NCBI GenBank assembly: GCA_902776305.1
Contig: CACYPS010000017.1
Location: forward strand, 1-64,000
DNA length: 64,000 nucleotides
Direction of reading: 5' to 3'
Source of the DNA: an uncultured Lachnospiraceae bacterium
GTDB taxonomy: Bacteria; Bacillota; Clostridia; Lachnospirales; Lachnospiraceae
The notes under the pieces: model-generated
Database searches by the model: none
Seen by the model: only the letters and a program-made list of their open reading frames with translations
What the model was told of the DNA's origin: nothing
Shown: positions 1 through 64,000 of the stretch, piece after piece
Position numbering within the stretch: position 1 is the stretch's first letter
Layout of the letters: each line of letters begins with the position of its first letter
Translations under genes and position numbers: made by a program

Positions 1-126
1 CGAGCGAAATAAGTGAGATAGGAAATCTTCGATTTCCGTGATCGAACTTATGCTGTGCAGCGTCCCGACGATGCATTTTTAAATGATGAGACTGATAAGG
101 AATCGCATGTGGGAAGTTTTATTTTC

Positions 127-1194
127 TTATTTTTTACGGTTCTTTTCTATCAGGTCTATAATGACCGAGACTGCATCGCTCTGCTCAGATGCGGCCATGG
201 CGTCTATATATTTCTGTCTGTCGGCATAGAGCTCATCCACACCGTCAATCAGTGTTTTGGTCGTGAGGTTCTCCTCATCGATGACCATGGAAAAGCCCTG
301 GCTCTCAAAACTGTGAGCGTTCAGAATCTGGTCACCGCGGCTCGCTTTGGACGGTAGCGGAATCAGAAGGTTCGGTTTGTTCAGGGTGGCGATCTCACAG
401 ATCGCATTTGCTCCGGCTCTGGAGATGATAAGATCTGCCATGGCAAACAGATCGGGAAGTTCTTCTTTTATATACTCATACTGGATATATCCGTCGGTCC
501 CGACGAGGCGTTCATCGAGCTTGCCGCGACCGCAGAGATGAACTATGTCATAGCGTGTCAGAAGCTCAGGAAGCGCGTCACGCACGGCATTATTCACGGC
601 TACGGCACCGAGCGATCCTCCTGTCACCATGATGATCGGTTTCTCGCCCGAGAAACCGGTGAAGGCGAGACCGGCTTCGCGTGAGCCGGACTTCAGTTCT
701 TCCCGGATCGGAGTACCCGTGAGGACTGCCTTCTCAGCCGGAAGGGTCTTCATTGTCTCCGGAAAGTTGCAGCAGATTACGGTCGCTGCGGGGAGACAGA
801 GCCTGTTCGCCAGTCCCGGCGTCATATCCGACTCGTGTGTGATGACCGGAATGTTAAGGCTTTTGGCGGCACGGACGACAGGGACAGCCACAAATCCGCC
901 CTTGGAAAAGATGATGTCCGGTGATATCTGCTTCAGATATTTTTTTGCTTCGAATACACCTTTCAGGACACGGAAAGGATCGGTAAAATTCTTCAGATCG
1001 AAGTAGCGCCGGAATTTTCCGGTAGCGATTCCGTAATAGGGTATATCATAGTCTTCAATCAGCTTTCTCTCCATTCCTTCATAGGAACCGATGTAACTGA
1101 TTTCATAGCCATGCTCACGCAGTTTGGGAATCAAAGCGATATTCGGGGTCACATGGCCCGCAGTACCTCCGCCTGTAAGTACAATTTTTTTCAT
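127..1194 (-). CDS. murG: UDP-GlcNAc:lipid I GlcNAc transferase MurG
   Basis: MurG transfers GlcNAc from UDP-GlcNAc to lipid I at the inner face of the membrane, making lipid II for peptidoglycan. The product is about 355 residues, normal for the family. The N-terminal glycine-rich loop TGGGTAGHVTPN follows the first strand. The C-terminal half carries ISRAGANAICEI (about residues 257-268) and the SRGDQ stretch of the GT28 donor site. An ATG seven codons upstream is possible, but the ATG at 1194 has AGAGG seven bases before it, so I chose that one. The gene is alone here, away from any dcw cell-division cluster, and has its own promoter candidate at 1224-1252. Function is established for the family; assignment is confident. 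Confidence 0.95.
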   Translation of the reverse strand: MKKIVLTGGGTAGHVTPNIALIPKLREHGYEISYIGSYEGMERKLIEDYDIPYYGIATGKFRRYFDLKNFTDPFRVLKGVFEAKKYLKQISPDIIFSKGGFVAVPVVRAAKSLNIPVITHESDMTPGLANRLCLPAATVICCNFPETMKTLPAEKAVLTGTPIREELKSGSREAGLAFTGFSGEKPIIMVTGGSLGAVAVNNAVRDALPELLTRYDIVHLCGRGKLDERLVGTDGYIQYEYIKEELPDLFAMADLIISRAGANAICEIATLNKPNLLIPLPSKASRGDQILNAHSFESQGFSMVIDEENLTTKTLIDGVDELYADRQKYIDAMAASEQSDAVSVIIDLIEKNRKK

Positions 1195-1223
1195 AGTACG
1201 CCTCTTTTCTGACAATTCATGGT

Positions 1224-1262
1224 ATAATATCTTATCGGAAGTTGCCCGGCAACTTTCGATAA
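1224..1262 (-). promoter_or_regulatory. murG promoter with overlapping palindrome
   Basis: Read on the minus strand, TTGCCG (1252-1247) and TATTAT (1229-1224) are separated by 17 bases and lie about 30 bases before the murG start, a good sigma-A match. The -35 lies inside a long palindrome at 1232-1262: core arms AAGTTGCC/GGCAACTT around one central base, extended by TTATCG/CGATAA after one mismatch. This could be an operator or a hairpin at the start of the divergent intergenic region. Confidence 0.5.
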
Positions 1263-1405
1263 AATTGGCACAAAGAACGGACCGGAGAATATGTCCGTAA
1301 GCATATGGCCACCATTAAGTGATTATACAATAGGCCGATTCATATTTCCAGAAGTATAAGACATCGTTGGGTTGTGTTTTAGATTTGAATGAGAGGTGAG
1401 GCACT

Positions 1406-3028
1406 TTGAAACTTACTTTTATCGGCGCCGATCATGAAGTAACCGGCAGCTGCCATTTTCTTGAAGCGGCAGGCATGAATATTTTAATTGATTACGGCAT
1501 GGAACAGGGTAAAAACATATATGAGAATCTGCCGCTTCCTGTCAGACCGGCAGACATAGATTACGTCTTTCTGACGCATGCACATATCGATCATTCCGGA
1601 AATCTGCCGCTTCTCGCGATCGGCGGTTTCACGGGTCAGATCTTTGCAACACCGGCGACCTGTGATCTATGCGATATAATGCTTCTCGATTCGGCCGGCA
1701 TTCAGGAATTTGAAGCAGAATGGCGGAACAGAAAAGGCAAGAGAAAGGGTGACGCTCCATATATTCCGTACTATACGACGGCGGATGCGGAGCGGATCCT
1801 TCAGCATTTTGTGGAAGTGCCGTACGGAATCGTCCAGGAGATATGCCCGGGGATAAAAATCAGATTCAATGATGTGGGTCATCTGCTCGGCTCTGCCGCC
1901 ATTGAAGTGTGGGTCGAGGAGGGAGGTATAAGGCGCAAGCTGGTGTTCTCCGGAGACGTGGGAAATTCGAATCAGCCGCTCGTCAAAGCCCCTGTAATGA
2001 TTGAGGATGCCGACTATGTCATCATCGAGTCGACATACGGTGACAGGAGCCATTCGCCCAGAACGGATTATGTGTCGCAGCTCGCAGAAGTGATTCAGAG
2101 GACCTTTGACCGCGGCGGAAATGTTGTCATTCCTTCCTTCGCCGTAGGCAGGACTCAGGAAATGCTGTACTTTATCAGACAAATCAAGGAGCAGGGTCTG
2201 ATTCGGGGGCATGAGGATTTTGAAGTGTACATGGACAGCCCGCTTGCGCTGAATGCGACCAACATATTCAACGAGCACACCGCGGATTGTTTTGATGAGG
2301 AAGCGCAGATGCTCCTGCAGGCCGGCATTAACCCGATTTCATTCCCGGGACTTCGTCATGCAACTACTTCGGACGAATCCAAAGAGATTAACTTCGACAA
2401 CAGACCGAAGATCATCATTTCCGCATCCGGTATGTGCGAAGCCGGTCGGATCAAGCATCATCTGAAGCATAACCTGTGGAGATCGGATTCCACTATTCTT
2501 TTCGTGGGCTATCAGGCTGAGGGAACGCTCGGAAGAAAGCTTGTTGAGGGGGCAAAGGAAGTAAAACTGTTCCATGAGCCGATTGCTGTGGCTGCTGAGA
2601 TATGTCAGCTGCCGGGCATTTCGGCACATGCTGATCGGGAAGGTCTTGTCGAGTGGGCGAGAGGATTTCATGAGAAACCGCTCAAGTGCTTTGTTGTGCA
2701 CGGCGAGGATACGGTAACAGATATTTTTGCAGGAGTGCTGAAGGAGAAGCTCGGATGGGACACCATGGCGCCTTATTCCGGGACAGTGTACGATCTCGCC
2801 GCCAACGTCTGTGAAAAGGAGACGACCGGTATTCCGTTCGTTAAGAGGGATGCTGAAGGGAATGCAATCGTTCCGAAGGAGCGCGTCTCGACGCCTTATC
2901 TGCGGCTTGAAAAGACGGCTGAGCGTCTTCTGTCGATTATTCACGCCAACAAGGGACTGGCAAATAAGGATCTTGCGAAGTTTGCCGACCAGCTGAATGC
3001 CCTCTGCGATAAGTGGGACAGGTGGTAA
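1406..3028 (+). CDS. MBL-fold / beta-CASP RNA-processing-type hydrolase
   Basis: A 540-residue metallo-beta-lactamase-fold protein of the beta-CASP/RMMBL class, whose characterised members are exo- and endoribonucleases. The zinc motif THAHIDH is at residues 57-63, followed by a second histidine (GHLLGS) and the metal aspartate (SGDVG). The beta-CASP region follows (PSFAVGRTQE, then SASGMCEAGRIKHHL). The RMMBL tail carries ISAHAD (405-410) and VVHGE (426-430). Length and order match the YSH1/CPSF-like bacterial proteins rather than RNase J. The start is TTG at 1406, preceded by GAGAGGTGAGG. The specific substrate cannot be read from sequence. Confidence 0.88.
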   Translation: MKLTFIGADHEVTGSCHFLEAAGMNILIDYGMEQGKNIYENLPLPVRPADIDYVFLTHAHIDHSGNLPLLAIGGFTGQIFATPATCDLCDIMLLDSAGIQEFEAEWRNRKGKRKGDAPYIPYYTTADAERILQHFVEVPYGIVQEICPGIKIRFNDVGHLLGSAAIEVWVEEGGIRRKLVFSGDVGNSNQPLVKAPVMIEDADYVIIESTYGDRSHSPRTDYVSQLAEVIQRTFDRGGNVVIPSFAVGRTQEMLYFIRQIKEQGLIRGHEDFEVYMDSPLALNATNIFNEHTADCFDEEAQMLLQAGINPISFPGLRHATTSDESKEINFDNRPKIIISASGMCEAGRIKHHLKHNLWRSDSTILFVGYQAEGTLGRKLVEGAKEVKLFHEPIAVAAEICQLPGISAHADREGLVEWARGFHEKPLKCFVVHGEDTVTDIFAGVLKEKLGWDTMAPYSGTVYDLAANVCEKETTGIPFVKRDAEGNAIVPKERVSTPYLRLEKTAERLLSIIHANKGLANKDLAKFADQLNALCDKWDRW

Positions 3029-3165
3029 GCAGAGTTGAAGGGACGCCGCACTAAGGCAGCGTCGCAGCCTTATAGTGCAGAAATTTGAGAATAATGTTCG
3101 CAATATGCGGAATGGAACCTTGATATGCTCTTTTTGTGTGTTTTTTATGAGGGAAGACAGCAGTG

Positions 3166-3230
3166 AAAAACTGCCGTACCCCTGCAGTGCTACAGCTTTT
3201 ACTGTGTGATGCCTGGGTACGGCAGTTTTT
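3166..3230. terminator. Long inverted repeat, probable bidirectional terminator
   Basis: Sixteen-base perfect arms (AAAAACTGCCGTACCC and its complement) flank a 33-base loop between the convergent beta-CASP and TSCPD genes. The stem ends in A5 on one side and T5 on the other, so it could stop transcription from both directions. Confidence 0.7.
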
Positions 3231-3234
3231 CATT

Positions 3235-3483
3235 TCATCTATTTACAGCCGCGCGAAGCGCTTTGGCCAGCTGATCGGGGCAGGAGGTATTCTTAAAACC
3301 GCACTGGATTCCCTCGATCCGGCTTATGCATTCTTCAACGTCCATGCCTTCAACAAGGCGTCCGATGCCTTTCAGGTTTCCGTTGCAACCGCCTTCATAG
3401 GCGACGTTGCTGACTTTTCCGTCTTCAATATCGAAAGTGATTTTTCTTGAACATACCCCTCGGGGCCTGTATTCGTAATGCAT
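3235..3483 (-). CDS. TSCPD domain protein
   Basis: An 82-residue protein that matches the small stand-alone TSCPD family (TIGR03905-like): an N-terminal YRPRGVCSRKITFDI, a glycine/cysteine-rich EGGCNGNLKGI, and the name-giving TSCPDQLA near the C-terminus. The TSCPD module is also found at the end of vitamin B12-dependent ribonucleotide reductases, where its cysteines may bind metal. The function of the free-standing form is not established. It ends next to a bidirectional terminator and is transcribed alone. Confidence 0.85.
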   Translation of the reverse strand: MHYEYRPRGVCSRKITFDIEDGKVSNVAYEGGCNGNLKGIGRLVEGMDVEECISRIEGIQCGFKNTSCPDQLAKALRAAVNR

Positions 3484-3561
3484 AAAAAACTCCTTTACAT
3501 GTGCAAATTTATGACTACTAATTATAGCAGTTCATGTGGTGAGCGGCAACAGATAAAAGTA

Positions 3562-3627
3562 TTCAGGAACACCTCGACGTTCTTGCGAGCGTATCTTAAA
3601 CTCATGTCACAAGTATTGCGCGATGAA
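3562..3627 (-). repeat. Dispersed hairpin repeat family 1, copy D (degenerate)
   Basis: Read on the minus strand this ends in CAAGAACGTCGAGGTGTTCC, the same terminal hairpin seen in copies at 11079-11158, 31844-31919 and 36471-36547. The rest of the element is only weakly matched (ATCGC near the start, a purine-rich centre). The stem survives through G-T pairs. The copy lies between the TSCPD gene and the next gene. Confidence 0.45.
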
Positions 3628-3732
3628 GAATAAAAAGCTCCCCCTTACAATACAGGAGAAAAAGTGTTATCATGGGAAAACACTTTACAAATGTTCCTTT
3701 TCATTTTAAATACGAACTGACAGGAGATTTTT

Positions 3733-3996
3733 ATGAGAATCTGGGGAAAGCTCTGGAAAGACAACCACATGCTGAAGGACACCGTGATTGAAGACTTCAG
3801 CGATGAAACGCGTACCCATAAAGTGTTCAACGCCCTGTATGAAATCTGCGTGGAGTTCGATCTGGGAAAGCCGATCTGGCTGGACAGCAATATCAGCGAA
3901 TTCAAACGGACATCGAAAGCGCGGTTCAGGCAGGACAGCTTCATAGAGACGATTGATTTCGATTATCTGGAACTGCAGGTCATCGAGGAAGATTGA
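3733..3996 (+). CDS. Small conserved-looking hypothetical protein
   Basis: An 87-residue acidic protein beginning MRIWGKLWKDN and ending in ELQVIEED. It has a good ribosome site (CAGGAG, seven bases before ATG) and coding-like codon use. No transmembrane segment, signal peptide or cysteine pattern is visible. I recognise no family with certainty. It sits about 120 bases upstream of greA on the same strand and may be co-transcribed with it. Confidence 0.6.
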   Translation: MRIWGKLWKDNHMLKDTVIEDFSDETRTHKVFNALYEICVEFDLGKPIWLDSNISEFKRTSKARFRQDSFIETIDFDYLELQVIEED

Positions 3997-4113
3997 TAGA
4001 ATGTGCTGTTATGCTTTGGCAGCGGTACTGAAAAAGACGGCAAGTGAAAAGTCTGAGCAAGAGGATTCCGGAGCAGACAACGTGATAGCAATACGGAGGA
4101 TAAAACGCGATAT

Positions 4114-4617
4114 ATGCATGACAAATTAACCAAAAGTGATATAGAGAAAATGGAGAAGGAGATCGAGGAGAGAAAACTGGTAAAACGCCCGGAACTCATC
4201 GAGGCGGTCAAGGAAGCCAGGGCTCAGGGAGACCTTTCCGAAAATTTTGAATACTATGCGGCAAAACGGGAAAAAAATCAGAACGAGAGTCGTATACGCT
4301 ATCTTGAAAATATGATCAAGACCGCGATCATAGTGGAAGATCACGCAGGGGATGATCAGGTGACCATGAACAAATCGGTGGAGATCTATTTTCCGGAAGA
4401 CGATGAGACCGAGACATTCCGCATCGTGACAACAATCAGGGGAAATTCGCTTAAGAACCTGATTTCCATCGACTCCCCTCTGGGAAAGGCACTGCTGCAT
4501 CACAGGGTCGGAGACCGTGTACGCGTGAAAATTAACGAGACGGCGGGATATGATGTGGTCATAAAGAGCATCGGCGATCTGACCGATGAATCGGAGGACG
4601 AGATCCGCAGTTTCTGA
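4114..4617 (+). CDS. greA: Transcription elongation factor GreA/GreB family
   Basis: A 167-residue protein with the Gre layout: an N-terminal antiparallel coiled coil and a C-terminal FKBP-like domain. The coiled-coil tip carries GDLSENFEY (residues 39-47), which holds the acidic pair that enters the RNA polymerase secondary channel and stimulates transcript cleavage in backtracked complexes. The C-terminal part has SPLGKALLHHRVGD, the conserved SPLG motif. The length is close to the usual 158. It could be a paralogue of the main GreA because the sequence is somewhat divergent at the N-terminus. Confidence 0.9.
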   Translation: MHDKLTKSDIEKMEKEIEERKLVKRPELIEAVKEARAQGDLSENFEYYAAKREKNQNESRIRYLENMIKTAIIVEDHAGDDQVTMNKSVEIYFPEDDETETFRIVTTIRGNSLKNLISIDSPLGKALLHHRVGDRVRVKINETAGYDVVIKSIGDLTDESEDEIRSF

Positions 4618-4845
4618 TCGGAAAGCCGGTCTTATGTCACTTTTAACATAATTCAGGGGTCATTTATGGTAAACTGACGAGTCATTAGTAGCAAATTGAC
4701 GGAAATACCATTTTTAATTTGTCAGGTTGACCATAGAACGGACCGCCGGTTTTGGGTATACTGTCAACAGTTAAGAAAAACAAAAGCAATTTGCTGGTAT
4801 CAGCAATCGCAACTGCGGAAAGCAGTAATTAAGGAGGATATAAAA

Positions 4846-5946
4846 ATGGCAGCTCTTTCTCTTCAGCACATTGATAAGACATACCCGAACGGTTACAAGG
4901 CAGTTAAGGATTTCAACCTTGAAATCGCTGACAAGGAATTCATCATCTTCGTAGGTCCGTCCGGATGTGGAAAGTCAACAACTCTTCGTATGATCGCCGG
5001 TCTTGAGGACATCACAGGCGGTACATTCACAATCGACGGCAAGGTCATGAACGACGTTGAGCCGAAGGATCGTGACATCGCGATGGTTTTCCAGAACTAC
5101 GCTCTGTATCCGCATATGACAGTTTTCGATAACATGGCATTCGGCCTTAAGCTCCGCAAGGTTCCGAAGGAGCAGATCAAGAAGCAGGTTGAAGAGGCAG
5201 CTAAGATCCTCGATCTGGACAAGCTCCTTGACCGTAAGCCGAAGGCTCTTTCCGGTGGTCAGAGACAGCGTGTTGCTATGGGACGTGCTATCGTTCGTAA
5301 CCCGAAGGTATTCCTTATGGACGAGCCGCTTTCCAACCTGGATGCTAAACTTCGTGTTCAGATGAGAACAGAGATCTCCAAGCTTCATGACAGACTTGGC
5401 GCAACAATCATCTACGTTACACATGACCAGACAGAGGCTATGACTCTGGGAACAAGAATCGTTGTTATGAAGGACGGTATCGTTCAGCAGATCGACACAC
5501 CGCAGATGCTGTATGATCATCCGGTAAATGAGTTCGTAGCAGGATTCATCGGATCTCCGCAGATGAACTTCATGGATGCTAAGATCTCCAACAAGGGCAA
5601 GACAGTTGAGGTTGGCGGATTCAAGCTTGCACTTTCCGGTGAAAGAGCAGCTAAGCTTGCTGCATATGATGGCAAGACAGTCGTTCTCGGCATTCGTCCG
5701 GAAGATGTACATGATGAGCCTGATTTCCTTGCTAAGCATTCGGAAGCAGTCATCAATGCACAGATCAAGGTTTACGAACTTCTCGGCGCAGAAGTATTCC
5801 TGTATTTCGATTTCGCAGGCAGCCAGATGACAGCCCGTGTAAATCCGCGTACAACAGCTCGTACAGGCGACACAGTTAAGTTTGCTCTTGATATGGAGAA
5901 GGCTCACTTCTTCGACAAAGAGACAGAGATGACAATCGTTGACTGA
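4846..5946 (+). CDS. msmX: Sugar ABC transporter ATPase, MsmX/UgpC type
   Basis: A 366-residue ATPase of the carbohydrate importer class. Walker A GPSGCGKS is at residues 37-44, the Q-loop near 83, signature LSGGQ at 135-139, Walker B VFLMDE at 155-160 and the H-loop at H193. A C-terminal TOBE/MalK regulatory region follows from about residue 235. Such orphan ATPases serve several sugar permeases encoded elsewhere, and no permease lies beside it. The start is the ATG after AAGGAGG at 4831, not upstream. Codon use is strongly biased (GCT, GTT, AAG, CCG), suggesting high expression. A terminator follows directly. Confidence 0.93.
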   Translation: MAALSLQHIDKTYPNGYKAVKDFNLEIADKEFIIFVGPSGCGKSTTLRMIAGLEDITGGTFTIDGKVMNDVEPKDRDIAMVFQNYALYPHMTVFDNMAFGLKLRKVPKEQIKKQVEEAAKILDLDKLLDRKPKALSGGQRQRVAMGRAIVRNPKVFLMDEPLSNLDAKLRVQMRTEISKLHDRLGATIIYVTHDQTEAMTLGTRIVVMKDGIVQQIDTPQMLYDHPVNEFVAGFIGSPQMNFMDAKISNKGKTVEVGGFKLALSGERAAKLAAYDGKTVVLGIRPEDVHDEPDFLAKHSEAVINAQIKVYELLGAEVFLYFDFAGSQMTARVNPRTTARTGDTVKFALDMEKAHFFDKETEMTIVD

Positions 5947-5993
5947 TAAAACAGTTCAGTTCGATTCGAATAAAACGATTTAATAGACAAAGT

Positions 5994-6037
5994 ATCCGCG
6001 AAATATAGTCTTCGGACTGTATTTCGTGGATTTTTTT
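5994..6037 (+). terminator. Rho-independent terminator of msmX
   Basis: The arms ATCCGCGAAATATAGTC and GACTGTATTTCGTGGAT pair with two mismatches around a TTCG tetraloop and run into T7. Confidence 0.9.
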
Positions 6038-6137
6038 GCTTTATTTGACGAAGTGTCTAATGTATAATATTTCTGATTGTCCGTTACAGATAATTGTGAG
6101 ATGGATCCGCGTTTCACAGGCGAAGGGTTTTTGAATA

Positions 6138-7853
6138 ATGAAAAAGAAAGTCATAGCAGGTATACTGGCTATCCTGGTAGCCGGCTCGGGCGCCGGGTGT
6201 GGCAGCAAGGCGGAAAGCAAGCCGGGAAGTGAACGACCGGGTGATGCGTCGGGGACGGATGCAGACCTTTCAGATCAGGAAGATACGACAGTACAGCCTT
6301 CGAGTGATAGTGATGTTTCCGGAGATTATGCTACCGACAGTTCATTTACGGATTTGACGGTATCCGATGAAGCATCCGATCAGAGAAACGAATATGTAAT
6401 CTATTGTCCGGACGAGACCCTGCCGGATATTTTTGTGAGCTGTTATCCCGGGTATAAGGTCGTCTCGGAACCGACCGGAGATGAAGATGGCGTCCGTACT
6501 GCGGAAGGCGAGATCGGGGATATGAAGATTCACTGGGTCATCGCGGATTATCTGACAGATGACGAGATAGCGGGACACCTTGATGAACTTCTCATAGAGC
6601 AGCAGGAGGAAGGTGCTTCAGAATACGACTGGGTCGACCTCTTTGTGATTGATGAGGTGAATATTGAAAAATATATAGGCGACGGGGTGGATGTTTCCCT
6701 GGACCTCAAACATCTCGGAATCCGCAACCGGGAAAGGAGACAGCAGTTTTCCTACACCCGAACGCTCGCAAGAGATGGTTCCCAAGAGCTCGGAGCATCC
6801 TTCGATGTATCTCCGGGCGTATTTCTCTACAGGCGGTCGGTCGCAAATGCCGTTCTCGGTACCGATGATCCCGGCGTTGTAGGTGAATCCGTACGGGATT
6901 GGGAGACCTTTCGGTTGACTGCCGAAAAAACCGGAAAAGCCGGTTATAAAATGCTGGCAGGTTATGATGCGGCGTTTGACGTGTATTCTCAGGCTGTAGA
7001 ACATGACTGGCAGTCGGATGACGGCAGCCTTCAAATCGATGAACATTTGATGCAGTGGGTCGAGACCACGGATGACTTTGTGAAGAAAGGTATCTGCGGC
7101 GATGCGGAGATAGGTTCCGATGAATGGATGGCAGGTATCAAGGGAAAGGGTGATGTCTTCGGATATTTCCTCTCTGCCGAAGAGATCGAAGGTCTCAAAG
7201 ATGAAATCGATGAGAGCAATACGGACAGTTACGGTGATTGGGGGATTGTCCCCGGACCTGCCGGATGGTACAGAGGCGGAAGCTGGCTGTGCGCGGCGGT
7301 CGGGACTCCGAATCCGGAATTTTCTGCGGAAATCATCAGGAATCTGACATGCAATGAGCAGGTGATGCAGGACATTTACGAGAAGACCGGTATCACCGTG
7401 AATAACAGGAACGTGCTTCTCGGATTTGTGGAACCCGAGAATATGATCGGAGAAAGATCGCTTTCTGACAGTCTCAGCGAATCCGTGGACGGGTCTATAA
7501 CGTCCGGCAGCACAGAGGAGCTTGGCAGAGAAGCTGCAACGTCCGAAAGTTTCGAGGTTTCGACAGATGATTCTTCACAAACAGCATCGGGCATTGTGCG
7601 CGGTACAGAAGAGTTTGCGGGAGATGCATTCAGAGACCCGTTTTTCGCAGGCCAGCAGACAGGCCCCGTGTATGATAAGGCGGCCAATGCGGTGCAGAAT
7701 CCGGTCGCGGACTGGGAGAGATGGACCCTGGACGATATGTTCCAGGAAGCCTACTACCCATATTTCAGGGGAGAGTGCAGTCTGAACGATTCCCTCGCTT
7801 CATTCTATCAGAACGCCAAGGGACTGCTTATCACGGAGGATGAGGAATGGTAA
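6138..7853 (+). CDS. Extracellular solute-binding lipoprotein
   Basis: A 571-residue secreted lipoprotein. The signal peptide ends in a lipobox with the lipidated cysteine at C21 (GSGAGC). A serine/aspartate-rich linker of about 60 residues follows, then a region with the general pattern of ABC extracellular sugar-binding proteins (GVFLYRRSVA, WETFRLTAEK, WGIVPGPAGWYRGGSWLCAA). A second serine-rich insertion lies at about residues 440-490. No permease or ATPase follows. It overlaps the next gene by seven bases, so it is translationally coupled to a PucR-like regulator. It may be a sensor component or use a permease elsewhere. The ligand is unknown. Confidence 0.72.
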   Translation: MKKKVIAGILAILVAGSGAGCGSKAESKPGSERPGDASGTDADLSDQEDTTVQPSSDSDVSGDYATDSSFTDLTVSDEASDQRNEYVIYCPDETLPDIFVSCYPGYKVVSEPTGDEDGVRTAEGEIGDMKIHWVIADYLTDDEIAGHLDELLIEQQEEGASEYDWVDLFVIDEVNIEKYIGDGVDVSLDLKHLGIRNRERRQQFSYTRTLARDGSQELGASFDVSPGVFLYRRSVANAVLGTDDPGVVGESVRDWETFRLTAEKTGKAGYKMLAGYDAAFDVYSQAVEHDWQSDDGSLQIDEHLMQWVETTDDFVKKGICGDAEIGSDEWMAGIKGKGDVFGYFLSAEEIEGLKDEIDESNTDSYGDWGIVPGPAGWYRGGSWLCAAVGTPNPEFSAEIIRNLTCNEQVMQDIYEKTGITVNNRNVLLGFVEPENMIGERSLSDSLSESVDGSITSGSTEELGREAATSESFEVSTDDSSQTASGIVRGTEEFAGDAFRDPFFAGQQTGPVYDKAANAVQNPVADWERWTLDDMFQEAYYPYFRGECSLNDSLASFYQNAKGLLITEDEEW

Positions 7854-8755
7854 ACGAAGAGGAAAAGCTGAGACAGTCCATGGAGGAACTGAATCGTCTC
7901 ACCGGCCTGAATCTGACTCTGGAGGCGGACGAACACGCCGATGCGGCAGAGATGATAGAAAAAATCAAACAGATCTCGATGGCCTGGAGGGAGAAGAACA
8001 GCAAGACGACTTTCCTGACGGAGCTCCTCCGCGGAGAGCTGAGCGAAGCGGAGATTGCTTCGAGAGCAGCAAGATTCCATCTTGTCTCCGCGGAGCCGAG
8101 GAATCTCTTTATCATAGAGACCGACGATGAATCGTCGGATATGGTCTATAAAGTTCTGAAGCAGATGTTCACTTCTTCCGGAGACTGGATCGTCAGACTG
8201 GGCGGCAAGCGCATCGCGTTGATCCGTCTGGTTTCGAGAGACCGAAAAAGCGGAAGTGCGGAAGAGACGGCTCGGATGACGGTGGATATGTTAAACGTTG
8301 AGGCGATGGTGAGAGCGAGAGTGGCATTTGCAGAACCTGCAGAAACGCTTGAAGGACTCCCGGGTGCATATCAGGATGCATTGACTGCCCTGACGATCGG
8401 ACGTATATTCTATTCCTATGACACAGTCATCAATTTCAGCAGACTCGGTATCGGCAGGCTGATTAATGAACTTCCGGTCAAGGTGTGTGAGCAGTTCCTG
8501 AAAGAAGTCTACGGGGACAATATCCCTGACGAGTTCGACGAGGAGACGCAGACTACGATCGATACCTTTTTCAGTAATAACCTTAATATATCGGAGACGG
8601 CCAGACAGCTTTATCTGCACAGGAATACTCTGGTCTACCGGCTTGAAAAGCTTCATCAGCTGACCGGGCTTGATATCCGCCTCTTTGAAGACGCCATGAC
8701 ATACAAAGTGGCATCGATGGTGAGGGGATATCTGAAGAGCGGACCGGAGCGATGA
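7847..8755 (+). CDS. PucR/CdaR-like helix-turn-helix regulator
   Basis: A 302-residue cytoplasmic protein. Its C-terminus (from about residue 241) is a PucR-type helix-turn-helix: NISETARQLYLHRNTLVYRL followed by EKLHQLTGLDIR. The central part resembles the GGDEF-like CdaR domain. The N-terminal 50 residues look like a short coiled coil. Proteins of this group activate catabolic genes for purines, sugar acids or similar compounds. The start overlaps the lipoprotein stop, and the hydratase begins 32 bases downstream, so regulation of this operon is likely. The effector is not evident. Confidence 0.8.
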   Translation: MVNEEEKLRQSMEELNRLTGLNLTLEADEHADAAEMIEKIKQISMAWREKNSKTTFLTELLRGELSEAEIASRAARFHLVSAEPRNLFIIETDDESSDMVYKVLKQMFTSSGDWIVRLGGKRIALIRLVSRDRKSGSAEETARMTVDMLNVEAMVRARVAFAEPAETLEGLPGAYQDALTALTIGRIFYSYDTVINFSRLGIGRLINELPVKVCEQFLKEVYGDNIPDEFDEETQTTIDTFFSNNLNISETARQLYLHRNTLVYRLEKLHQLTGLDIRLFEDAMTYKVASMVRGYLKSGPER

Positions 8756-8787
8756 TAAAATAGTAATAATGACGAGGAGGACTAATT

Positions 8788-11076
8788 ATGATCAAATTGC
8801 ATGAAGGCGGGGTGTATCTTTTCCATGGTACGGAAATCAGTGAATCCTACAGCGGAAATCTTCAGGCTGCGAAAGAAGGAACCATTGCATACGGTATTCT
8901 CAAGCAGCATAACATCTCCGGCAACATGGAACAGCTTCAGATCAGATTTGATGCCCTGACTTCTCATGACATCACTTACGTTGGTATTATCCAGACAGCC
9001 CGCGCTTCGGGACTCGAGAAATTTCCGATTCCGTATGTTCTGACGAACTGTCATAATTCACTCTGCGCTGTCGGAGGTACGATTAATGAGGATGATCATG
9101 TATTCGGACTTACAGCCGCACAGAAATACGGCGGAGTATATGTTCCGCCGATGCAGGCAGTTATCCACCAGTATGCCCGTGAAATGCTTTCCGGCGGCGG
9201 AAAAATGATTCTCGGCAGCGACAGCCACACACGCTACGGTGCGCTCGGAACCATGGCTATGGGTGAGGGCGGTCCGGAACTTGTCAAGCAGCTCCTTTCA
9301 CGCACCTATGATATCAAGATGCCGGAGATTGTTGCAATTTATCTGACCGGCGAGCCGCGTCCGGGTGTCGGACCTCAGGATATTGCGCTTGCAATCATCG
9401 GCGCAGTATTTAAGAATGGCTTTGTTAAGAACAAGGTTATGGAATTTGTGGGACCCGGCGTTGCAAATCTCTCCATGGATTACCGAATCGGCGTGGATGT
9501 CATGACCACTGAGACGACATGTCTTTCTTCGATCTGGCAGACAGACGACCTGACCCGCGAGTATTATGCGACTCATAAGAGAGAGCAGGATTTCAAGGCT
9601 CTCGCACCGGCTTCCGTGGCATATTATGATTCGCTGATGGAGATAGACCTTTCCGAGATCAAGCCGATGATCGCTATGCCTTATCATCCGAGCTGCACAT
9701 ACACAATCGACGAAGTCCTTGCCAACCCGGCAGACATCCTTCATGAGACAGAAGAACGCGCGAAGGTGTCTTTCGGCGACAAGGTTCATGTAGATCTTAT
9801 GAGCAAGCTCGTAGACGGGAAAATAATGGTCGACCAGGGTATCATCGCAGGATGTGCGGGCGGCGGATTTGAAAATATCTGTGATGCAGCTGACATACTG
9901 CGCAATAAGAGCATCGGTGACGACAGGTTCTCCCTGAATATTTATCCGGCATCCATGCCTGTTTACATGGAACTTGTGAAAAACGGCGTATTTGCGGATC
10001 TGCTTGAGACAGGAGCAGTTATTAAGCCTGCTTTCTGCGGACCTTGCTTCGGCGCGGGAGATACGCCGGCCAACAACGCGTTCTCGATCCGTCATTCGAC
10101 TCGCAACTTCCCGAACCGCGAAGGTTCAAAAGTCCAGGAAGGACAGATCTCTTCTGTCGCGCTGATGGATGCGAGATCGATCGCTGCAACTGCTGCCAAT
10201 AAGGGAATCCTGACTTCAGCCGAATACTTTACCGGTGATTATACGAAACCGAAGTATTTCTTTGACGACAGGATCTACAGGAACCGCGTGTTCAACAGCA
10301 AAGGTGAGCCGGATCCGTCCGCAGAGCTTCAGTTCGGCCCGAACATCAAGGACTGGCCGTCCATGCCGGCGCTCACGGACAATCTGCTTCTTAAGGTCGT
10401 CAGCGAGATTCATGATCCGGTAACGACAACGGACGAGCTGATTCCTTCCGGTGAGACTTCCTCTTACCGCTCGAATCCGCTCAAGCTGGCCGGGTTCGCA
10501 CTTTCCAGAAAGGATCCGGCATATGTCGGCCGTGCGAAGGAGATCCAGAAGGCTGAAATCGCCCGTGAGGAAGCACTGGGCGAGAGCGAGGAAGCTCTGG
10601 AGACGGTCGTAAAGGCTGCATATGAGGAAGCGGCTGGGATGATGAGCAGGGTACGGGAAGTTTTCCCGGATGTCGAGTATGACAATACAGGCATCGGTTC
10701 GACTATTTTTGCGGTCAAACCCGGCGATGGTTCAGCCCGCGAGCAGGCAGCGTCCTGCCAGAAAGTGCTTGGCGGATGGGCCAACATTGCAAATGAGTAC
10801 GCCACCAAGCGCTACCGCTCCAACCTGATCAACTGGGGCATGCTGCCGCTGCTTATCGATGACGGTGAGCTGCCGTTTGCAAACGGCGATTATATCTTCC
10901 TTCCGAATATTCAGAATGAAGTCCGGGAGAAGGCGGAAGTGATTGAAGCCTACACCGTGAAGGCGGACGGCCTGGTGAAATTCTCCATGAAGCTCGGTGA
11001 TTTGACCGACGATGAGAGGGAAATAATTGAGGACGGGTGCCTGATCAATTATTATCGCAGCCACAAAACCAACTGA
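8788..11076 (+). CDS. Aconitase-family hydratase
   Basis: A 762-residue single-chain protein of the aconitase superfamily, annotated in related clostridia simply as 'hydratase'. The N-terminal domain has GSDSHT (143-148). Three cysteines placed like the 4Fe-4S ligands occur at C356 (AGCAGGG) and C417/C420 (FCGPC). The C-terminal swivel domain has [10 protein letters not shown] and [12 protein letters not shown]. The first cluster motif differs from the usual GSCTN of aconitase and isopropylmalate isomerase, so the substrate may not be citrate. It has a good ribosome site (GAGGAGG) and is the last gene of the lipoprotein-regulator-hydratase set. Confidence 0.88.
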
Positions 11077-11078
11077 AA

Positions 11079-11158
11079 TTCAGGAACGCTTCGGCGTTCT
11101 TACCGCGACGTGCGCGGCGCGTAAGCGCCTTCAACTCTGCGCACGTCTGCGATTCGCT
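11079..11158 (-). repeat. Dispersed hairpin repeat family 1, copy C
   Basis: About 80 bases beginning just past the hydratase stop. Read on the minus strand it starts GCGAATCGCAGACGTGCGC, has an inner hairpin GGCGC-TTAC-GCGCC, closes the outer stem with GCGCACGTC, then forms a second hairpin AAGAACGCCGAAGCGTTC and ends in CTGAA. It aligns over its whole length with copy B at 36471-36547. Confidence 0.75.
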
Positions 11159-11159
11159 G

Positions 11160-11202
11160 AAAAAACGCTCTGCGGGGGTCATCCCATGCAGAGCGTTTTT
11201 TT
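11160..11202 (+). terminator. Rho-independent terminator after hydratase
   Basis: AAAAAACGCTCTGC pairs with GCAGAGCGTTTTTT around a 15-base loop, followed by the T-run. Confidence 0.9.
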
Positions 11203-11410
11203 GCGCGAGTAAGCGATCTGTGCGCAGATAAAGATACAAACTGACGCTTGCCTGCACCGGCGCGCAGAGAGTCGAAAAGCGATTCTTTATTTAAATTGTA
11301 TGGAATACGCAGAATATTTCAAACTACATGAAAAGTATATATTTGCGTATACAATTTGTAAAATTAGCTGTAATATATGGAAAAAATCATACTTTTTTAC
11401 CAAAAAAGTG

Positions 11411-11439
11411 TTGACAATTCTAGAATGATTTGTTAATAT
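11411..11439 (+). promoter_or_regulatory. Strong sigma-A promoter of noncoding unit 1
   Basis: A perfect -35 TTGACA (11411-11416), a 17-base spacer and -10 TAATAT (11434-11439). No annotated-size gene follows for about 950 bases on this strand. Confidence 0.75.
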
Positions 11440-11838
11440 ACTTACATCACAAGACAACATACTTTTTACAGAAAGGATAGTACTTAACAAGTTAACAATT
11501 TCTGATTCTTCTTAAGAATTTTTCGGAGACGAGAAATCCGAAAAGAGTATTCAGGATAGAAAACTTCTTCCACATTAAAAATAAGTCCTGACGAAGCTGT
11601 TTAAGGACAACCCATATAGATCAGCCGGATGGGAAAACCTTTTTCAGTAAAACTTCTCCGAAGGAAAACCTTTAAACATTTGTTTCGTGTTTATCACAAG
11701 GAAACCTTCCATTTTGAAGTATTTGAATATGGCATATATAGGAAGAACAATTTATCTGAATAACGTTAATATGAAAAATTGATTTTATTTTTCTTTTAAC
11801 AGCACAGGAAGATCAGAGCCATATGGAGGGTGTTTCCC

Positions 11839-11898
11839 ATGAACACATTAGACGAGCCGATCCTCGTATCCCCTCAATATGATAAAGGCAGAGCATAG
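11839..11898 (+). CDS. Possible 19-residue small protein
   Basis: ATG at 11839 follows GGAGGG by eight bases and opens a 19-codon frame beginning MNTLDEPILV and ending in DKGRA before TAG. It sits inside candidate RNA 1. The ribosome site is good, but the length is too short to judge coding by composition. It could be a real small peptide, a regulatory leader, or chance. Confidence 0.3.
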   Translation: MNTLDEPILVSPQYDKGRA

Positions 11899-12343
11899 CA
11901 GTTCCCAACACCAGAAGACCATTTCCATGAATTGAATGAAAAATGATTAAAGATCTCGTAGGAGATAAAACTCGGAAATCAGGTTTATCTTAGCTTGCTT
12001 GCATATTGAGACAACTGCCGGTCAGCGAAACTTCAGGATTGTAAAGAAAGTTCTAAAGAGGTAACTGACATTTATAAGGAGTCTGATCATAAGTAATTGG
12101 GGTTGTCGTGGTTAGATGATTTCGATGAAACTGAAGAATCCTAAAAACTTAAGATAGTATTTTCTAAGTCATTTGACGAGTTGGGAATTAAAATAAATAT
12201 TTATATACATACTTTGAAAATATATTTGAAAAGATTTGAAGGTTTATCAAATATCAAATATCAAGTATCAAAAAACAACATATGGAACTTGACAACTGAA
12301 TAATGATATTTAAAGGAGATAAATCCCTTGGATGTAGAATTCT

Positions 12344-12385
12344 AAAGGGCCGCTATTGCAAAGTACACGTGGTAGCGGCCCTTTT
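12344..12385. terminator. Rho-independent terminator of noncoding unit 1
   Basis: A twelve-base perfect stem, AAAGGGCCGCTA with TAGCGGCCCTTT, and an 18-base loop. The 3' side ends in T4. It also lies just past the end of the convergent rluA-type gene and has A-rich sequence on the other side, so it may serve both. Confidence 0.85.
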
Positions 12386-12397
12386 CGTATGTTCAGT

Positions 12398-13015
12398 TCA
12401 GATCGACAGCTCCATGAGCTTTCCCGTTCCCGGATGAATGAACGAAAGCCGGCACGCAGTAAGCATAAGTCTTCCGTGATAATCAGGGTCCGGTCTGCCG
12501 TATTTTCTGTCTCCTTTTATCGGCATGCCTGCGTTCGAGAGCTGGACACGGATCTGGTGATGCCGACCGGTCATAAGCCTGATCTCCAGTTCACTGTCGG
12601 ACAGCTTCTTATAGGAAAGCACAGCCTGCTTTGATTTGGGAGTTCCCTTAGCGACGACTCTGCTCGTGTTGGTGCGCCCGTCTTTCAGAAGATAGTCTGT
12701 CAGGATGTCCTCGTCCTTGGGTATCTGTCCGGTAATTTCTGCCCTGTATATCTTTTCGATTTTCCCTTCCGTGAGCTGACGGGTGAGGCCGGCAGCGGCC
12801 TTTTTATTTTTGGCAAAAAGCACAAGACCTTCAACCGGCTGATCCAGCCGGTTAATGACATGAAGCTCCGGCTTCTGCTGACCTTTGTTCTTCTTAATAA
12901 AATCTGCCAGAAGCATGCTCTCAAGATCCTGCGTGAGAGCGCTGCGGCTCTGAACAGGAAGGCCTGCTTCCTTGTGCACAACTAAAATATCTTTGTCCTC
13001 GTAAATTATTTTCAT
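12398..13015 (-). CDS. RluA-family pseudouridine synthase
   Basis: A 205-residue catalytic domain that isomerises uridine to pseudouridine in RNA. The active-site motif is INRLDQPVEG with the presumed catalytic aspartate at D58, followed by the conserved Y-R segment (KIYRAEI) and TGRHHQIRVQL near residue 150. There is no N-terminal S4 domain, so it belongs to the short YhcT/RluA-like forms. The start at 13015 has GGAG ten bases upstream, inside the first of three tandem leader repeats. The RNA target cannot be predicted. Confidence 0.9.
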   Translation of the reverse strand: MKIIYEDKDILVVHKEAGLPVQSRSALTQDLESMLLADFIKKNKGQQKPELHVINRLDQPVEGLVLFAKNKKAAAGLTRQLTEGKIEKIYRAEITGQIPKDEDILTDYLLKDGRTNTSRVVAKGTPKSKQAVLSYKKLSDSELEIRLMTGRHHQIRVQLSNAGMPIKGDRKYGRPDPDYHGRLMLTACRLSFIHPGTGKLMELSI

Positions 13016-13187
13016 TAGGGGGTCTCCGTTTTATTCTGCGTCAGAGATTAAGTTTGTATGTTCCAAGCTTCATCAGGGGGGGCTCCGTTTTATTCTGCGT
13101 CAGATATAAAGTTTGTACGTTTCAAGTTTCATCAGGGGGTCTCCGTATTATTCTGTGTCAGAGATTAAGTTTGTATGTTCCAAGTAT
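13013..13187 (-). repeat. Three 58-59 bp tandem repeats upstream of the rluA-type gene
   Basis: Copies begin at 13013, 13071 and 13130. Each contains the complement of CGGAGNCCCCCTNATGAA, that is, the gene's own ribosome site and start context. On the minus strand two of the upstream copies therefore create 10-codon frames with their own SD and ATG, at 13073-13041 (MKLGTYKLNL) and 13132-13100 (MKLETYKLYI). In the third copy the ATG is lost. The rest of 13188-13426 holds only the V-ATPase promoter as far as I can see. Confidence 0.8.
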
Positions 13188-13346
13188 ATCCTACTATGTC
13201 ATAAAATGCGAGATACGAGTTAAGGAGAACACCTTCACTTGCAACGCGTGCTTTATCATGCTAAAATTGCAACGTGTAGATGCATTTGAAGAAAAGAAAT
13301 ACCGGAGAACTCCCGACTTATTTGTACATGTTATTCAAAATTTATG

Positions 13347-13374
13347 TTGTAAAGTCGCGGTTATATGGTAGAAT
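13347..13374 (+). promoter_or_regulatory. Probable promoter of the V-ATPase operon
   Basis: TTGTAA (13347-13352), a 16-base spacer and TAGAAT (13369-13374), about 50 bases before the first gene of the operon. Confidence 0.5.
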
Positions 13375-13426
13375 TTTATAGATAAGCATTTACACAAATC
13401 CATATATTTAAAGGTGGTGATAATTC

Positions 13427-13735
13427 TTGATTGAAGAGAGCATTAAGGCTGTCAAAGCGGCAGAAGAAAAAGCCGAAGCTATGCTTGCCGATGCAAGGAA
13501 AGAAGCTGATGCCATCATAATGAAGGCAAAAGCAGACGCCGAGCAGTTGGTAAAGGATGCCGGTGAGAACGGTAAGACTTCCGCTGCCGAAGAGATGGAG
13601 AGAGCCCGGATCGCCGGAGAGGCTGTCCTGGCGGAAGCTGAAAAAGAGGCGGCGAAAGATGTAGAAGCACTCAAGGCCGTTACGGAAGGTAAAGTCAGCG
13701 ACGCCATCGCTGCAGTGATCAACGACCTGATTTAG
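13427..13735 (+). CDS. V-type ATPase peripheral stalk subunit (G/H-like)
   Basis: A 102-residue, almost wholly helical, alanine/glutamate/lysine-rich coiled coil (KAAEEKAEAMLADARKEAD and similar heptads). This matches the small stalk subunit, called H in archaea and NtpF in Enterococcus, that pairs with subunit E to hold the V1 head against rotation. It begins with TTG at 13427 after AAGGTGGTG. It is the first gene of the operon and is followed by a 213-base gap that holds a family 2 repeat. Confidence 0.85.
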   Translation: MIEESIKAVKAAEEKAEAMLADARKEADAIIMKAKADAEQLVKDAGENGKTSAAEEMERARIAGEAVLAEAEKEAAKDVEALKAVTEGKVSDAIAAVINDLI

Positions 13736-13783
13736 GACCGGTAATTGCGTTCCGGCCTGGGAGGGATCCGGATCGGATTTATG

Positions 13784-13836
13784 TCAGCTGATGCTGACCT
13801 TAAGTCATATGCGGGTCTTGTGAGCGAGACTCGGCT
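13784..13836 (+). repeat. Dispersed hairpin repeat family 2, copy 1
   Basis: Contains CAGCTGATGCTGACCTTAAG, then a hairpin GTCTT-GTGAGC-GAGAC. It matches copies after livK (26206-26258) and after asnS (35366-35420, minus strand). It lies in the gap between the first two V-ATPase genes. A further hairpin (GGAGCAG with CTGCTTCC) follows at about 13888-13910. Confidence 0.55.
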
Positions 13837-13948
13837 CTCCGGTCTGAGAACGTACTTATAATGGAAGCTGTGAAAGCGGCTTCCGGGGAGCAGTGACGAG
13901 CTGCTTCCGTGTAACTTAAAACGCAGTAAAGAAAGGCGGGAATTTTGC

Positions 13949-16451
<2,503 letters not shown>

Positions 16452-16480
16452 TCGGCGTAATTACTTAAAGGAGAAGTTAT

Positions 16481-17074
16481 ATGGCAGGCATTGATAATAT
16501 TACCGGCCGTATCCTGCAGGAAGCGCAGGGAGAAGTGGATAAAATTCTGGAAAATGCCGCAAATCAGGCTAAGGAGATCGTCGATAAGGCCGACGTGGAG
16601 GCACAAGCCGTCTCCAGGGCAGCGGCGGCGAGATCGGAGCAGCAGACGAAGCTGTATGCTGCACGGGTCAAGTCATCGGCGGAGAGTACCAGAAAAAAGG
16701 CACTTCTCTCGGCAAAGCAGGAGATTATTGACAGTGTCATTGATCAGGCCTATAACAAATTAATCAATCAGGATGACGCATCTTATTTCGATATGATGCA
16801 GAAGATCCTTGCGAAAGCAGTACGCCCGGAGAAGGGAACGATCGCCCTTCCGGCTGCGGACCTCGCAAGAGTTCCGGATTTCTTTAAGAAAGCAGTCAGT
16901 AAGATCGCCGGCGATAAGGGAGGCGAGCTTACATTTGCAAAGGAACCGGCAAAGATCGACAGCGGTTTCGTTCTCTCATACGGCGGTATCGAGGAGAACT
17001 GTTCGCTTCGTTCAATATTTGCAGCTAACAGAGATCAGATTCAGGACACGATCTGTAAGGTCCTGTTCTCTTAA
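16481..17074 (+). CDS. ntpE: V-type ATPase subunit E (peripheral stalk)
   Basis: A 197-residue protein. The first 100 residues form a long charged helix (ILQEAQGEVDKILENAANQ), and a globular C-terminal domain follows. It forms the peripheral stalk with the small G/H-like subunit encoded at 13427-13735. ATG follows AAAGGAG by eight bases and lies 29 bases after ntpK. The next gene begins ten bases downstream. Confidence 0.92.
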   Translation: MAGIDNITGRILQEAQGEVDKILENAANQAKEIVDKADVEAQAVSRAAAARSEQQTKLYAARVKSSAESTRKKALLSAKQEIIDSVIDQAYNKLINQDDASYFDMMQKILAKAVRPEKGTIALPAADLARVPDFFKKAVSKIAGDKGGELTFAKEPAKIDSGFVLSYGGIEENCSLRSIFAANRDQIQDTICKVLFS

Positions 17075-17084
17075 GGAGTATTAA

Positions 17085-18059
17085 ATGGCATCAGATTGGG
17101 ATTATACCTATGCGGTAGCAAGAATACGAGTCCTTGAGACACATCTCCTGAGTGACAGTGATGTGAATGCCATGGTCGCGTCGAAGGATATGAAAGCCGC
17201 CCTGACATATCTGAAAGATAAAGGATGGGGAGACGCTTCCGGCAAGGATGATGCGGAGGAGATCCTCGAGATCGAAGAGAAGAAGATCTGGGATACCATG
17301 CGCGAACTTCGCGTGGATTTCTCGGTATTCGACGTTCTCTCTCTCCCGCAGATCTACCACAATCTGAAAGCTGCAGTGAAGGAAACGTGTCTTTCGGGAG
17401 TGCATCACGGAGTGTTTTATCCGGATGACCGATTCGGTCGTGAGGAAATGCTTCGTATCATGCGCGAAAAAGATTATTCTGCATTGCCCGAGCATATGCG
17501 TGCCGCGGCACAGGAAGCATATGAGGCAATGCTGCACAGTCGTGACGGACAGCTGGCCGACATCATCGTCGACAGAGCATGCCTGGATGCTATCGAGGCG
17601 GCGGGACAGAAGTCCAAGGCCAAGGTCATCCGGGACTACGCCGAATCACAGGTCGCGGTCACGAACATTAAGATAGCCGTCCGATCTGCCAAAACGAAGA
17701 AATCCCTCGATTTCCTCCATCGTGCACTGGCGCCGTGCAGGTCATTTGACGTACGTCAGCTTGCTCAGGCGGCATTCACGGGAGAGGATTCCCTGATGGA
17801 TTTCCTTTCATCGGCAGGATTTGCCGAGGCGGCGGAGGCTCTGGAGAAGAGTCCGTCGGCATTTGAACGCTGGTGTGACAACATGCAGATCCGTGCGGTC
17901 AAACCGCAGAAATATGAAGTCTGCTCGGTCGGACCGCTCGTTGCCTATGTTCTTGCAAGACAGAATGAGATCAAGACGGCACGGATCGTCCTTTCAGGTA
18001 AGGAGAATAACCTTTCTGAGGAAGATATCCGGGAAAGAACGAGGGAGATGTATGTCTAA
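17085..18059 (+). CDS. ntpC: V-type ATPase subunit C (subunit d homologue)
   Basis: A 324-residue funnel-shaped adaptor that connects the central rotor shaft to the membrane ring. Recognisable features are the YAVARIRVLETHLL start, a helix-rich body and the conserved [18 protein letters not shown] end. It overlaps the start of the next gene by eight bases, indicating coupled translation. Confidence 0.9.
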   Translation: MASDWDYTYAVARIRVLETHLLSDSDVNAMVASKDMKAALTYLKDKGWGDASGKDDAEEILEIEEKKIWDTMRELRVDFSVFDVLSLPQIYHNLKAAVKETCLSGVHHGVFYPDDRFGREEMLRIMREKDYSALPEHMRAAAQEAYEAMLHSRDGQLADIIVDRACLDAIEAAGQKSKAKVIRDYAESQVAVTNIKIAVRSAKTKKSLDFLHRALAPCRSFDVRQLAQAAFTGEDSLMDFLSSAGFAEAAEALEKSPSAFERWCDNMQIRAVKPQKYEVCSVGPLVAYVLARQNEIKTARIVLSGKENNLSEEDIRERTREMYV

Positions 18060-18375
18060 GATAGCAGTCATGGGAGATTACGACAGCGTTTACGGTTTCG
18101 GTGCTCTGGGACTGGATATCTATCGTGTGACGGATGCTGAGGAGGGAGCTGCGCTCCTGAAGAAGCTCGCAGAGGGCGAGTACGGTGTCGTCTACATGAC
18201 GGAACAGCTGGGTGAGCTGCTCAAAAAGGAAAGAGCTAAGTATGAGGACAGAATCACACCGGCTATTATCCTGATACCGGGAGTATCCGGAAACACGGGT
18301 GAAGGAGTTCAACGTGTCAAGGGATCAGTGGAACAGGCTGTCGGATCCGATATTTTATTCGGAGATATGAAATAG
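18052..18375 (+). CDS. ntpG: V-type ATPase subunit F (rotor shaft)
   Basis: A 107-residue protein, [20 protein letters not shown] at the start, with the alternating strand/helix pattern of V-ATPase subunit F, including TPAIILIPG and a C-terminal helix. It sits on the shaft with subunit D. The start is the ATG at 18052 inside the ntpC end; the upstream part of the open frame is shadow sequence. The Enterococcus name is NtpG; other naming schemes use F. Confidence 0.9.
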
Positions 18376-18425
18376 AAATATCTGTGGCAGGTCATATGAT
18401 CTGCCGCGAAGAGAGGAGAAACAAA

Positions 18426-20192
18426 TTGAGCACAGGCACGATTTTAAAAGTAGCCGGACCGCTGGTCATCGCGGAAGGCATGCGTGATGCAAACATGTTC
18501 GACGTCGTTCGTGTAAGCAAGCAGCGTCTGATCGGTGAAATCATCGAAATGCACGGAGATCAGGCTTCTGTTCAGGTTTATGAAGAGACGTCGGGACTCG
18601 GTCCCGGAGAGCCGGTAGAGTCCACAAATGCTCCGCTTTCCGTAGAACTCGGACCGGGACTCATTGGGTCAATATACGATGGTATTCAGCGTCCGCTTAA
18701 CGGAATCATGAAGAAGACCGGTACGAACAACCTGTCACGAGGCGTTGAGGTCGACGCTCTGGACAGAAACGCAAAGTGGGAATTCGTTCCGACTGCCAAG
18801 GTCGGTGACGAGGTCGAAGCCGGAGATATTGTCGGTACAGTTCAGGAGACGCCGGTCGTCCTTCAGAAGATCATGGTACCGTACGGTGTAAAGGGTAAGA
18901 TCAAATCCATTAAGGGCGGTTCATTTACTGTCGACGAAGTTGTCTATGTCGTTGAGACGGAAGACGGCGACAAAGAGCTCACCATGATGCAGAAGTGGCC
19001 GGTACGCCGCGGACGTCCATACAAGGAAAAAGTTCCGCCGGTCAAGCCGCTCATCACCGGTCAGCGCGTAGTCGATGCTTTCTTCCCGATCGCAAAGGGC
19101 GGCGTCGCTGCTATCCCCGGACCGTTCGGTTCCGGCAAGACAGTCACGCAGCATCAGCTTGCAAAGTGGTCTGAGGCAGACATCGTTGTCTACATCGGCT
19201 GCGGCGAGCGCGGAAACGAGATGACAGACGTTCTGAACGAGTTCCCGGAACTGGTCGACCCGCGTACAGGCGAGTCCCTGATGAAGAGAACCGTACTTAT
19301 TGCAAATACATCCGATATGCCGGTTGCCGCTCGAGAAGCGTCTATTTATACCGGTATTACAATGGCAGAGTATTTCCGTGACATGGGCTACTCCGTGGCA
19401 CTTATGGCTGACTCCACATCCCGCTGGGCTGAGGCTCTCCGCGAGATGTCCGGCCGTCTGGAAGAGATGCCCGGTGAAGAAGGTTATCCCGCTTACCTTG
19501 CATCCCGCCTTGCACAGTTCTACGAGCGCGCAGGTCATGTTATCTCTCTCGGCAAGGAAGGCCGCGAGGGTCAGCTGTCCGCGATCGGCGCCGTTTCACC
19601 GCCCGGCGGTGATATTTCCGAGCCGGTATCCCAGGCTACACTTCGTATCGTCAAGGTATTCTGGGGTCTTGATGCGGACCTTGCTCACCAGAGACACTTC
19701 CCGGCTATCAACTGGCTGACATCCTACAGCCTGTATCTTGACAGCATGGGTCCGTGGTTCGATGAGAATGTAGGACCTGACTGGATGTCCACACGCCAGA
19801 AGCTGATGTCTCTGCTTCAGGATGAGGACTCCCTGAACGAAATCGTAAAGATGGTAGGTATGGATGCTCTCTCTCCGCAGGATCGTCTGAAGATGGAAGC
19901 AGCACGCTCCATCCGTGAGGACTTCCTGCACCAGAACTCCTTCGACGAGGTCGATACGTATACATCACTGGCTAAGCAGTACAATATGATGAGGCTGGTT
20001 TACTCGTTCTATTCAGAGGGCGTTAAGGCTCTTGAGCAGGGCGCAACGATCAACAACCTCGTCAAGATGGAAGTCCGTGAGCGAATCGGCCGTTATAAGT
20101 ACACAAGAGAAGAGAATATTCAGGAAGAATATGAGAAAATCGGCAGAGAGCTGCTTTCTGAAATCTCCGGCCTGATCGGAAAGGAGGACTAA
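18426..20192 (+). CDS. ntpA: V-type ATPase catalytic subunit A
   Basis: A 588-residue catalytic subunit. The P-loop GPFGSGKT is at about residues 232-239, followed by CGERGNEM with the catalytic glutamate region and [15 protein letters not shown]-type sequence ([13 protein letters not shown]). It has the bulge domain between the N-terminal barrel and the nucleotide domain that marks A subunits. I chose TTG at 18426 because AGAGGAG precedes it and the protein then begins in the conserved [13 protein letters not shown]. The next gene starts one base after the stop. Confidence 0.95.
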
Positions 20193-20193
20193 A

Positions 20194-21558
20194 ATGCCGA
20201 AGGAATATCGCACGATTCAGGAGGTCGCCGGACCTCTGATGCTCGTAAAGAGCGTTGAAAATGTAAAGTATGACGAGCTCGGTGAGATTGAGCTTGCAAA
20301 TGGCGAGACACGTCGCTGCAAGGTCCTCGAAATCAACGGCTCCGATGCCCTGGTACAGCTCTTTGAAGCTTCCACAGGTATCAACCTCAGCAACAGTAAA
20401 GTACGTTTCCTCGGCCGCTCCATGGAACTCGGTGTTTCCGAGGATATGCTCGGACGCGTCTTCGACGGTCTGGGACGTACTATTGACGACGGTCCCGAAA
20501 TCCTTCCGGATGAAAGACGCGACATCAACGGTCTTCCGATGAATCCGGCAGCCCGCGAGTATCCGTCCGAGTTCATTCAGACGGGTGTTTCCGCTATCGA
20601 CGGTCTGAATACACTGGTACGTGGCCAGAAGCTCCCGATCTTCTCCGCATCCGGTCTTCCGCATGCCAATCTGGGTGCCCAGATCGCACGTCAGGCAAAA
20701 GTTGTCGGAACGGACGAGCCGTTCGCCGTTGTATTTGCGGCAATGGGTATCACATTTGAGGAAGCGAACTTCTTCATTCAGTCCTTCCGTGAGACCGGCG
20801 CGATCGACCGTACGGTCCTGTTCATCAATCTGGCAAATGACCCGGCTGTTGAGCGTATTTCCACACCTCGTATGGCGCTGACTGCGGCTGAGTATCTTGC
20901 ATTTGAAAAAGATATGCACGTTCTCGTAATCCTTACGGATATCACGAACTATGCCGACGCTCTCCGCGAGGTCTCCGCAGCTCGTAAGGAAGTTCCGGGA
21001 CGCCGCGGTTATCCGGGTTACATGTATACCGACCTTGCTCAGATGTATGAAAGAGCAGGACGTCAGAGAGGCAAGAAGGGCTCCATCACGATGATCCCGA
21101 TCCTCTCCATGCCGGAAGATGATATCACACATCCGATTCCTGACCTGACAGGATACATCACAGAGGGACAGATCATCCTGAGCCGTGAGCTTTACAGAAA
21201 GGGCATCACGCCTCCGATCAATGTTCTTCCGTCTCTTTCCCGTCTGAAGGATAAGGGTATCGGTGTCGGCAAGACACGTGAAGACCACGCTTCCACAATG
21301 AACCAGCTGTTCGCGGCTTATTCCCGCGGCAAGGACGCCAAGGAACTCATGATCATCCTCGGTGAAGCAGCGCTTTCGGATATCGACCTTCTGTACGCTA
21401 AGTTCTCGGATGCGTTTGAAGAGAAGTATATCTCTCAGGGCTACTTCACAGACCGTACGATTCAGGAAACTCTCGATATCGGCTGGGAGCTGCTCCGCAT
21501 GCTGCCGAGGTCCGAGCTGAAACGTATCAATGATAAGATGCTTGACAAGTACTATTGA
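20194..21558 (+). CDS. ntpB: V-type ATPase regulatory subunit B
   Basis: A 454-residue non-catalytic subunit that alternates with A in the V1 hexamer. It has [12 protein letters not shown] at the start, [20 protein letters not shown] in place of a working P-loop, and the conserved [16 protein letters not shown] and [14 protein letters not shown] segments. The ATG overlaps the ribosome site region of the ntpA end. Length is standard. Confidence 0.95.
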
Positions 21559-21630
21559 TGGCTATTAAACTATCTCGATGTGAGATGCCGCGGCTTTAGA
21601 CAGCTGCGTACACAGAGTTAGGCCATCCGT

Positions 21631-21656
21631 CTCATGCCCTTTATGGAGGGCATGAG
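21631..21656 (+). promoter_or_regulatory. Hairpin between ntpB and ntpD
   Basis: CTCATGCCC pairs with GGGCATGAG around an eight-base loop, followed only by ATTT, so it is a poor terminator. It sits just before the ntpD ribosome site. It may slow transcription, protect the upstream mRNA, or tune ntpD relative to the hexamer subunits. Confidence 0.45.
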
Positions 21657-21679
21657 ATTTAAGAAAGGAGTGAGGACAC

Positions 21680-22336
21680 TTGGCATCCAAACAGGTAAAT
21701 CCAACCCGAATGGAGCTGACGCGGCTTAAATCCAAGCTGGTCACGGCCGTCAAGGGCCACAGACTTCTGAAGGATAAGCGCGATGAGCTTATGCGCGAAT
21801 TCCTGGATCTTGTCCGCGAAAACATGGCACTCCGGCTGAAAGTGGAAGAAGGGATCAGACAGGCCAATGTCAACTTTGTCATTGCCAAGGCTGGTATGTC
21901 ACAGGAGGCTCTGCGCGAGGCTCTGATGGCACCGAAACAGGAAGTCACACTGATGGAAGACGTGAAGAACGTCATGAGTGTAAATATTCCGGTTTTTGAC
22001 TATAAGACAAGGACATCGGATCCCAATGACATATATTCCTATGGTTTCGCATTCACGTCCAGTGATCTGGACGGAGCGGTAAAATCGCTTGCGGATATAC
22101 TGCCCGATATGCTGAGACTGGCTGAGGTGGAGAAATCCTGTCAGCTGATGGCAGCAGAAATCGAGAAGACTCGCAGACGTGTTAATGCTCTGGAGCATGT
22201 CACAATTCCCGAAACACAGGCAGGAATAAAGTACATCACTATGAAGCTTGATGAGAATGAGAGAAGTACTCAGATCAGGCTGATGAAAGTCAAGGACATG
22301 ATGCTGGAGGAAGCACACGGGTACAGTGAGAAATAG
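21680..22336 (+). CDS. ntpD: V-type ATPase central shaft subunit D
   Basis: A 218-residue, mostly helical rotor shaft. It begins ASKQVNPTRMELTRLKSKL, the conserved N-terminal helix, and its C-terminal helix includes RVNALEHVTIPETQ, the family signature. The start is TTG at 21680 after AAAGGAGTGAGG. The end overlaps the following 823-residue gene by 11 bases. Confidence 0.94.
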   Translation: MASKQVNPTRMELTRLKSKLVTAVKGHRLLKDKRDELMREFLDLVRENMALRLKVEEGIRQANVNFVIAKAGMSQEALREALMAPKQEVTLMEDVKNVMSVNIPVFDYKTRTSDPNDIYSYGFAFTSSDLDGAVKSLADILPDMLRLAEVEKSCQLMAAEIEKTRRRVNALEHVTIPETQAGIKYITMKLDENERSTQIRLMKVKDMMLEEAHGYSEK

Positions 22337-24797
22337 AGTTCTTAAATCGGTAGTATTATTTGCCGTATTTGTAGTCGGAGTAATATTCTTTTCATTATTT
22401 ATGAATACACAGGTGACAGAGAGCGCGTCGGATCTTTCAGATTCGACGCTTCCTGTCATGTGTGTAGATATAGGCGGCAACCGTGTTAACAGAATGTTCG
22501 GATATCGGGAGGAGATGGCCTCCGCACATCTGAGAGATTCCGTAATTCCAATGACCACGGACAGGACCCTGACGGTCTCCTACAGAGCCTTCGATCTGGG
22601 AGTTTCGTCTGTTGCGTATGAGGTCACTGCGCCGGATACCGGAACGGTCATCGAAAATGCCAAGATCGGAAACTTCAAGCAGGACGGTGAGTACCGCACG
22701 GCAACGTTTACGCTATCCGAGCCGATTCTCATGAACCGCGAGTATCCGATCAAATTTACCCTGCAGACATCGTCGGGAAGTGTCTATTACTACTCCCGCC
22801 TTCTGCAGAGAGCGGACCTGCTGACCGAAAAGTATGTGCAGTTCGTCTATGACTTCTACGAGACGTGCACGAATAAGAACGGGGCGGGTGAATTAAATAC
22901 GTATCTCGAGACGGATGATACGGTCAACTACAACTCCTTCACGGAGGTCAATCTGAAGTCTACATTCGATCAGGTGACATGGGGATCCCTGGGACCTCAG
23001 GTCTATCGAAAAGCCGTGCCTACGATCTGCGAGATCAATAAGGAGACGTGCTCCATCACGACGGATTATCTGATCAGCGCGACGGACAGGGACGGTGATA
23101 CGGAGTTCTACCATGTGGAAGAGTTCTACCGCATGCGCTATTACAATGACAGAATTATGCTTCTGGATTTCAACAGGAAGGCGATCCAGGTCTATGACGG
23201 ATCGACGGGTTCCATTTCCGCAAACGGCGTCTTCCTTGGGGTTGAGACGAGAGGCATTCAATATAAGACAAATGCAGACTCCAGCATAGTCGCATTTGTC
23301 AACGACGATACGCTCTGGGAGTACAACGAGAACGCCCAGAAACTCGTTAAAGTCTTCTCGTTCCATGACACGTCAGCCAATGCGGACGAGCGATATGATC
23401 ACGACGAGTACGGCATCAAGGTCATCCGTGTTCAGGAGTCCGGAGACATAGATTTCATTGTCTACGGATATATGAATCGCGGAAAGCATGAGGGCCGCTG
23501 CGGAATTTCGATATGCCACTATCACGGCGAGGGCACCGCGGTCGAGGAGCAGGTCTTTATCCCTTACAGGATGTCATATCAGACCCTGCAGAACAATCTC
23601 GGCAGACTGTGCTACGTCAATTCATCCGGTACCGCATACTTCTACCTGAACCGCACGGTCTACAAGATCGAACCGGAGACTGGAGAGTTCACTGAAATCA
23701 TTTCGGATATCAATCCGGACTGCTTCGTTTCCTCCGGAACCAACAGTCAGATCGCATGGATGCAGGAGATGGAGACAAATACCTCCACGCACATCACGGT
23801 CATGGATCTGGACAACGGAAAATCGCGTGAAATCAGCGCGGGAAAAGGTCAGTATCTGAAGGCTCTCGGCTTCATCAATGATGACCTGATTTACGGTCTT
23901 GCAAATATTGAGGACATTGCAGTTCAGCCTGCGGGCGATGAGATATTTGCAATGAAGGAGCTGAAGATAGAGTCTTTTGACGGCACATTGGTCAAAGACT
24001 ACAATCCGGATAATTGCTGGGTCTCCGGCATCACGATCACGGAAGGCCTTGTCGAGCTGTCGCGTGTCACCAAGACAGAGGCCGGCTATACTGTAGCTTC
24101 CACAGATAACATAATGAATACGCGTCAGGTGTCCTCCTCGACGATTGGCATTGATATAGCCGTGACCGGACGGCAGGGCCAGATTCTTACCCTTGTTATG
24201 TCGGATCAAAAGCGGAATATCAATCCGGTCGTGACGAACTTTGTACTTCGTCCTTCCGTCAACGAGGCGGATTTGGAACTGGGCATTGATCCGGAAGATC
24301 CGTATCAGCTCTTTTACGTTTATGCTTACGGCAAGCTTCAGGAGATCGTGACGGATCCCGGAAAGGCTATCCGCGATGCCGACGAGCTGGTCGGTGTTGT
24401 GGTCAACCGTGAGGGACAGTACGTGTATGAGCGCGGTAACAAGGATGTCGAGAACGAACTTTACAACGAGGACGTTCCGCAGGGCATTTTCTCCGGCACG
24501 ATTGTTGCGGATGAGCTGCAGAAGGCGGTCGGAGACGAGGCTGTCATCATGAATCTGAGCGGCTGTACGCTTTCTCAGGTGCTCTACGAGGTGTCAATGG
24601 GCCGGGCGGTCGTTACAAGGCTTGCCGACGGGGCTACGACCGTGATCGTAGGTTATGACCGCTATAATACGCTGCTGTATAATTTTGCGGATGGATCGCA
24701 TTATTATATGGGTATAAATGATAGTACCGCGGCGTTTGAGGCGGGGGGAAATGTGTTTGTGAGTTATGTGGAGCCGCAGAAGACGGTGAAGAGTTAA
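22326..24797 (+). CDS. Membrane-anchored 823-residue protein coupled to the V-ATPase operon
   Basis: Starts with GTG at 22326 inside ntpD (GGAGG lies 12 bases upstream). An N-terminal membrane anchor (about residues 7-25) is followed by a large extracytoplasmic region rich in beta-strand-like repeats of the 'YDGSTGSI' and 'WEYNENAQKLVKVF' type, perhaps a propeller. The last 80 residues (LSGCTLSQVLYEVSMGRAVV, then VIVGYDRYNTLLYNF and MGINDS) resemble the C39-like papain fold, but an obvious catalytic Cys/His pair is not evident. The role is unknown. The overlap suggests co-expression with the ATPase, not necessarily a shared function. Confidence 0.7.
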   Translation: MRNRVLKSVVLFAVFVVGVIFFSLFMNTQVTESASDLSDSTLPVMCVDIGGNRVNRMFGYREEMASAHLRDSVIPMTTDRTLTVSYRAFDLGVSSVAYEVTAPDTGTVIENAKIGNFKQDGEYRTATFTLSEPILMNREYPIKFTLQTSSGSVYYYSRLLQRADLLTEKYVQFVYDFYETCTNKNGAGELNTYLETDDTVNYNSFTEVNLKSTFDQVTWGSLGPQVYRKAVPTICEINKETCSITTDYLISATDRDGDTEFYHVEEFYRMRYYNDRIMLLDFNRKAIQVYDGSTGSISANGVFLGVETRGIQYKTNADSSIVAFVNDDTLWEYNENAQKLVKVFSFHDTSANADERYDHDEYGIKVIRVQESGDIDFIVYGYMNRGKHEGRCGISICHYHGEGTAVEEQVFIPYRMSYQTLQNNLGRLCYVNSSGTAYFYLNRTVYKIEPETGEFTEIISDINPDCFVSSGTNSQIAWMQEMETNTSTHITVMDLDNGKSREISAGKGQYLKALGFINDDLIYGLANIEDIAVQPAGDEIFAMKELKIESFDGTLVKDYNPDNCWVSGITITEGLVELSRVTKTEAGYTVASTDNIMNTRQVSSSTIGIDIAVTGRQGQILTLVMSDQKRNINPVVTNFVLRPSVNEADLELGIDPEDPYQLFYVYAYGKLQEIVTDPGKAIRDADELVGVVVNREGQYVYERGNKDVENELYNEDVPQGIFSGTIVADELQKAVGDEAVIMNLSGCTLSQVLYEVSMGRAVVTRLADGATTVIVGYDRYNTLLYNFADGSHYYMGINDSTAAFEAGGNVFVSYVEPQKTVKS

Positions 24798-24825
24798 TAA
24801 TTCATAGGGTTGGCAAAAAGGTTAC

Positions 24826-24899
24826 GCAGAGACCGACGAATATCCACGCAAAACTGCTTCGCAATGTTTTGCTTAGGATATTGTCGGTCTCTGCTTTGT
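24826..24899 (+). terminator. Terminator of the V-ATPase operon
   Basis: GCAGAGACCGAC(G)AATATCC pairs with GGATATTGTCGGTCTCTGC over about 19 bases. The loop itself contains a smaller hairpin (GCAAAAC/GTTTTGC type). The tail is TTTGTT. Confidence 0.8.
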
Positions 24900-24916
24900 T
24901 ATAAATATTTCCAAGA

Positions 24917-24946
24917 TTGACATACTGCACCGCTTTGGTGTAGTAT
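24917..24946 (+). promoter_or_regulatory. livK promoter with palindromic spacer
   Basis: TTGACA (24917-24922) and TAGTAT (24941-24946) are 18 bases apart. The spacer is an inverted repeat: TACTGCACC and GGTGTAGTA (one mismatch) around GCTTT, at 24923-24945. A site in this position would fit a repressor that excludes RNA polymerase. Confidence 0.65.
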
Positions 24947-25006
24947 TGTGTTTAATTTCTCAGGGAGTAATAATTAACACCCCTGAATATGAAGGAGGAT
25001 TTCAAA

Positions 25007-26191
25007 ATGACAAAGATGAAGAAATTCATGGGTCTCGCACTGGCAGGTGTTATGGCAGCCGGTCTTCTCGCAGGATGCGGCGGTTCAGGTTCGGGCGCTT
25101 CCGGCGCAGCTTCCGATGATGGCGAACTCAAGTGGGTCATCGGAGAAATCGGACCGGTCACCGGCCCCGTTGCCGTTTACGGACAGGACGTTGCCGATGC
25201 AGGTCAGATCGCAGTTGACGAGATCAACGCTGCCGGCGGTATCAACGGCTATCAGATCGAGTATGTCACAGCGGATGATGAGCATGATCCGGAGAAGGCT
25301 GTCAACGCTTACAATTCTCTGAAGGATAAAGGCATGCAGATCCTTCTCGGCACAGTTACTTCCGGTCCGTGTACAGCAGTTGAGGCTGTCACAGCTGAAG
25401 ATAACATGTTCCAGCTCACACCGTCAGGTTCTTCCAAGGACTGCATCGCACAGGCCAATGCATTTGCCGTATGCTTCAATGACCCGCAGCAGGGAACAAA
25501 ATCTGCTGAATATCTTGCAGCGCATTTTGCGGACAAGAAGATCGCATCTATCTATGACAGCTCCGACATCTATTCATCCGGTATCGAGACGAACTTCGAA
25601 GCAAAGGCTAAAGAGCTCGGACTTGAGATCGTAGCTACAGAGGCTTTCACACAGGATACAGCAACAGATTTCTCCGCTCAGCTTCAGAAGATGAAAGACG
25701 CAGGCGCAGACCTTGTCTTCCTTCCGATTTACTACAGCAATGCTGCAACAATCCTGACACAGAGCAACAACATCGGCTATGCTCCGACATTCTTCGGATG
25801 CGACGGTATGGACGGTATCCTCAGCATGGAGAACTTTGATACATCTCTCGCTGAAGGTCTTATGCTTCTTACACCGTTTGCAGCAGACTCTACAGATGAG
25901 CTGACAGTTAATTTCGTAAAGAAGTTCGAGGAAGCTTACAAGAGAACTCCGAATCAGTTCGGCGCAGACGAGTATGATGCATTCTATGCAATTAAGGCTG
26001 CAATCGAGAAGGCTGACCTTAAACCGGATATGAGCGTATCCGATATCTGCGAAGGTCTTAAGACAGCTATCACAGAGATCGAGATCGAAGGTCTTACAGG
26101 TACTATTACATGGTCCGCAACAGGCGAGCCGGACAAAGAGCCGAAGGCTGTTGTTATCCAGGACGGCGTTTACGTATCTATTGAAGACTAA
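25007..26191 (+). CDS. livK: Branched-chain amino-acid ABC transporter, binding lipoprotein
   Basis: A 394-residue periplasmic-type binding protein anchored as a lipoprotein: signal peptide with lipobox LLAGC (C24), a glycine/serine linker, then the type I fold beginning LKWVIGEIGPVTGPVAVYG. GQIAVDEINAAGGINGYQIE and FQLTPSGSSKDC-type loops are typical of Leu/Ile/Val-binding proteins. The start is the ATG after AAGGAGGATTTCAAA; an ATG 18 bases upstream contains that ribosome site and is rejected. It is followed by its own terminator, so it can be made in excess of the permease. Codon bias suggests high expression. Confidence 0.93.
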   Translation: MTKMKKFMGLALAGVMAAGLLAGCGGSGSGASGAASDDGELKWVIGEIGPVTGPVAVYGQDVADAGQIAVDEINAAGGINGYQIEYVTADDEHDPEKAVNAYNSLKDKGMQILLGTVTSGPCTAVEAVTAEDNMFQLTPSGSSKDCIAQANAFAVCFNDPQQGTKSAEYLAAHFADKKIASIYDSSDIYSSGIETNFEAKAKELGLEIVATEAFTQDTATDFSAQLQKMKDAGADLVFLPIYYSNAATILTQSNNIGYAPTFFGCDGMDGILSMENFDTSLAEGLMLLTPFAADSTDELTVNFVKKFEEAYKRTPNQFGADEYDAFYAIKAAIEKADLKPDMSVSDICEGLKTAITEIEIEGLTGTITWSATGEPDKEPKAVVIQDGVYVSIED

Positions 26192-26205
26192 TCGGATATT
26201 TTGTA

Positions 26206-26258
26206 TCAGCCGACGCTGACTCGCATTCTGCGTCATGTCTCGAGAGAGACTTGAATAT
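26206..26258 (+). repeat. Dispersed hairpin repeat family 2, copy 2
   Basis: Immediately after livK. Hairpin 1 is GACGC...GCGTC, hairpin 2 is GTCTC-GAGA-GAGAC, ending CTTGAATAT. It shares CCGACGCTGAC and GTCTCGAGA...GAGACTTGAATA with the copy beyond asnS. Confidence 0.6.
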
Positions 26259-26272
26259 AATATCGAAAAACG

Positions 26273-26325
26273 AAACAGCTGCATTTGCCTGCACACCCAC
26301 GTGCCGTCATTTGCAGCTGTTTTTC
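26273..26325 (+). terminator. Rho-independent terminator of livK
   Basis: AACAGCTGCA pairs with TGCAGCTGTT around a 29-base loop and ends in T5. Confidence 0.85.
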
Positions 26326-26383
26326 TATAGTGCGAAGCGGCAGAGCAGCATCTTCATAGGAGTTGATTCATCGCATGAGGGCT

Positions 26384-26570
26384 GAGGTTCATTTTCGGTA
26401 TGCAGGAACTCGGTTTGAAATTATTCCGCCAGCAGCTTGTTAGACTTCGGCGAAATCCGGCATATAGGAAAGGGAAGCAATCAATTCCGCATGCTGCTGA
26501 ATAGATTTCGGTGAAATCCGGCACGCAGGAAGGGAGGCAATCAATTCCGCCAGCAGCTGCATGGACTACT
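26384..26570 (+). repeat. 60-61 bp tandem repeats between livK and livH
   Basis: The motif ATTCCGC recurs at 26423, 26484 and 26544, each followed by a CAGCAGCT-like segment, then TTCGGYGAAATCCGGCA and AGGAARGGRRGCAATCA. A fourth, partly deleted copy is visible at 26384-26420. The unit contains a small hairpin (CCGAAATC-like arms). No ORF spans it. It separates livK from the permease genes. Confidence 0.7.
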
Positions 26571-26575
26571 TTCAC

Positions 26576-26604
26576 TTTACGGAAATTTAATAGAATGCTA
26601 TAAT
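26576..26604 (+). promoter_or_regulatory. livH promoter
   Basis: TTTACG (26576-26581), a 17-base spacer and a perfect TATAAT (26599-26604), about 45 bases before livH. This suggests the permease/ATPase genes are transcribed separately from livK. Confidence 0.65.
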
Positions 26605-26649
26605 AGTCCATTATTGTTTACTATTAATCTAAGATGAGAGGGTATCAAA

Positions 26650-27531
26650 ATGGTTAGTTTCTTCACACACCTCATCAATGGCCTCAGTCTGGGCAGCATC
26701 TACGCCATCATAGCCATTGGCTACACCATGGTCTATGGTATCGCCAAGATGCTCAACTTTGCCCACGGCGATGTCATCATGATAGGTGCCTTCATGGCTT
26801 ACACGATCATCAGCACCATGGGACTCCCGACGCCGCTCGGCATCATCGGTGCAATCGTCATCTGCACATGTCTCGGAATCGTCATCGAGAAAATTGCTTA
26901 CAAACCGCTGCGCAAAGCCGCTTCCCCGCTCGCTGTTCTTATCACGGCGATCGGTGTCAGCTATTTCCTCCAGAATTCCGCACTTTTGATCTTCGGTTCC
27001 GACCCGAAAATGTTCACTTCGGTCGTGCCGTTCCAGTCTGTAACGATAGGATCTTTTTCGATTCCAGGAACGACTATCGTCAGCATAACCGTAAGCATCA
27101 TTCTGGTTGCTGCTCTGCAGACTTTCATCAATAAGACAAAACCCGGTCAGGCTATGCTCGCATGTTCACAGGACCGCGATGCGGCTTCTCTCATGGGTAT
27201 ATCTGTCAATGGAACGATCACCCTCACCTTCGCAATCGGCTCTGCCATGGCAGCGATCGCGGGTGTTCTCCTGTGCTCCGCATATCCGACGCTGAGCCCG
27301 ACGACCGGTGCTATGCCCGGTATTAAGGCTTTCGTTGCGGCTGTTTTCGGCGGAATCGGTTCCATACCCGGTGCGATGATCGGTGGACTTGTGCTCGGCG
27401 TGATTGAAATCCTGAGCCGTGCTTACATCTCATCACAGCTCTCGGATGCGATCGTATTTTCCGTACTTATCATAGTTCTTCTTGTAAAACCTACCGGACT
27501 CTTCGGCAAGGTCATTCAGGAAAAGGTCTGA
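26650..27531 (+). CDS. livH: Branched-chain amino-acid ABC permease LivH
   Basis: A 293-residue membrane permease with about eight helices. It begins FTHLINGLSLGSIYAIIAIG and carries YTMVYGIAKMLNFAHGDVIM, the conserved LivH opening, and the cytoplasmic coupling loop ACSQDRDAASLMGI. It dimerises with LivM in the membrane and couples to LivG/LivF. ATG follows GAGAGGG. It ends four bases before the LivM ribosome site. Confidence 0.95.
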   Translation: MVSFFTHLINGLSLGSIYAIIAIGYTMVYGIAKMLNFAHGDVIMIGAFMAYTIISTMGLPTPLGIIGAIVICTCLGIVIEKIAYKPLRKAASPLAVLITAIGVSYFLQNSALLIFGSDPKMFTSVVPFQSVTIGSFSIPGTTIVSITVSIILVAALQTFINKTKPGQAMLACSQDRDAASLMGISVNGTITLTFAIGSAMAAIAGVLLCSAYPTLSPTTGAMPGIKAFVAAVFGGIGSIPGAMIGGLVLGVIEILSRAYISSQLSDAIVFSVLIIVLLVKPTGLFGKVIQEKV

Positions 27532-27544
27532 GGAGGTGTCCGGT

Positions 27545-28630
27545 ATGAAACAAAAATTCTCCATGATGGATGCAACCTCCAGAGACGACTTCAAGACGTA
27601 CGGAGGTCTTATCCTCGTATTCATTATCGTATCGATCCTGTCTGTGGCAGGAATGCTGAACAGTCAGATGACCGGTCTTCTGGTCCCGCTGTGTGTCTAT
27701 GCGATCATGGCGATTTCGCTGAACCTGGTCGTCGGCATTTTAGGCGAGCTGTCCATCGGACATGCGGGCTTTATGTGCGTGGGAGCATTTGCAAGTGCAT
27801 TTTTCTCGAAAGTTACAGTGGGATCAATGCCTGACCTTCTCAGATTTATCATCGCCATCATTATCGGCGGAATAGTGGCGGGAATCTTCGGTTTCCTGAT
27901 CGGCATTCCGGTACTTCGTCTGCGAGGCGACTATCTGGCAATCGTCACGCTTGCTTTCGGTGAGATCATCAAGAATATCATCAATGTTCTCTATGTCGGC
28001 AGGGATGCAAATGGTTTCCATTTCTCCATCACGAGCGCAAACGATCTCGGTATGGATCTGACTACCGGTGAAATCATAATCAACGGTCCTCAGGGAATTA
28101 CGGGAACACCTAAGGATTCGACATTTGCGATTGCTTTTATCGTACTTATGATTTCTCTGATCGTCGTTCTGAACCTGATTCATTCGAGGGACGGACGTGC
28201 AATCATGTCTGTTCGAGACAATGCGATCGCTGCGGAATCTGTCGGTATCAACATCACAAAGTACAAGCTTATCGCTTTTACGATTTCCGCCGTCATCGCG
28301 GGATTTGCCGGTGCACTCTATGCGCACAATCTGGCGACCCTCATCGCAACGCCTGCAAGATTCGGATACAACATGTCGATCATGTTCCTCGTATTCGTTG
28401 TTCTCGGCGGTATAGGAAGCACACGCGGTTCCATCATTGCGGCTGTTGTACTTACCCTGATCCCGGAGGTTCTCCGCTTCATGGCAAATTACCGTATGCT
28501 GATTTACTCCATCGTTCTGATCGTTATCATGCTGATCAACTGGAGTCCGGCAGTCAAGGGATGGCTTGACAGGCACGTATACAGCAAGATCCCGTTTCTT
28601 AAGAAAATAAGAGCAAAGGAGGGCAATTAA
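27545..28630 (+). CDS. livM: Branched-chain amino-acid ABC permease LivM
   Basis: A 361-residue membrane permease with about ten helices. It carries the LivM hallmarks LNLVVGILGELSIGHAGFMCVG, in the LivM family opening region, and RDNAIAAESVGIN as the coupling loop. The ATG at 27545 is chosen because GAGGAGG ends eight bases before it; a GTG nine bases upstream overlaps that site. The ABC gene livG starts two bases after the stop. Confidence 0.94.
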   Translation: MKQKFSMMDATSRDDFKTYGGLILVFIIVSILSVAGMLNSQMTGLLVPLCVYAIMAISLNLVVGILGELSIGHAGFMCVGAFASAFFSKVTVGSMPDLLRFIIAIIIGGIVAGIFGFLIGIPVLRLRGDYLAIVTLAFGEIIKNIINVLYVGRDANGFHFSITSANDLGMDLTTGEIIINGPQGITGTPKDSTFAIAFIVLMISLIVVLNLIHSRDGRAIMSVRDNAIAAESVGINITKYKLIAFTISAVIAGFAGALYAHNLATLIATPARFGYNMSIMFLVFVVLGGIGSTRGSIIAAVVLTLIPEVLRFMANYRMLIYSIVLIVIMLINWSPAVKGWLDRHVYSKIPFLKKIRAKEGN

Positions 28631-28632
28631 GG

Positions 28633-29397
28633 ATGGCACTCCTCGAAATAAATAACCTCGGTATTCAGTTCGGCGGTCTGCGGGCTGTCGACGATTTCAA
28701 GCTCACAATAGAAAAAGGTGAACTTTACGGTCTGATCGGTCCGAACGGTGCAGGTAAGACGACAGTCTTTAATCTTCTTACCGGAGAGTATAAGCCGAAT
28801 GAAGGAGTTATCAAACTGGACGGGCAGGACATTACAGGAAAGCGTCCGATCGATATCAACAGGGCAGGCATTGCCCGAACATTCCAGAACATCAGACTTT
28901 TCAAGAAGCTTACCGTTCTGGACAATGTAAAAGTAGGTCTTCACAATCAGTATCATTACTCAACAGCCGTATCCATTCTTCGTCTGCCCAAGTACTATCA
29001 GATAGAGAAGGCGATGAATGAGAGGGCGATGGAGCTTCTGAAGGTTTTCGGTCTTGATACGGATGCGGATAAGATCCTCGCTTCCAATCTTCCGTACGGA
29101 CAGCAGAGAAAACTGGAGATTGCACGTGCGCTGGCTACGAACCCGAAGCTCTTGCTTCTCGATGAGCCGGCTGCGGGCATGAACCCGAATGAGACGCAGG
29201 AGCTCATGGATACGATAAAGTACATCCAGAAGAATTTTGATATGACGATCCTTCTGATAGAGCACGATATGAAGCTCGTTTCCGGTATCTGTGAGAAGCT
29301 GACAGTCCTGAACTTCGGTCGTATCCTGACACAGGGCGATACGAAGACAGTTCTGGCGAATCCGGAAGTCATTAAGGCGTATCTCGGGGATGATTAA
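28633..29397 (+). CDS. livG: Branched-chain amino-acid ABC ATPase LivG
   Basis: A 254-residue ATPase. Walker A GPNGAGKT is at residues 36-43. The signature is the family variant LPYGQQRKLEIARAL, followed by Walker B LLLLDEPAAGMNP and the H-loop LIEHDM. The C-terminal end (VLANPEVIKAYLGDD) is typical of LivG. It works as a heterodimer with LivF. AAGGAGGGC lies in the livM end. Confidence 0.95.
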   Translation: MALLEINNLGIQFGGLRAVDDFKLTIEKGELYGLIGPNGAGKTTVFNLLTGEYKPNEGVIKLDGQDITGKRPIDINRAGIARTFQNIRLFKKLTVLDNVKVGLHNQYHYSTAVSILRLPKYYQIEKAMNERAMELLKVFGLDTDADKILASNLPYGQQRKLEIARALATNPKLLLLDEPAAGMNPNETQELMDTIKYIQKNFDMTILLIEHDMKLVSGICEKLTVLNFGRILTQGDTKTVLANPEVIKAYLGDD

Positions 29398-29409
29398 GGA
29401 GGTTAGGAA

Positions 29410-30120
29410 ATGGCAATGCTTAAAGTCACGGATCTCCGCGTCAATTACGGCGTAATCCCGGCGCTGAAGGGGATCTCATTTGAAGTCAACCAGGGAGAGG
29501 TCATTGCGCTGATCGGTGCAAATGGTGCCGGCAAGACCACGACCCTGCATACCGTAACGGGGCTTATTACAGCTGCTTCAGGCAAAATAGAATTTGAAGG
29601 CAAAGATATCACGCATACACCGCCTCACAAAATCGTGGCCATGGGTATGGCGCACGTTCCGGAAGGACGCCGTGTTTTTCCTGATATGACCGTTTATCAG
29701 AATCTTATGCTGGGTGCATATACTCGGAACGATCCTGCCGAGAAAGCCGCGTCCCTCGCGTGGGTGTACGAGTGCTTCCCGCGCCTTAAGGAGCGTGCAA
29801 AGCAGATGGCCGGTACGCTCTCAGGCGGTGAGCAGCAGATGCTGGCCATGGGCCGTGCTCTGATGTCACATCCTAAGATCATCCTGATGGATGAGCCGTC
29901 CATGGGTCTGTCACCGATCTATGTAAATGAGATTTTTACCATCATTGAGACCGTTTCCTCTCAGGGAACAACAGTCCTGCTCGTTGAGCAGAACGCTAAA
30001 AAAGCACTCTCCATTGCTGACCGTGCGTACGTTCTGGAGACCGGAAGCATAACAACAACAGGCGTTGCGGATGACCTGCTTCACGACGATGCGATCCGCA
30101 AGGCATATCTCGGAGAGTAA
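29410..30120 (+). CDS. livF: Branched-chain amino-acid ABC ATPase LivF
   Basis: A 236-residue ATPase. Walker A GANGAGKT is at 36-43, VPEGRRVFPDMTV marks LivF, signature LSGGEQQMLAMGRAL, Walker B IILMDEPSMGLSP and the H-loop LVEQNA. It ends in AIRKAYLGE. It is the last liv gene; no clear terminator separates it from the next gene 65 bases downstream. Confidence 0.95.
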   Translation: MAMLKVTDLRVNYGVIPALKGISFEVNQGEVIALIGANGAGKTTTLHTVTGLITAASGKIEFEGKDITHTPPHKIVAMGMAHVPEGRRVFPDMTVYQNLMLGAYTRNDPAEKAASLAWVYECFPRLKERAKQMAGTLSGGEQQMLAMGRALMSHPKIILMDEPSMGLSPIYVNEIFTIIETVSSQGTTVLLVEQNAKKALSIADRAYVLETGSITTTGVADDLLHDDAIRKAYLGE

Positions 30121-30185
30121 AAGGGTTCTGAAATATGCAGATATCTGCGTGAGAACCTATTTGACCGGAAATAGAGGAGAAAGCA

Positions 30186-30824
30186 ATGAATAAGAAAATC
30201 GTTATAGCAATCAGCCGCGAATACGGAGCCGGCGGAAAAACGATTGGTGAAATGCTCTCGGAAGATCTGGGAATTCATTATTATGATAAGGAACTCCTGA
30301 AACTTGCTTCGGAGGAATCCGGAATCAACGAGGCGCTTTTCAACAAGGCGGATACAAAATTCACAGGTTCCAATCTTCTTCATAAGATTATGAAATCAAT
30401 TTACAAGGGTGAACTGCTCAGCCCGGAAGACAATGATTTCACGTCCAAGGAAAATCTTTTTAACTATCAGGCAAAAGTCATTCAGAATCTCGCCGATGCA
30501 GAGTCCTGCATTATTGTCGGCCGCTGCGCGGACTTTATCCTGAAGGATTATGACAATGTTATTCGCATATTCCTTCATGCACCGGAATCGTTCCGCCTTG
30601 AACAGGCTGCTCTGAGAATGAGTCTGCCGCCTGACAAGCTGCAGAAATGGGTGGAGAAAGAAAATGCTTCCCGCGCCGAGTACTATAAGTACTACACCGG
30701 CCGCGAGTGGACGGACGTGCGTCATTTTGATCTGAGTCTGGATACATCAAGAATCGGATTTGAAAAATGTGCTGAGCTGATCAAAGGATATATGAAGCTA
30801 AAGTTTGAAGGCCTGGAATTCTGA
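30186..30824 (+). CDS. Cytidylate kinase-like family protein
   Basis: A 212-residue P-loop protein of the AAA_26 / cytidylate kinase-like group. The N-terminus KIVIAISREYGAGGKTIGEML is the family's unusual nucleotide loop, followed by YYDKELLKLASEESG and IIVGRCADFILKD. It is not the housekeeping Cmk (no LDGPAGAGKST loop). The phosphate acceptor is unknown. It follows livF and ends at a strong terminator, so it may be the last gene of that transcript. Confidence 0.82.
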   Translation: MNKKIVIAISREYGAGGKTIGEMLSEDLGIHYYDKELLKLASEESGINEALFNKADTKFTGSNLLHKIMKSIYKGELLSPEDNDFTSKENLFNYQAKVIQNLADAESCIIVGRCADFILKDYDNVIRIFLHAPESFRLEQAALRMSLPPDKLQKWVEKENASRAEYYKYYTGREWTDVRHFDLSLDTSRIGFEKCAELIKGYMKLKFEGLEF

Positions 30825-30851
30825 TTCATAAGTAAATAATTATCGAAAAAG

Positions 30852-30895
30852 AAAAGGCTCTGAGCTGCCGAAATATGCAGCGTCAGAGCCTTTTG
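30852..30895 (+). terminator. Rho-independent terminator
   Basis: AAAAGGCTCTGA pairs with TCAGAGCCTTTT around a 19-base loop, between the kinase-like gene and the convergent thiT. Confidence 0.88.
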
Positions 30896-30953
30896 TGCTG
30901 GTTATGTCTACACGATATTAAAAGTTTGCTGAGATAAACGTTTTATAGTTGCT

Positions 30954-31595
30954 TTAAGCTGTCGCCTGTAATTTCACAGTCATCATGGCTTTTCTGACCG
31001 CCGGGACTGCGAGGAGAATCAATGTAAGAAGACCTTCCGCACAGAGATAGAAGCCATTATAGCTGATGGAATAAACAAGCGGATTCATTCCCTCAGGTGC
31101 GTACATACCGAAGAATATGACGCCCGAAAGGACAGCGAAAAAGAAGCGGCCGAGGACTGCGCAAATGTATCCGATCAGCAGACCGTTCTTCTTGTCAGAG
31201 AAGAAACCGGAAATTCCGAGAGCACCGAATGCGAGCGGGTAGTCCACAAGCATCTGCGGCAGAGAGACGATGTACGGACCTAAGATCAAACGAAGAAGCC
31301 CGTAAGTTACGCCTGCCAGAAGTCCGACGACCGGACCGTACCAGTAGCCGATCAGAACTACGAAAAGCATGGAAAATAAGGTGATGGAGCCTCCGGTCGG
31401 CAACCTGAAGAGTTTGATCTGACTGCACACAACTGCGAGTGCGAGCGCCATGGAACAGTAAGCGAGCTGCTTTGCTCCGATCTTTTTGCGGCCGCCTGCA
31501 AAAACAGATATGACAATCAGTAAAAGGAATACGGCTACAGCAACTAACGTGTAGCCGGCGGCGGTGAGTCCGCCGTCTTGCGTGACAAAAAACAT
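30954..31595 (-). CDS. thiT: Energy-coupled thiamine transporter ThiT
   Basis: A 213-residue S-component of an ECF importer with six hydrophobic helices. The body matches ThiT: CSMALALAVVCSQIKLFRLP, then FSMLFVVLIGYWYGPVVGLLAGV, including the aromatic residues of the thiamine pocket. The assignment is strongly supported by the TPP riboswitch that covers its leader. The shared EcfAA'T module must be encoded elsewhere. The N-terminus is about 30 residues longer than the classic ThiT, giving one extra hydrophobic stretch. Confidence 0.92.
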   Translation of the reverse strand: MFFVTQDGGLTAAGYTLVAVAVFLLLIVISVFAGGRKKIGAKQLAYCSMALALAVVCSQIKLFRLPTGGSITLFSMLFVVLIGYWYGPVVGLLAGVTYGLLRLILGPYIVSLPQMLVDYPLAFGALGISGFFSDKKNGLLIGYICAVLGRFFFAVLSGVIFFGMYAPEGMNPLVYSISYNGFYLCAEGLLTLILLAVPAVRKAMMTVKLQATA

Positions 31596-31601
31596 ATAGA
31601 T

Positions 31602-31682
31602 GCCTCCTTACGCCGGTATTATCCGGATCAAGTAATAGGGGTCGTGCAGATGCACTCTCAGCCTGATGCGCCCCCAGCAACA
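31602..31682 (-). promoter_or_regulatory. TPP riboswitch (THI element)
   Basis: Read on the minus strand: GGGGGCGC, CAGGCTGAGAGTG, the P3 hairpin, ACCCCTATTACTTGATCCGG, then ATAATACCGGCGTAAGGAGG. These are the conserved TPP aptamer blocks in order. The last block contains the thiT ribosome site (AAGGAGG) about seven bases from the ATG, so ligand binding should block translation initiation directly. Confidence 0.95.
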
Positions 31683-31687
31683 TAATA

Positions 31688-31716
31688 ACTATAGTGCAGT
31701 TGCGGCACTACGTCAA
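31688..31716 (-). promoter_or_regulatory. thiT promoter
   Basis: On the minus strand TTGACG (31716-31711), a 17-base spacer and TATAGT (31693-31688), just upstream of the riboswitch. Confidence 0.75.
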
Positions 31717-31843
31717 GGAACCTCTTGCATGTATTTCAGGAAAGACATTCTGAAAGAAGTTGATGGAGGTGTGGGTGGAGCAATGCAAAAAGGTCGGAGG
31801 AATATGAATAACAATCGGTGTATTATCACGATTTCTGGGGTTG

Positions 31844-31919
31844 AGGATCGCAGCCGCACATTAAGGAAGGTGCTTCGCACCATGCGTGGCGCGGCAAGAA
31901 CGACGAGGTGTTCTTGATT
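31844..31919 (+). repeat. Dispersed hairpin repeat family 1, copy A
   Basis: GAGGATCGCAGCCGC at the start, an inner hairpin GGTGC-TTC-GCACC, then CAAGAACGACGAGGTGTTC and TTGATT. Compared with copy C, the inner stem is changed on both sides and still pairs. The remainder of 31720-32070 shows no convincing gene. Confidence 0.65.
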
Positions 31920-32072
31920 AGTGAGTGTAGAGAAGCGGAGAAAGTAATGAGAGCAGAAAATGATAGAGAATTCAGACAAATAAATGGAAAATGCATATTT
32001 TAGACCGAATAGTACGTGCCGACATGAATATTACGAATATTAAAATTAAAATAGAAAAATGATAAAAAACTG

Positions 32073-32101
32073 TTGACAAAAACCAGAACTAAATGTAAAA
32101 T
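32073..32101 (+). promoter_or_regulatory. Strong sigma-A promoter of noncoding unit 2
   Basis: A perfect TTGACA (32073-32078), 17 bases, TAAAAT (32096-32101). No substantial gene lies downstream before the terminators at 32629-32745. Confidence 0.7.
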
Positions 32102-32107
32102 AACATC

Positions 32108-32745
32108 ATCAACAAAAACAAATTACAAAAATTCAACAAAGGAGGACAGTCCATTGGAAGTTTAAGTTCTTGGTAATTCCTTTTCATCTTAAGAAAAGTC
32201 CAGTTCTATCAGATTTAAAAATCAAAGATCATTCTTATGAGGAAGGATCTTCACAAGGAGCCAGGAGTTCCTAAAAGGTTTTTATAACAGAAGTACATGG
32301 ATACTCTTTTAAGAATTGAATTCCAGAAAATTTTTTAGTTTCTCAATAAAAAATCAAGTTTTTCAGATTTAGTAGTAAGTTTAAATACAGAATATGTATT
32401 AACCATTACGTCCAACATTCCGAATCCTGAGTGATTAATAACAACATTACCTAAACCTAAGAATAAAACCAAAACCTGTTTAAGATTTGAGAAGAAACTA
32501 ACGGCTGATCAAGATAATCTGGAGGACAATCCAATGAACGGTTGACGTCCTTATGGACTTAATCAATAAAGGTACCTTAAATAAGCGAGAGGAGGTTATA
32601 CAGTGAAACTTCTAAATATTCATTAATGGGGCTATCCGAATGGCAGTTGATCAAAGAAAGCATTTGGATAGCCCTTAAAATTTGCCTATTTTTATATTTG
32701 TTTATTCATGGTGTCAGGCATATCGTATTGCCTGATTTATTTTTG
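32108..32745 (+). ncRNA. Candidate large noncoding RNA 2 (about 0.6 kb)
   Basis: An AT-rich unit from promoter to terminator. Three strong ribosome-site-like motifs each precede a start and an almost immediate stop: TTG at 32154 (3 sense codons), ATG at 32534 (MNG) and GTG at 32603 (7 sense codons, MKLLNIH). The first two share GGAGGACANTCCAWTG. A nine-base hairpin GGGCTATCC/GGATAGCCC (32629-32674) precedes the final terminator. The size and the architecture (promoter, SD motifs, 3' hairpin) resemble unit 1 at 11446-12385. A known class such as ROOL is possible but not verified. Confidence 0.5.
32714..32745 (+). terminator. Terminator of noncoding unit 2
   Basis: TCAGGCA and TGCCTGA flank TATCGTAT and lead into TTTATTTTT. 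Confidence 0.75.
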
Positions 32746-32962
32746 TGTCTTAAAATAAAGGAAGATGATGATCTCCGTCGACACAGGCAACCGATGATCT
32801 ATATGCAAAGCAGCAGTGTGCCATGCGTAAAGGACTGCAGCACAAGAGCATTGCATGGGAATGGAGGTTCATCAGGCCGGGAAAACCAAATTTCTTAGAG
32901 GGAGATGACCCCGCCCATAGAGGCGGCGGACTCCGGATCAGTCTCATTGGAGGATTAAAATT

Positions 32963-33757
32963 ATGATCAGATTGATTGCAAGTGACATCGACGGAACACT
33001 GGTAAGGGAAAGCTCACATCACATTAACCCTGAATATTTTGACGTGATCCGTGCGCTCAAGGCGAAGGGCATTCGTTTCTGTGCATGCAGCGGTAGACAG
33101 TATAAGAGTATTTACGAACTGTTCAAGCCGGTGGCAGATGACATCTATTTTATCGCGGAAAACGGCAGTCTCCTGCGCACGAAGAACGAGATTTTGTTCC
33201 AGTGGGCTATAGAGGAGAAGTACATCTATCCACTCATCTCCGATATCCGCCGCGAAACGGATGTCGACATTACAGTCAGCAAGGCTGAATGCGCGTATAC
33301 GGAGTGCGGCACACATAAGAATCCGTATGTCTATCTGAGAGATGCGTACAAATACGCTGTCGAAGATATCTACAGCCTCGATTATTTAAGCAAGGTCGGC
33401 GTTTTGAAGTTCTCCCTGTACCATCCGAAGGATGCCGAAAAGAGTTGTGAGTGGCTTTTCAAGTCTTTTTGGAATGATAAGTTCAAAATTGTCTGCTCAG
33501 GTGCCAATTGGGTAGATATGTGTGCCATGAACGCCGGTAAAGGTGAGGCTTACGCTCTCCTTCAGGAGTATCTGGATATTCCGAAAGAGGAGACCATATA
33601 TTTCGGAGATAATATGAACGACCTGACGGCATTTGAAGAGACGGGAACGAGTTATACCGTTGCAAATGCAAGGTCGGAAGTGCAGCATGAGGCCGATATT
33701 GTTGCCGCATCTTATAAACAGGACGGCGTGCTTAAGGTGTTGAAGAGTTTTCTTTGA
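32963..33757 (+). CDS. Cof-type HAD-IIB family phosphatase
   Basis: A 264-residue haloacid-dehalogenase phosphatase. Motif I is DIDGTL (D8, D10), motif II is CACSGR, and motif IV is YFGDNMNDLTAFEETG near the C-terminus, with a IIB cap between. Members hydrolyse sugar phosphates, FMN or pyridoxal phosphate; the substrate is not predictable. ATG follows TTGGAGGATTAAAATT. The gene stands alone on the plus strand after the noncoding unit. Confidence 0.9.
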   Translation: MIRLIASDIDGTLVRESSHHINPEYFDVIRALKAKGIRFCACSGRQYKSIYELFKPVADDIYFIAENGSLLRTKNEILFQWAIEEKYIYPLISDIRRETDVDITVSKAECAYTECGTHKNPYVYLRDAYKYAVEDIYSLDYLSKVGVLKFSLYHPKDAEKSCEWLFKSFWNDKFKIVCSGANWVDMCAMNAGKGEAYALLQEYLDIPKEETIYFGDNMNDLTAFEETGTSYTVANARSEVQHEADIVAASYKQDGVLKVLKSFL

Positions 33758-33829
33758 CATTTTCAGTTCACATACGAGGCTGTAAGCTTGTGCCATGCTG
33801 TATCTGAGAAGTTATCGAGAGAGCGAAGG

Positions 33830-33940
33830 TTGCATTTTCCGGCAGAATGGTCTACAATCTACGGATAGTACACCTGAGCGAAAAACAGGTGTCAGAGCGG
33901 ATAGCCGCAAAATATAATAACGCCGCACCGTGCGGCACAC
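33830..33940 (+). promoter_or_regulatory. asnS promoter and hairpin-rich leader
   Basis: TTGCAT (33830-33835), 17 bases, TACAAT (33853-33858). The short leader then holds three hairpins: ACACCTG...CAGGTGT (33870-33892), GCGG-ATAG-CCGC (33897-33908) and GCCGCAC-C-GTGCGGC (33922-33936), the last only five bases before the ribosome site TGGAG. No T-box consensus is present. Confidence 0.5.
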
Positions 33941-33952
33941 TGGAGAATAAAA

Positions 33953-35347
33953 ATGGAAAAGCTAGTTACAGTCAGAGAGTTATTCAAAGAGACCGAGAAG
34001 TATATTGACACGACCGTCAAGGTGGGCGGCTGGGTACGCTCCATCCGCGGATCGAAGGCGTTTGGTTTCATGGTCCTGAGCGACGGTTCCTTCTACAACA
34101 CATTACAGATCGTCTTCCACGACAAGATGGACAATTTCACGGAAGTCAGCAAGCTGAATGTAGGTTCCGCGGTTATCGTTACAGGCACCCTGGTTGCCAC
34201 ACCTGAGGCAAAGCAGCCGTTCGAGATCCAGGCGGATACTGTCGAGATCGAAGGAGCATCCACACCGGATTACCCGATGCAGAAGAAGCGCCATACGCTT
34301 GATTATCTGCGCACGATGCCGCATCTTCGTCCGCGCACGAACACGTTCCAGGCAGTCTTCCGCGTACGCTCCCTGATTGCATACGCAATCCATAAGTTCT
34401 TTATGGAGCGCGACTTCGTATATGTACATACTCCGATCATCACGGCGTCTGACGCTGAAGGTGCCGGCGAGATGTTCCAGGTAACGACACTGCCGCTCGA
34501 CAAGCTCCCGATGACGGAGGACGGCCAGATCGATTACAGCAAGGATTTCTTTGGCAAGATGACCAACATGACGGTCTCCGGTCAGCTGAACGTGGAGCCG
34601 TTTGCGATGTCATTCCGCAACGTGTACACATTCGGACCGACATTCCGTGCCGAGAATTCCAATACCGCGCGCCATGCAGCGGAGTTCTGGATGATTGAGC
34701 CGGAGATGGCATTTGCAGATCTTGAAGATAACATGGAAGTCGCGGAAGCGATGATCAAGTATATCATCAACTATGTCCTTGAGAATGCTCCGGAAGAGAT
34801 GGCTTTCTTCAATCAGTTCATCGACAAGGGTCTCATTGATCGCCTGAAGGGTGTAGCGAGCGCTGAATTCGGTCATGTGACTTACACGGAAGCAATCGAT
34901 ATTCTTCTGAAGTCCGGCAAGCAGTTCGACTACCCGGTCAAGTGGGGCGTCGACCTTCAGACTGAGCACGAGCGCTACCTGACAGAGGAGGTCTTTAAGA
35001 GACCGGTCTTTGTCACAGATTATCCGAAGGAAATCAAGGCTTTCTACATGAAGCTCAATCCGGACGGAAAGACCGTTGCGGCTATGGACTGCCTTGTTCC
35101 GGGTATCGGAGAGATCATCGGCGGTTCTCAGCGTGAGGAGGACTATGACAAGCTCATCGGCCGTATGAAGGAACTCGATATGGATCTCAAGCAGTATCAG
35201 TTCTATCTTGACCTTCGCAAATACGGCACAGTCAGACATTCCGGATTCGGCCTCGGCTTTGAGCGCTGCGTTATGTATCTGACAGGTATGGCAAATATCA
35301 GAGATGTGCTGCCGTATCCGAGAACGGTGAAGAATTGCGAGCAGTAA
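33953..35347 (+). CDS. asnS: Asparaginyl-tRNA synthetase
   Basis: A 464-residue class IIb synthetase that charges tRNA-Asn. The N-terminal OB-fold ([18 protein letters not shown]) binds the anticodon. The catalytic core has motif 2 in [20 protein letters not shown] and motif 3 in [16 protein letters not shown]. The sequence [14 protein letters not shown] distinguishes AsnRS from AspRS. Length is normal. It is transcribed alone from the promoter at 33830 and ends before a strong terminator. Confidence 0.96.
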
Positions 35348-35365
35348 AATAGAAGAGTAAAAATG

Positions 35366-35420
35366 GGATATTCAAGTCTCGTTCTCGAGACGTGGCGCGG
35401 ACTTAAGGTCAGCGTCAGTT
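35366..35420 (-). repeat. Dispersed hairpin repeat family 2, copy 3
   Basis: On the minus strand: CTGACGCTGACCTTAAGTCC, CGCGCC, then GTCTCG-AGAA-CGAGAC and CTTGAATAT. It lies directly beyond asnS and matches copies 1 and 2, sharing GCTGACCTTAAGTC with copy 1 and the last hairpin and tail with copy 2. Confidence 0.6.
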
Positions 35421-35442
35421 GATATCTGTTATCACAGAAATA

Positions 35443-35486
35443 AAAAGACGGTGCCTTCCGATTTAATGCGGAAGACACCGTTTTTT
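35443..35486. terminator. Bidirectional terminator between asnS and the XRE gene
   Basis: GACGGTGCCTTCCG pairs with CGGAAGACACCGTTTTTT with one mismatch. A-rich sequence on the left and T6 on the right suit both directions. Confidence 0.85.
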
Positions 35487-35551
35487 AGTGCAAGATATAT
35501 GATGCTTGTAAACTGTTTGCCCCGATGCTAAGTCACTTCGCAAATTGGAGC

Positions 35552-35746
35552 TTATTCAATCCAGAACAATTCATCCAAAGTTTTATCCAGTGCCTTACAG
35601 ATCGCAATGCACAGATTTATTGTGGGATTGTAATCCCCCTTTTCTATCGCGCTGATTGTCTGTCTGGAAACATCGCACATTTTGGCAAGCTGTTCCTGGG
35701 ACAGGTCTTTTGCCGCGCGAGCGGACTTCATTTTCAGATTTTTCAT
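35552..35746 (-). CDS. XRE-family helix-turn-helix regulator
   Basis: A 64-residue Cro/C1-type DNA-binding protein. The helix-turn-helix is SQEQLAKMCDVSRQTISAIE followed by KGDYNPTINLCIAICKALD, the usual minimal YozG-like form. The start is the ATG at 35746, with GAGGTGG upstream; it overlaps the stop of the membrane-protein gene by four bases (ATGA). This two-gene arrangement is common for small autoregulated membrane-stress pairs. Confidence 0.92.
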   Translation of the reverse strand: MKNLKMKSARAAKDLSQEQLAKMCDVSRQTISAIEKGDYNPTINLCIAICKALDKTLDELFWIE

Positions 35747-36258
35747 TCCGCCACCTCGCTTCCCATGCTGGCTTTCTTTATGGCCAGAGCTATGAGGATT
35801 ATTACAAAGCTGAGACCGCATATGAAGCTTGCTCCGCTTGCAAACGTGATGACTCCGTTTTCAAAGAGTGATCCGTCCAAAATCCGAAGGATACCCATGC
35901 CTGTATTTAACAGTCCGATAAATGCACAGAGAGCGATGTAGTAGGTTCCGTTCTGGCCAATCTGGAAAAAGGCACCTTTGAAAATGCAGTATACGACAGA
36001 TGTCACGATGCCGATCATCATAACAACGAAGATGGCAAATGAAGGTGAAACAAACGTTATCAGATTCGAGTCGAGAACCATAAGCAATACAAGCAGGAGT
36101 GCAATCGTTACGAAATAGCCGAGTCTGTATCCGTCAGCGCGGATCTTTAACTGCATTTCGTCGTAGTGCTGCTTTTTCCCGGCTCGCCTCATTGAGGACC
36201 AGATTGCGATAGCTAAGAAGAGAACTGCGAATAATCCTATATAAAAACCGCCAGACAT
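35743..36258 (-). CDS. Five-helix membrane protein paired with XRE regulator
   Basis: A 171-residue hydrophobic protein with five predicted membrane segments (about residues 5-22, 45-63, 69-95, 105-125, 135-160) and a basic loop (RRAGKKQHYDEMQLKIRADG) after the first. It resembles the DUF-type membrane proteins often encoded just before a small XRE regulator; I do not recognise a specific function. GGAGG lies eight bases before the ATG. Confidence 0.75.
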   Translation of the reverse strand: MSGGFYIGLFAVLFLAIAIWSSMRRAGKKQHYDEMQLKIRADGYRLGYFVTIALLLVLLMVLDSNLITFVSPSFAIFVVMMIGIVTSVVYCIFKGAFFQIGQNGTYYIALCAFIGLLNTGMGILRILDGSLFENGVITFASGASFICGLSFVIILIALAIKKASMGSEVAE

Positions 36259-36310
36259 AATGATTACCTCCGTGATGTAAGGTTGAAAGAAATATCTTTG
36301 CTGTGATTAT

Positions 36311-36351
36311 AATGTAAACTATTTTGAATTAAATGTCAAGTATATTTGACA
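36311..36351 (-). promoter_or_regulatory. Promoter with operator-like inverted repeat
   Basis: On the minus strand TTGACA (36339-36334), 17 bases, TACATT (36316-36311). The -35 is one arm of the inverted repeat TGTCAA-N6-TTGACA at 36334-36351, a likely site for the XRE protein of this operon. Confidence 0.65.
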
Positions 36352-36470
36352 AAAAGCAAGTAATAAATGAATAATTCATATCATGTTCAGAGATTGAGAA
36401 AGGGATTAATTCTACAGCAACGTAACTATTTGGAGAGAGACTATAATAGCTGATATGAAAAAAGCCTCCG

Positions 36471-36547
36471 GCGGATCGCAGACATGCGTAGTGGAAGGCA
36501 CTTTCGCGCCGCGGAGGTCGCGTCAAGAACGCCGAGGCGTTCTTGAA
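36471..36547 (+). repeat. Dispersed hairpin repeat family 1, copy B
   Basis: GCGGATCGCAGACATGCG at the start, GGCACTTTCGCGCC in the centre, GCGGAGGTCGCG, then the perfect hairpin AAGAACGC-CGAG-GCGTTCTT and GAATTT. Aligns end to end with copy C at 11079-11158 (opposite strand). Confidence 0.75.
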
Positions 36548-36622
36548 TTTGTATAGTGCTTATAAGATAATAAGATATAAATTGGTTGTGGAATAAATCT
36601 GGTGATTACGGAGTATTACAAA

Positions 36623-37180
36623 ATGATAGAAGTCGAAGTGAAGCTTAAGATAGATAACAGGAACAGCGTCGAGGAGCAGCTCAAGGATCAGGGCTTTTGC
36701 TTGCATAAAAGAGTAAAAGAGACGGACACCTATTTTGATGGCGGCTTATACGGCATCAAAAAGAGTGGTCAGGCTCTGCGAGTCAGGAAAACCGTGGATT
36801 TTATGACAGGTGCCGAAAAGTCGGAATTGAATTTTAAGGGAGCAAAAATAGATACAGTATCTATGGCAAGACAGGAGCTTGAAACTGAGGTTATAGATGG
36901 CGAAGTTGTTACGAAAATACTTGAGGCCATAGGATTCCATAAGGCAGAGCCCCGCGTTATTAAGGAGAGATGGATGATGTCATGCGGTGACGTGCATGCT
37001 TGCCTTGATGAGGTAGAAGGGCTGGGATCATTCCTGGAGTTGGAAATCATGGTGGAGGATGAGGGAAACAGACCTGAGGCTCTTGTAAGGATTGAAGAGA
37101 TTTTGAAAATCATGGGCTATACGATGAAAGATACAACCAGAGTTTCCTATATGGGACAGCTGCAGGGAAGGAATTTCTGA
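36623..37180 (+). CDS. CYTH-domain protein (class IV adenylate cyclase-like)
   Basis: A 185-residue CYTH-fold protein. The N-terminal signature IEVEVKL carries the ExExK acidic/lysine pattern of the triphosphate tunnel. RVKETDTYFDG, LRVRKT and LDEVEGLGSFLELEI are conserved blocks of the CyaB-like branch. Such proteins hydrolyse inorganic or organic triphosphates or make cAMP; which one is not predictable here. The ATG at 36623 has GGAG nine bases before it, preferred over a GTG 21 bases upstream with no ribosome site. Confidence 0.87.
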   Translation: MIEVEVKLKIDNRNSVEEQLKDQGFCLHKRVKETDTYFDGGLYGIKKSGQALRVRKTVDFMTGAEKSELNFKGAKIDTVSMARQELETEVIDGEVVTKILEAIGFHKAEPRVIKERWMMSCGDVHACLDEVEGLGSFLELEIMVEDEGNRPEALVRIEEILKIMGYTMKDTTRVSYMGQLQGRNF

Positions 37181-37226
37181 CAAATAATTTGAGGATGTTT
37201 TTTGCATGAAGCGCCAATAGTGGAAC

Positions 37227-37274
37227 TGACTTGCATATTAACTTGCATATTAACTTACGTATTAGCTTACATAT
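37227..37274 (+). repeat. Four 12-bp tandem repeats
   Basis: Consensus TAACTTGCATAT repeated four times, the last two with one to three changes. It lies in the AT-rich 324-base gap between the CYTH gene and rmuC. Confidence 0.8.
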
Positions 37275-37368
37275 GTTCAGTTTTGCAAGCCATTGATTAA
37301 CTTATTTAACTCGTGCATATACACATACGTAGCAGGATTTCTGAGTAAGTATACTACTTTACAAGCAA

Positions 37369-37409
37369 GAACGGATGTTCTATAATAGTAGAATATCCGT
37401 TCGGTTTTT
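37369..37409 (+). terminator. Rho-independent terminator of the CYTH gene
   Basis: GAACGGATGTTCT pairs with AGAATATCCGTTC (one mismatch), followed by GGTTTTT. Confidence 0.75.
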
Positions 37410-37504
37410 ATCACGATTACTGCGGATAGATTACTTGAGGACTATTTACTGAGAAATAGTTGAGAGGCGAGTGGTAGACTGGGTTTATAGAGAGGAAGAT
37501 AATT

Positions 37505-38776
37505 ATGACAACATGGCAATTTTTACTATTGGCGGGACTGCTCGTAGCAATCGTTGTTTTGCTGGCTCTTGTGCTTTTAAGGGGTGGAGACAACAACGGC
37601 AATAAGAACTCAGATGATTTTGAAGAATTGCAGGACGAGCTCGTACGCCTCGCCGAGCAGGTCGAATCTACCGCAAAAACGAACGCTGAGTTCAATACAC
37701 AGCTGCGTGCAGAAATCTCCGGCAGTCTCAGAGACGGCAGACAGGAGCAGCGTGAGCAGCTCTTTTCCTCGTCTAAGTTACAGACCGAAACACTGATCAA
37801 CATGAAAGACAGCATCGTCTCGACTCTTTCCGATAGCATGGATCGTCTCCAGGCATCCAACGAAGCAAGGCTTGACCGTATCCAGGGCGTTGTAGATGAG
37901 AAGCTTGATAAGACTTTGAATGAGCGGTTGGATGCGAATTTCAAGGCAGTGGGAGATCAGCTCGGCCAGCTTTACAAGACGCTCGGAGAGCTGCAGAACC
38001 TGTCAAATGGAGTGACCGATCTCAGCCGCACCCTCTCCAACGTCAAGACACGTGGCGTCTGGGGCGAGGTCCAGCTCGGTCGTATTCTGGAGCAGACGAT
38101 GACCCGCAGTCAATATGAGACGAATGTGGCTACACGCCGCAACTCCGATGACCGCGTGGAGTTTGCCATCAAGTTCCCTGCTCATGACGGCACGGACGAA
38201 ACCGTGTACCTGCCAATAGATGCGAAATTTCCTTCGGATATTTACAATAAGATAGTGGATGCGTCTGAATCCGGTGACGCAAAAAGAATGTCGGCAGTCA
38301 CGGCAGAGCTCCGCCAGCGGATTCTGACTGAGGCGCGGACGATTCGGGATAAGTACCTGAATCCGCCGCACACTACGAACTATGCGGTCATGTTTCTGCC
38401 GACAGAAGGCCTGTACGCGGAAGTGCTGCGTATAGACGGACTGACAGAAAAATGCCAGTCCATGGGCATAATAGTAGCCGGACCGACAACGATTACTGCG
38501 ATTCTCAACTCGCTTCAGGCAGGTTTCCGTAATATCGCGTTATCTAAGAAATCAGTAGAGGTGATGAAGCTGTTGGAAGCGGTCAAGGCACAATTTGTCC
38601 GTATGGACGAGGAGGTCACGCGCACACAGAAGAAGCTGCATGAGGCGCAGGCTGCCAATGACCAACTCCATCATCGTACCCGCATTATTCAGAAGAGGAT
38701 GCGTAATATTGCGGAGATGGAGGTGCCGGAGGCGGAGGCGTTGCTTGAGATAGAGGAGACTCAGAGTAATACTTAA
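37505..38776 (+). CDS. rmuC: DNA recombination protein RmuC
   Basis: A 423-residue protein. A single N-terminal membrane helix (about residues 5-24) is followed by a long coiled coil and the RmuC nuclease-like domain with GVWGEVQLGRILEQ, LPIDAKFPSDIY and FLPTEGLYAEVL. RmuC limits inversion of short inverted repeats in Escherichia coli; its biochemistry is not settled. GAGAGGAAG precedes the ATG. It is the last core gene before the AT-rich island. Confidence 0.92.
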   Translation: MTTWQFLLLAGLLVAIVVLLALVLLRGGDNNGNKNSDDFEELQDELVRLAEQVESTAKTNAEFNTQLRAEISGSLRDGRQEQREQLFSSSKLQTETLINMKDSIVSTLSDSMDRLQASNEARLDRIQGVVDEKLDKTLNERLDANFKAVGDQLGQLYKTLGELQNLSNGVTDLSRTLSNVKTRGVWGEVQLGRILEQTMTRSQYETNVATRRNSDDRVEFAIKFPAHDGTDETVYLPIDAKFPSDIYNKIVDASESGDAKRMSAVTAELRQRILTEARTIRDKYLNPPHTTNYAVMFLPTEGLYAEVLRIDGLTEKCQSMGIIVAGPTTITAILNSLQAGFRNIALSKKSVEVMKLLEAVKAQFVRMDEEVTRTQKKLHEAQAANDQLHHRTRIIQKRMRNIAEMEVPEAEALLEIEETQSNT

Positions 38777-38900
38777 ATTCGTCAGAAATCACGATAACAC
38801 AGAATAAAAATAGCAACATTTCACTGCGGTGATAAATATTTACGCATCAAATTCAGGATACCGAATAATTATTGAAATATAAGGGGGAGATATCTATAAT

Positions 38901-40555
38901 CCTGAATTATTCATGACGTATGGGACATGCCCTTGAAACGTCGATTTGTTACACAACAATACCACTATCCACGTTCGGCTCTCAGCAGGACGGCATTTGT
39001 CCACATAAATGGGCACAATACTCCCGTTGAGTTCTGAAAGCGGCATATGGTATTGTCAAGGTTCATTGTTCTGCTGTCAGACATTCCCGGAATTCATCCT
39101 TATAGGGACAGCTGCTGCAGAACCTGAAACTTCGGTATCTGGCTGACCGTATTACCCTTGCGGCAATTTTGATCAGTTTCAGGCGGAAAGTCTCGATCTG
39201 CATTTTCTGAAAATGCTTCGGAAGCACCAGCCGTTTGAACCAGTTGAACAGGTTATACGCCAGCATGCAGATCATCAGGCGGCCTGCATTCACCAGCATG
39301 GCATGGCTGCTCATACAGGAGAAATCAAAACCGTTCTTGGACTCCTTGATATAGTTCTCCATGCGGCCGCGGTTTCAGTAAAACCTGATGACATCTCCCG
39401 GCGAAAGGTCCATGTTTGTTACGATAAATGTGTACATGTAAGTCATCTGGTCTGTGGGCTTCTCCACTTTACAGACGACACGCCGGGCATATTTCCATGA
39501 GCTGGCCTTATACATGAATTCGCCATAACAGACAGCATAGTCAACCTTGTTGTCTTTGGTCAGTTCATCCAGATCAGCTTCGACATATGACGCAGAAGAT
39601 CTTAAGTTGCTGTTCATCTTAAGACGGATGGCATAACTGCAGCCATGGGTCTCCGCGAGATCATAGATCTCCTGAGCGGCAAAGCCGCTGTCTCCCCGCA
39701 GGGAGATCATAACATCGGGATACTGTTCAAGGAACTCATTCAGCAGAGGCTCGAGAAACAGATGCGCATCACTGCTGCAGTATTTCGTCCCCTTACGGAG
39801 CTCCGCCTTGAGAAGGTCACCTGTCAGACCGTCAAAGCACAACAATGGGTGGAATTCGTGGCTTTGATAATGATAGTTGAATCCTTCACCTTCCTGATGG
39901 CCATAAGTCTTCAGGAGCGTGGAGTCCAGATCCAGGAGGATGTTTTCCGGAGGCCGGATCCCATAGATCTTATGACGGAGAATGCGGAAGATCTTCTCGA
40001 ACTGGAGCAGGGAATCCTCATCCAGACGATTGAAAAAACGCGATATCGTGGGCTGGGAAGCAAGGGCGTCCTTGCCCAGGACCGCGCAGAACACAGGATC
40101 TGTGGTAAGCTCATCCGCATCGTTGTCATTGAAGTATCCGGCAAGGATCTGATAAATCCTTTGCATTAGATTCTTGTCATCAGTATGGATCCGGAATACA
40201 GCAGGATCATTGGTTTGGAAGTTGTCACGGATAACCTTTTCGAAACCGATGCGATTCGCGAATTCCTTCAGAAGGAACAAGCCTCCGTCGGAAGAAAGTT
40301 CGCCGCCATTGAAGTTATATTTGAATTGCTTATTGAAACTGAAAGAGGTGTCATTTACAATAGACATAGGGATCTCTCCTTTATGTTTTGGTTTTGATTC
40401 GACACCTTAATCTTAACATAGCTGAGATCCTTTTTCTATGTTAAGTGTAAGCAGCGCAATATCTTCACTTGGCAGGTGAATGCAGTATGTAATTGTAAAC
40501 ACAGTAACAATGCGGGTTTTCCCGCAGTCACCGGAAAGCCAGTGAATTATTCAGG
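38901..40555. mobile_element. IS1380-family insertion sequence
   Basis: About 1655 bp, bounded by imperfect inverted repeats CCTGAATTATTCA at 38901-38913 and TGAATTATTCAGG at 40543-40555 (12 of 13 match). The ends start with CCT as in IS1380 members, and the length fits the family. No matching target duplication is obvious (ATAAT on the left, TTAAG on the right). A hairpin with ten-base arms (CTTAACATAG, 40412-40421 and 40436-40445) lies upstream of the transposase, the usual guard against read-in transcription. Confidence 0.85.
39063..40367 (-). pseudogene. IS1380 transposase interrupted by an in-frame stop
   Basis: The frame reads from ATG at 40367 (AAAGGAGAG upstream) through 330 codons, hits TGA at 39377-39375, and continues in the same frame from 39374 to the stop at 39063. 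The whole would be about 434 residues, the usual IS1380 length. The first part has the family's SSDGGLFLLKEFA, LLDLDSTLLKTYG and SLRGDSGFAAQEIYD; the second has RGRMENYIKESKNGFDF and a complete C-terminus. A single base change in the codon after VIRFY explains the break, so inactivation appears recent. Confidence 0.85.
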
Positions 40556-40728
40556 TTAAGTTAACTCAAGTATTGAATAATATGTTATTAATAAAAAGAG
40601 CAGAAGTATTACTCATACAAATGGAGACAGGTCCTGCTGACTAGTTATAGCGAAAAGAGTCTTGTCTGTACTTTAGTAGAGATTGTTTTGAGGTCATCTG
40701 TTAATAATAAGGTGGTAAAAGGATAGTT

Positions 40729-41633
40729 ATGTGTTTTATTGATAAAATAAAGAAATTAAGATTATCTTTGAGACAAATAAAACACTTGCAGAATGAGGTA
40801 AAATAGTTGAATGCAAGGATAAGCAACGTTGAACAGCGCCTTCTTGCACACAACGACAAATACAGTTTAATTATCATTCGTTGCTTCCTCCGGAACAATA
40901 TTCGGAGGAATTGAAGGAATGGTATTTCAGTCGTACAGGAAACCGGTTAAATCTTGATAATCCAAAAACATATAATGAGAAAATTCAGTGGTTTAAACTA
41001 TATGGTGTTACTCCTCAAATAAGAGATTTGTGCGATAAATATCGCGTCAGAAGTTATGTTGCTTCTAAAATAGGGGAGGAATATCTCGTACCACTCATTG
41101 GTAAGTGGAAATATCCAGAAGAAATAGATTTTTCTGTATTACCTGAAAAGTTCGTAATTAAAGCGAATCATGGCTGTAAATATAATTATATAGTAACTGA
41201 CAAATCCAAAGTTGACATTGAGGATTTCTGCCATAAAGCGAACAAGTGGCTTCAACAGGATTATGCTTTCTATTCCGGATTTGAAATGCAATACCATGGT
41301 ATTGACAGATGCCTTATTGGTGAGGCGTATCTCGAGAACCAAGCAGGTGAACTTTATGATTACAAAGTGTGGTGTTTTAATGGACGTGCTGAGTTCATAG
41401 AAGTGATTAAAGGAAGAGGTGAAAAACTGACTATAGACTTTTATGATCGGGAATGGAGGTTACAGTCTTTTACACACGGATACCCGAATAATGATATACC
41501 TTGTCCATGCCCAGACAATTTAGATGAAATGATAGCAAAAGCAGAGGTGCTTGCAGCTGATTTTCCACATGTCAGAGTAGATTTTTACCGTTGTAATGAC
41601 GGAAAATTGTATCGATTGATCTATTTAGATTAA
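40729..41633 (+). pseudogene. Broken ATP-grasp (TupA-like) polysaccharide gene
   Basis: ATG at 40729 opens a coiled-coil frame (CFIDKIKKLRLSLRQIKHLQ) that stops at 40804-40806. The frame then shifts, and a 250-codon frame from about 40881 carries LPPEQYSEELKEWYFSRTGN, LDNPKTYNEKIQWFKLYGV, FVIKANHGCKYN and FPHVRVDFY, the conserved blocks of TupA-like ATP-grasp proteins found in surface-glycan clusters. It ends at VDFYRCNDGKLYRLIYLD, lacking the usual GEMTF-type C-terminus. So a stop, a frameshift and a 3' truncation are present. Low G+C compared with core genes. Confidence 0.7.
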
Positions 41634-41665
41634 TAGAGAGTTACTGTTTTTTTTCTATTGTGACT

Positions 41666-41872
41666 TTACATGCTTCTGCTCAAAACTGGTATACTATTAA
41701 TCCAGCTGGATCTGAGTCGCAGATATTCAACCTTAGATGATAGCAAAAATAGAATTACAATTTCAGCCTGATTTCCTTCCTGACAGATGTTTTCCATTAC
41801 GTATGCAGGTTCATTCAGCCCGATAAACGTGTAGAACTTGTTAACCTGTTCACTTGGTATTTCATGTCCATC
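41666..41872 (-). pseudogene. Possible gene remnant, unidentified
   Basis: An open frame without a proper start, reading GHEIPSEQVNKFYTFIGLNE then PAYVMENICQEGNQAEIVI before losing protein-like character. The composition of this part looks coding, and it lies between a pseudogene and the DUF6020-type gene on the opposite strand. I cannot name a family. It may be chance. Confidence 0.25.
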
Positions 41873-41899
41873 TTAATCTACAATGGAAGGTGTCTAAAT

Positions 41900-43861
41900 A
41901 TGGATAAATCTGAATTTTTTTGTTCACTAATGAATAAACTGGGAAAGGGGAAAGATGTGAAGTTAGGATTATATAGTATAAAACAGTTTCAACTAATCGG
42001 TAGCGATTTCATAATGGCTCTTTTTACTGCCCTGAGTCTTTTGATGACAATGAACACTCCTTTACTGGAACCATGGCAGAGTACGGGCAAAGTAACGGAG
42101 ATATTTTGGAATTTTAAAAGAAGTCTTTCATGTAAAGGAAGCATTATATTTATCGTTTGGATTCTTTTATTCATTATATACAGAAATGTACACAATAAAT
42201 ACCAGCAAAGTGTTTATTACCCCGTACTGATAATTAATATAATATTGTCTGTAATCTGGCTCATGGCGGAAGGATATAGAATTGATAATTCATTAAACAC
42301 ATTGACATGTTCTGCGGGACAATGTGTTAAATCAATTATTTATTATTTAGGAACTTTTTGGGGGCTGGATGTAATATCCTCGTTGCTGTTCTTTGGGTTA
42401 TCTAAATGCAAACATAGGAAAAATAGTATAGAGGGATGCCTTGATAAGGCCGTACTAATATATAATGGGCAGCCATTTATCATTGGAGTTGTGATAGTTC
42501 TTATGACGTGGTTGCCTCATATCCTTGTCGCATATCCTGGGTATTTTTGCTATGATGCTTTTGAACAGCTTTCTCAGTATTTCGGATATCGAGGCTGGAA
42601 CTCTCATCATCCTCCGTTCTCCACATTTATTATGGGTCGTATAACTGAACTGGGTCTATTGATAAATGATTATTTGGGCACATATTTATTTATATTGTTT
42701 CAGGCTGTCGTTGCAGCAATGGTGATTTCATATGGATTCTGTTTATTAAAAAAAATGAAAACATCTTATTGGATAAGGAGCGTTTATGTATTAAGTGTGA
42801 TATTTGTACCATATTATGCAAACTATGTATGTGTGTTCCTAAAGGACAGTTTGTATTCTTATAGTTTTCTTCTTGTTATTATTGAACTCATATATTTGTT
42901 GATTGATAAAAGTGAGATTGCATTAACAAAAAAAAGGCATTTATTATTATGGACTATTGGTTTCTCTGGGTTATTATTATTTAGAAATAATGGAATATAT
43001 GTAGGATTGCCTCTTTTTTTGGCTCTGATTCTTAATGTAATATACAAATTATTAAGAAAGCAGATAGACAGTAATATCGCTATAAGAAGTATTGTGGTCT
43101 TCACCTTGCCTTTTATAATCTCTGTGGTTATTGGAACTGCCCTTAATTCACACTATAGTATTCAAAAAGGCAGTATTAGAGAAACCCTGTCACTTCCGAT
43201 GCAGCAGACGGCAAGATATATTAAAGAATACGGGGCGGAAGTTACTGAAGAAGAGAGGGGCATAATTCAGAACGTTCTTCCGTATGAAGATTTGGATGAA
43301 TTGTACGATGCTCGTATATCGGATCCTGTTAAGGAGAAGTTTAAACTGAATCCAACACGGAAAGAGTTGATTGATTACTTGACTGTTTGGGTGAAACAGT
43401 TTTTTAAGCATCCAATGGTATACATTAATGCTACGCTGAATCAGAACTATTATTGTTTTTATCCATTTGTCTCAAATGATACATGCTATGTTAATACAGT
43501 TACTCGAGAATATACCTGGCCAGAGTATAATGAGGTTAAGTCTGCATTAAAGTTTAAACCATTTGAGCTATTAGATCCGTGGAAAGACAGAATATATGCT
43601 TTTTATCAAATGTGTTTTGAAATACCAGGGTTAAATCTTCTATCGCATCCAGCATTTTACAATATTCTTTTGTTATGGTTATGCATATTCTCTATAAGAA
43701 AGAAGCTGTATTCTGTTCTGTTGACAGCGATACCACTCCTTCTTAGTGTAATGATTATAATACTCTCACCGGTCATACAGGGAAGTCCGAGGTATGCGTT
43801 TCCAATAATCTATGCTTTACCTTATATTCTTTCTTACTATGTGTACGCAAGCGATGAATAA
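41900..43861 (+). CDS. DUF6020-type polytopic membrane protein
   Basis: A 653-residue protein with roughly 12-14 membrane segments and a long loop near residues 430-540. AYPGYFCYDAFEQLSQYFGY followed by HHPPFSTFIMGR and later RNNGIYVGLPLF are the features I associate with the DUF6020 family, thought to be GT-C-like membrane glycosyltransferases of cell-surface glycan loci. The ATG at 41900 follows GGAAGG by nine bases and is preferred to one 36 bases upstream lacking a site. Codon use is AT-rich, unlike the flanking core genes, which suggests horizontal transfer. It appears intact. Confidence 0.75.
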   Translation: MDKSEFFCSLMNKLGKGKDVKLGLYSIKQFQLIGSDFIMALFTALSLLMTMNTPLLEPWQSTGKVTEIFWNFKRSLSCKGSIIFIVWILLFIIYRNVHNKYQQSVYYPVLIINIILSVIWLMAEGYRIDNSLNTLTCSAGQCVKSIIYYLGTFWGLDVISSLLFFGLSKCKHRKNSIEGCLDKAVLIYNGQPFIIGVVIVLMTWLPHILVAYPGYFCYDAFEQLSQYFGYRGWNSHHPPFSTFIMGRITELGLLINDYLGTYLFILFQAVVAAMVISYGFCLLKKMKTSYWIRSVYVLSVIFVPYYANYVCVFLKDSLYSYSFLLVIIELIYLLIDKSEIALTKKRHLLLWTIGFSGLLLFRNNGIYVGLPLFLALILNVIYKLLRKQIDSNIAIRSIVVFTLPFIISVVIGTALNSHYSIQKGSIRETLSLPMQQTARYIKEYGAEVTEEERGIIQNVLPYEDLDELYDARISDPVKEKFKLNPTRKELIDYLTVWVKQFFKHPMVYINATLNQNYYCFYPFVSNDTCYVNTVTREYTWPEYNEVKSALKFKPFELLDPWKDRIYAFYQMCFEIPGLNLLSHPAFYNILLLWLCIFSIRKKLYSVLLTAIPLLLSVMIIILSPVIQGSPRYAFPIIYALPYILSYYVYASDE

Positions 43862-43892
43862 CTAACCGTCCAAGAACAGTGGCAACTGGAAC

Positions 43893-43935
43893 AAGGGAGC
43901 CCCGGTCTTATACCGGAAACTTCCCTCTTTTATAA
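43893..43935 (+). terminator. Probable terminator after the DUF6020-type gene
   Basis: A two-part stem: AGGGA/TCCCT outside and CCGGT/ACCGG inside, followed by CTTTTAT. The rest of 43936-44068 shows nothing recognisable. Confidence 0.55.
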
Positions 43936-44068
43936 AAGGACTCAACTGCATCAGCTAATCTATGCTTGTGACGAATCTTTGTTATCGTTGCTGTCAAGAA
44001 CTGAATATTATAGTCGAAAACGCTTGATATAAACCTTATTTCCATGTTTTTTTCTTATGGGGACTTTT

Positions 44069-44236
44069 TTGCGGGATTTAAAGTATCGAGTTACTGTTTT
44101 GGAAGAAAGTTACGTTTATAGTCACATGTTGGATGAAAACATGAACGCTGTAACTATCGAAAAACCGCAATTTTTAACCGCTTTCACCGTGTATCGGAGA
44201 ATAATTCAGGATTTGAATTATGAAAGAGGAGGATAA
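44069..44236 (+). CDS. Possible 55-residue ORF or gene remnant
   Basis: A TTG-initiated frame reading [20 protein letters not shown], then [17 protein letters not shown] and ending in YERGG. No ribosome site is clear. The sequence looks more protein-like than random and overlaps the start of the dehydrogenase fragment. It is probably a remnant of a longer surface-polysaccharide gene. Confidence 0.25.
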
Positions 44237-44420
44237 TCAGTTTATTATGAATATTTTAACGGATGAGAATAAGAGGGTGCAAACAGGAATGCATCGAATA
44301 GTCGTAGCCGGCACCGGTTACGTCGGTCTCTCGCTCGCTGTTCTGCTTTCTCAATATAATCAGGTGACTGCCGTTGATATCATTCCGGAAAAAGTGAAAA
44401 AGCTGAACAACTATATTTGA
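44220..44420 (+). pseudogene. ugd: 5' fragment of UDP-glucose 6-dehydrogenase
   Basis: Only the first Rossmann unit of an NDP-sugar dehydrogenase is left: [20 protein letters not shown] then [16 protein letters not shown]. The normal protein is near 400 residues; this stops after about 66, where the frame runs into the first CRISPR repeat and its TGA. Start choice is uncertain: ATG at 44220, 44248 or 44289. AGAGGAGG at 44224 favours 44248 or re-initiation. Whatever removed the rest of the gene joined it to the array. Confidence 0.75.
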
Positions 44421-44896
44421 GAACCATGTAAGTTTTAAAGGGTATCAAGCTGACGATGTTGTACTTGTACATGTACTGCTGTTTGAGAACCATGTAAGTT
44501 TTAAAGGGTATCAAGCGGATCTGATGCAGTCTATGACATCATCAAGTTTGAGAACCATGTAAGTTTTAAAGGGTATCAAGCCGATATCAATCCGAACGAT
44601 ACCGAAGCCAGTTTGAGAACCATGTAAGTTTTAAAGGGTATTAAGCTGAATGTCCAGAATATCCACGAGACATATAGTTTGAGAACCATGTAAGTATAAA
44701 GGGTATCAAGCTGGCAAACGCTAACGGAGATCCTCTTAATGGTTTGAGAACCATGTAAGTTTTAAAAGGTATCAAGCTGGTACAACGGATATGTTGAGAT
44801 GGGGGCAGTTTGAGGACCATGTAAGTTTTAAAAGGGCATCAATCTGCCCGTGCTCGTGTCGTTTGAGAACTATGTTAGTTTTGAAGGGGATTAATC
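44415..44896 (+). CRISPR. Orphan CRISPR array, 8 repeats, type II-like
   Basis: Repeats of about 36 bases start at 44415, 44481, 44546, 44611, 44677, 44742, 44808 and 44861. The consensus begins GTTTGAGAACCATGTAAG and ends TTTTAAAGGGTATCAAGC, with partly complementary ends (GTTTGA/TCAAGC) as in Cas9-associated repeats. Six spacers are 29-30 bases; the last is only 16. Repeats 1-6 differ by at most a few bases; 7 and 8 are degenerate, so the right end is the trailer and the leader should be on the left. No cas1, cas2, cas9 or tracrRNA-like antirepeat was seen in the window. Confidence 0.95.
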
Positions 44897-44934
44897 CGGG
44901 AAGGGCTTCTTCAAACGTCAGAAATGAGGTCACC

Positions 44935-47900
44935 ATGTCCCTACACATCTACACCGGCAGCAGCGGCTCCGGTAAAAGCCACCTAATCTATACGCAAATC
45001 ATCAGGCAGTCCATGGAACATCCCACAGATCGCTTCTTGGTCATTGTGCCTGAGCAATACTCGATGCAGACACAGAAGGAACTTGTCCGTCTGCACCCAA
45101 GGCACGGCATTCTGAATATCGACGTGCTTTCTTTTGCGCGCCTTGCTTACCGAGTCTTCGCGGAAGTGGGGGAGAGATCTCAACTGCTTGAGGAGATCGG
45201 CAAGAGCTTCGTGCTGCAGAAAATCGCCCTGGATCACAAGGAAGACATGTCTGTCCTGGGAACCAATCTGTCCAAGCCCGGCAATATCGCGGAGATGAAG
45301 TCCATGATTTCCGAGCTCCTGCTCTATGGCATCTGCGCCGATATGCTGTCTCAAAACTCAGAAAAACAGCAAGGTACATCTCTCCTCGACCGCAAGCTCC
45401 ACGACATACAGGTTGTCTACAACGCCTTTGAGTCCTATCTTGCGAATCGATATATGACTGCGGAGGAAGTTCCGGATGTCCTTGCGCGCGTTGCCGGGAA
45501 ATCGGAGATTCTTCGTGATGCAATCATAGTCTTTGACGGTTTTACCGGTTTCACGCCCGTACAGCTGAAGCTCATCGAAGAACTCATGCCCATCTGCCGT
45601 GATATGTATGTCACGGTCACCATGGATCCGTCGGAGGATGCCTTTGGCAAATACCGTAAGACGGATCTCTTCAGCATGAGCCATGAGACGACGAGTGCGC
45701 TCTATGCCATCGCTCGTAAGACACATGTGACAGTGGAGCCTGTCGTATATGTTTCTGCATCTGAAAGTAGCCGTTTTGCCACATCCCCGTCCCTCGCTTT
45801 CCTTGAACAGAATCTGTTCCGCAGGCATCGCAAAGTCTGGAATGCGGGACAGAGCAATTCAAAAAGCGCCGCGGATAGCGATACTGCATCAAAATTCTCA
45901 GATGTGTCTGATTCCATTGCATCATTAGGTAGAGAGGGCACCGGTTCACTCGACATATCCATCTTCGCAGCCCGAAATCCTCTCGCTGAGGTGCAACATG
46001 CTGCCCAGTGCATAGCACGCATGGTCCGGGAGGAGGGGCTGAGATACCGGGACTTCGCCATCATAACCGGAGATCTGGCTACATACGATGATTATGTGAG
46101 ACAGGTATTCGGCGAGGTCGATATACCGTATTTCCTGGATGTAAAACGCTCTCTGATCCACAATACTTTCGTGGAATATGTCCGCGCAGCCGTTGAGGCA
46201 TGCTCGGAGGACTATTCGTACGACAGTATATTCCGCATGCTGAAAACCGGTATGTCCGGCATTCCTGTAGCGGACATAGATCGTCTCGAAAATCATGTCC
46301 TGGCACTCGGGATCCGCGGTAAGAGAAGATGGCGCGAGAAGTGGGTCAATCACTCACGCAACGAAAATCCGGAATATATCCCGGAACTTGACGAAATCCG
46401 CAAGCAGGTGTGCGCGTTGCTCGATCCGATGGCGGATGCATTTGCGAAGAGGGGCAGCACTGTCAGAGACAAGACTGCAGCGCTTTTCGAGTTTTGCCAG
46501 CGCAGCGGCTGTGAGGTGAGACTCGCCGCAGATGCGGAGCGATTTGCAGAGGCGGGCAGACAGGATCTGACACGGGAGTATAAGCAGGTATATGCGCGCG
46601 TGATGGGATTTTTGGACAAGCTTGTACAGGTTCTTGGAGATGAAAAGATATCCATGCGTGATTACCGCGCAGTCCTCGAGGCGGGATTTGCCGAGGAAAA
46701 AATCGGTATCATCCCACCCGGCACCGATCAGGTCATGGTCGGCGATATGGAGCGCAGCCGCCTCTCCGATATCAAAGTATTATTCTTCCTCGGCGTGAAC
46801 GAGGGCATGGTCCCGAAGAGCGAAAGCGCGGGCGGAATTCTGACCGAAATCGAACGCGAGCAGCTCCGTGAGCGCGACATTCGGCTGAAACCGACTCCGC
46901 GTGAAAATATCGCAATCGGAAGATTTTATATATATCTGGCTCTTACAAAGCCCTCACAGAAGCTGATTCTGTCCTATGCGGCGGCTACGTCACGGGGTGA
47001 GGTCATGAGACCGTCGTATCTGATTGCGACGATAAGGCAGCTGTTTCCGGGCCTTGATGTGCAGACTGAGTCAGATGATCTTATAGATCATATCGAGCGT
47101 CCGGAAAATGGACTTTCACTTCTCACAGATTCCCTTGCCAGGCTTAAGGATCAGCCTCCTGCTCCGGCATTTGTGGAACTCTTTTCGTGGTATCACAGTC
47201 AGAAAGAGTATCGACAGCAGGCTGAAAATCTGCTCGTGGCAGCAACTGCCCGCAAGCCGCAGGATCAGATCGGCAAGGCTGCAGCGCGTGTTCTTTACGG
47301 CACGCGGCTGACTAATTCGGCGTCGAGGCTTGAGAGGTTCTCGGCGTGTGCATTTGCACACTACCTCCAATACGGTTTGCGCCTGAAAGACCGCGAGGAG
47401 TTCGAATTCTCCGGTATGGATCTGGGCAATGTGATACACAGTGCGCTCGAATTGTTCGGCAGGCAGGTTCGTGAAATGCAGGATGCAAATGGCACTCCGC
47501 TCTCATGGGCCACCATTGACGACGCGCAGCGCGACAGTCTTGCCCGAAAATGCGTCATGGACGCCGCACAGGTCTACAATCCTGTCCTTCTGCATGATTC
47601 GGCACGCAACGAGTATCAGATCAAGCGCATGCAGAGACTCATGACGACTTCCGTGTGGGCTCTTCAGAATCAGCTTGCGAGAGGTGATTTCAATCCGACG
47701 GAGTTCGAGGTCGATTTCCGGGATGTCACGGACCTGTCCACGGTCAACCTGCATCTGCCGGACGGAGCGAAAATGATGCTCACCGGACGCATTGACCGTC
47801 TGGATACCTGCAGGATCGACGGTAAGACGTATGTTAAGATTATTGACTATAAGACGGGCGGGATGTCATTCGACATGACGGCAGTCTATTACGGATTGCA

Positions 47901-48453
47901 GCTCCAGCTCGTAGTTTATCTGAACGCGGCGCTGGAGATGTACGAGCGGGATGGTGCAGTGGCGGAGCCGGCCGGAATCTTCTATTATCAGATCAATGAT
48001 CCGATAGAAGATTTTGAGGCGGGAGATACGGTCGAGACCATCCGGCAGAGGGTGCTCAGGGACATGAAAGCTTCCGGTATCGTTTCCGATGATCCTGCGG
48101 CAGTTGGGCATCTGGATAAGACTCTCGGACCGGGGAATCAGAAATCGGATGTCATACCGGTCGAGCTGAAGAAGGACGGAAGTTTCTCCGCGCGATCTAA
48201 AACGGTGAGCAGTGACGGATTCCGTCTGATTTCTGCATATGTCAATAATAAGATCCGCGATATTGGAGCCTGCATCCTCGAAGGTGATGTGGATATCAAT
48301 CCCTACGTATATAAGAACCGTACGGCCTGCGATTTTTGTCCGTACAGGCCGGTCTGCGGATTTGACCGCAAGATTCGCGGTTACGTGTTCCGAAGCCTTG
48401 TGACAATGAAGGACGAGGACGTCCTACAGAAGATGGAAGAGGAACGGCAGTAA
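44935..48453 (+). CDS. addB: Helicase-nuclease subunit AddB
   Basis: A 1172-residue subunit of AddAB, which resects double-strand breaks for homologous recombination. The N-terminus has the Walker A-like GSSGSGKS (residues 8-15). The RecB-type nuclease motif is IIDYKTGG (D971, K973). The iron-sulfur cysteines are C805 and the C-terminal set C1132, C1135 and C1141. I chose the ATG at 44935, which has GAGGT before it and gives the conserved SLHIYTGSSG start; the open frame upstream is CRISPR sequence. addA follows 147 bases downstream. Confidence 0.95.
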   Translation: MSLHIYTGSSGSGKSHLIYTQIIRQSMEHPTDRFLVIVPEQYSMQTQKELVRLHPRHGILNIDVLSFARLAYRVFAEVGERSQLLEEIGKSFVLQKIALDHKEDMSVLGTNLSKPGNIAEMKSMISELLLYGICADMLSQNSEKQQGTSLLDRKLHDIQVVYNAFESYLANRYMTAEEVPDVLARVAGKSEILRDAIIVFDGFTGFTPVQLKLIEELMPICRDMYVTVTMDPSEDAFGKYRKTDLFSMSHETTSALYAIARKTHVTVEPVVYVSASESSRFATSPSLAFLEQNLFRRHRKVWNAGQSNSKSAADSDTASKFSDVSDSIASLGREGTGSLDISIFAARNPLAEVQHAAQCIARMVREEGLRYRDFAIITGDLATYDDYVRQVFGEVDIPYFLDVKRSLIHNTFVEYVRAAVEACSEDYSYDSIFRMLKTGMSGIPVADIDRLENHVLALGIRGKRRWREKWVNHSRNENPEYIPELDEIRKQVCALLDPMADAFAKRGSTVRDKTAALFEFCQRSGCEVRLAADAERFAEAGRQDLTREYKQVYARVMGFLDKLVQVLGDEKISMRDYRAVLEAGFAEEKIGIIPPGTDQVMVGDMERSRLSDIKVLFFLGVNEGMVPKSESAGGILTEIEREQLRERDIRLKPTPRENIAIGRFYIYLALTKPSQKLILSYAAATSRGEVMRPSYLIATIRQLFPGLDVQTESDDLIDHIERPENGLSLLTDSLARLKDQPPAPAFVELFSWYHSQKEYRQQAENLLVAATARKPQDQIGKAAARVLYGTRLTNSASRLERFSACAFAHYLQYGLRLKDREEFEFSGMDLGNVIHSALELFGRQVREMQDANGTPLSWATIDDAQRDSLARKCVMDAAQVYNPVLLHDSARNEYQIKRMQRLMTTSVWALQNQLARGDFNPTEFEVDFRDVTDLSTVNLHLPDGAKMMLTGRIDRLDTCRIDGKTYVKIIDYKTGGMSFDMTAVYYGLQLQLVVYLNAALEMYERDGAVAEPAGIFYYQINDPIEDFEAGDTVETIRQRVLRDMKASGIVSDDPAAVGHLDKTLGPGNQKSDVIPVELKKDGSFSARSKTVSSDGFRLISAYVNNKIRDIGACILEGDVDINPYVYKNRTACDFCPYRPVCGFDRKIRGYVFRSLVTMKDEDVLQKMEEERQ

Positions 48454-48600
48454 CGAGCAACGAAAAAAGTACAGCAGCCGATTGAATAATATCAGGAAGA
48501 AATCGTAAGGGCTAAAAAGCAACGGCAGTAATGAACAGAGTGCATCAGCCCTGTAATCCCGGAAAAGAATCCCTTAAGACAGAATAGGAGCAATAAACAG

Positions 48601-51600
48601 ATGCAATGGACACCAGACCAGCAGAAGGTAATAGATAAGAGGGACGACAACATCCTTGTCAGCGCCTCCGCAGGCAGCGGCAAGACTGCTGTACTTGTTG
48701 CGCGCATCCTTGCATATATCATGGACCCGAAAGAGCCTGTGGACATCGATCGGCTATTGATAGTCACGTTCACCAAGGCAGCGGCCGGTGAAATGCGGGA
48801 GAGGATCGGCAAAGCGATCACGGATGCCCTGGCGGAGGATCCGGATAATGAGCACTTGCATCGCCAGTCTTCCCTGATCCACAACGCGCAGATCACGACC
48901 ATAGACGGATTCTGCTCATATATTGTGAGAGCATACTGCCATACAACGGACCTTGAGCCGGGATTCCGTGTGGCCGATGAGGGAGAAGTGAAACTCCTGC
49001 GCGCGGATGTGATGCAGGAGATCATAGAGGAACTCCATGGACAGGAGGACGAAGAGTCAAGGTCGAAATTTGAGGATTTCATCGAGAGTTTTGCTACCGG
49101 CAAAACGGACAGAGTGGTGGAAGATGTCATTATAAAGGTTTTCGAGGCAGCAGAGAGCCAGCCGTGGCCGGATGTGTGGCTGGAGATGTGCCGTGCGAAC
49201 AACGCCGCCGATGATTATGAGACAATGGAACAGACAGCCTGGATGCAGGCCTACATGCGGGACGCTGACCTGCTTATTCGGGAGGGCCTTGCGTGGGCTG
49301 AGCAGAATATGGCACTTTGTGACAGCCCGGACGGACCGTCTGCCTATCTTCCGGTGGCACAGGATGACCTCAGGTTCTTTGAGGAGCTGTCTGCACTCGA
49401 AAGCTACGCGGAGAGAGTCGACTATGTTCGCGCTTATCTTTCGGGTAAACTGCCCAGGTTGTCGACTAAAAAGCCGGCTCCCGGGGAGGATCCTGCGCTC
49501 AGGGATGTGTTCAAGGCGAACCGCGCGGAAGCCAAGGCAATCAAAGATGATCTGGCAGAAAATGTTTACAGTTATACGCCGGACGAAGTCATGCGCGCCA
49601 TGTCTGAAAATGCCCCGATTCTCGACACACTCATCGACGTCGTCCGGTATTTCAGTCTTCGCTACGCTAAGAAGAAGCGCGAGCGCAAGGTCGTGGATTT
49701 CGCGGATCTCGAGCATTTTGCGCTGCAGATCCTGCGGAATGAGGACGGCAGCCGCCGGGAACCCGCCAGAGAGCTCGCGAAGCGGTTCCGGGAAGTTATG
49801 TGCGACGAGTACCAGGACAGTAATTATCTGCAGGAAGCGATCCTTACGGCGGTCAGCCGGATAGAGGACGGTCAGAACAATTACTTCTGCGTAGGTGACG
49901 TCAAACAGAGTATTTACGGTTTCCGCCATGCGAGACCGGATCTCTTTATGCGGAAGTTCCATGATTATACGCCGTATTCGGCAGATAAATCTTCTGAAGA
50001 TGAAGACACGGACGTTCGAACGCAGGGCAAATACGCACGCAAGGCATCGGGCGGAGATAGTGCAGAAATCCGTCTTACCGGTACCCGCATCGACCTTCGA
50101 CAGAACTTCCGGAGCCGGCACGAGGTGCTCGACTCCGCAAACGGTCTCTTTGAACAGCTTATGATCCCCGGCGTGGGAGGAGTAGCTTACGATCATGAGG
50201 CAGCTCTTGTCGTCGGCGCTTCGTATCCGGAGTTCCAACACGGAGAGTTCAACACGGAGATCCTGCTCACCATGACACATGAAGAAGACACGGAAGGGAA
50301 TTCTATCCTTGAAGATGAGTCGTCCGGAGCGGCAAGGGAGCTCGAAGCCCGCACAATTGCCGACCGGATCAGTCATCTGGTCAGACATGAGCAGATTTAT
50401 GATATGAAGAGCGGACAGATGCGCGGTATTGAATACCGTGATATCGTCATTCTTCTCCGAACGATGAGCGGGTGGGCGGATATATTTGTAAATATTCTCG
50501 AACAACAGGGCATTCCGGCATACTCGACAGCCAAGGGCGGATATTTCTCAGCAACCGAAGTCGTCACCATACTGAACTATCTGGCGATTCTCGATAACCC
50601 CGAGCAGGATGTTCCGTATGCGTCTATATTGCGTTCACCGATCGTCGGCCTGACTGCTGAGGAGCTTGCGATGGTGCGGTGCGTGAACGGGACTCCGTCC
50701 TCCGGGAATAAGGAGGCGTGGTATCTGTCGCTGGCAGAATGCACGCGCAGATATGCTGCGGGTCAGGCGGAGCGGACGAATTATGCATTGCGGGACAAGC
50801 TTTCCGCTTTTCTCTCTTTTTATGATGCAATGCGCGATAGTGTGTCATACACACCAATTCACGAACTGATTTGGAATATTCTCACGGAGACCGGATATCT
50901 TCACTATGCTTCGGCGCTTCCGGGAGGAGCGCAGCGCGCGGCCAATCTGCGCATGCTGACCGAGAAGGCGATCGCTTACGAGGAGACCAGTTATGTGGGA
51001 CTTTTCAACTTCATACGATATATTAAGAACCTCCAGAAATATGATGTGGATGACGGCGAAGTCAGCGTGCTCGGTGAGAATGAAAATGTTGTTCGAATCG
51101 TCAGTATCCATAAGAGCAAGGGTCTGGAGTATCCTGTTGTGTTTGTTGCGGGGAACAGCAAAGCCTTCAACAGGAAAGATCTCTACGCGTCGCTTCTGAT
51201 CGATCAGGAGTACGGACTTGCCTCGGATTATGTGGATTTCCGGTCGAGAGTCCGCGTTCCTACTATTAAGAAAGCAGCGGTGAAGCGCAAACTGTTACGC
51301 GAAAATGTCGGTGAGGAGATGCGCGTTCTGTACGTTGCGCTGACACGTGCTAAGCAGAAACTTATTCTGTCCGGCACGATCAAGGATGAGGAGACGTACG
51401 AAAAGCTTAAAAATATGCAGGCGCCGCTCAGAGATGTGCAGTTTCCGGAGAATTATCTGTTGAACTCGCGAAATCCTATGGTCTTTTTCATTCCGGCTGT
51501 GGAGAGGATGATTGCCAGGGCGGATGCAGCAAAGCCCTGCCCGGTCACGGTTATGTTCGTGAAACCTTCGGACCTTACGATTGAGGAAATCAAAGAGGAA

Positions 51601-52530
51601 TCACGCTTCGGTGAAACAATAAGGCTCCTCGGTTCTACGAATGGACGGAAAGTCTATGATTCTGCTGCACGGGAGATTATTGAGGAGCGGTTCTCCTATG
51701 TGTATCCGTATGAGGGGAGAGGAGCAGTACCTGCCAAGGTATCGGTCTCAGAATTAAAACACGGCCAGTTTACCGATGAGGAGGCTGAGGAGCAGTTTCC
51801 GGAGCCGGAGATTGTTCCGTACATTCCTGAGTTTATGCGGCAAATATCACATGAGGATGAGAAATCTATGCCGAATGTCGATTCCGGAATGTCAGCTTCG
51901 TCAGAGGACCTTTCTGTCAGTGTCGATAGCACAGCTGTCATGCGAGGCACGGCCTACCATCGCGTTATGGAGCTTCTGGACTATGAGAGAATAAGAGCCG
52001 TGAGAAAAAATGCAGGCATGGCAGGGGGTGCCGGGACAAGCGGTGTGTCGGGTAACAGCGCCAAAGAAAGTATATCTGCCGCACTTATGTCCGAACTTGA
52101 TACCCAGGTAAAAAGCTTCGTCCGGTCGGGACGCATCCTGCAGGAAGAGGCAGCTCTGGTCAACCTTCGGGATATTCTGACATTTGTCCTGAGTGGGCTG
52201 GGCGAGAGGATGGAGGCGGCATTTGCAGAGAAAAAACTGTACCGGGAGCAGCCCTTCACACTCGGCGTGTGTGCTTCGGAGATCAATTCGGATTACCCGG
52301 AGGATGAGCCGATTCTTGTTCAGGGCATTATCGACGCTTTCTTCTACGAGGGGGATTCCATCGTACTGGTCGATTATAAGACGGATCGGGTGCGGAACCT
52401 TGATGAGCTCCGGAAGAGGTATCAGATTCAACTTGATTCCTATGAGGAGGCGTTGTCGCGTGTGACGGGATATCCGGTAAGTCGGAAGATTATCTGGTCG
52501 TTTGCAAAAGGGAGAGAGCTGGTTCTGTGA
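48601..52530 (+). CDS. addA: Helicase-nuclease subunit AddA
   Basis: A 1309-residue UvrD-like helicase with a C-terminal nuclease. Walker A SASAGSGKT is at residues 21-29, DEYQDSN is motif II, VGDVKQSIYGFR motif III, and VRIVSIHKSKGLEYPVVFVA motif V, with YVALTRAKQKL as motif VI. The RecB nuclease motif is LVDYKTDRV (D1258, K1260). It pairs with AddB. AGGAG lies 12 bases before the ATG. A variable, serine/glycine-rich linker precedes the nuclease domain near residue 1140. Confidence 0.95.
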   Translation: MQWTPDQQKVIDKRDDNILVSASAGSGKTAVLVARILAYIMDPKEPVDIDRLLIVTFTKAAAGEMRERIGKAITDALAEDPDNEHLHRQSSLIHNAQITTIDGFCSYIVRAYCHTTDLEPGFRVADEGEVKLLRADVMQEIIEELHGQEDEESRSKFEDFIESFATGKTDRVVEDVIIKVFEAAESQPWPDVWLEMCRANNAADDYETMEQTAWMQAYMRDADLLIREGLAWAEQNMALCDSPDGPSAYLPVAQDDLRFFEELSALESYAERVDYVRAYLSGKLPRLSTKKPAPGEDPALRDVFKANRAEAKAIKDDLAENVYSYTPDEVMRAMSENAPILDTLIDVVRYFSLRYAKKKRERKVVDFADLEHFALQILRNEDGSRREPARELAKRFREVMCDEYQDSNYLQEAILTAVSRIEDGQNNYFCVGDVKQSIYGFRHARPDLFMRKFHDYTPYSADKSSEDEDTDVRTQGKYARKASGGDSAEIRLTGTRIDLRQNFRSRHEVLDSANGLFEQLMIPGVGGVAYDHEAALVVGASYPEFQHGEFNTEILLTMTHEEDTEGNSILEDESSGAARELEARTIADRISHLVRHEQIYDMKSGQMRGIEYRDIVILLRTMSGWADIFVNILEQQGIPAYSTAKGGYFSATEVVTILNYLAILDNPEQDVPYASILRSPIVGLTAEELAMVRCVNGTPSSGNKEAWYLSLAECTRRYAAGQAERTNYALRDKLSAFLSFYDAMRDSVSYTPIHELIWNILTETGYLHYASALPGGAQRAANLRMLTEKAIAYEETSYVGLFNFIRYIKNLQKYDVDDGEVSVLGENENVVRIVSIHKSKGLEYPVVFVAGNSKAFNRKDLYASLLIDQEYGLASDYVDFRSRVRVPTIKKAAVKRKLLRENVGEEMRVLYVALTRAKQKLILSGTIKDEETYEKLKNMQAPLRDVQFPENYLLNSRNPMVFFIPAVERMIARADAAKPCPVTVMFVKPSDLTIEEIKEESRFGETIRLLGSTNGRKVYDSAAREIIEERFSYVYPYEGRGAVPAKVSVSELKHGQFTDEEAEEQFPEPEIVPYIPEFMRQISHEDEKSMPNVDSGMSASSEDLSVSVDSTAVMRGTAYHRVMELLDYERIRAVRKNAGMAGGAGTSGVSGNSAKESISAALMSELDTQVKSFVRSGRILQEEAALVNLRDILTFVLSGLGERMEAAFAEKKLYREQPFTLGVCASEINSDYPEDEPILVQGIIDAFFYEGDSIVLVDYKTDRVRNLDELRKRYQIQLDSYEEALSRVTGYPVSRKIIWSFAKGRELVL

Positions 52531-52572
52531 AGCAGTGCAATTCTTTGATTTAACGTGCTGAAATGAAAAAAC

Positions 52573-52602
52573 TTGTCAATTTATGTAAAAACGGTATATA
52601 CT
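52573..52602 (+). promoter_or_regulatory. Promoter of the sortase gene
   Basis: TTGTCA (52573-52578), an 18-base spacer and TATACT (52597-52602), about 63 bases before the ATG. Confidence 0.5.
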
Positions 52603-52665
52603 GATTGGTACGTAATTAGTATTATTTTCCATAGATTTAAAGTGTAGTTTTAGGGAGCTTGCAGA

Positions 52666-53352
52666 ATGGATAATAAACCAAAGAAACGAAAAGGCGGATT
52701 CCTGATAACGTTAGGATTGCTTACGATTATCGCCGCACTCGGACTGGTCGGTTACAATGTCTGGGATGCGAAGCGTGCGGAAGATGCCAGCAAAGAAATA
52801 GTGGATCAACTGGATGCGATTCTCCCGGCTGAGAGAACGCTTCCCGAAGAGCCCATGATCGAGGAGGCCCCGACCCGCGAGGAAGAGGCGCAGGAGGAGG
52901 AAAAAAAGTATCCGCCGATGCCGGTCGTGGAGATCGATGGGTACTATTATATCGGTGAGCTTGATATTCCCGATCTTGGCCTGCATCTGCCGGTCATGGC
53001 AGAATGGGATATGGACAGACTCAAGATTTCTCCATGCCATTACAGCGGTTCCTACTATTCGAACGACCTGGTCGTCCTGGCGCATAACTATGCGCGGCAT
53101 TTCAGCCTGATCAAGTGGATCGATATCGGGGCGGAGATTTATTTTACAAATGTTGAAGGCGTCGTATATCAATACCAGGTCTCGAACCGTGTCACGCTCG
53201 AGCCGGCACAGGTGTCCGAGATGATACGGAATCAGAACAACACCAAGGGCGAGGAAGCTGAGACCGCCGAGGACTGGGACCTTACACTGTTTACCTGTAA
53301 TACAGGCGGTTCCACGAGATGCGCGGTGAGATGTGTGCGGACAGACGGGTAA
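52666..53352 (+). CDS. Sortase family transpeptidase
   Basis: A 228-residue membrane-anchored cysteine transpeptidase. The N-terminal membrane helix (about residues 11-30) is followed by an acidic linker rich in glutamate (60-80) and the sortase barrel. The catalytic histidine is H140 in VLAHNY, the cysteine C211 in LTLFTC, and the arginine R218 in STRCAVRC. The short barrel resembles class D-like sortases. No LPXTG-type substrate is encoded nearby. It is transcribed from its own promoter between addA and prfB. Confidence 0.88.
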   Translation: MDNKPKKRKGGFLITLGLLTIIAALGLVGYNVWDAKRAEDASKEIVDQLDAILPAERTLPEEPMIEEAPTREEEAQEEEKKYPPMPVVEIDGYYYIGELDIPDLGLHLPVMAEWDMDRLKISPCHYSGSYYSNDLVVLAHNYARHFSLIKWIDIGAEIYFTNVEGVVYQYQVSNRVTLEPAQVSEMIRNQNNTKGEEAETAEDWDLTLFTCNTGGSTRCAVRCVRTDG

Positions 53353-53443
53353 AACGTGCAGGCAGGGGCAAATCCGGCTCGCGGGATCCAGTTTGGCATA
53401 CATAGCCGAATAGCGGGACCGATTACGAAAGAAGGTTCTGTAC

Positions 53444-53543
53444 TTGCAACATCGTTCAAATTTTAGTATAGTACAGTGGATATATATAAATCACGCTTCC
53501 GCCTTACGTCGGGGCGGCAGTGTACACCTCCTCCGTAGAGGAG
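53444..53543 (+). promoter_or_regulatory. prfB promoter and leader hairpin
   Basis: TTGCAA (53444-53449), 17 bases, TATAGT (53467-53472). The roughly 90-base leader contains CTCCTC-CGTA-GAGGAG (53528-53543), a hairpin whose left arm is an anti-Shine-Dalgarno sequence and could compete for the ribosome site. Confidence 0.6.
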
Positions 53544-53571
53544 CGGTCTTAACGAAAGAGGGTGAGACTAA

Positions 53572-54721
53572 ATGGTAGAGTTAGATCCGATCAGATACGA
53601 ACTGAATTCCTACGACGAACCTTTAGTTGAAATGAGGGATTCACTTTAACCTCGCTATCAAAGAAATGCGAATTCAGGAACTAAACAGAGAAATGGAAGA
53701 TCCTCATCTTTGGGATAATCCGGATGAGGCACAGAAGAAAACCAAACTGCTTGCCAGTCTGAAAGCTGATGTGAACGGATACGATGAATTGGTCGCTGCG
53801 CGCGATGATATCCGTGACATGATCGAGATGGCTGACGAGGAACCGGATCCGGCGCTTGTTCCGGAAGTACAGGAAATGTTCGATGCGTTCAAGGCTAAGT
53901 TCGAGAAGATCCGCATGAAGACACTCCTTTCCGGCGAATATGATAACTGCAACGCTATTATCACGCTGCATGCAGGTACCGGCGGAACAGAAGCGATGGA
54001 CTGGACAAATATGCTTTACCGCATGTACACGAGATGGTGCGAAGCTCATGGGTATACCTATGAAGTGCTGGATATACTCGAGGGCGATGAAGCGGGTCTC
54101 AAATCCGTCACATTCCAGGTCAACGGAGAGAATGCTTACGGCATGCTGAAATCCGAGCACGGTGTTCACAGGCTTGTGCGTATTTCCCCGTTCAATGCCA
54201 ACGGCAAGCGACAGACGTCCTTCTCCGCATGCGAAGTCATGCCGGACATCGAGGAGGATCTCGATATTGAAATCGATCCGAAGGATATCCGCATCGATAC
54301 CTATCGTTCATCCGGTGCGGGCGGTCAGCATATCAATAAGACAAGTTCTGCTATAAGAATTACGCATTTCCCGACAGGAATCGTCGTGACATGCCAGAAT
54401 GAGCGGTCCCAGTTCCAGAATAAGGACAAGGCTTTCCAGGAACTGAAGATCAAGCTCTTCATGCTCAAGAAGCAGCAGAATGCGGACAAGCTTGACGATA
54501 TCCGCGGAAAGGTGACTGAGATTGCATGGGGCAATCAGATCCGTTCTTATTTCCTTCAGCCGTATCAGCTGATCAAGGATCTGAGGACAAATGAAGAGCA
54601 GACCAACGCTCAGAAAGTCCTCGACGGAGATATTGACCCGTTCATCAATGCTTTCCTCAAATGGGAAGCGCTTGGCGGCAGAGCCAGAGAAGCAGCCGCA
54701 GATGCCACGGCAATTCGGTAA
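53572..54721 (+). CDS. prfB: Peptide chain release factor 2, with programmed +1 frameshift
   Basis: RF2 releases peptides at UGA and UAA. The first 25 codons (MVELDPIRYELNSYDEP...) end at CTT followed by in-frame TAA at 53647. Skipping one base gives AAC CTC GCT and continues in the long frame to 54721, about 382 residues in all. The SPF tripeptide that reads the stop codon is in RISPFNANGKRQTSF, and the GGQ catalytic loop is in SGAGGQHINKTSSAIR. GAGGGTGAG precedes the ATG. The frameshift is the classical autoregulation of RF2. Confidence 0.95.
53635..53650 (+). promoter_or_regulatory. RF2 programmed frameshift site with UAA
   Basis: AGG GAT TCA CTT TAA C: an internal Shine-Dalgarno-like AGGGA two codons before the slippery CTT, then the stop. 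The register matches the classical AGG GGG TAT CTT TGA C, but the stop is UAA, not UGA. Confidence 0.85.
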
Positions 54722-54777
54722 TTTGCTTCTCCAGGGTCAGGCGACAATGCTTGCATGGTCATCTGACCCGCCAATCA

Positions 54778-54803
54778 AAGTTTGAAAGTTTACTTTCAAA
54801 CTT
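54778..54803. promoter_or_regulatory. Perfect AT-rich hairpin between prfB and hom
   Basis: AAGTTTGAAAG pairs perfectly with CTTTCAAACTT around TTTA. There is no T-run. A second stem, GGGTCA/TGACCC (54734-54769), precedes it. It may be a weak terminator or mRNA-processing site. Confidence 0.5.
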
Positions 54804-54829
54804 AAGAATAAATAAGGCAGGGTAACAAA

Positions 54830-56032
54830 ATGATTAATGTTGCGATTTTAGGGTATGGTACAGTAGGAGCAGGTGTTTACCGCGTTCTCAATATGAACAG
54901 GGAAACTATTGCCAGACGGACAGGCGAGGAGATCTATGTTAAGTATGTTCTCGATCTGCGCGAGTTCCCGGGCGATCCGACTCAGGAAGTCCTGACACAT
55001 GACTACAATGACATCCTGAGCGATCCGGAGGTCAAGATTGTCGTGGAGACAATGGGAGGTCTTCGCCCTGCATACATGTTTACCAAGCAGGCTCTCGAAG
55101 CCGGTAAGAGCGTATGCACATCCAACAAGGAGCTGGTTGCGGAGCATGGACTGGAGCTGCGCGATGTAGCGAAAGCCAACAACGTCAACTATCTCTTTGA
55201 GGCAAGCTGCGGCGGCGGAATTCCGATCATCCATGCACTTGACAATGCCCTTACAGCGGACGAGATTGATGCCATGACCGGTATCCTGAACGGAACGACG
55301 AACTACATTTTGACACAGATGGCTGTCGAAAATGAAGACTTCGCCGAGGCCCTCAAGGGTGCGCAGAAGAACGGATATGCCGAGCTGCATCCGGAAGCTG
55401 ACATCGAAGGATGGGATGCATGCCGTAAAATCGCAATCCTTTCATCCCTCGCATACGGAAAATACATCTCTTATAAAAATGTATATACCGAGGGAATTAC
55501 CAATATTGATACACTGGACATTGCCTATGCAAAAGCTCTCGGGCTGAAAATCAAGCTGCTCGCTGCCAGCAAGCGTACAGAGAGCGGAACGTGGGCGATG
55601 GTCGCTCCGAGACTCGTGGACAAGAGCAATATGCTCTACCACGTGGAGGGCGTTCTGAACGCAGTATATGTACACGGCAATGCACTCGGCGATTGTATCC
55701 TTTACGGCAGCGGTGCGGGAAGCCTTCCGACGGCGAGCGCTGTGGCGGGTGATGTCATCTCCGCAGCACGCAATCATGGCAGGCCGCTTCCCTCCGACTG
55801 GTCTGACGAGGTACTGGAGCTTCTTCCGATCGACGAAGTCCGCAATACATTCTTTGTGCGCTTCTCCGGCAGTGAGGAGGAAGCGGAGGCTGCATTCAGT
55901 ACGATTGACGCGGTCCGTATTCCTGAAGCTGAAGGCGAGTTCGGATTCTTTACGGCTGAGCTCAGCGAAAAGGAATTCCGTGAGATGGCGGACAAGAGCG
56001 GTAAGGTCATCAAGGCGATCCGCAGAGCGTGA
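54830..56032 (+). CDS. hom: Homoserine dehydrogenase
   Basis: A 400-residue NAD(P)-dependent enzyme reducing aspartate semialdehyde to homoserine, for threonine and methionine. The nucleotide loop is GYGTVGAG (residues 8-15), followed by VETMGGLRPAY, TSNKELVAEHG, EASCGGGIPII and GILNGTTNYILTQM, the conserved catalytic stretch with GYAELHPEADIEGWDA. A C-terminal ACT domain is present from about residue 330. GGCAGGG lies before the ATG. With lysC 365 bases downstream it forms an aspartate-family pair. Confidence 0.95.
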   Translation: MINVAILGYGTVGAGVYRVLNMNRETIARRTGEEIYVKYVLDLREFPGDPTQEVLTHDYNDILSDPEVKIVVETMGGLRPAYMFTKQALEAGKSVCTSNKELVAEHGLELRDVAKANNVNYLFEASCGGGIPIIHALDNALTADEIDAMTGILNGTTNYILTQMAVENEDFAEALKGAQKNGYAELHPEADIEGWDACRKIAILSSLAYGKYISYKNVYTEGITNIDTLDIAYAKALGLKIKLLAASKRTESGTWAMVAPRLVDKSNMLYHVEGVLNAVYVHGNALGDCILYGSGAGSLPTASAVAGDVISAARNHGRPLPSDWSDEVLELLPIDEVRNTFFVRFSGSEEEAEAAFSTIDAVRIPEAEGEFGFFTAELSEKEFREMADKSGKVIKAIRRA

Positions 56033-56141
56033 TACGATAGTACGAAAGGCGCGGCTTTGAGCATGATGTAAAGTGTTCGCTGCTTTTAAAGAGTCGGGAG
56101 CATGCCGTAAGGGCGTGCCCGGCCTGTAAATCTGAATAGTG

Positions 56142-56193
56142 ACAGCCGAAGATGGCGATGTATTAACACATCTGCCTAACTTCGGCTGTTTTT
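56142..56193 (+). terminator. Rho-independent terminator of hom
   Basis: ACAGCCGAAG and CTTCGGCTGT flank an inner stem (ATGGCGATGT/ACACATCTGCC-like) and lead into T5. The remaining gap to lysC holds only its promoter. Confidence 0.85.
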
Positions 56194-56284
56194 CATTTTC
56201 CTCGGAAAAACCCGGTTTTGCATTATCAGGGATACACCGTTTTCCTCGAAAATACTCAGTTTTTCACATAGTTGTCACAAATAT

Positions 56285-56313
56285 TTGCAAATCTGCAATC
56301 CTTGTATTATAAT
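56285..56313 (+). promoter_or_regulatory. lysC promoter
   Basis: TTGCAA (56285-56290), 17 bases, a perfect TATAAT (56308-56313). No lysine riboswitch fits in the 80-base leader. Confidence 0.75.
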
Positions 56314-56396
56314 CGCATTGTTTACAGACTCTTGGTACCGGATCGTGATTCGGAAGGAGCATTTGCTCGTAGAGAGAGACAACCGGAGGACAAAAA

Positions 56397-57605
56397 ATGC
56401 TTATTGTTAAGAAGTTCGGCGGCACATCAGTGGGATCGCCCGAACGAATTATGAATGTTGCAATCCGTTGTGTAGAGGATTTTAAGAAAGGTCACGATGT
56501 GGTCGTTGTCCTTTCCGCAATGGGAAAGACTACAGATGAATTGATCGAGCTGGCTCACAAGGTCAACCCAAAGCCACCCAAGAGGGAGCTCGATATGCTG
56601 ATGACGACCGGTGAGCAGATTTCGGTCGCAATGATGGCCATGGCGATGGATTCACTTGGAGTCCGTGCCGTATCCCTCAATGCATATCAGGTTGCAATGC
56701 ATACGACAAGTCGTTACGGCAATGCCCGTTTAAAGAGAATAGACAGCGACAGAATCAGACATGAACTGGAAGATCACAAGATCGTCATAGTGACAGGCTT
56801 CCAGGGCATTAACAAGTATGATGATTATACGACACTCGGCCGCGGAGGATCGGATACGACAGCGGTTGCCCTTGCAGCGGCACTGCATGCTGATGCCTGT
56901 GAAATCTATACGGATGTTGACGGTGTTTATACATGCGATCCGAGAATAGTGAAAAGTGCAAGAAAGCTCAAGGAAATCACATATGATGAGATGCTTGAGC
57001 TCGCGACGCTCGGTGCCGGTGTGCTTCACAACCGTTCTGTGGAGATGGCCAAGAAATATGGTGTCACGCTTGTAGTAAGATCCAGCCTGAATTATTCGGA
57101 AGGCACACTTGTTAAGGAGGATACAAAAGTGGAGAGAATGTTGATCAGCGGTGTTGCTGTAGATAAAAATGCAGATCGTATTTCCGTAATCGGTCTCAAG
57201 GATCAGCCGGGTGTTGCATTCCGACTCTTTGATGTTCTCGCGAAAGCCAACGTCAATGTCGATATGATCCTTCAGTCTATCGGCCGTGACGGCACAAAGG
57301 ATATTTCTTTTACGTGCGATGACGGAGCAATCGATGACGCGATCAAGGCACTTGAGGCAAATAAAGAGCGTCTCGGCTATAAGAGCCTCGATACACTTGA
57401 AGATGTCGCCAAAGTCTCCATCGTCGGCGCCGGCATGATGTCTCATCCGGGCGTAGCTGCTAAAATGTTCGAGGCTCTCTACAACGCAGGCATCAACATC
57501 AACATGATTTCTACATCTGAAATTCGTGTTACGGTCCTGATCAGAGAGAAGGAAGCCGAGAGAGCAGCGGAGGCAATTCACGATCTGTTCGACCTGGGAG
57601 ACTGA
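56397..57605 (+). CDS. lysC: Aspartate kinase
   Basis: A 402-residue kinase catalysing the first step of the aspartate pathway. KFGGTSVGS (residues 6-14), TTGEQISVAMMA and GRGGSDTTAVALAAAL form the catalytic domain. Two C-terminal ACT domains (SVIGLKDQPGVAFRLFDVL and VSIVGAGMMSHPGVAAKMF) bind allosteric amino acids, probably lysine and/or threonine. There is no internal second start obvious enough to call the separate beta subunit. CGGAGGAC lies nine bases before ATG. Confidence 0.95.
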   Translation: MLIVKKFGGTSVGSPERIMNVAIRCVEDFKKGHDVVVVLSAMGKTTDELIELAHKVNPKPPKRELDMLMTTGEQISVAMMAMAMDSLGVRAVSLNAYQVAMHTTSRYGNARLKRIDSDRIRHELEDHKIVIVTGFQGINKYDDYTTLGRGGSDTTAVALAAALHADACEIYTDVDGVYTCDPRIVKSARKLKEITYDEMLELATLGAGVLHNRSVEMAKKYGVTLVVRSSLNYSEGTLVKEDTKVERMLISGVAVDKNADRISVIGLKDQPGVAFRLFDVLAKANVNVDMILQSIGRDGTKDISFTCDDGAIDDAIKALEANKERLGYKSLDTLEDVAKVSIVGAGMMSHPGVAAKMFEALYNAGININMISTSEIRVTVLIREKEAERAAEAIHDLFDLGD

Positions 57606-57813
57606 TGTACACAATTTGTTAACAAACTAGAGGTATTGGCGGGGTCTAACTGTTACAAATCGTTCATTTTTTATTGGGAATATGGACATACAGAGTTCAT
57701 AAAGAGACTTTAATATATAGCATGTAAAGCAAGAGATGACTTGTACAAAGAGCCAATTACCTTTTTCTTTTTCATTATCCGTCGGGAGACGGAACTCCTT
57801 CCCTTTATAAATT

Positions 57814-57850
57814 AAGAGGCCGCACTGCCATGCGGCTTCTTATTTTTTTT
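57814..57850 (+). terminator. Rho-independent terminator of lysC
   Basis: AAGAGGCCGCA with TGCGGCTTCTT (one mismatch) and T8. It lies 200 bases beyond lysC; 57606-57808 holds an ordinary AT-rich 3' region with a small TCCGTC/GACGGA hairpin and no gene. Confidence 0.8.
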
Positions 57851-57930
57851 GCGTTGCAGGAAATTTTAATGAACCTGACAAGAGGGTCTAATGCGGACAT
57901 AACGCACTCTGCCGGGTTTGTGCTATAAAA

Positions 57931-57961
57931 AAAGGAGACGGATGAAACATCCGTCTCCTTT
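57931..57961 (-). terminator. Rho-independent terminator of the ferredoxin gene
   Basis: Fourteen-base perfect arms (AAAGGAGACGGATG) around three bases. On the minus strand it continues into T7, 22 bases past the ferredoxin stop. Confidence 0.92.
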
Positions 57962-57982
57962 AGGCAGTTCTGATCGTGTTTA

Positions 57983-58153
57983 TCAGCCTTCAGAAATAGC
58001 TTCTGTCGGACATACGCCAGCGCATGTTCCGCAGTCAAGGCATGCATCTGCATCGATTACATAATGATCTTCACCCATAGAAATAGCGCCTACCGGGCAC
58101 TCAGCTTCACATGTTCCGCAGCTTACGCAGTCATCAGAAATTACATATGCCAT
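57983..58153 (-). CDS. 2[4Fe-4S] ferredoxin
   Basis: A 56-residue clostridial-type electron carrier with two cluster motifs: CVSCGTCEAECP and CLDCGTCAGVCP, related by internal duplication. The start is ATG at 58153 (GGAGG eight bases upstream), giving MAYVISDDC; an upstream ATG in the same frame overlaps the ribosome site. A promoter candidate on the minus strand is TTGAAT (58230-58225), 18 bases, TACAAT (58206-58201). Confidence 0.96.
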   Translation of the reverse strand: MAYVISDDCVSCGTCEAECPVGAISMGEDHYVIDADACLDCGTCAGVCPTEAISEG

Positions 58154-58387
58154 AGTATATACCTCCATTAATAAAATACATAAGTATTCTTGTTGTGTTT
58201 ATTGTAAGACCCAGTCGCAAGGTTATTCAAGACAAACCGTAAACAATATTTGTGCAATTTGCAATACAGTTAGTTAGAGTCGAGTAACAACTGAAATTTC
58301 AGGCAACAATCTGCATTTGCAATAAATATACAGATATTTTACTTCTAACCGAAGATATGTAGCCGACCATTCGGGGCAAATATCACA

Positions 58388-58417
58388 TTTACATTGTGAG
58401 GGAGAATAGGTTATACT
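58388..58417 (+). promoter_or_regulatory. Possible mecA promoter
   Basis: TTTACA (58388-58393), 18 bases, TATACT (58412-58417), about 85 bases before the gene. The remainder of 58231-58387 shows no gene. Confidence 0.45.
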
Positions 58418-58502
58418 TTATATACGGAGAACATTAACTGTCATCGGGCTGTATACCGAATACGTATGAACGTTCGGATATCAGCCGGGAAAGTGTGGCG
58501 TT

Positions 58503-59273
58503 ATGAAGATAGAGAAAATCAGTGACAACCAGATTCGCTGCACTCTGACTGCAGCTGATCTTGAAGAAAGAAAGATAAAACTCTCTGAACTGGTCTACGG
58601 TGGTGAGAAAGCCCGCAGCTTATTCAGAGATATGATGATAGAGGCATACCGAAAATTCGGCTTTCTGGCTGATAATATTCCGCTCATGATAGAAGCCGTG
58701 CCGATGAGTTCAGAGGGGCTGGTCCTGCTCATCACCAAAGTGGAAGATCCGGAAGAGCTTGATACACGCTTTTCCCGGTTCACTATGCCCAGAGAAGCCG
58801 GAAAAGGCGACAGGGAGCTGACCGGGGCGGATGATATCCTTGACACCATCCACAGAATTTATGAGTCGAAGGTAAAGGAATCTAAGCGCAATAAGAATAA
58901 GGAACAGGACAGCGAGAAGATGTCAGGCGCCGATACTGTGCGTGACGAAGGCGAAGGCGAAGGAGATAAGAAAGTCGATGTCGTCAGCTGCTATCAGTTC
59001 CCGGATATGGACACCGTCATCTCGACGGCGGGTGCGCTCGGCGGGTTCTATACGGGACCGAATACTCTCTACAAAATCAGAAAGAGCGGCAAGTTCCAGC
59101 TGGTCGTACATCAGGGAGAGCATTCCGCCGAGGATTTCAACCGCCTGTGCAACATACTGTACGAATACGGAGAAAAACGTCCTTACTCTGCAGCGCAGGA
59201 AGCGTATCTGGCAGAGCATGAGGAACTTATTATTCGTGATGAGGCGCTCCAGAAGCTGGCAATGCTCCTGTAA
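58503..59273 (+). CDS. mecA: Adaptor protein MecA family
   Basis: A 256-residue adaptor. The N-terminal domain MKIEKISDNQIRCTLTAADL is the substrate-binding half. A charged, low-complexity linker (about residues 115-160) follows. The C-terminal domain with DMDTVISTAGALGGF and LYEYGEKRPYSAAQEAYLAE is the ClpC-binding half. In Bacillus MecA delivers ComK and other proteins to ClpCP. ATG lies after a weak GAAAG site. It ends at a large bidirectional terminator. Confidence 0.92.
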   Translation: MKIEKISDNQIRCTLTAADLEERKIKLSELVYGGEKARSLFRDMMIEAYRKFGFLADNIPLMIEAVPMSSEGLVLLITKVEDPEELDTRFSRFTMPREAGKGDRELTGADDILDTIHRIYESKVKESKRNKNKEQDSEKMSGADTVRDEGEGEGDKKVDVVSCYQFPDMDTVISTAGALGGFYTGPNTLYKIRKSGKFQLVVHQGEHSAEDFNRLCNILYEYGEKRPYSAAQEAYLAEHEELIIRDEALQKLAMLL

Positions 59274-59350
59274 TACGAGTATCACATTGCGTGCGTATCA
59301 TAGACTCGCGTAAAGAGTATTGCACAACGAGTATTTCGCGATAATAATAG

Positions 59351-59429
59351 AAAGGGCTGCTCCGTCAACAGTTCCCGCAAGCACCGCTCGGTGCACCGCT
59401 GTGGAAATGTTGACGGAACAGCCCTTTTT
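59351..59429. terminator. Bidirectional terminator between mecA and the DUF1858 gene
   Basis: Twenty-base arms (AAAGGGCTGCTCCGTCAACA and its complement with one mismatch) enclose a 37-base loop that itself folds (CACCG...CGGTG type). The outer ends are A3 and T5. Confidence 0.85.
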
Positions 59430-59466
59430 ATGACATAGGAAACTACGTCAGCCGTTCCATTCAGAA

Positions 59467-59700
59467 TCAAAGGTAAACATTCTCGTTCGTCTCTTCCGGA
59501 TGTGCCTCGATATACTCGTTCAGCTCTTTCAGAACGATTTCCGGATCAATTCCGTGAACCCATGCAGCTTCCTCGACTGTCTCACCCTGAGAAGCGGGGC
59601 ATCCGAGACAATGCATTCCCATTCCGAAGAATACCGGTGCAACATTCATGTTGATCGCGAGAACTTCGCCGATCGTCATATCCTTGGTGATCTTTGCCAT
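59467..59700 (-). CDS. DUF1858 hybrid-cluster-associated disulfide protein
   Basis: A 77-residue protein of the DUF1858 family. [20 protein letters not shown] is the conserved opening and [19 protein letters not shown] carries the CxxC pair, which gives the family its redox-disulfide name. It is often found near hybrid cluster proteins, none of which is seen here. The ATG at 59700 has GGAGG eight bases upstream; the longer open frame above it lacks family similarity. Confidence 0.9.
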
Positions 59701-59995
59701 TTCATTATCCTCCATACCTAAACTACCCAGCTGCTGTTTCGCAGCGTGTCGAGCAATATCATATAGTATAAATGTCATCTCTATACGGTGTTGATATTTT
59801 AACTTGAAATATTGCGAAATGCAAGAGGGACATTATCGAAAGGGGTAATTAGGTACATCAGTCGGATAAACGAAAAGAGCATTTGCCTGACAGCCAAAAG
59901 AGCCGCCCGGTTGTGCAGGTCAGAGACTATTATAAGGCCGGGCGGCATTTCGTATGGATGATATTATGTTTTAAAAAGGAGATGACATTCGGAGA

Positions 59996-60235
59996 TCAGT
60001 TATCCGAGTCACCAAGTGCTATTCTTGTAAAACTGATTCGCATCACCTTCCCTTCCTGATCATATATGGGGTCCCGCATGTAAGTCGCGTTCGTGTCGTA
60101 AGCTATTTTCTCAGCCAGAAACTTTGGACTGACTTCCACGCCGTCGGGATAATAAAAACGGCAGCCTTCCTCTTTAAGATGTCTGAACTCTTTGAAATAA
60201 GCTTTATAACGCTTGCGGACTGACTCTTTGGACAT
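59996..60235 (-). CDS. Small hypothetical protein
   Basis: A 79-residue basic N-terminal, acidic C-terminal protein beginning MSKESVRKRYKAYFKEFRHL with AYDTNATYMRDPIYDQEG in the middle. No domain is recognised and no membrane segment is seen. CGGAG precedes the ATG by ten bases, and codon use looks real. An inverted repeat GCCGCCCGG/CCGGGCGGC (59909-59951) downstream may be its terminator. The gap 60236-60547 has two small hairpins (GGGCAA/TTGCCC at 60298; CCCGAAA/TTTCGGG at 60415) and no gene. Confidence 0.6.
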   Translation of the reverse strand: MSKESVRKRYKAYFKEFRHLKEEGCRFYYPDGVEVSPKFLAEKIAYDTNATYMRDPIYDQEGKVMRISFTRIALGDSDN

Positions 60236-60547
60236 AGTTTTCGTGCTCCGGTTTCGTGAGAAAAGTGTTGAAAAAACATGAATTGATTGGTTGCGGTGGG
60301 CAAAGGAATATTGCCCGGGAGGATCCTCTGTAGTCTCATTATGTATTTTTAGATTTGAATGTCAACAGTTTGCCTGAAAGTCCGTAATCCGGGATAACGA
60401 ATTCTTAAAAGTCCCGAAATTTGTATCATTTGAATGTTTTCGGGCGGGTCTTCTTTATTTATCTTTTAATATCGACGATTTACGAAACAGAAGATTGGTG
60501 ATAAAATGTTCAAGACTATAGGCAAGAAATGATAAAAGAGAGTTAAT

Positions 60548-62230
60548 ATGGAGAAAAATAAAACACCGGTAGTTTTTGTTTTAATTTTGGCCGGCGTTGT
60601 AGCTGTATTCGGTATCGTTGCATTTGCCATCGGGCGTGTGACGCCGACCAAAGAACGCATGGATCTGAAAAGCTATTATAATATCACTTCCGACGATGAA
60701 GTCGCGATCATAACGGATGACGGAGTCGAGGAAGTGAACGGCAGGATCATCGACGGGGAGATCTTCCTCCCGTACGATGAAGTATCAAATGACATCTCAG
60801 GGAGCATTTTTTACGACGATGTTGCAGGCACGATGATCGTAACGACGCCGACAGAGAAGATGCGTTTTGATGCTGCCAATGAAATACGGGTAGTTGATGA
60901 TGTCAGATATGTGGCTCTCGGACTTGTGTATGATTATGCAAATGCAGAAATTACGCAGCTCGAAGACCCCGCCAGAGTCGTTATAAAGACCCGCTTTAAG
61001 TGCAACGCCGAGACCGCAGTCAGTGACGCATATGTGCGATACCGCGCGGGCATCAAGAGCAAAGTCCTGACGGAAGTTAAGAAAGGCACGCAGGTAAAAG
61101 TAATTGATGTAAAAGCGGACGGCAGCGCCGACAGTCGCAAGGTCGATGGCTGGACAATGATTCAGACAGACGACGGCTTCCTGGGATACGTCGAGGATAA
61201 GTATCTTGACGGCAAGGTGTTTGTAAAGGAAGATGAGCCTGTCGTCAAGACGGGTGAATATACACATATTCTTCGTGATGACAAAATAAATCTTGTTTAT
61301 CATCAGGTTACTTCGCAGGCGTCAAATGATGCCCTTATGCAGAGTCTTACAAATGTGACAGGTATAAACGTCATAGCGCCGACCTGGTTCTTCCTTGACT
61401 CTACAGCAGGAGACCAGACCGCCATTGCCGCCGCGAGTTATGTGCAGACCGCTCACAGCCTCGGGCTGCAGGTCTGGGCGGTGATGAACGATTTCGACGG
61501 AAAGGTCAATTCGCCGTCTGATACCATGGCGGCACTTTCGTCTGATGCAGTGAGAGAAAAGCTCGTTGCCGATACGATCGCCATGACGCTCGCGTCCGGT
61601 GCGGACGGTATTAATATTGACTATGAAAATGTATCCGAAGAGTGCGCTCCGTATTTCCTCCAGTTCGTGAGGGAAATGTCCATAGGATGCCGGAATTCCG
61701 GACTCATCCTTTCTATATGCGATTATGTACCGGCTTATACAAAATACCTGAATCGCAGGGAGCAGGCCCGCGTCGCGGATTATGTCATCTGTATGTGCTA
61801 TGATGAGCACCGTCCGGGCTCTCCTGAAGCCGGTTCGGTCTCTTCAATTTCGTTCGTAAAAGACGGAATAAAAGATACGCTTGATGAAGTTCCTCCGGAA
61901 CAGACCATAGTTGCCATTCCTTTCTTTACCAGACTCTGGATGACGACCAGTGAGGAAGCCCCGGCCAGCAACGTATTCGGCATGGGCGATGCGTGGAACT
62001 GGGTTACGGAAACCGGTCTGGAAGTCAACTGGGATAACGAAGCTGCCCAGAATTATGTGGAGATGCAGGACGACGTCACGTATTACCAGATGTGGCTCGA
62101 AGATGCAGCCTCCGTCGAGGAGAAGGTAAAGCTTATCGGGGAAAATGGCTGTGCAGGCGTCGCGGAGTGGAAACTCGGACTTGAGACATCGGATGTCTGG
62201 GCGGTTATTGCCGACAATCTGGCCGGATGA
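60548..62230 (+). CDS. Membrane-anchored GH18-family protein with SH3 domain
   Basis: A 560-residue surface protein. A membrane anchor (about residues 8-28) is followed by a copper-amine-oxidase-like or stalk region, an SH3 domain (about 160-220, VRYRAGIKSKVLTEVKKGTQ), and a C-terminal glycoside hydrolase family 18 barrel. The catalytic signature is DGINIDYEN at 353-361, with E360 as the general acid. Related YaaH/CwlL-type proteins act on peptidoglycan or spore cortex. The substrate is not determined. It ends 18 bases before tsaC/sua5, and the two are probably co-transcribed. Confidence 0.85.
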   Translation: MEKNKTPVVFVLILAGVVAVFGIVAFAIGRVTPTKERMDLKSYYNITSDDEVAIITDDGVEEVNGRIIDGEIFLPYDEVSNDISGSIFYDDVAGTMIVTTPTEKMRFDAANEIRVVDDVRYVALGLVYDYANAEITQLEDPARVVIKTRFKCNAETAVSDAYVRYRAGIKSKVLTEVKKGTQVKVIDVKADGSADSRKVDGWTMIQTDDGFLGYVEDKYLDGKVFVKEDEPVVKTGEYTHILRDDKINLVYHQVTSQASNDALMQSLTNVTGINVIAPTWFFLDSTAGDQTAIAAASYVQTAHSLGLQVWAVMNDFDGKVNSPSDTMAALSSDAVREKLVADTIAMTLASGADGINIDYENVSEECAPYFLQFVREMSIGCRNSGLILSICDYVPAYTKYLNRREQARVADYVICMCYDEHRPGSPEAGSVSSISFVKDGIKDTLDEVPPEQTIVAIPFFTRLWMTTSEEAPASNVFGMGDAWNWVTETGLEVNWDNEAAQNYVEMQDDVTYYQMWLEDAASVEEKVKLIGENGCAGVAEWKLGLETSDVWAVIADNLAG

Positions 62231-62248
62231 AGAGGAATCAGATAGTAT

Positions 62249-63304
62249 ATGGAGACAGAATATATAAAACTTGATTCGGCTTCGCCTGATCCGGAGGTGA
62301 TCGGGCGGGCGGGAGATATCCTGAAACGAGGGGGGCTTGTCGCATTTCCCACCGAAACCGTCTACGGACTGGGCGGTGATGCGCTGAATACCGAAGCGGC
62401 AAGAAAGATTTACGAAGCCAAGGGGCGGCCCTCCAACAATCCGCTGATAGTGCATATTGCCGATATGGAGCATCTTGAGGCAATCGCGGCTGAGATTCCG
62501 GAGAAAGCAAGAAAGCTTGCTGCGGTCTGGTGGCCGGGACCGCTGACAATGATATTCAATAAGAAGGATATTGTGCCGGATGCCACGAGCGGTGGTCTGC
62601 CCACCGTTGCTGTCCGTATGCCGAACCATCCCATAGCGCTGGAACTGATCCGCGCTGCGGGGGGATATATTGCGGCGCCGTCGGCCAATACGTCCGGCAG
62701 ACCGTCTCCTACGATCGCGGAACATGTTCGCGAAGATCTCGACGGAAAAATTGATATGATACTTGACGGCGGAGAGGTGAGAATAGGTCTGGAATCGACA
62801 ATCGTTGATTTTACGGATGAGATTCCGATGCTGCTTCGCCCCGGGTATATTAATATGGAAAAGCTGGAGGAAATACTCGGCGAGGTTCTGATCGATCCGG
62901 CGATTCTTGATGAAAATGCAAGCAGGAATATCCGGCCGAAAGCACCGGGTATGATGTACCGCCACTATGCACCAAAAGCACAGCTTACAATCGTGGAGGG
63001 CGGTGAAAAAGAGGTAGTCGACAGGATCCTTGAGCTTGCCGCACAATCCAGCCGGGAAGGAAAGTCTGTCGGGATCATTGCCGCTGACGAGACGGCGGAG
63101 TTCTATAAAGACTACGATGTGAAGAACATCGGCAGCAGGGAGACCGACAAGGAGATTGCAAGGCGGCTCTTCCGGGTACTGAGAGAGTTCGATGATGAGG
63201 GGACGGACGTCATTCTCTCCGAATCTTTCGAGACGCCGAGGATGGGGCAGGCTATTATGAACCGGCTTCTGAAAGCGGCGGGACACCGGGTCATATGCGT
63301 GTGA
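62249..63304 (+). CDS. L-threonylcarbamoyladenylate synthase (Sua5 type)
   Basis: A 351-residue enzyme that makes threonylcarbamoyl-AMP for the t6A modification of ANN-decoding tRNAs. The YrdC domain (about residues 15-210) carries PTETVYGLGGDA, KIYEAKGRPSNNPL and SANTSGRPSPT. The extra C-terminal Sua5 domain (from about 240) has PGMMYRHYAPKAQL before it, the linker typical of the long form. AGAGGA lies before the ATG. Confidence 0.93.
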   Translation: METEYIKLDSASPDPEVIGRAGDILKRGGLVAFPTETVYGLGGDALNTEAARKIYEAKGRPSNNPLIVHIADMEHLEAIAAEIPEKARKLAAVWWPGPLTMIFNKKDIVPDATSGGLPTVAVRMPNHPIALELIRAAGGYIAAPSANTSGRPSPTIAEHVREDLDGKIDMILDGGEVRIGLESTIVDFTDEIPMLLRPGYINMEKLEEILGEVLIDPAILDENASRNIRPKAPGMMYRHYAPKAQLTIVEGGEKEVVDRILELAAQSSREGKSVGIIAADETAEFYKDYDVKNIGSRETDKEIARRLFRVLREFDDEGTDVILSESFETPRMGQAIMNRLLKAAGHRVICV

Positions 63305-63538
63305 ATTCGCACGTTCCGGGAATATCATTTTTGTATGGAAAGAAGAAGCGGTGCGTTGTATGGCTGTATGTGCGCATACATTTGCATAAAAGATAAAAGC
63401 TTTCTTCTGGAAATAAATATTCGAACTTCCGCCTTGCGTGAGAAGTTTCGGTAAATCATTGCAACTTGAATTAGGCGTAAGAAAAGCACAAAAGAAACGC
63501 CAGGGACTGAAAGCATAAGCTTTCTGAGAGGAGGAAAC

Positions 63539-64000
63539 ATGGGCAAGGTATTTATTATGGATCATCCGTTGATTCAGCATAAGATCGGAATTATTCGCAA
63601 CATTGAGACGGGCACAAAACAGTTTCGAGAGCTGATTTCGGAGATCGCTACGCTCGAGTGCTTTGAGGCGACAAGAGACCTCGAACTGGAAGATTATCCG
63701 GTCACTACCCCGATGGGAGATACGGTCTGCAAGAAGATCGCGGGAAAGAAGCTCGCAATTATCCCGATCCTCCGCGCCGGTCTCGGCATGGTCTCAGGTA
63801 TGGAAACACTTCTTCCGGCGGCAAAAATCGGTCACATCGGTCTCTATCGTGATCATGAGACCCTGGAGCCGGTAGAATATTACTGCAAGCTCCCGGCCGA
63901 TATCGAGGACAGAGATGTATTCGTGGTCGACCCGATGCTCGCAACGGGCGGATCCGCCAACGATGCGATCGCACAGCTGAAGAAGCATGGCTGTACACGT
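63539..64000 (+). CDS. upp: Uracil phosphoribosyltransferase, 3' end outside window
   Basis: The first 154 codons of UPRTase, which salvages uracil to UMP with [22 protein letters not shown] at the N-terminus, [12 protein letters not shown] and the PRPP-binding [16 protein letters not shown] are diagnostic. A full protein is about 209 residues; the window ends before the stop. GAGAGGAGG is six bases before the ATG. A GAAAGC/GCTTTC hairpin (63509-63524) sits just above the ribosome site. Confidence 0.95.

Follow-up and report, generated by a model that had tools for sequence, protein, structure and literature searches.

A candidate large structured RNA gene of Lachnospiraceae with a conserved pseudoknotted core and a predicted ribosome binding site

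What is encoded between an aconitase gene (8788-11076, + strand) and a convergent pseudouridine synthase gene (12398-13015, - strand) in the genome of an uncultured Lachnospiraceae bacterium? The two genes leave a gap of 1.3 kb in the window, by which we mean the whole stretch of 64,000 nucleotides that was analysed. A reading made from the sequence alone had proposed that an AT-rich noncoding transcription unit, gene-free over nearly 1 kb, fills this gap, and both its composition and the lack of a gene are borne out. The G+C content is 32-37% in the gap and about 45-56% on either side, and no + strand frame of at least 60 amino acids lies wholly inside 11446-12386. In addition, the fold of the RNA beats 20 of 20 shuffles (z -2.48). 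The signals collected in Table 1 lead us to infer that an RNA gene stands alone at 11411-12385 and gives rise to a single transcript of roughly 0.5-1 kb. It is virtually certain, in our judgment, that a real structured RNA gene lies here, and the best reading is that a large structured RNA is encoded here, whose family is not in Rfam 15 and would extend across many Lachnospiraceae genera. As for the surroundings, a PucR-type regulator adjoins the aconitase gene (7847-11076, +), and a V-type ATPase 116-kDa-family subunit, then more frames resembling V-type ATPase subunits, are found at 13949-18059 (+).

Table 1. Features of the candidate RNA gene, in window coordinates
Feature	Position	Strand	Basis
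Sigma-70 type promoter: TTGACA (11411-11416), 17-nt spacer, TAATAT (11434-11439), extended TG	11411-11439	+	motif and homologous loci
Inferred transcript, about 940 nt	11446-12385	+	promoter and terminator positions; start estimated from the -10 box
5' hairpin, stem UUUUCGGA/UCCGAAAA, 9-nt loop GACGAGAAA (11528-11536)	11520-11544	+	loop conserved, stem paired
Shine-Dalgarno (SD) GGAGG, 9 nt before the start codon	11825-11829	+	homolog comparison
Short open frame MNTLDEPILVSPQYDKGRA-UAG, entering the core fold	11839-11898	+	frame of L088 (95% identical) and window sequence
P1, long-range helix, 11873-11882 with 12001-12010	11873-12010	+	96.9% of cells paired
Pseudoknot helix (PK), GGCAG 11887-11891 with CUGCC 12015-12019	11887-12019	+	covariation
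P2, 11892-11899 with 11993-11999	11892-11999	+	7 of 7 pairs with changes on both sides
P3, about 11918-11926 with 11974-11983, around a variable region	11918-11983	+	covariation
Hairpin with loop GUAAAGAA (12041-12048)	12035-12054	+	motif in homologs
UUUCUAA-hairpin-GAGUUGGGAAUU element	12159-12189	+	strict pattern
Terminator hairpin, 16-bp stem AAAGGGCCGCUAUUGC/GUGGUAGCGGCCCUUU, then Us	12344-12385	+	predicted fold, window sequence

Is it one of the RNAs already described? The sequence-only reading had thought of ROOL, GOLLD, OLE and raiA and had proposed a search with the large-RNA models of Rfam. This search was run, and it speaks against all four names. With the 4227 families of Rfam 15 at gathering scores nothing was found in 11411-12385, at E up to 5 the region gave no credible match, and at E up to 1 neither did 12 homologous loci; the RNA is therefore none of ROOL, GOLLD, OLE and raiA as Rfam models them. 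The raiA (ModT) model RF03072 had no match in the region; elsewhere it gave 0 matches in 41 genomes, though its positive control scored in 0 of 14 genomes. SR1 reached 19.4 bits (E 0.34, against a gathering score of 45), which is noise level. ARAGORN calls no tmRNA in the window, and the genome has its own tmRNA (159.3 bits) and its own 6S RNA (RF00013, 49.2 bits) elsewhere, on contig C1, so the RNA is neither of them. The one gathering-score Rfam match in the window is a TPP riboswitch at 31588-31685 on the - strand (70.1 bits). ROOL is described as an RNA of phages or prophages that often lies close to tRNA islands (PMC12286853, in extract). No such tRNA setting was found in the window, which has no tRNA, and tRNAs occurred in 1 of 10 homologous loci scanned; in that locus five tRNA genes cluster about 6 kb from the RNA (L074:6-479). 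In the open-licence literature, supplements aside, no account of the RNA was found, and it may be listed unnamed among the candidates of a published screen, for example that of PMC8040213. It is highly probable that the family is new to Rfam.

How widely is the RNA distributed? A DNA search of 61 genomes, its own included, gave matches in 18, which are its own, 15 of the same genus and 2 in other families. Most of the genus matches cover 11806-12057 of the window, and the two other-family matches (G037 and G038; 25 and 37 nt, E 9e-4 and 2e-4) were taken as chance. An alignment of 15 loci shows that the promoter and the core are conserved and that the terminator is similar in most. For the core (window 11845-12021), a covariance model (R1) was built from 14 sequences, with one locus that is 95% identical to the window (L002) left out. 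R1 matches 30 of 42 genomes of the genus, some of the 12 others being incomplete, as well as 16 genomes among 299 sampled from the family and 3 among 392 from the order, these three again of the same family. A second model (R2), built from 57 sequences, matches 65 of 397 family genomes, which represent 53 of 334 genera, together with 2 of 291 genomes in the class sample, both of the same family, and 1 of 199 in the phylum sample, which is the genome itself. With about 6-13 candidate places scored per genome, the order, class and phylum samples held no model match outside the family; the same limit on scored places in these wide searches makes the prevalence within the family a lower bound. Among named genomes, a DNA pattern found 33 matching stretches, whose titles are Lachnospiraceae, Fusicatenibacter, Roseburia, Lachnospira, Lacrimispora, Eubacterium, Ruminococcus and Scatomonas, and further uncultured Clostridia, Clostridiales or Eubacteriales. 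Phage or plasmid origin was considered and rejected, since blastn against phages and plasmids gave no match and the one strict pattern searched among viral contigs gave none. Each of the 65 matching family genomes has one R2 match, except one genome (G147) with two; one of its copies (L054 and L136) has a two-codon frame (MG), and the frame of the other is shifted against P1. For the counts below, loci with P1 too near an end and loci repeating another were dropped, by which the set of 96 loci was reduced to 89 for the ribosome binding site, 93 for the promoter, 91 for the downstream loop and 59 for frame stops.

The transcription signals can be followed across these loci. Of 93 loci, some of them near-duplicates, 92 have a promoter with exact TTGACA at 60-560 nt 5' of P1, compared with 2 of 764 control stretches of 500 nt each, and such a promoter is kept in 58 of 59 loci after thinning to below 75% identity. 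The earlier observation is confirmed as a whole, with some corrections of detail. The promoter had been called perfect, which is true of the -35 box and not of the -10 box (10 of 12 matches overall), and the stem of the terminator, given as 12 bp, has 16 bp in the predicted fold. This hairpin (12344-12384) carries a short T run, and a simple terminator scan does not have it in its list. A terminator-like hairpin follows 150-1100 nt downstream in 68 of 89 loci compared with 50 of 153 control stretches; another count gave 37 of 59 loci, some unconvincing. The sequence AAUUGAAUA, 5' of the terminator in the alignments, is present in 34 of 65 representatives.

Is the fold also kept? RNAalifold, applied to the plain alignment, gave a consensus with little structure, since the variable loop disrupts the columns; the helices were instead placed manually, and their support was measured by counts. 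P1 pairs CUCAAUAUGA with UCAUAUUGAG over about 120 nt, and P2 and P3 are nested inside; changes on both sides are seen in 7 of the 10 pairs of P1, whose innermost pair is mismatched in the window, and in 7 of 7 pairs of P3 (81.6% paired). The pseudoknot joins a strand just inside P1 (GGCAG) to one just outside it (CUGCC). Over the whole core, 31 pairs were counted in 57 distinct sequences, with 89.4% of cells paired, changes on both sides in 28 of the 31 pairs, and a covariation score of 0.352 compared with 0.159 for shuffled and at most 0.100 for slid alignments, where the numbers lean towards structure because the sequences are related and the alignments were fitted to models, and the shuffles overstate significance because of the same relatedness. 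The pairs of the pseudoknot were in neither R1 nor R2. Taken alone, it has changes on both sides in 7 of 7 alignment pairs and is 82.6% paired, with a score of 0.272 compared with 0.145 shuffled and at most 0.146 slid (the slide being on 4 pairs). Its number of pair types was reached by 14 of 500 shuffles; of 51 rows with letters there, 27 lack one of the two outer pairs and 22 the other. A set of 45 sequences without the pseudoknot gave the same covariation picture. Compensatory base changes thus exceed the controls, as concerns a structured RNA in general; the folded RNA that had been suggested at the outset is supported, and the comparison of homologs for covariation proposed with it came out strongly positive. 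Comparison of the homologs shows what appears to be a pseudoknotted core fold (P1, P2, P3 and PK) kept by evolution.

Outside the core, the sequence-only reading had noticed short stems with GAAA-like loops. This holds in part, the loops that are conserved being GACGAGAAA and GUAAAGAA. Of 96 loci, 42 have the exact loop GACGAGAAA between the promoter and P1, in 37 cases on a stem of 4 bp or longer, compared with 3 occurrences in 563 kb of control strand; its 33 distinct stems are 89.9% paired, and 47.6% when shuffled. Downstream of the core, 57 of 91 loci have the loop GUAAAGAA, in 48 cases on a stem of 4 bp or longer, and the 45 distinct hairpins immediately 3' of the core reach 86.3% pairing, compared with 54.8% shuffled. 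For both hairpins it is only the share of paired cells that exceeds the shuffles, the number of pair types being hardly above them. In about half of the loci the core is bordered by these hairpins, whose loops are fixed and whose stems are unrelated; because they lie outside the search models they give independent support. Further 3', the strict pattern UUUCUAA-hairpin-GAGYNGGGAA occurs in 29 of 96 loci, with its stem 97.0% paired compared with 69.9% shuffled (11 distinct sequences); we take this element to resemble the UAA/GAN motif of rRNA. The two loops carry AGAAA/AAGAA and the 3' element carries UUUCU (12161-12169). Contacts between the loops and the UUUCU strand are conceivable, and they are of a kind that cannot show covariation because the letters are fixed.

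There is a further question, whether the RNA is noncoding, as had been claimed. The claim stands as far as no selection on a peptide is seen, and it overlooked a conserved ribosome binding site with a short open frame. Under a loose rule (4 of 5 SD letters or better and a start before P1), a site is found in 87 of 89 distinct homologs and also in 1171 of 3092 control segments. Since the controls so often meet this rule, the telling count is that of an exact GGAGG with an AUG, UUG or GUG start, which is 78 of 89 distinct homologs compared with 119 of 3092 control segments. Two homologs (L082 and L064) have no recognisable site plus start, and among the 87 the start that the rule assigned to L126 lies at P1 itself and is an artefact. 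Start codons in the 87 loci are AUG in 44, UUG in 36, GUG in 7 and CUG in none; among starts with exact GGAGG, CUG accounts for 0 of 78 in homologs compared with 48 of 119 in controls. The distances from SD to start are bunched at 8-9 nt in homologs and evenly spread in controls, under a start-picking rule that favours spacings near 8.5 nt. It is probable that ribosomes initiate on this RNA.

What happens after the start? The start codon lies 23-41 nt before the CAAUAU of P1. In 73 of 87 loci it is in frame with the P1 codons, at 24, 27, 30, 33, 36 or 39 nt, and in the other 14 it is out of frame. The frame passes through P1 in 66 of the 73 in-frame loci, and 27 of 56 frames share a UAG stop at one place inside P2. 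In 59 representatives below 75% identity, 10 in-frame stops were counted in 460 codons compared with 28.9 expected by shuffling, and none of 2000 shuffles had as few; the other two frames had 34 stops in 452 codons and 20 in 401. Frames of at most five codons, ending before P1, occur in 9 of the 59 representatives. The dN/dS upstream of the core is about 0.95, and 1.24 and 0.93 in the wrong frames, in a test that is weak because the frames are short and the sequences related; given the wrong-frame values, it speaks against selection on the peptide and is no proof of translation. The recurring residues QY(E/V)SG coincide with nucleotides of P1 and the pseudoknot. Together, the dN/dS near 0.95, the overlap of the recurring residues with structured nucleotides and the very short frames in 9 of 59 representatives suggest a peptide that is not selected. 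Initiation and the open frame look selected and the peptide does not, and the SD/start block could in part be a structural element of the RNA.

The neighbourhood gives some indication of history. A neighbour scan covered 30 proteins of 17 loci. In several distant loci the RNA again has an aconitase, PucR or pseudouridine synthase gene as a neighbour. One of them (L079) has both aconitase and pseudouridine synthase; aconitase is a neighbour in L087 and L110, and pseudouridine synthase in L077, L056 and L111. The recurring aconitase and pseudouridine synthase flanks speak for an old, vertically inherited locus. At other loci the neighbours are transporters, TPR proteins, prolyl-tRNA synthetase, an NYN-domain protein and others.

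How could these observations be brought together? The likeliest mechanism, in our view, is a trans-acting RNA scaffold that would recruit or briefly hold ribosomes. Initiation would be the conserved event, the short frame would free the ribosome after 2-33 codons, and the peptide would be a by-product. The pseudoknot core and the loop hairpins might bind a partner protein or RNA. A ribosome on one of the long frames would have to melt P1, PK and P2, so that the fold would respond to translation. Ribosome recruitment is a plausible function of the RNA, if somewhat short of a probable one. Slightly more tentative is the fuller scenario that translation itself, not the peptide, is conserved, in a ribosome-loading RNA whose short frame stays open while its sequence varies freely, and that feeds or tethers ribosomes beside the conserved pseudoknot. 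To our knowledge, no RNA of such a ribosome-loading kind has been described.

The same open frame could also belong to a regulatory RNA in which translation acts as a sensor. Ribosomes would then unfold P1, PK and P2, and the amount of folded core would report the translation capacity and control a bound partner. Frames that read through P1 (66 of 73 in-frame loci) and the UAG at one place in P2 (27 of 56 frames) are in accordance with this possibility, which is nevertheless rather unlikely, the frame being over within five codons, before P1, in 9 of 59 representatives. If the ribosome site is secondary, the RNA could be a scaffold made of RNA only that assembles with itself into homo-oligomers, like OLE, ROOL or GOLLD, to which size, pseudoknot and fixed loops are alike (PMC12286853, in extract). 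Against this stand the lack of an Rfam match to these three and of any phage or plasmid copy among those searched, and we consider it unlikely. Slightly less likely still is a dual-function RNA of the RNAIII or SR1 kind, with a functional micropeptide besides the RNA action. Retention of SD, start codon and open frame above controls would fit it, as would the recurrence of QY(E/V)SG; the dN/dS upstream of the core, the position of these residues on P1 and pseudoknot nucleotides, and a frame that is truncated or shifted in a good minority of loci do not.

Then could the transcript be a cis-regulatory leader or a long UTR of a neighbour gene? Of 23 loci with mechanically called frames, 14 have the next downstream frame on the strand of the RNA, as a leader would need, and 9 on the opposite strand, and in the window the next gene is convergent. 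The downstream families vary among the 30 proteins of the 17 loci, so that cis-regulation of one gene was rejected; a cis-regulatory role is unlikely because no downstream family is constant. A terminator-like hairpin, moreover, follows more often than in controls. This explanation is very improbable. A decayed protein gene or a chance AT-rich spacer would account for the low G+C content and for a region with no Rfam match, and it is contradicted by the covariation across genera, the retained promoter and the fixed loops; its probability is close to nil. A protein gene, intact or decayed, was rejected, since the + strand has no frame of at least 60 amino acids wholly inside and the structure covaries.

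Lachnospiraceae rank among the most common bacteria of the gut. Of the 334 genera of this family that were sampled, 53 have an apparently vertically inherited RNA gene, roughly 0.5-1 kb in length, for which Rfam 15 gave no match. Why was it passed over? One explanation may be its composition, AT-rich relative to the genome, given that the DIMPL discovery pipeline is described as starting from long GC-rich intergenic regions (PMC8723152, in extract). The conserved start codon gives this large RNA family a ready experimental handle. It also allows a test of whether selection can maintain the translation of a frame because of the ribosome and not because of the peptide.

Several known systems share parts of this architecture. 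tmRNA, like the RNA here, is structured and has a short frame close to a pseudoknot, and RNAIII and SgrS are stand-alone RNAs with a short translated frame. The same is reported of SR1 (PMC8501984, in extract), the frame of the present RNA being predicted. Unlike these dual-function sRNAs (RNAIII, SR1 and SgrS), it has a peptide on which no selection is seen and a large pseudoknotted core. The uORF motifs ilvB and fthC likewise have an SD, a start and a short frame running into a structured element (PMC11109978, in extract), and differ in that the RNA here has no consistent downstream gene. The raiA motif RNA (ModT), a structured RNA that is conserved in Bacillota and acts in trans (PMC11706538, in extract), resembles the RNA here, which would likewise act in trans, and has 209 positions in the RF03072 model compared with about 940 nt here. 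GOLLD, ROOL and OLE come closest in kind; they are, in the extract of PMC12286853, large bacterial RNAs with elaborate conserved folds and largely unknown functions, in which they are alike to our RNA, and GOLLD is said there to bind ribosomes in pull-downs. Unlike these three, the RNA described here has no Rfam, phage or plasmid match in the searches above, and it carries a conserved ribosome binding site and start codon.
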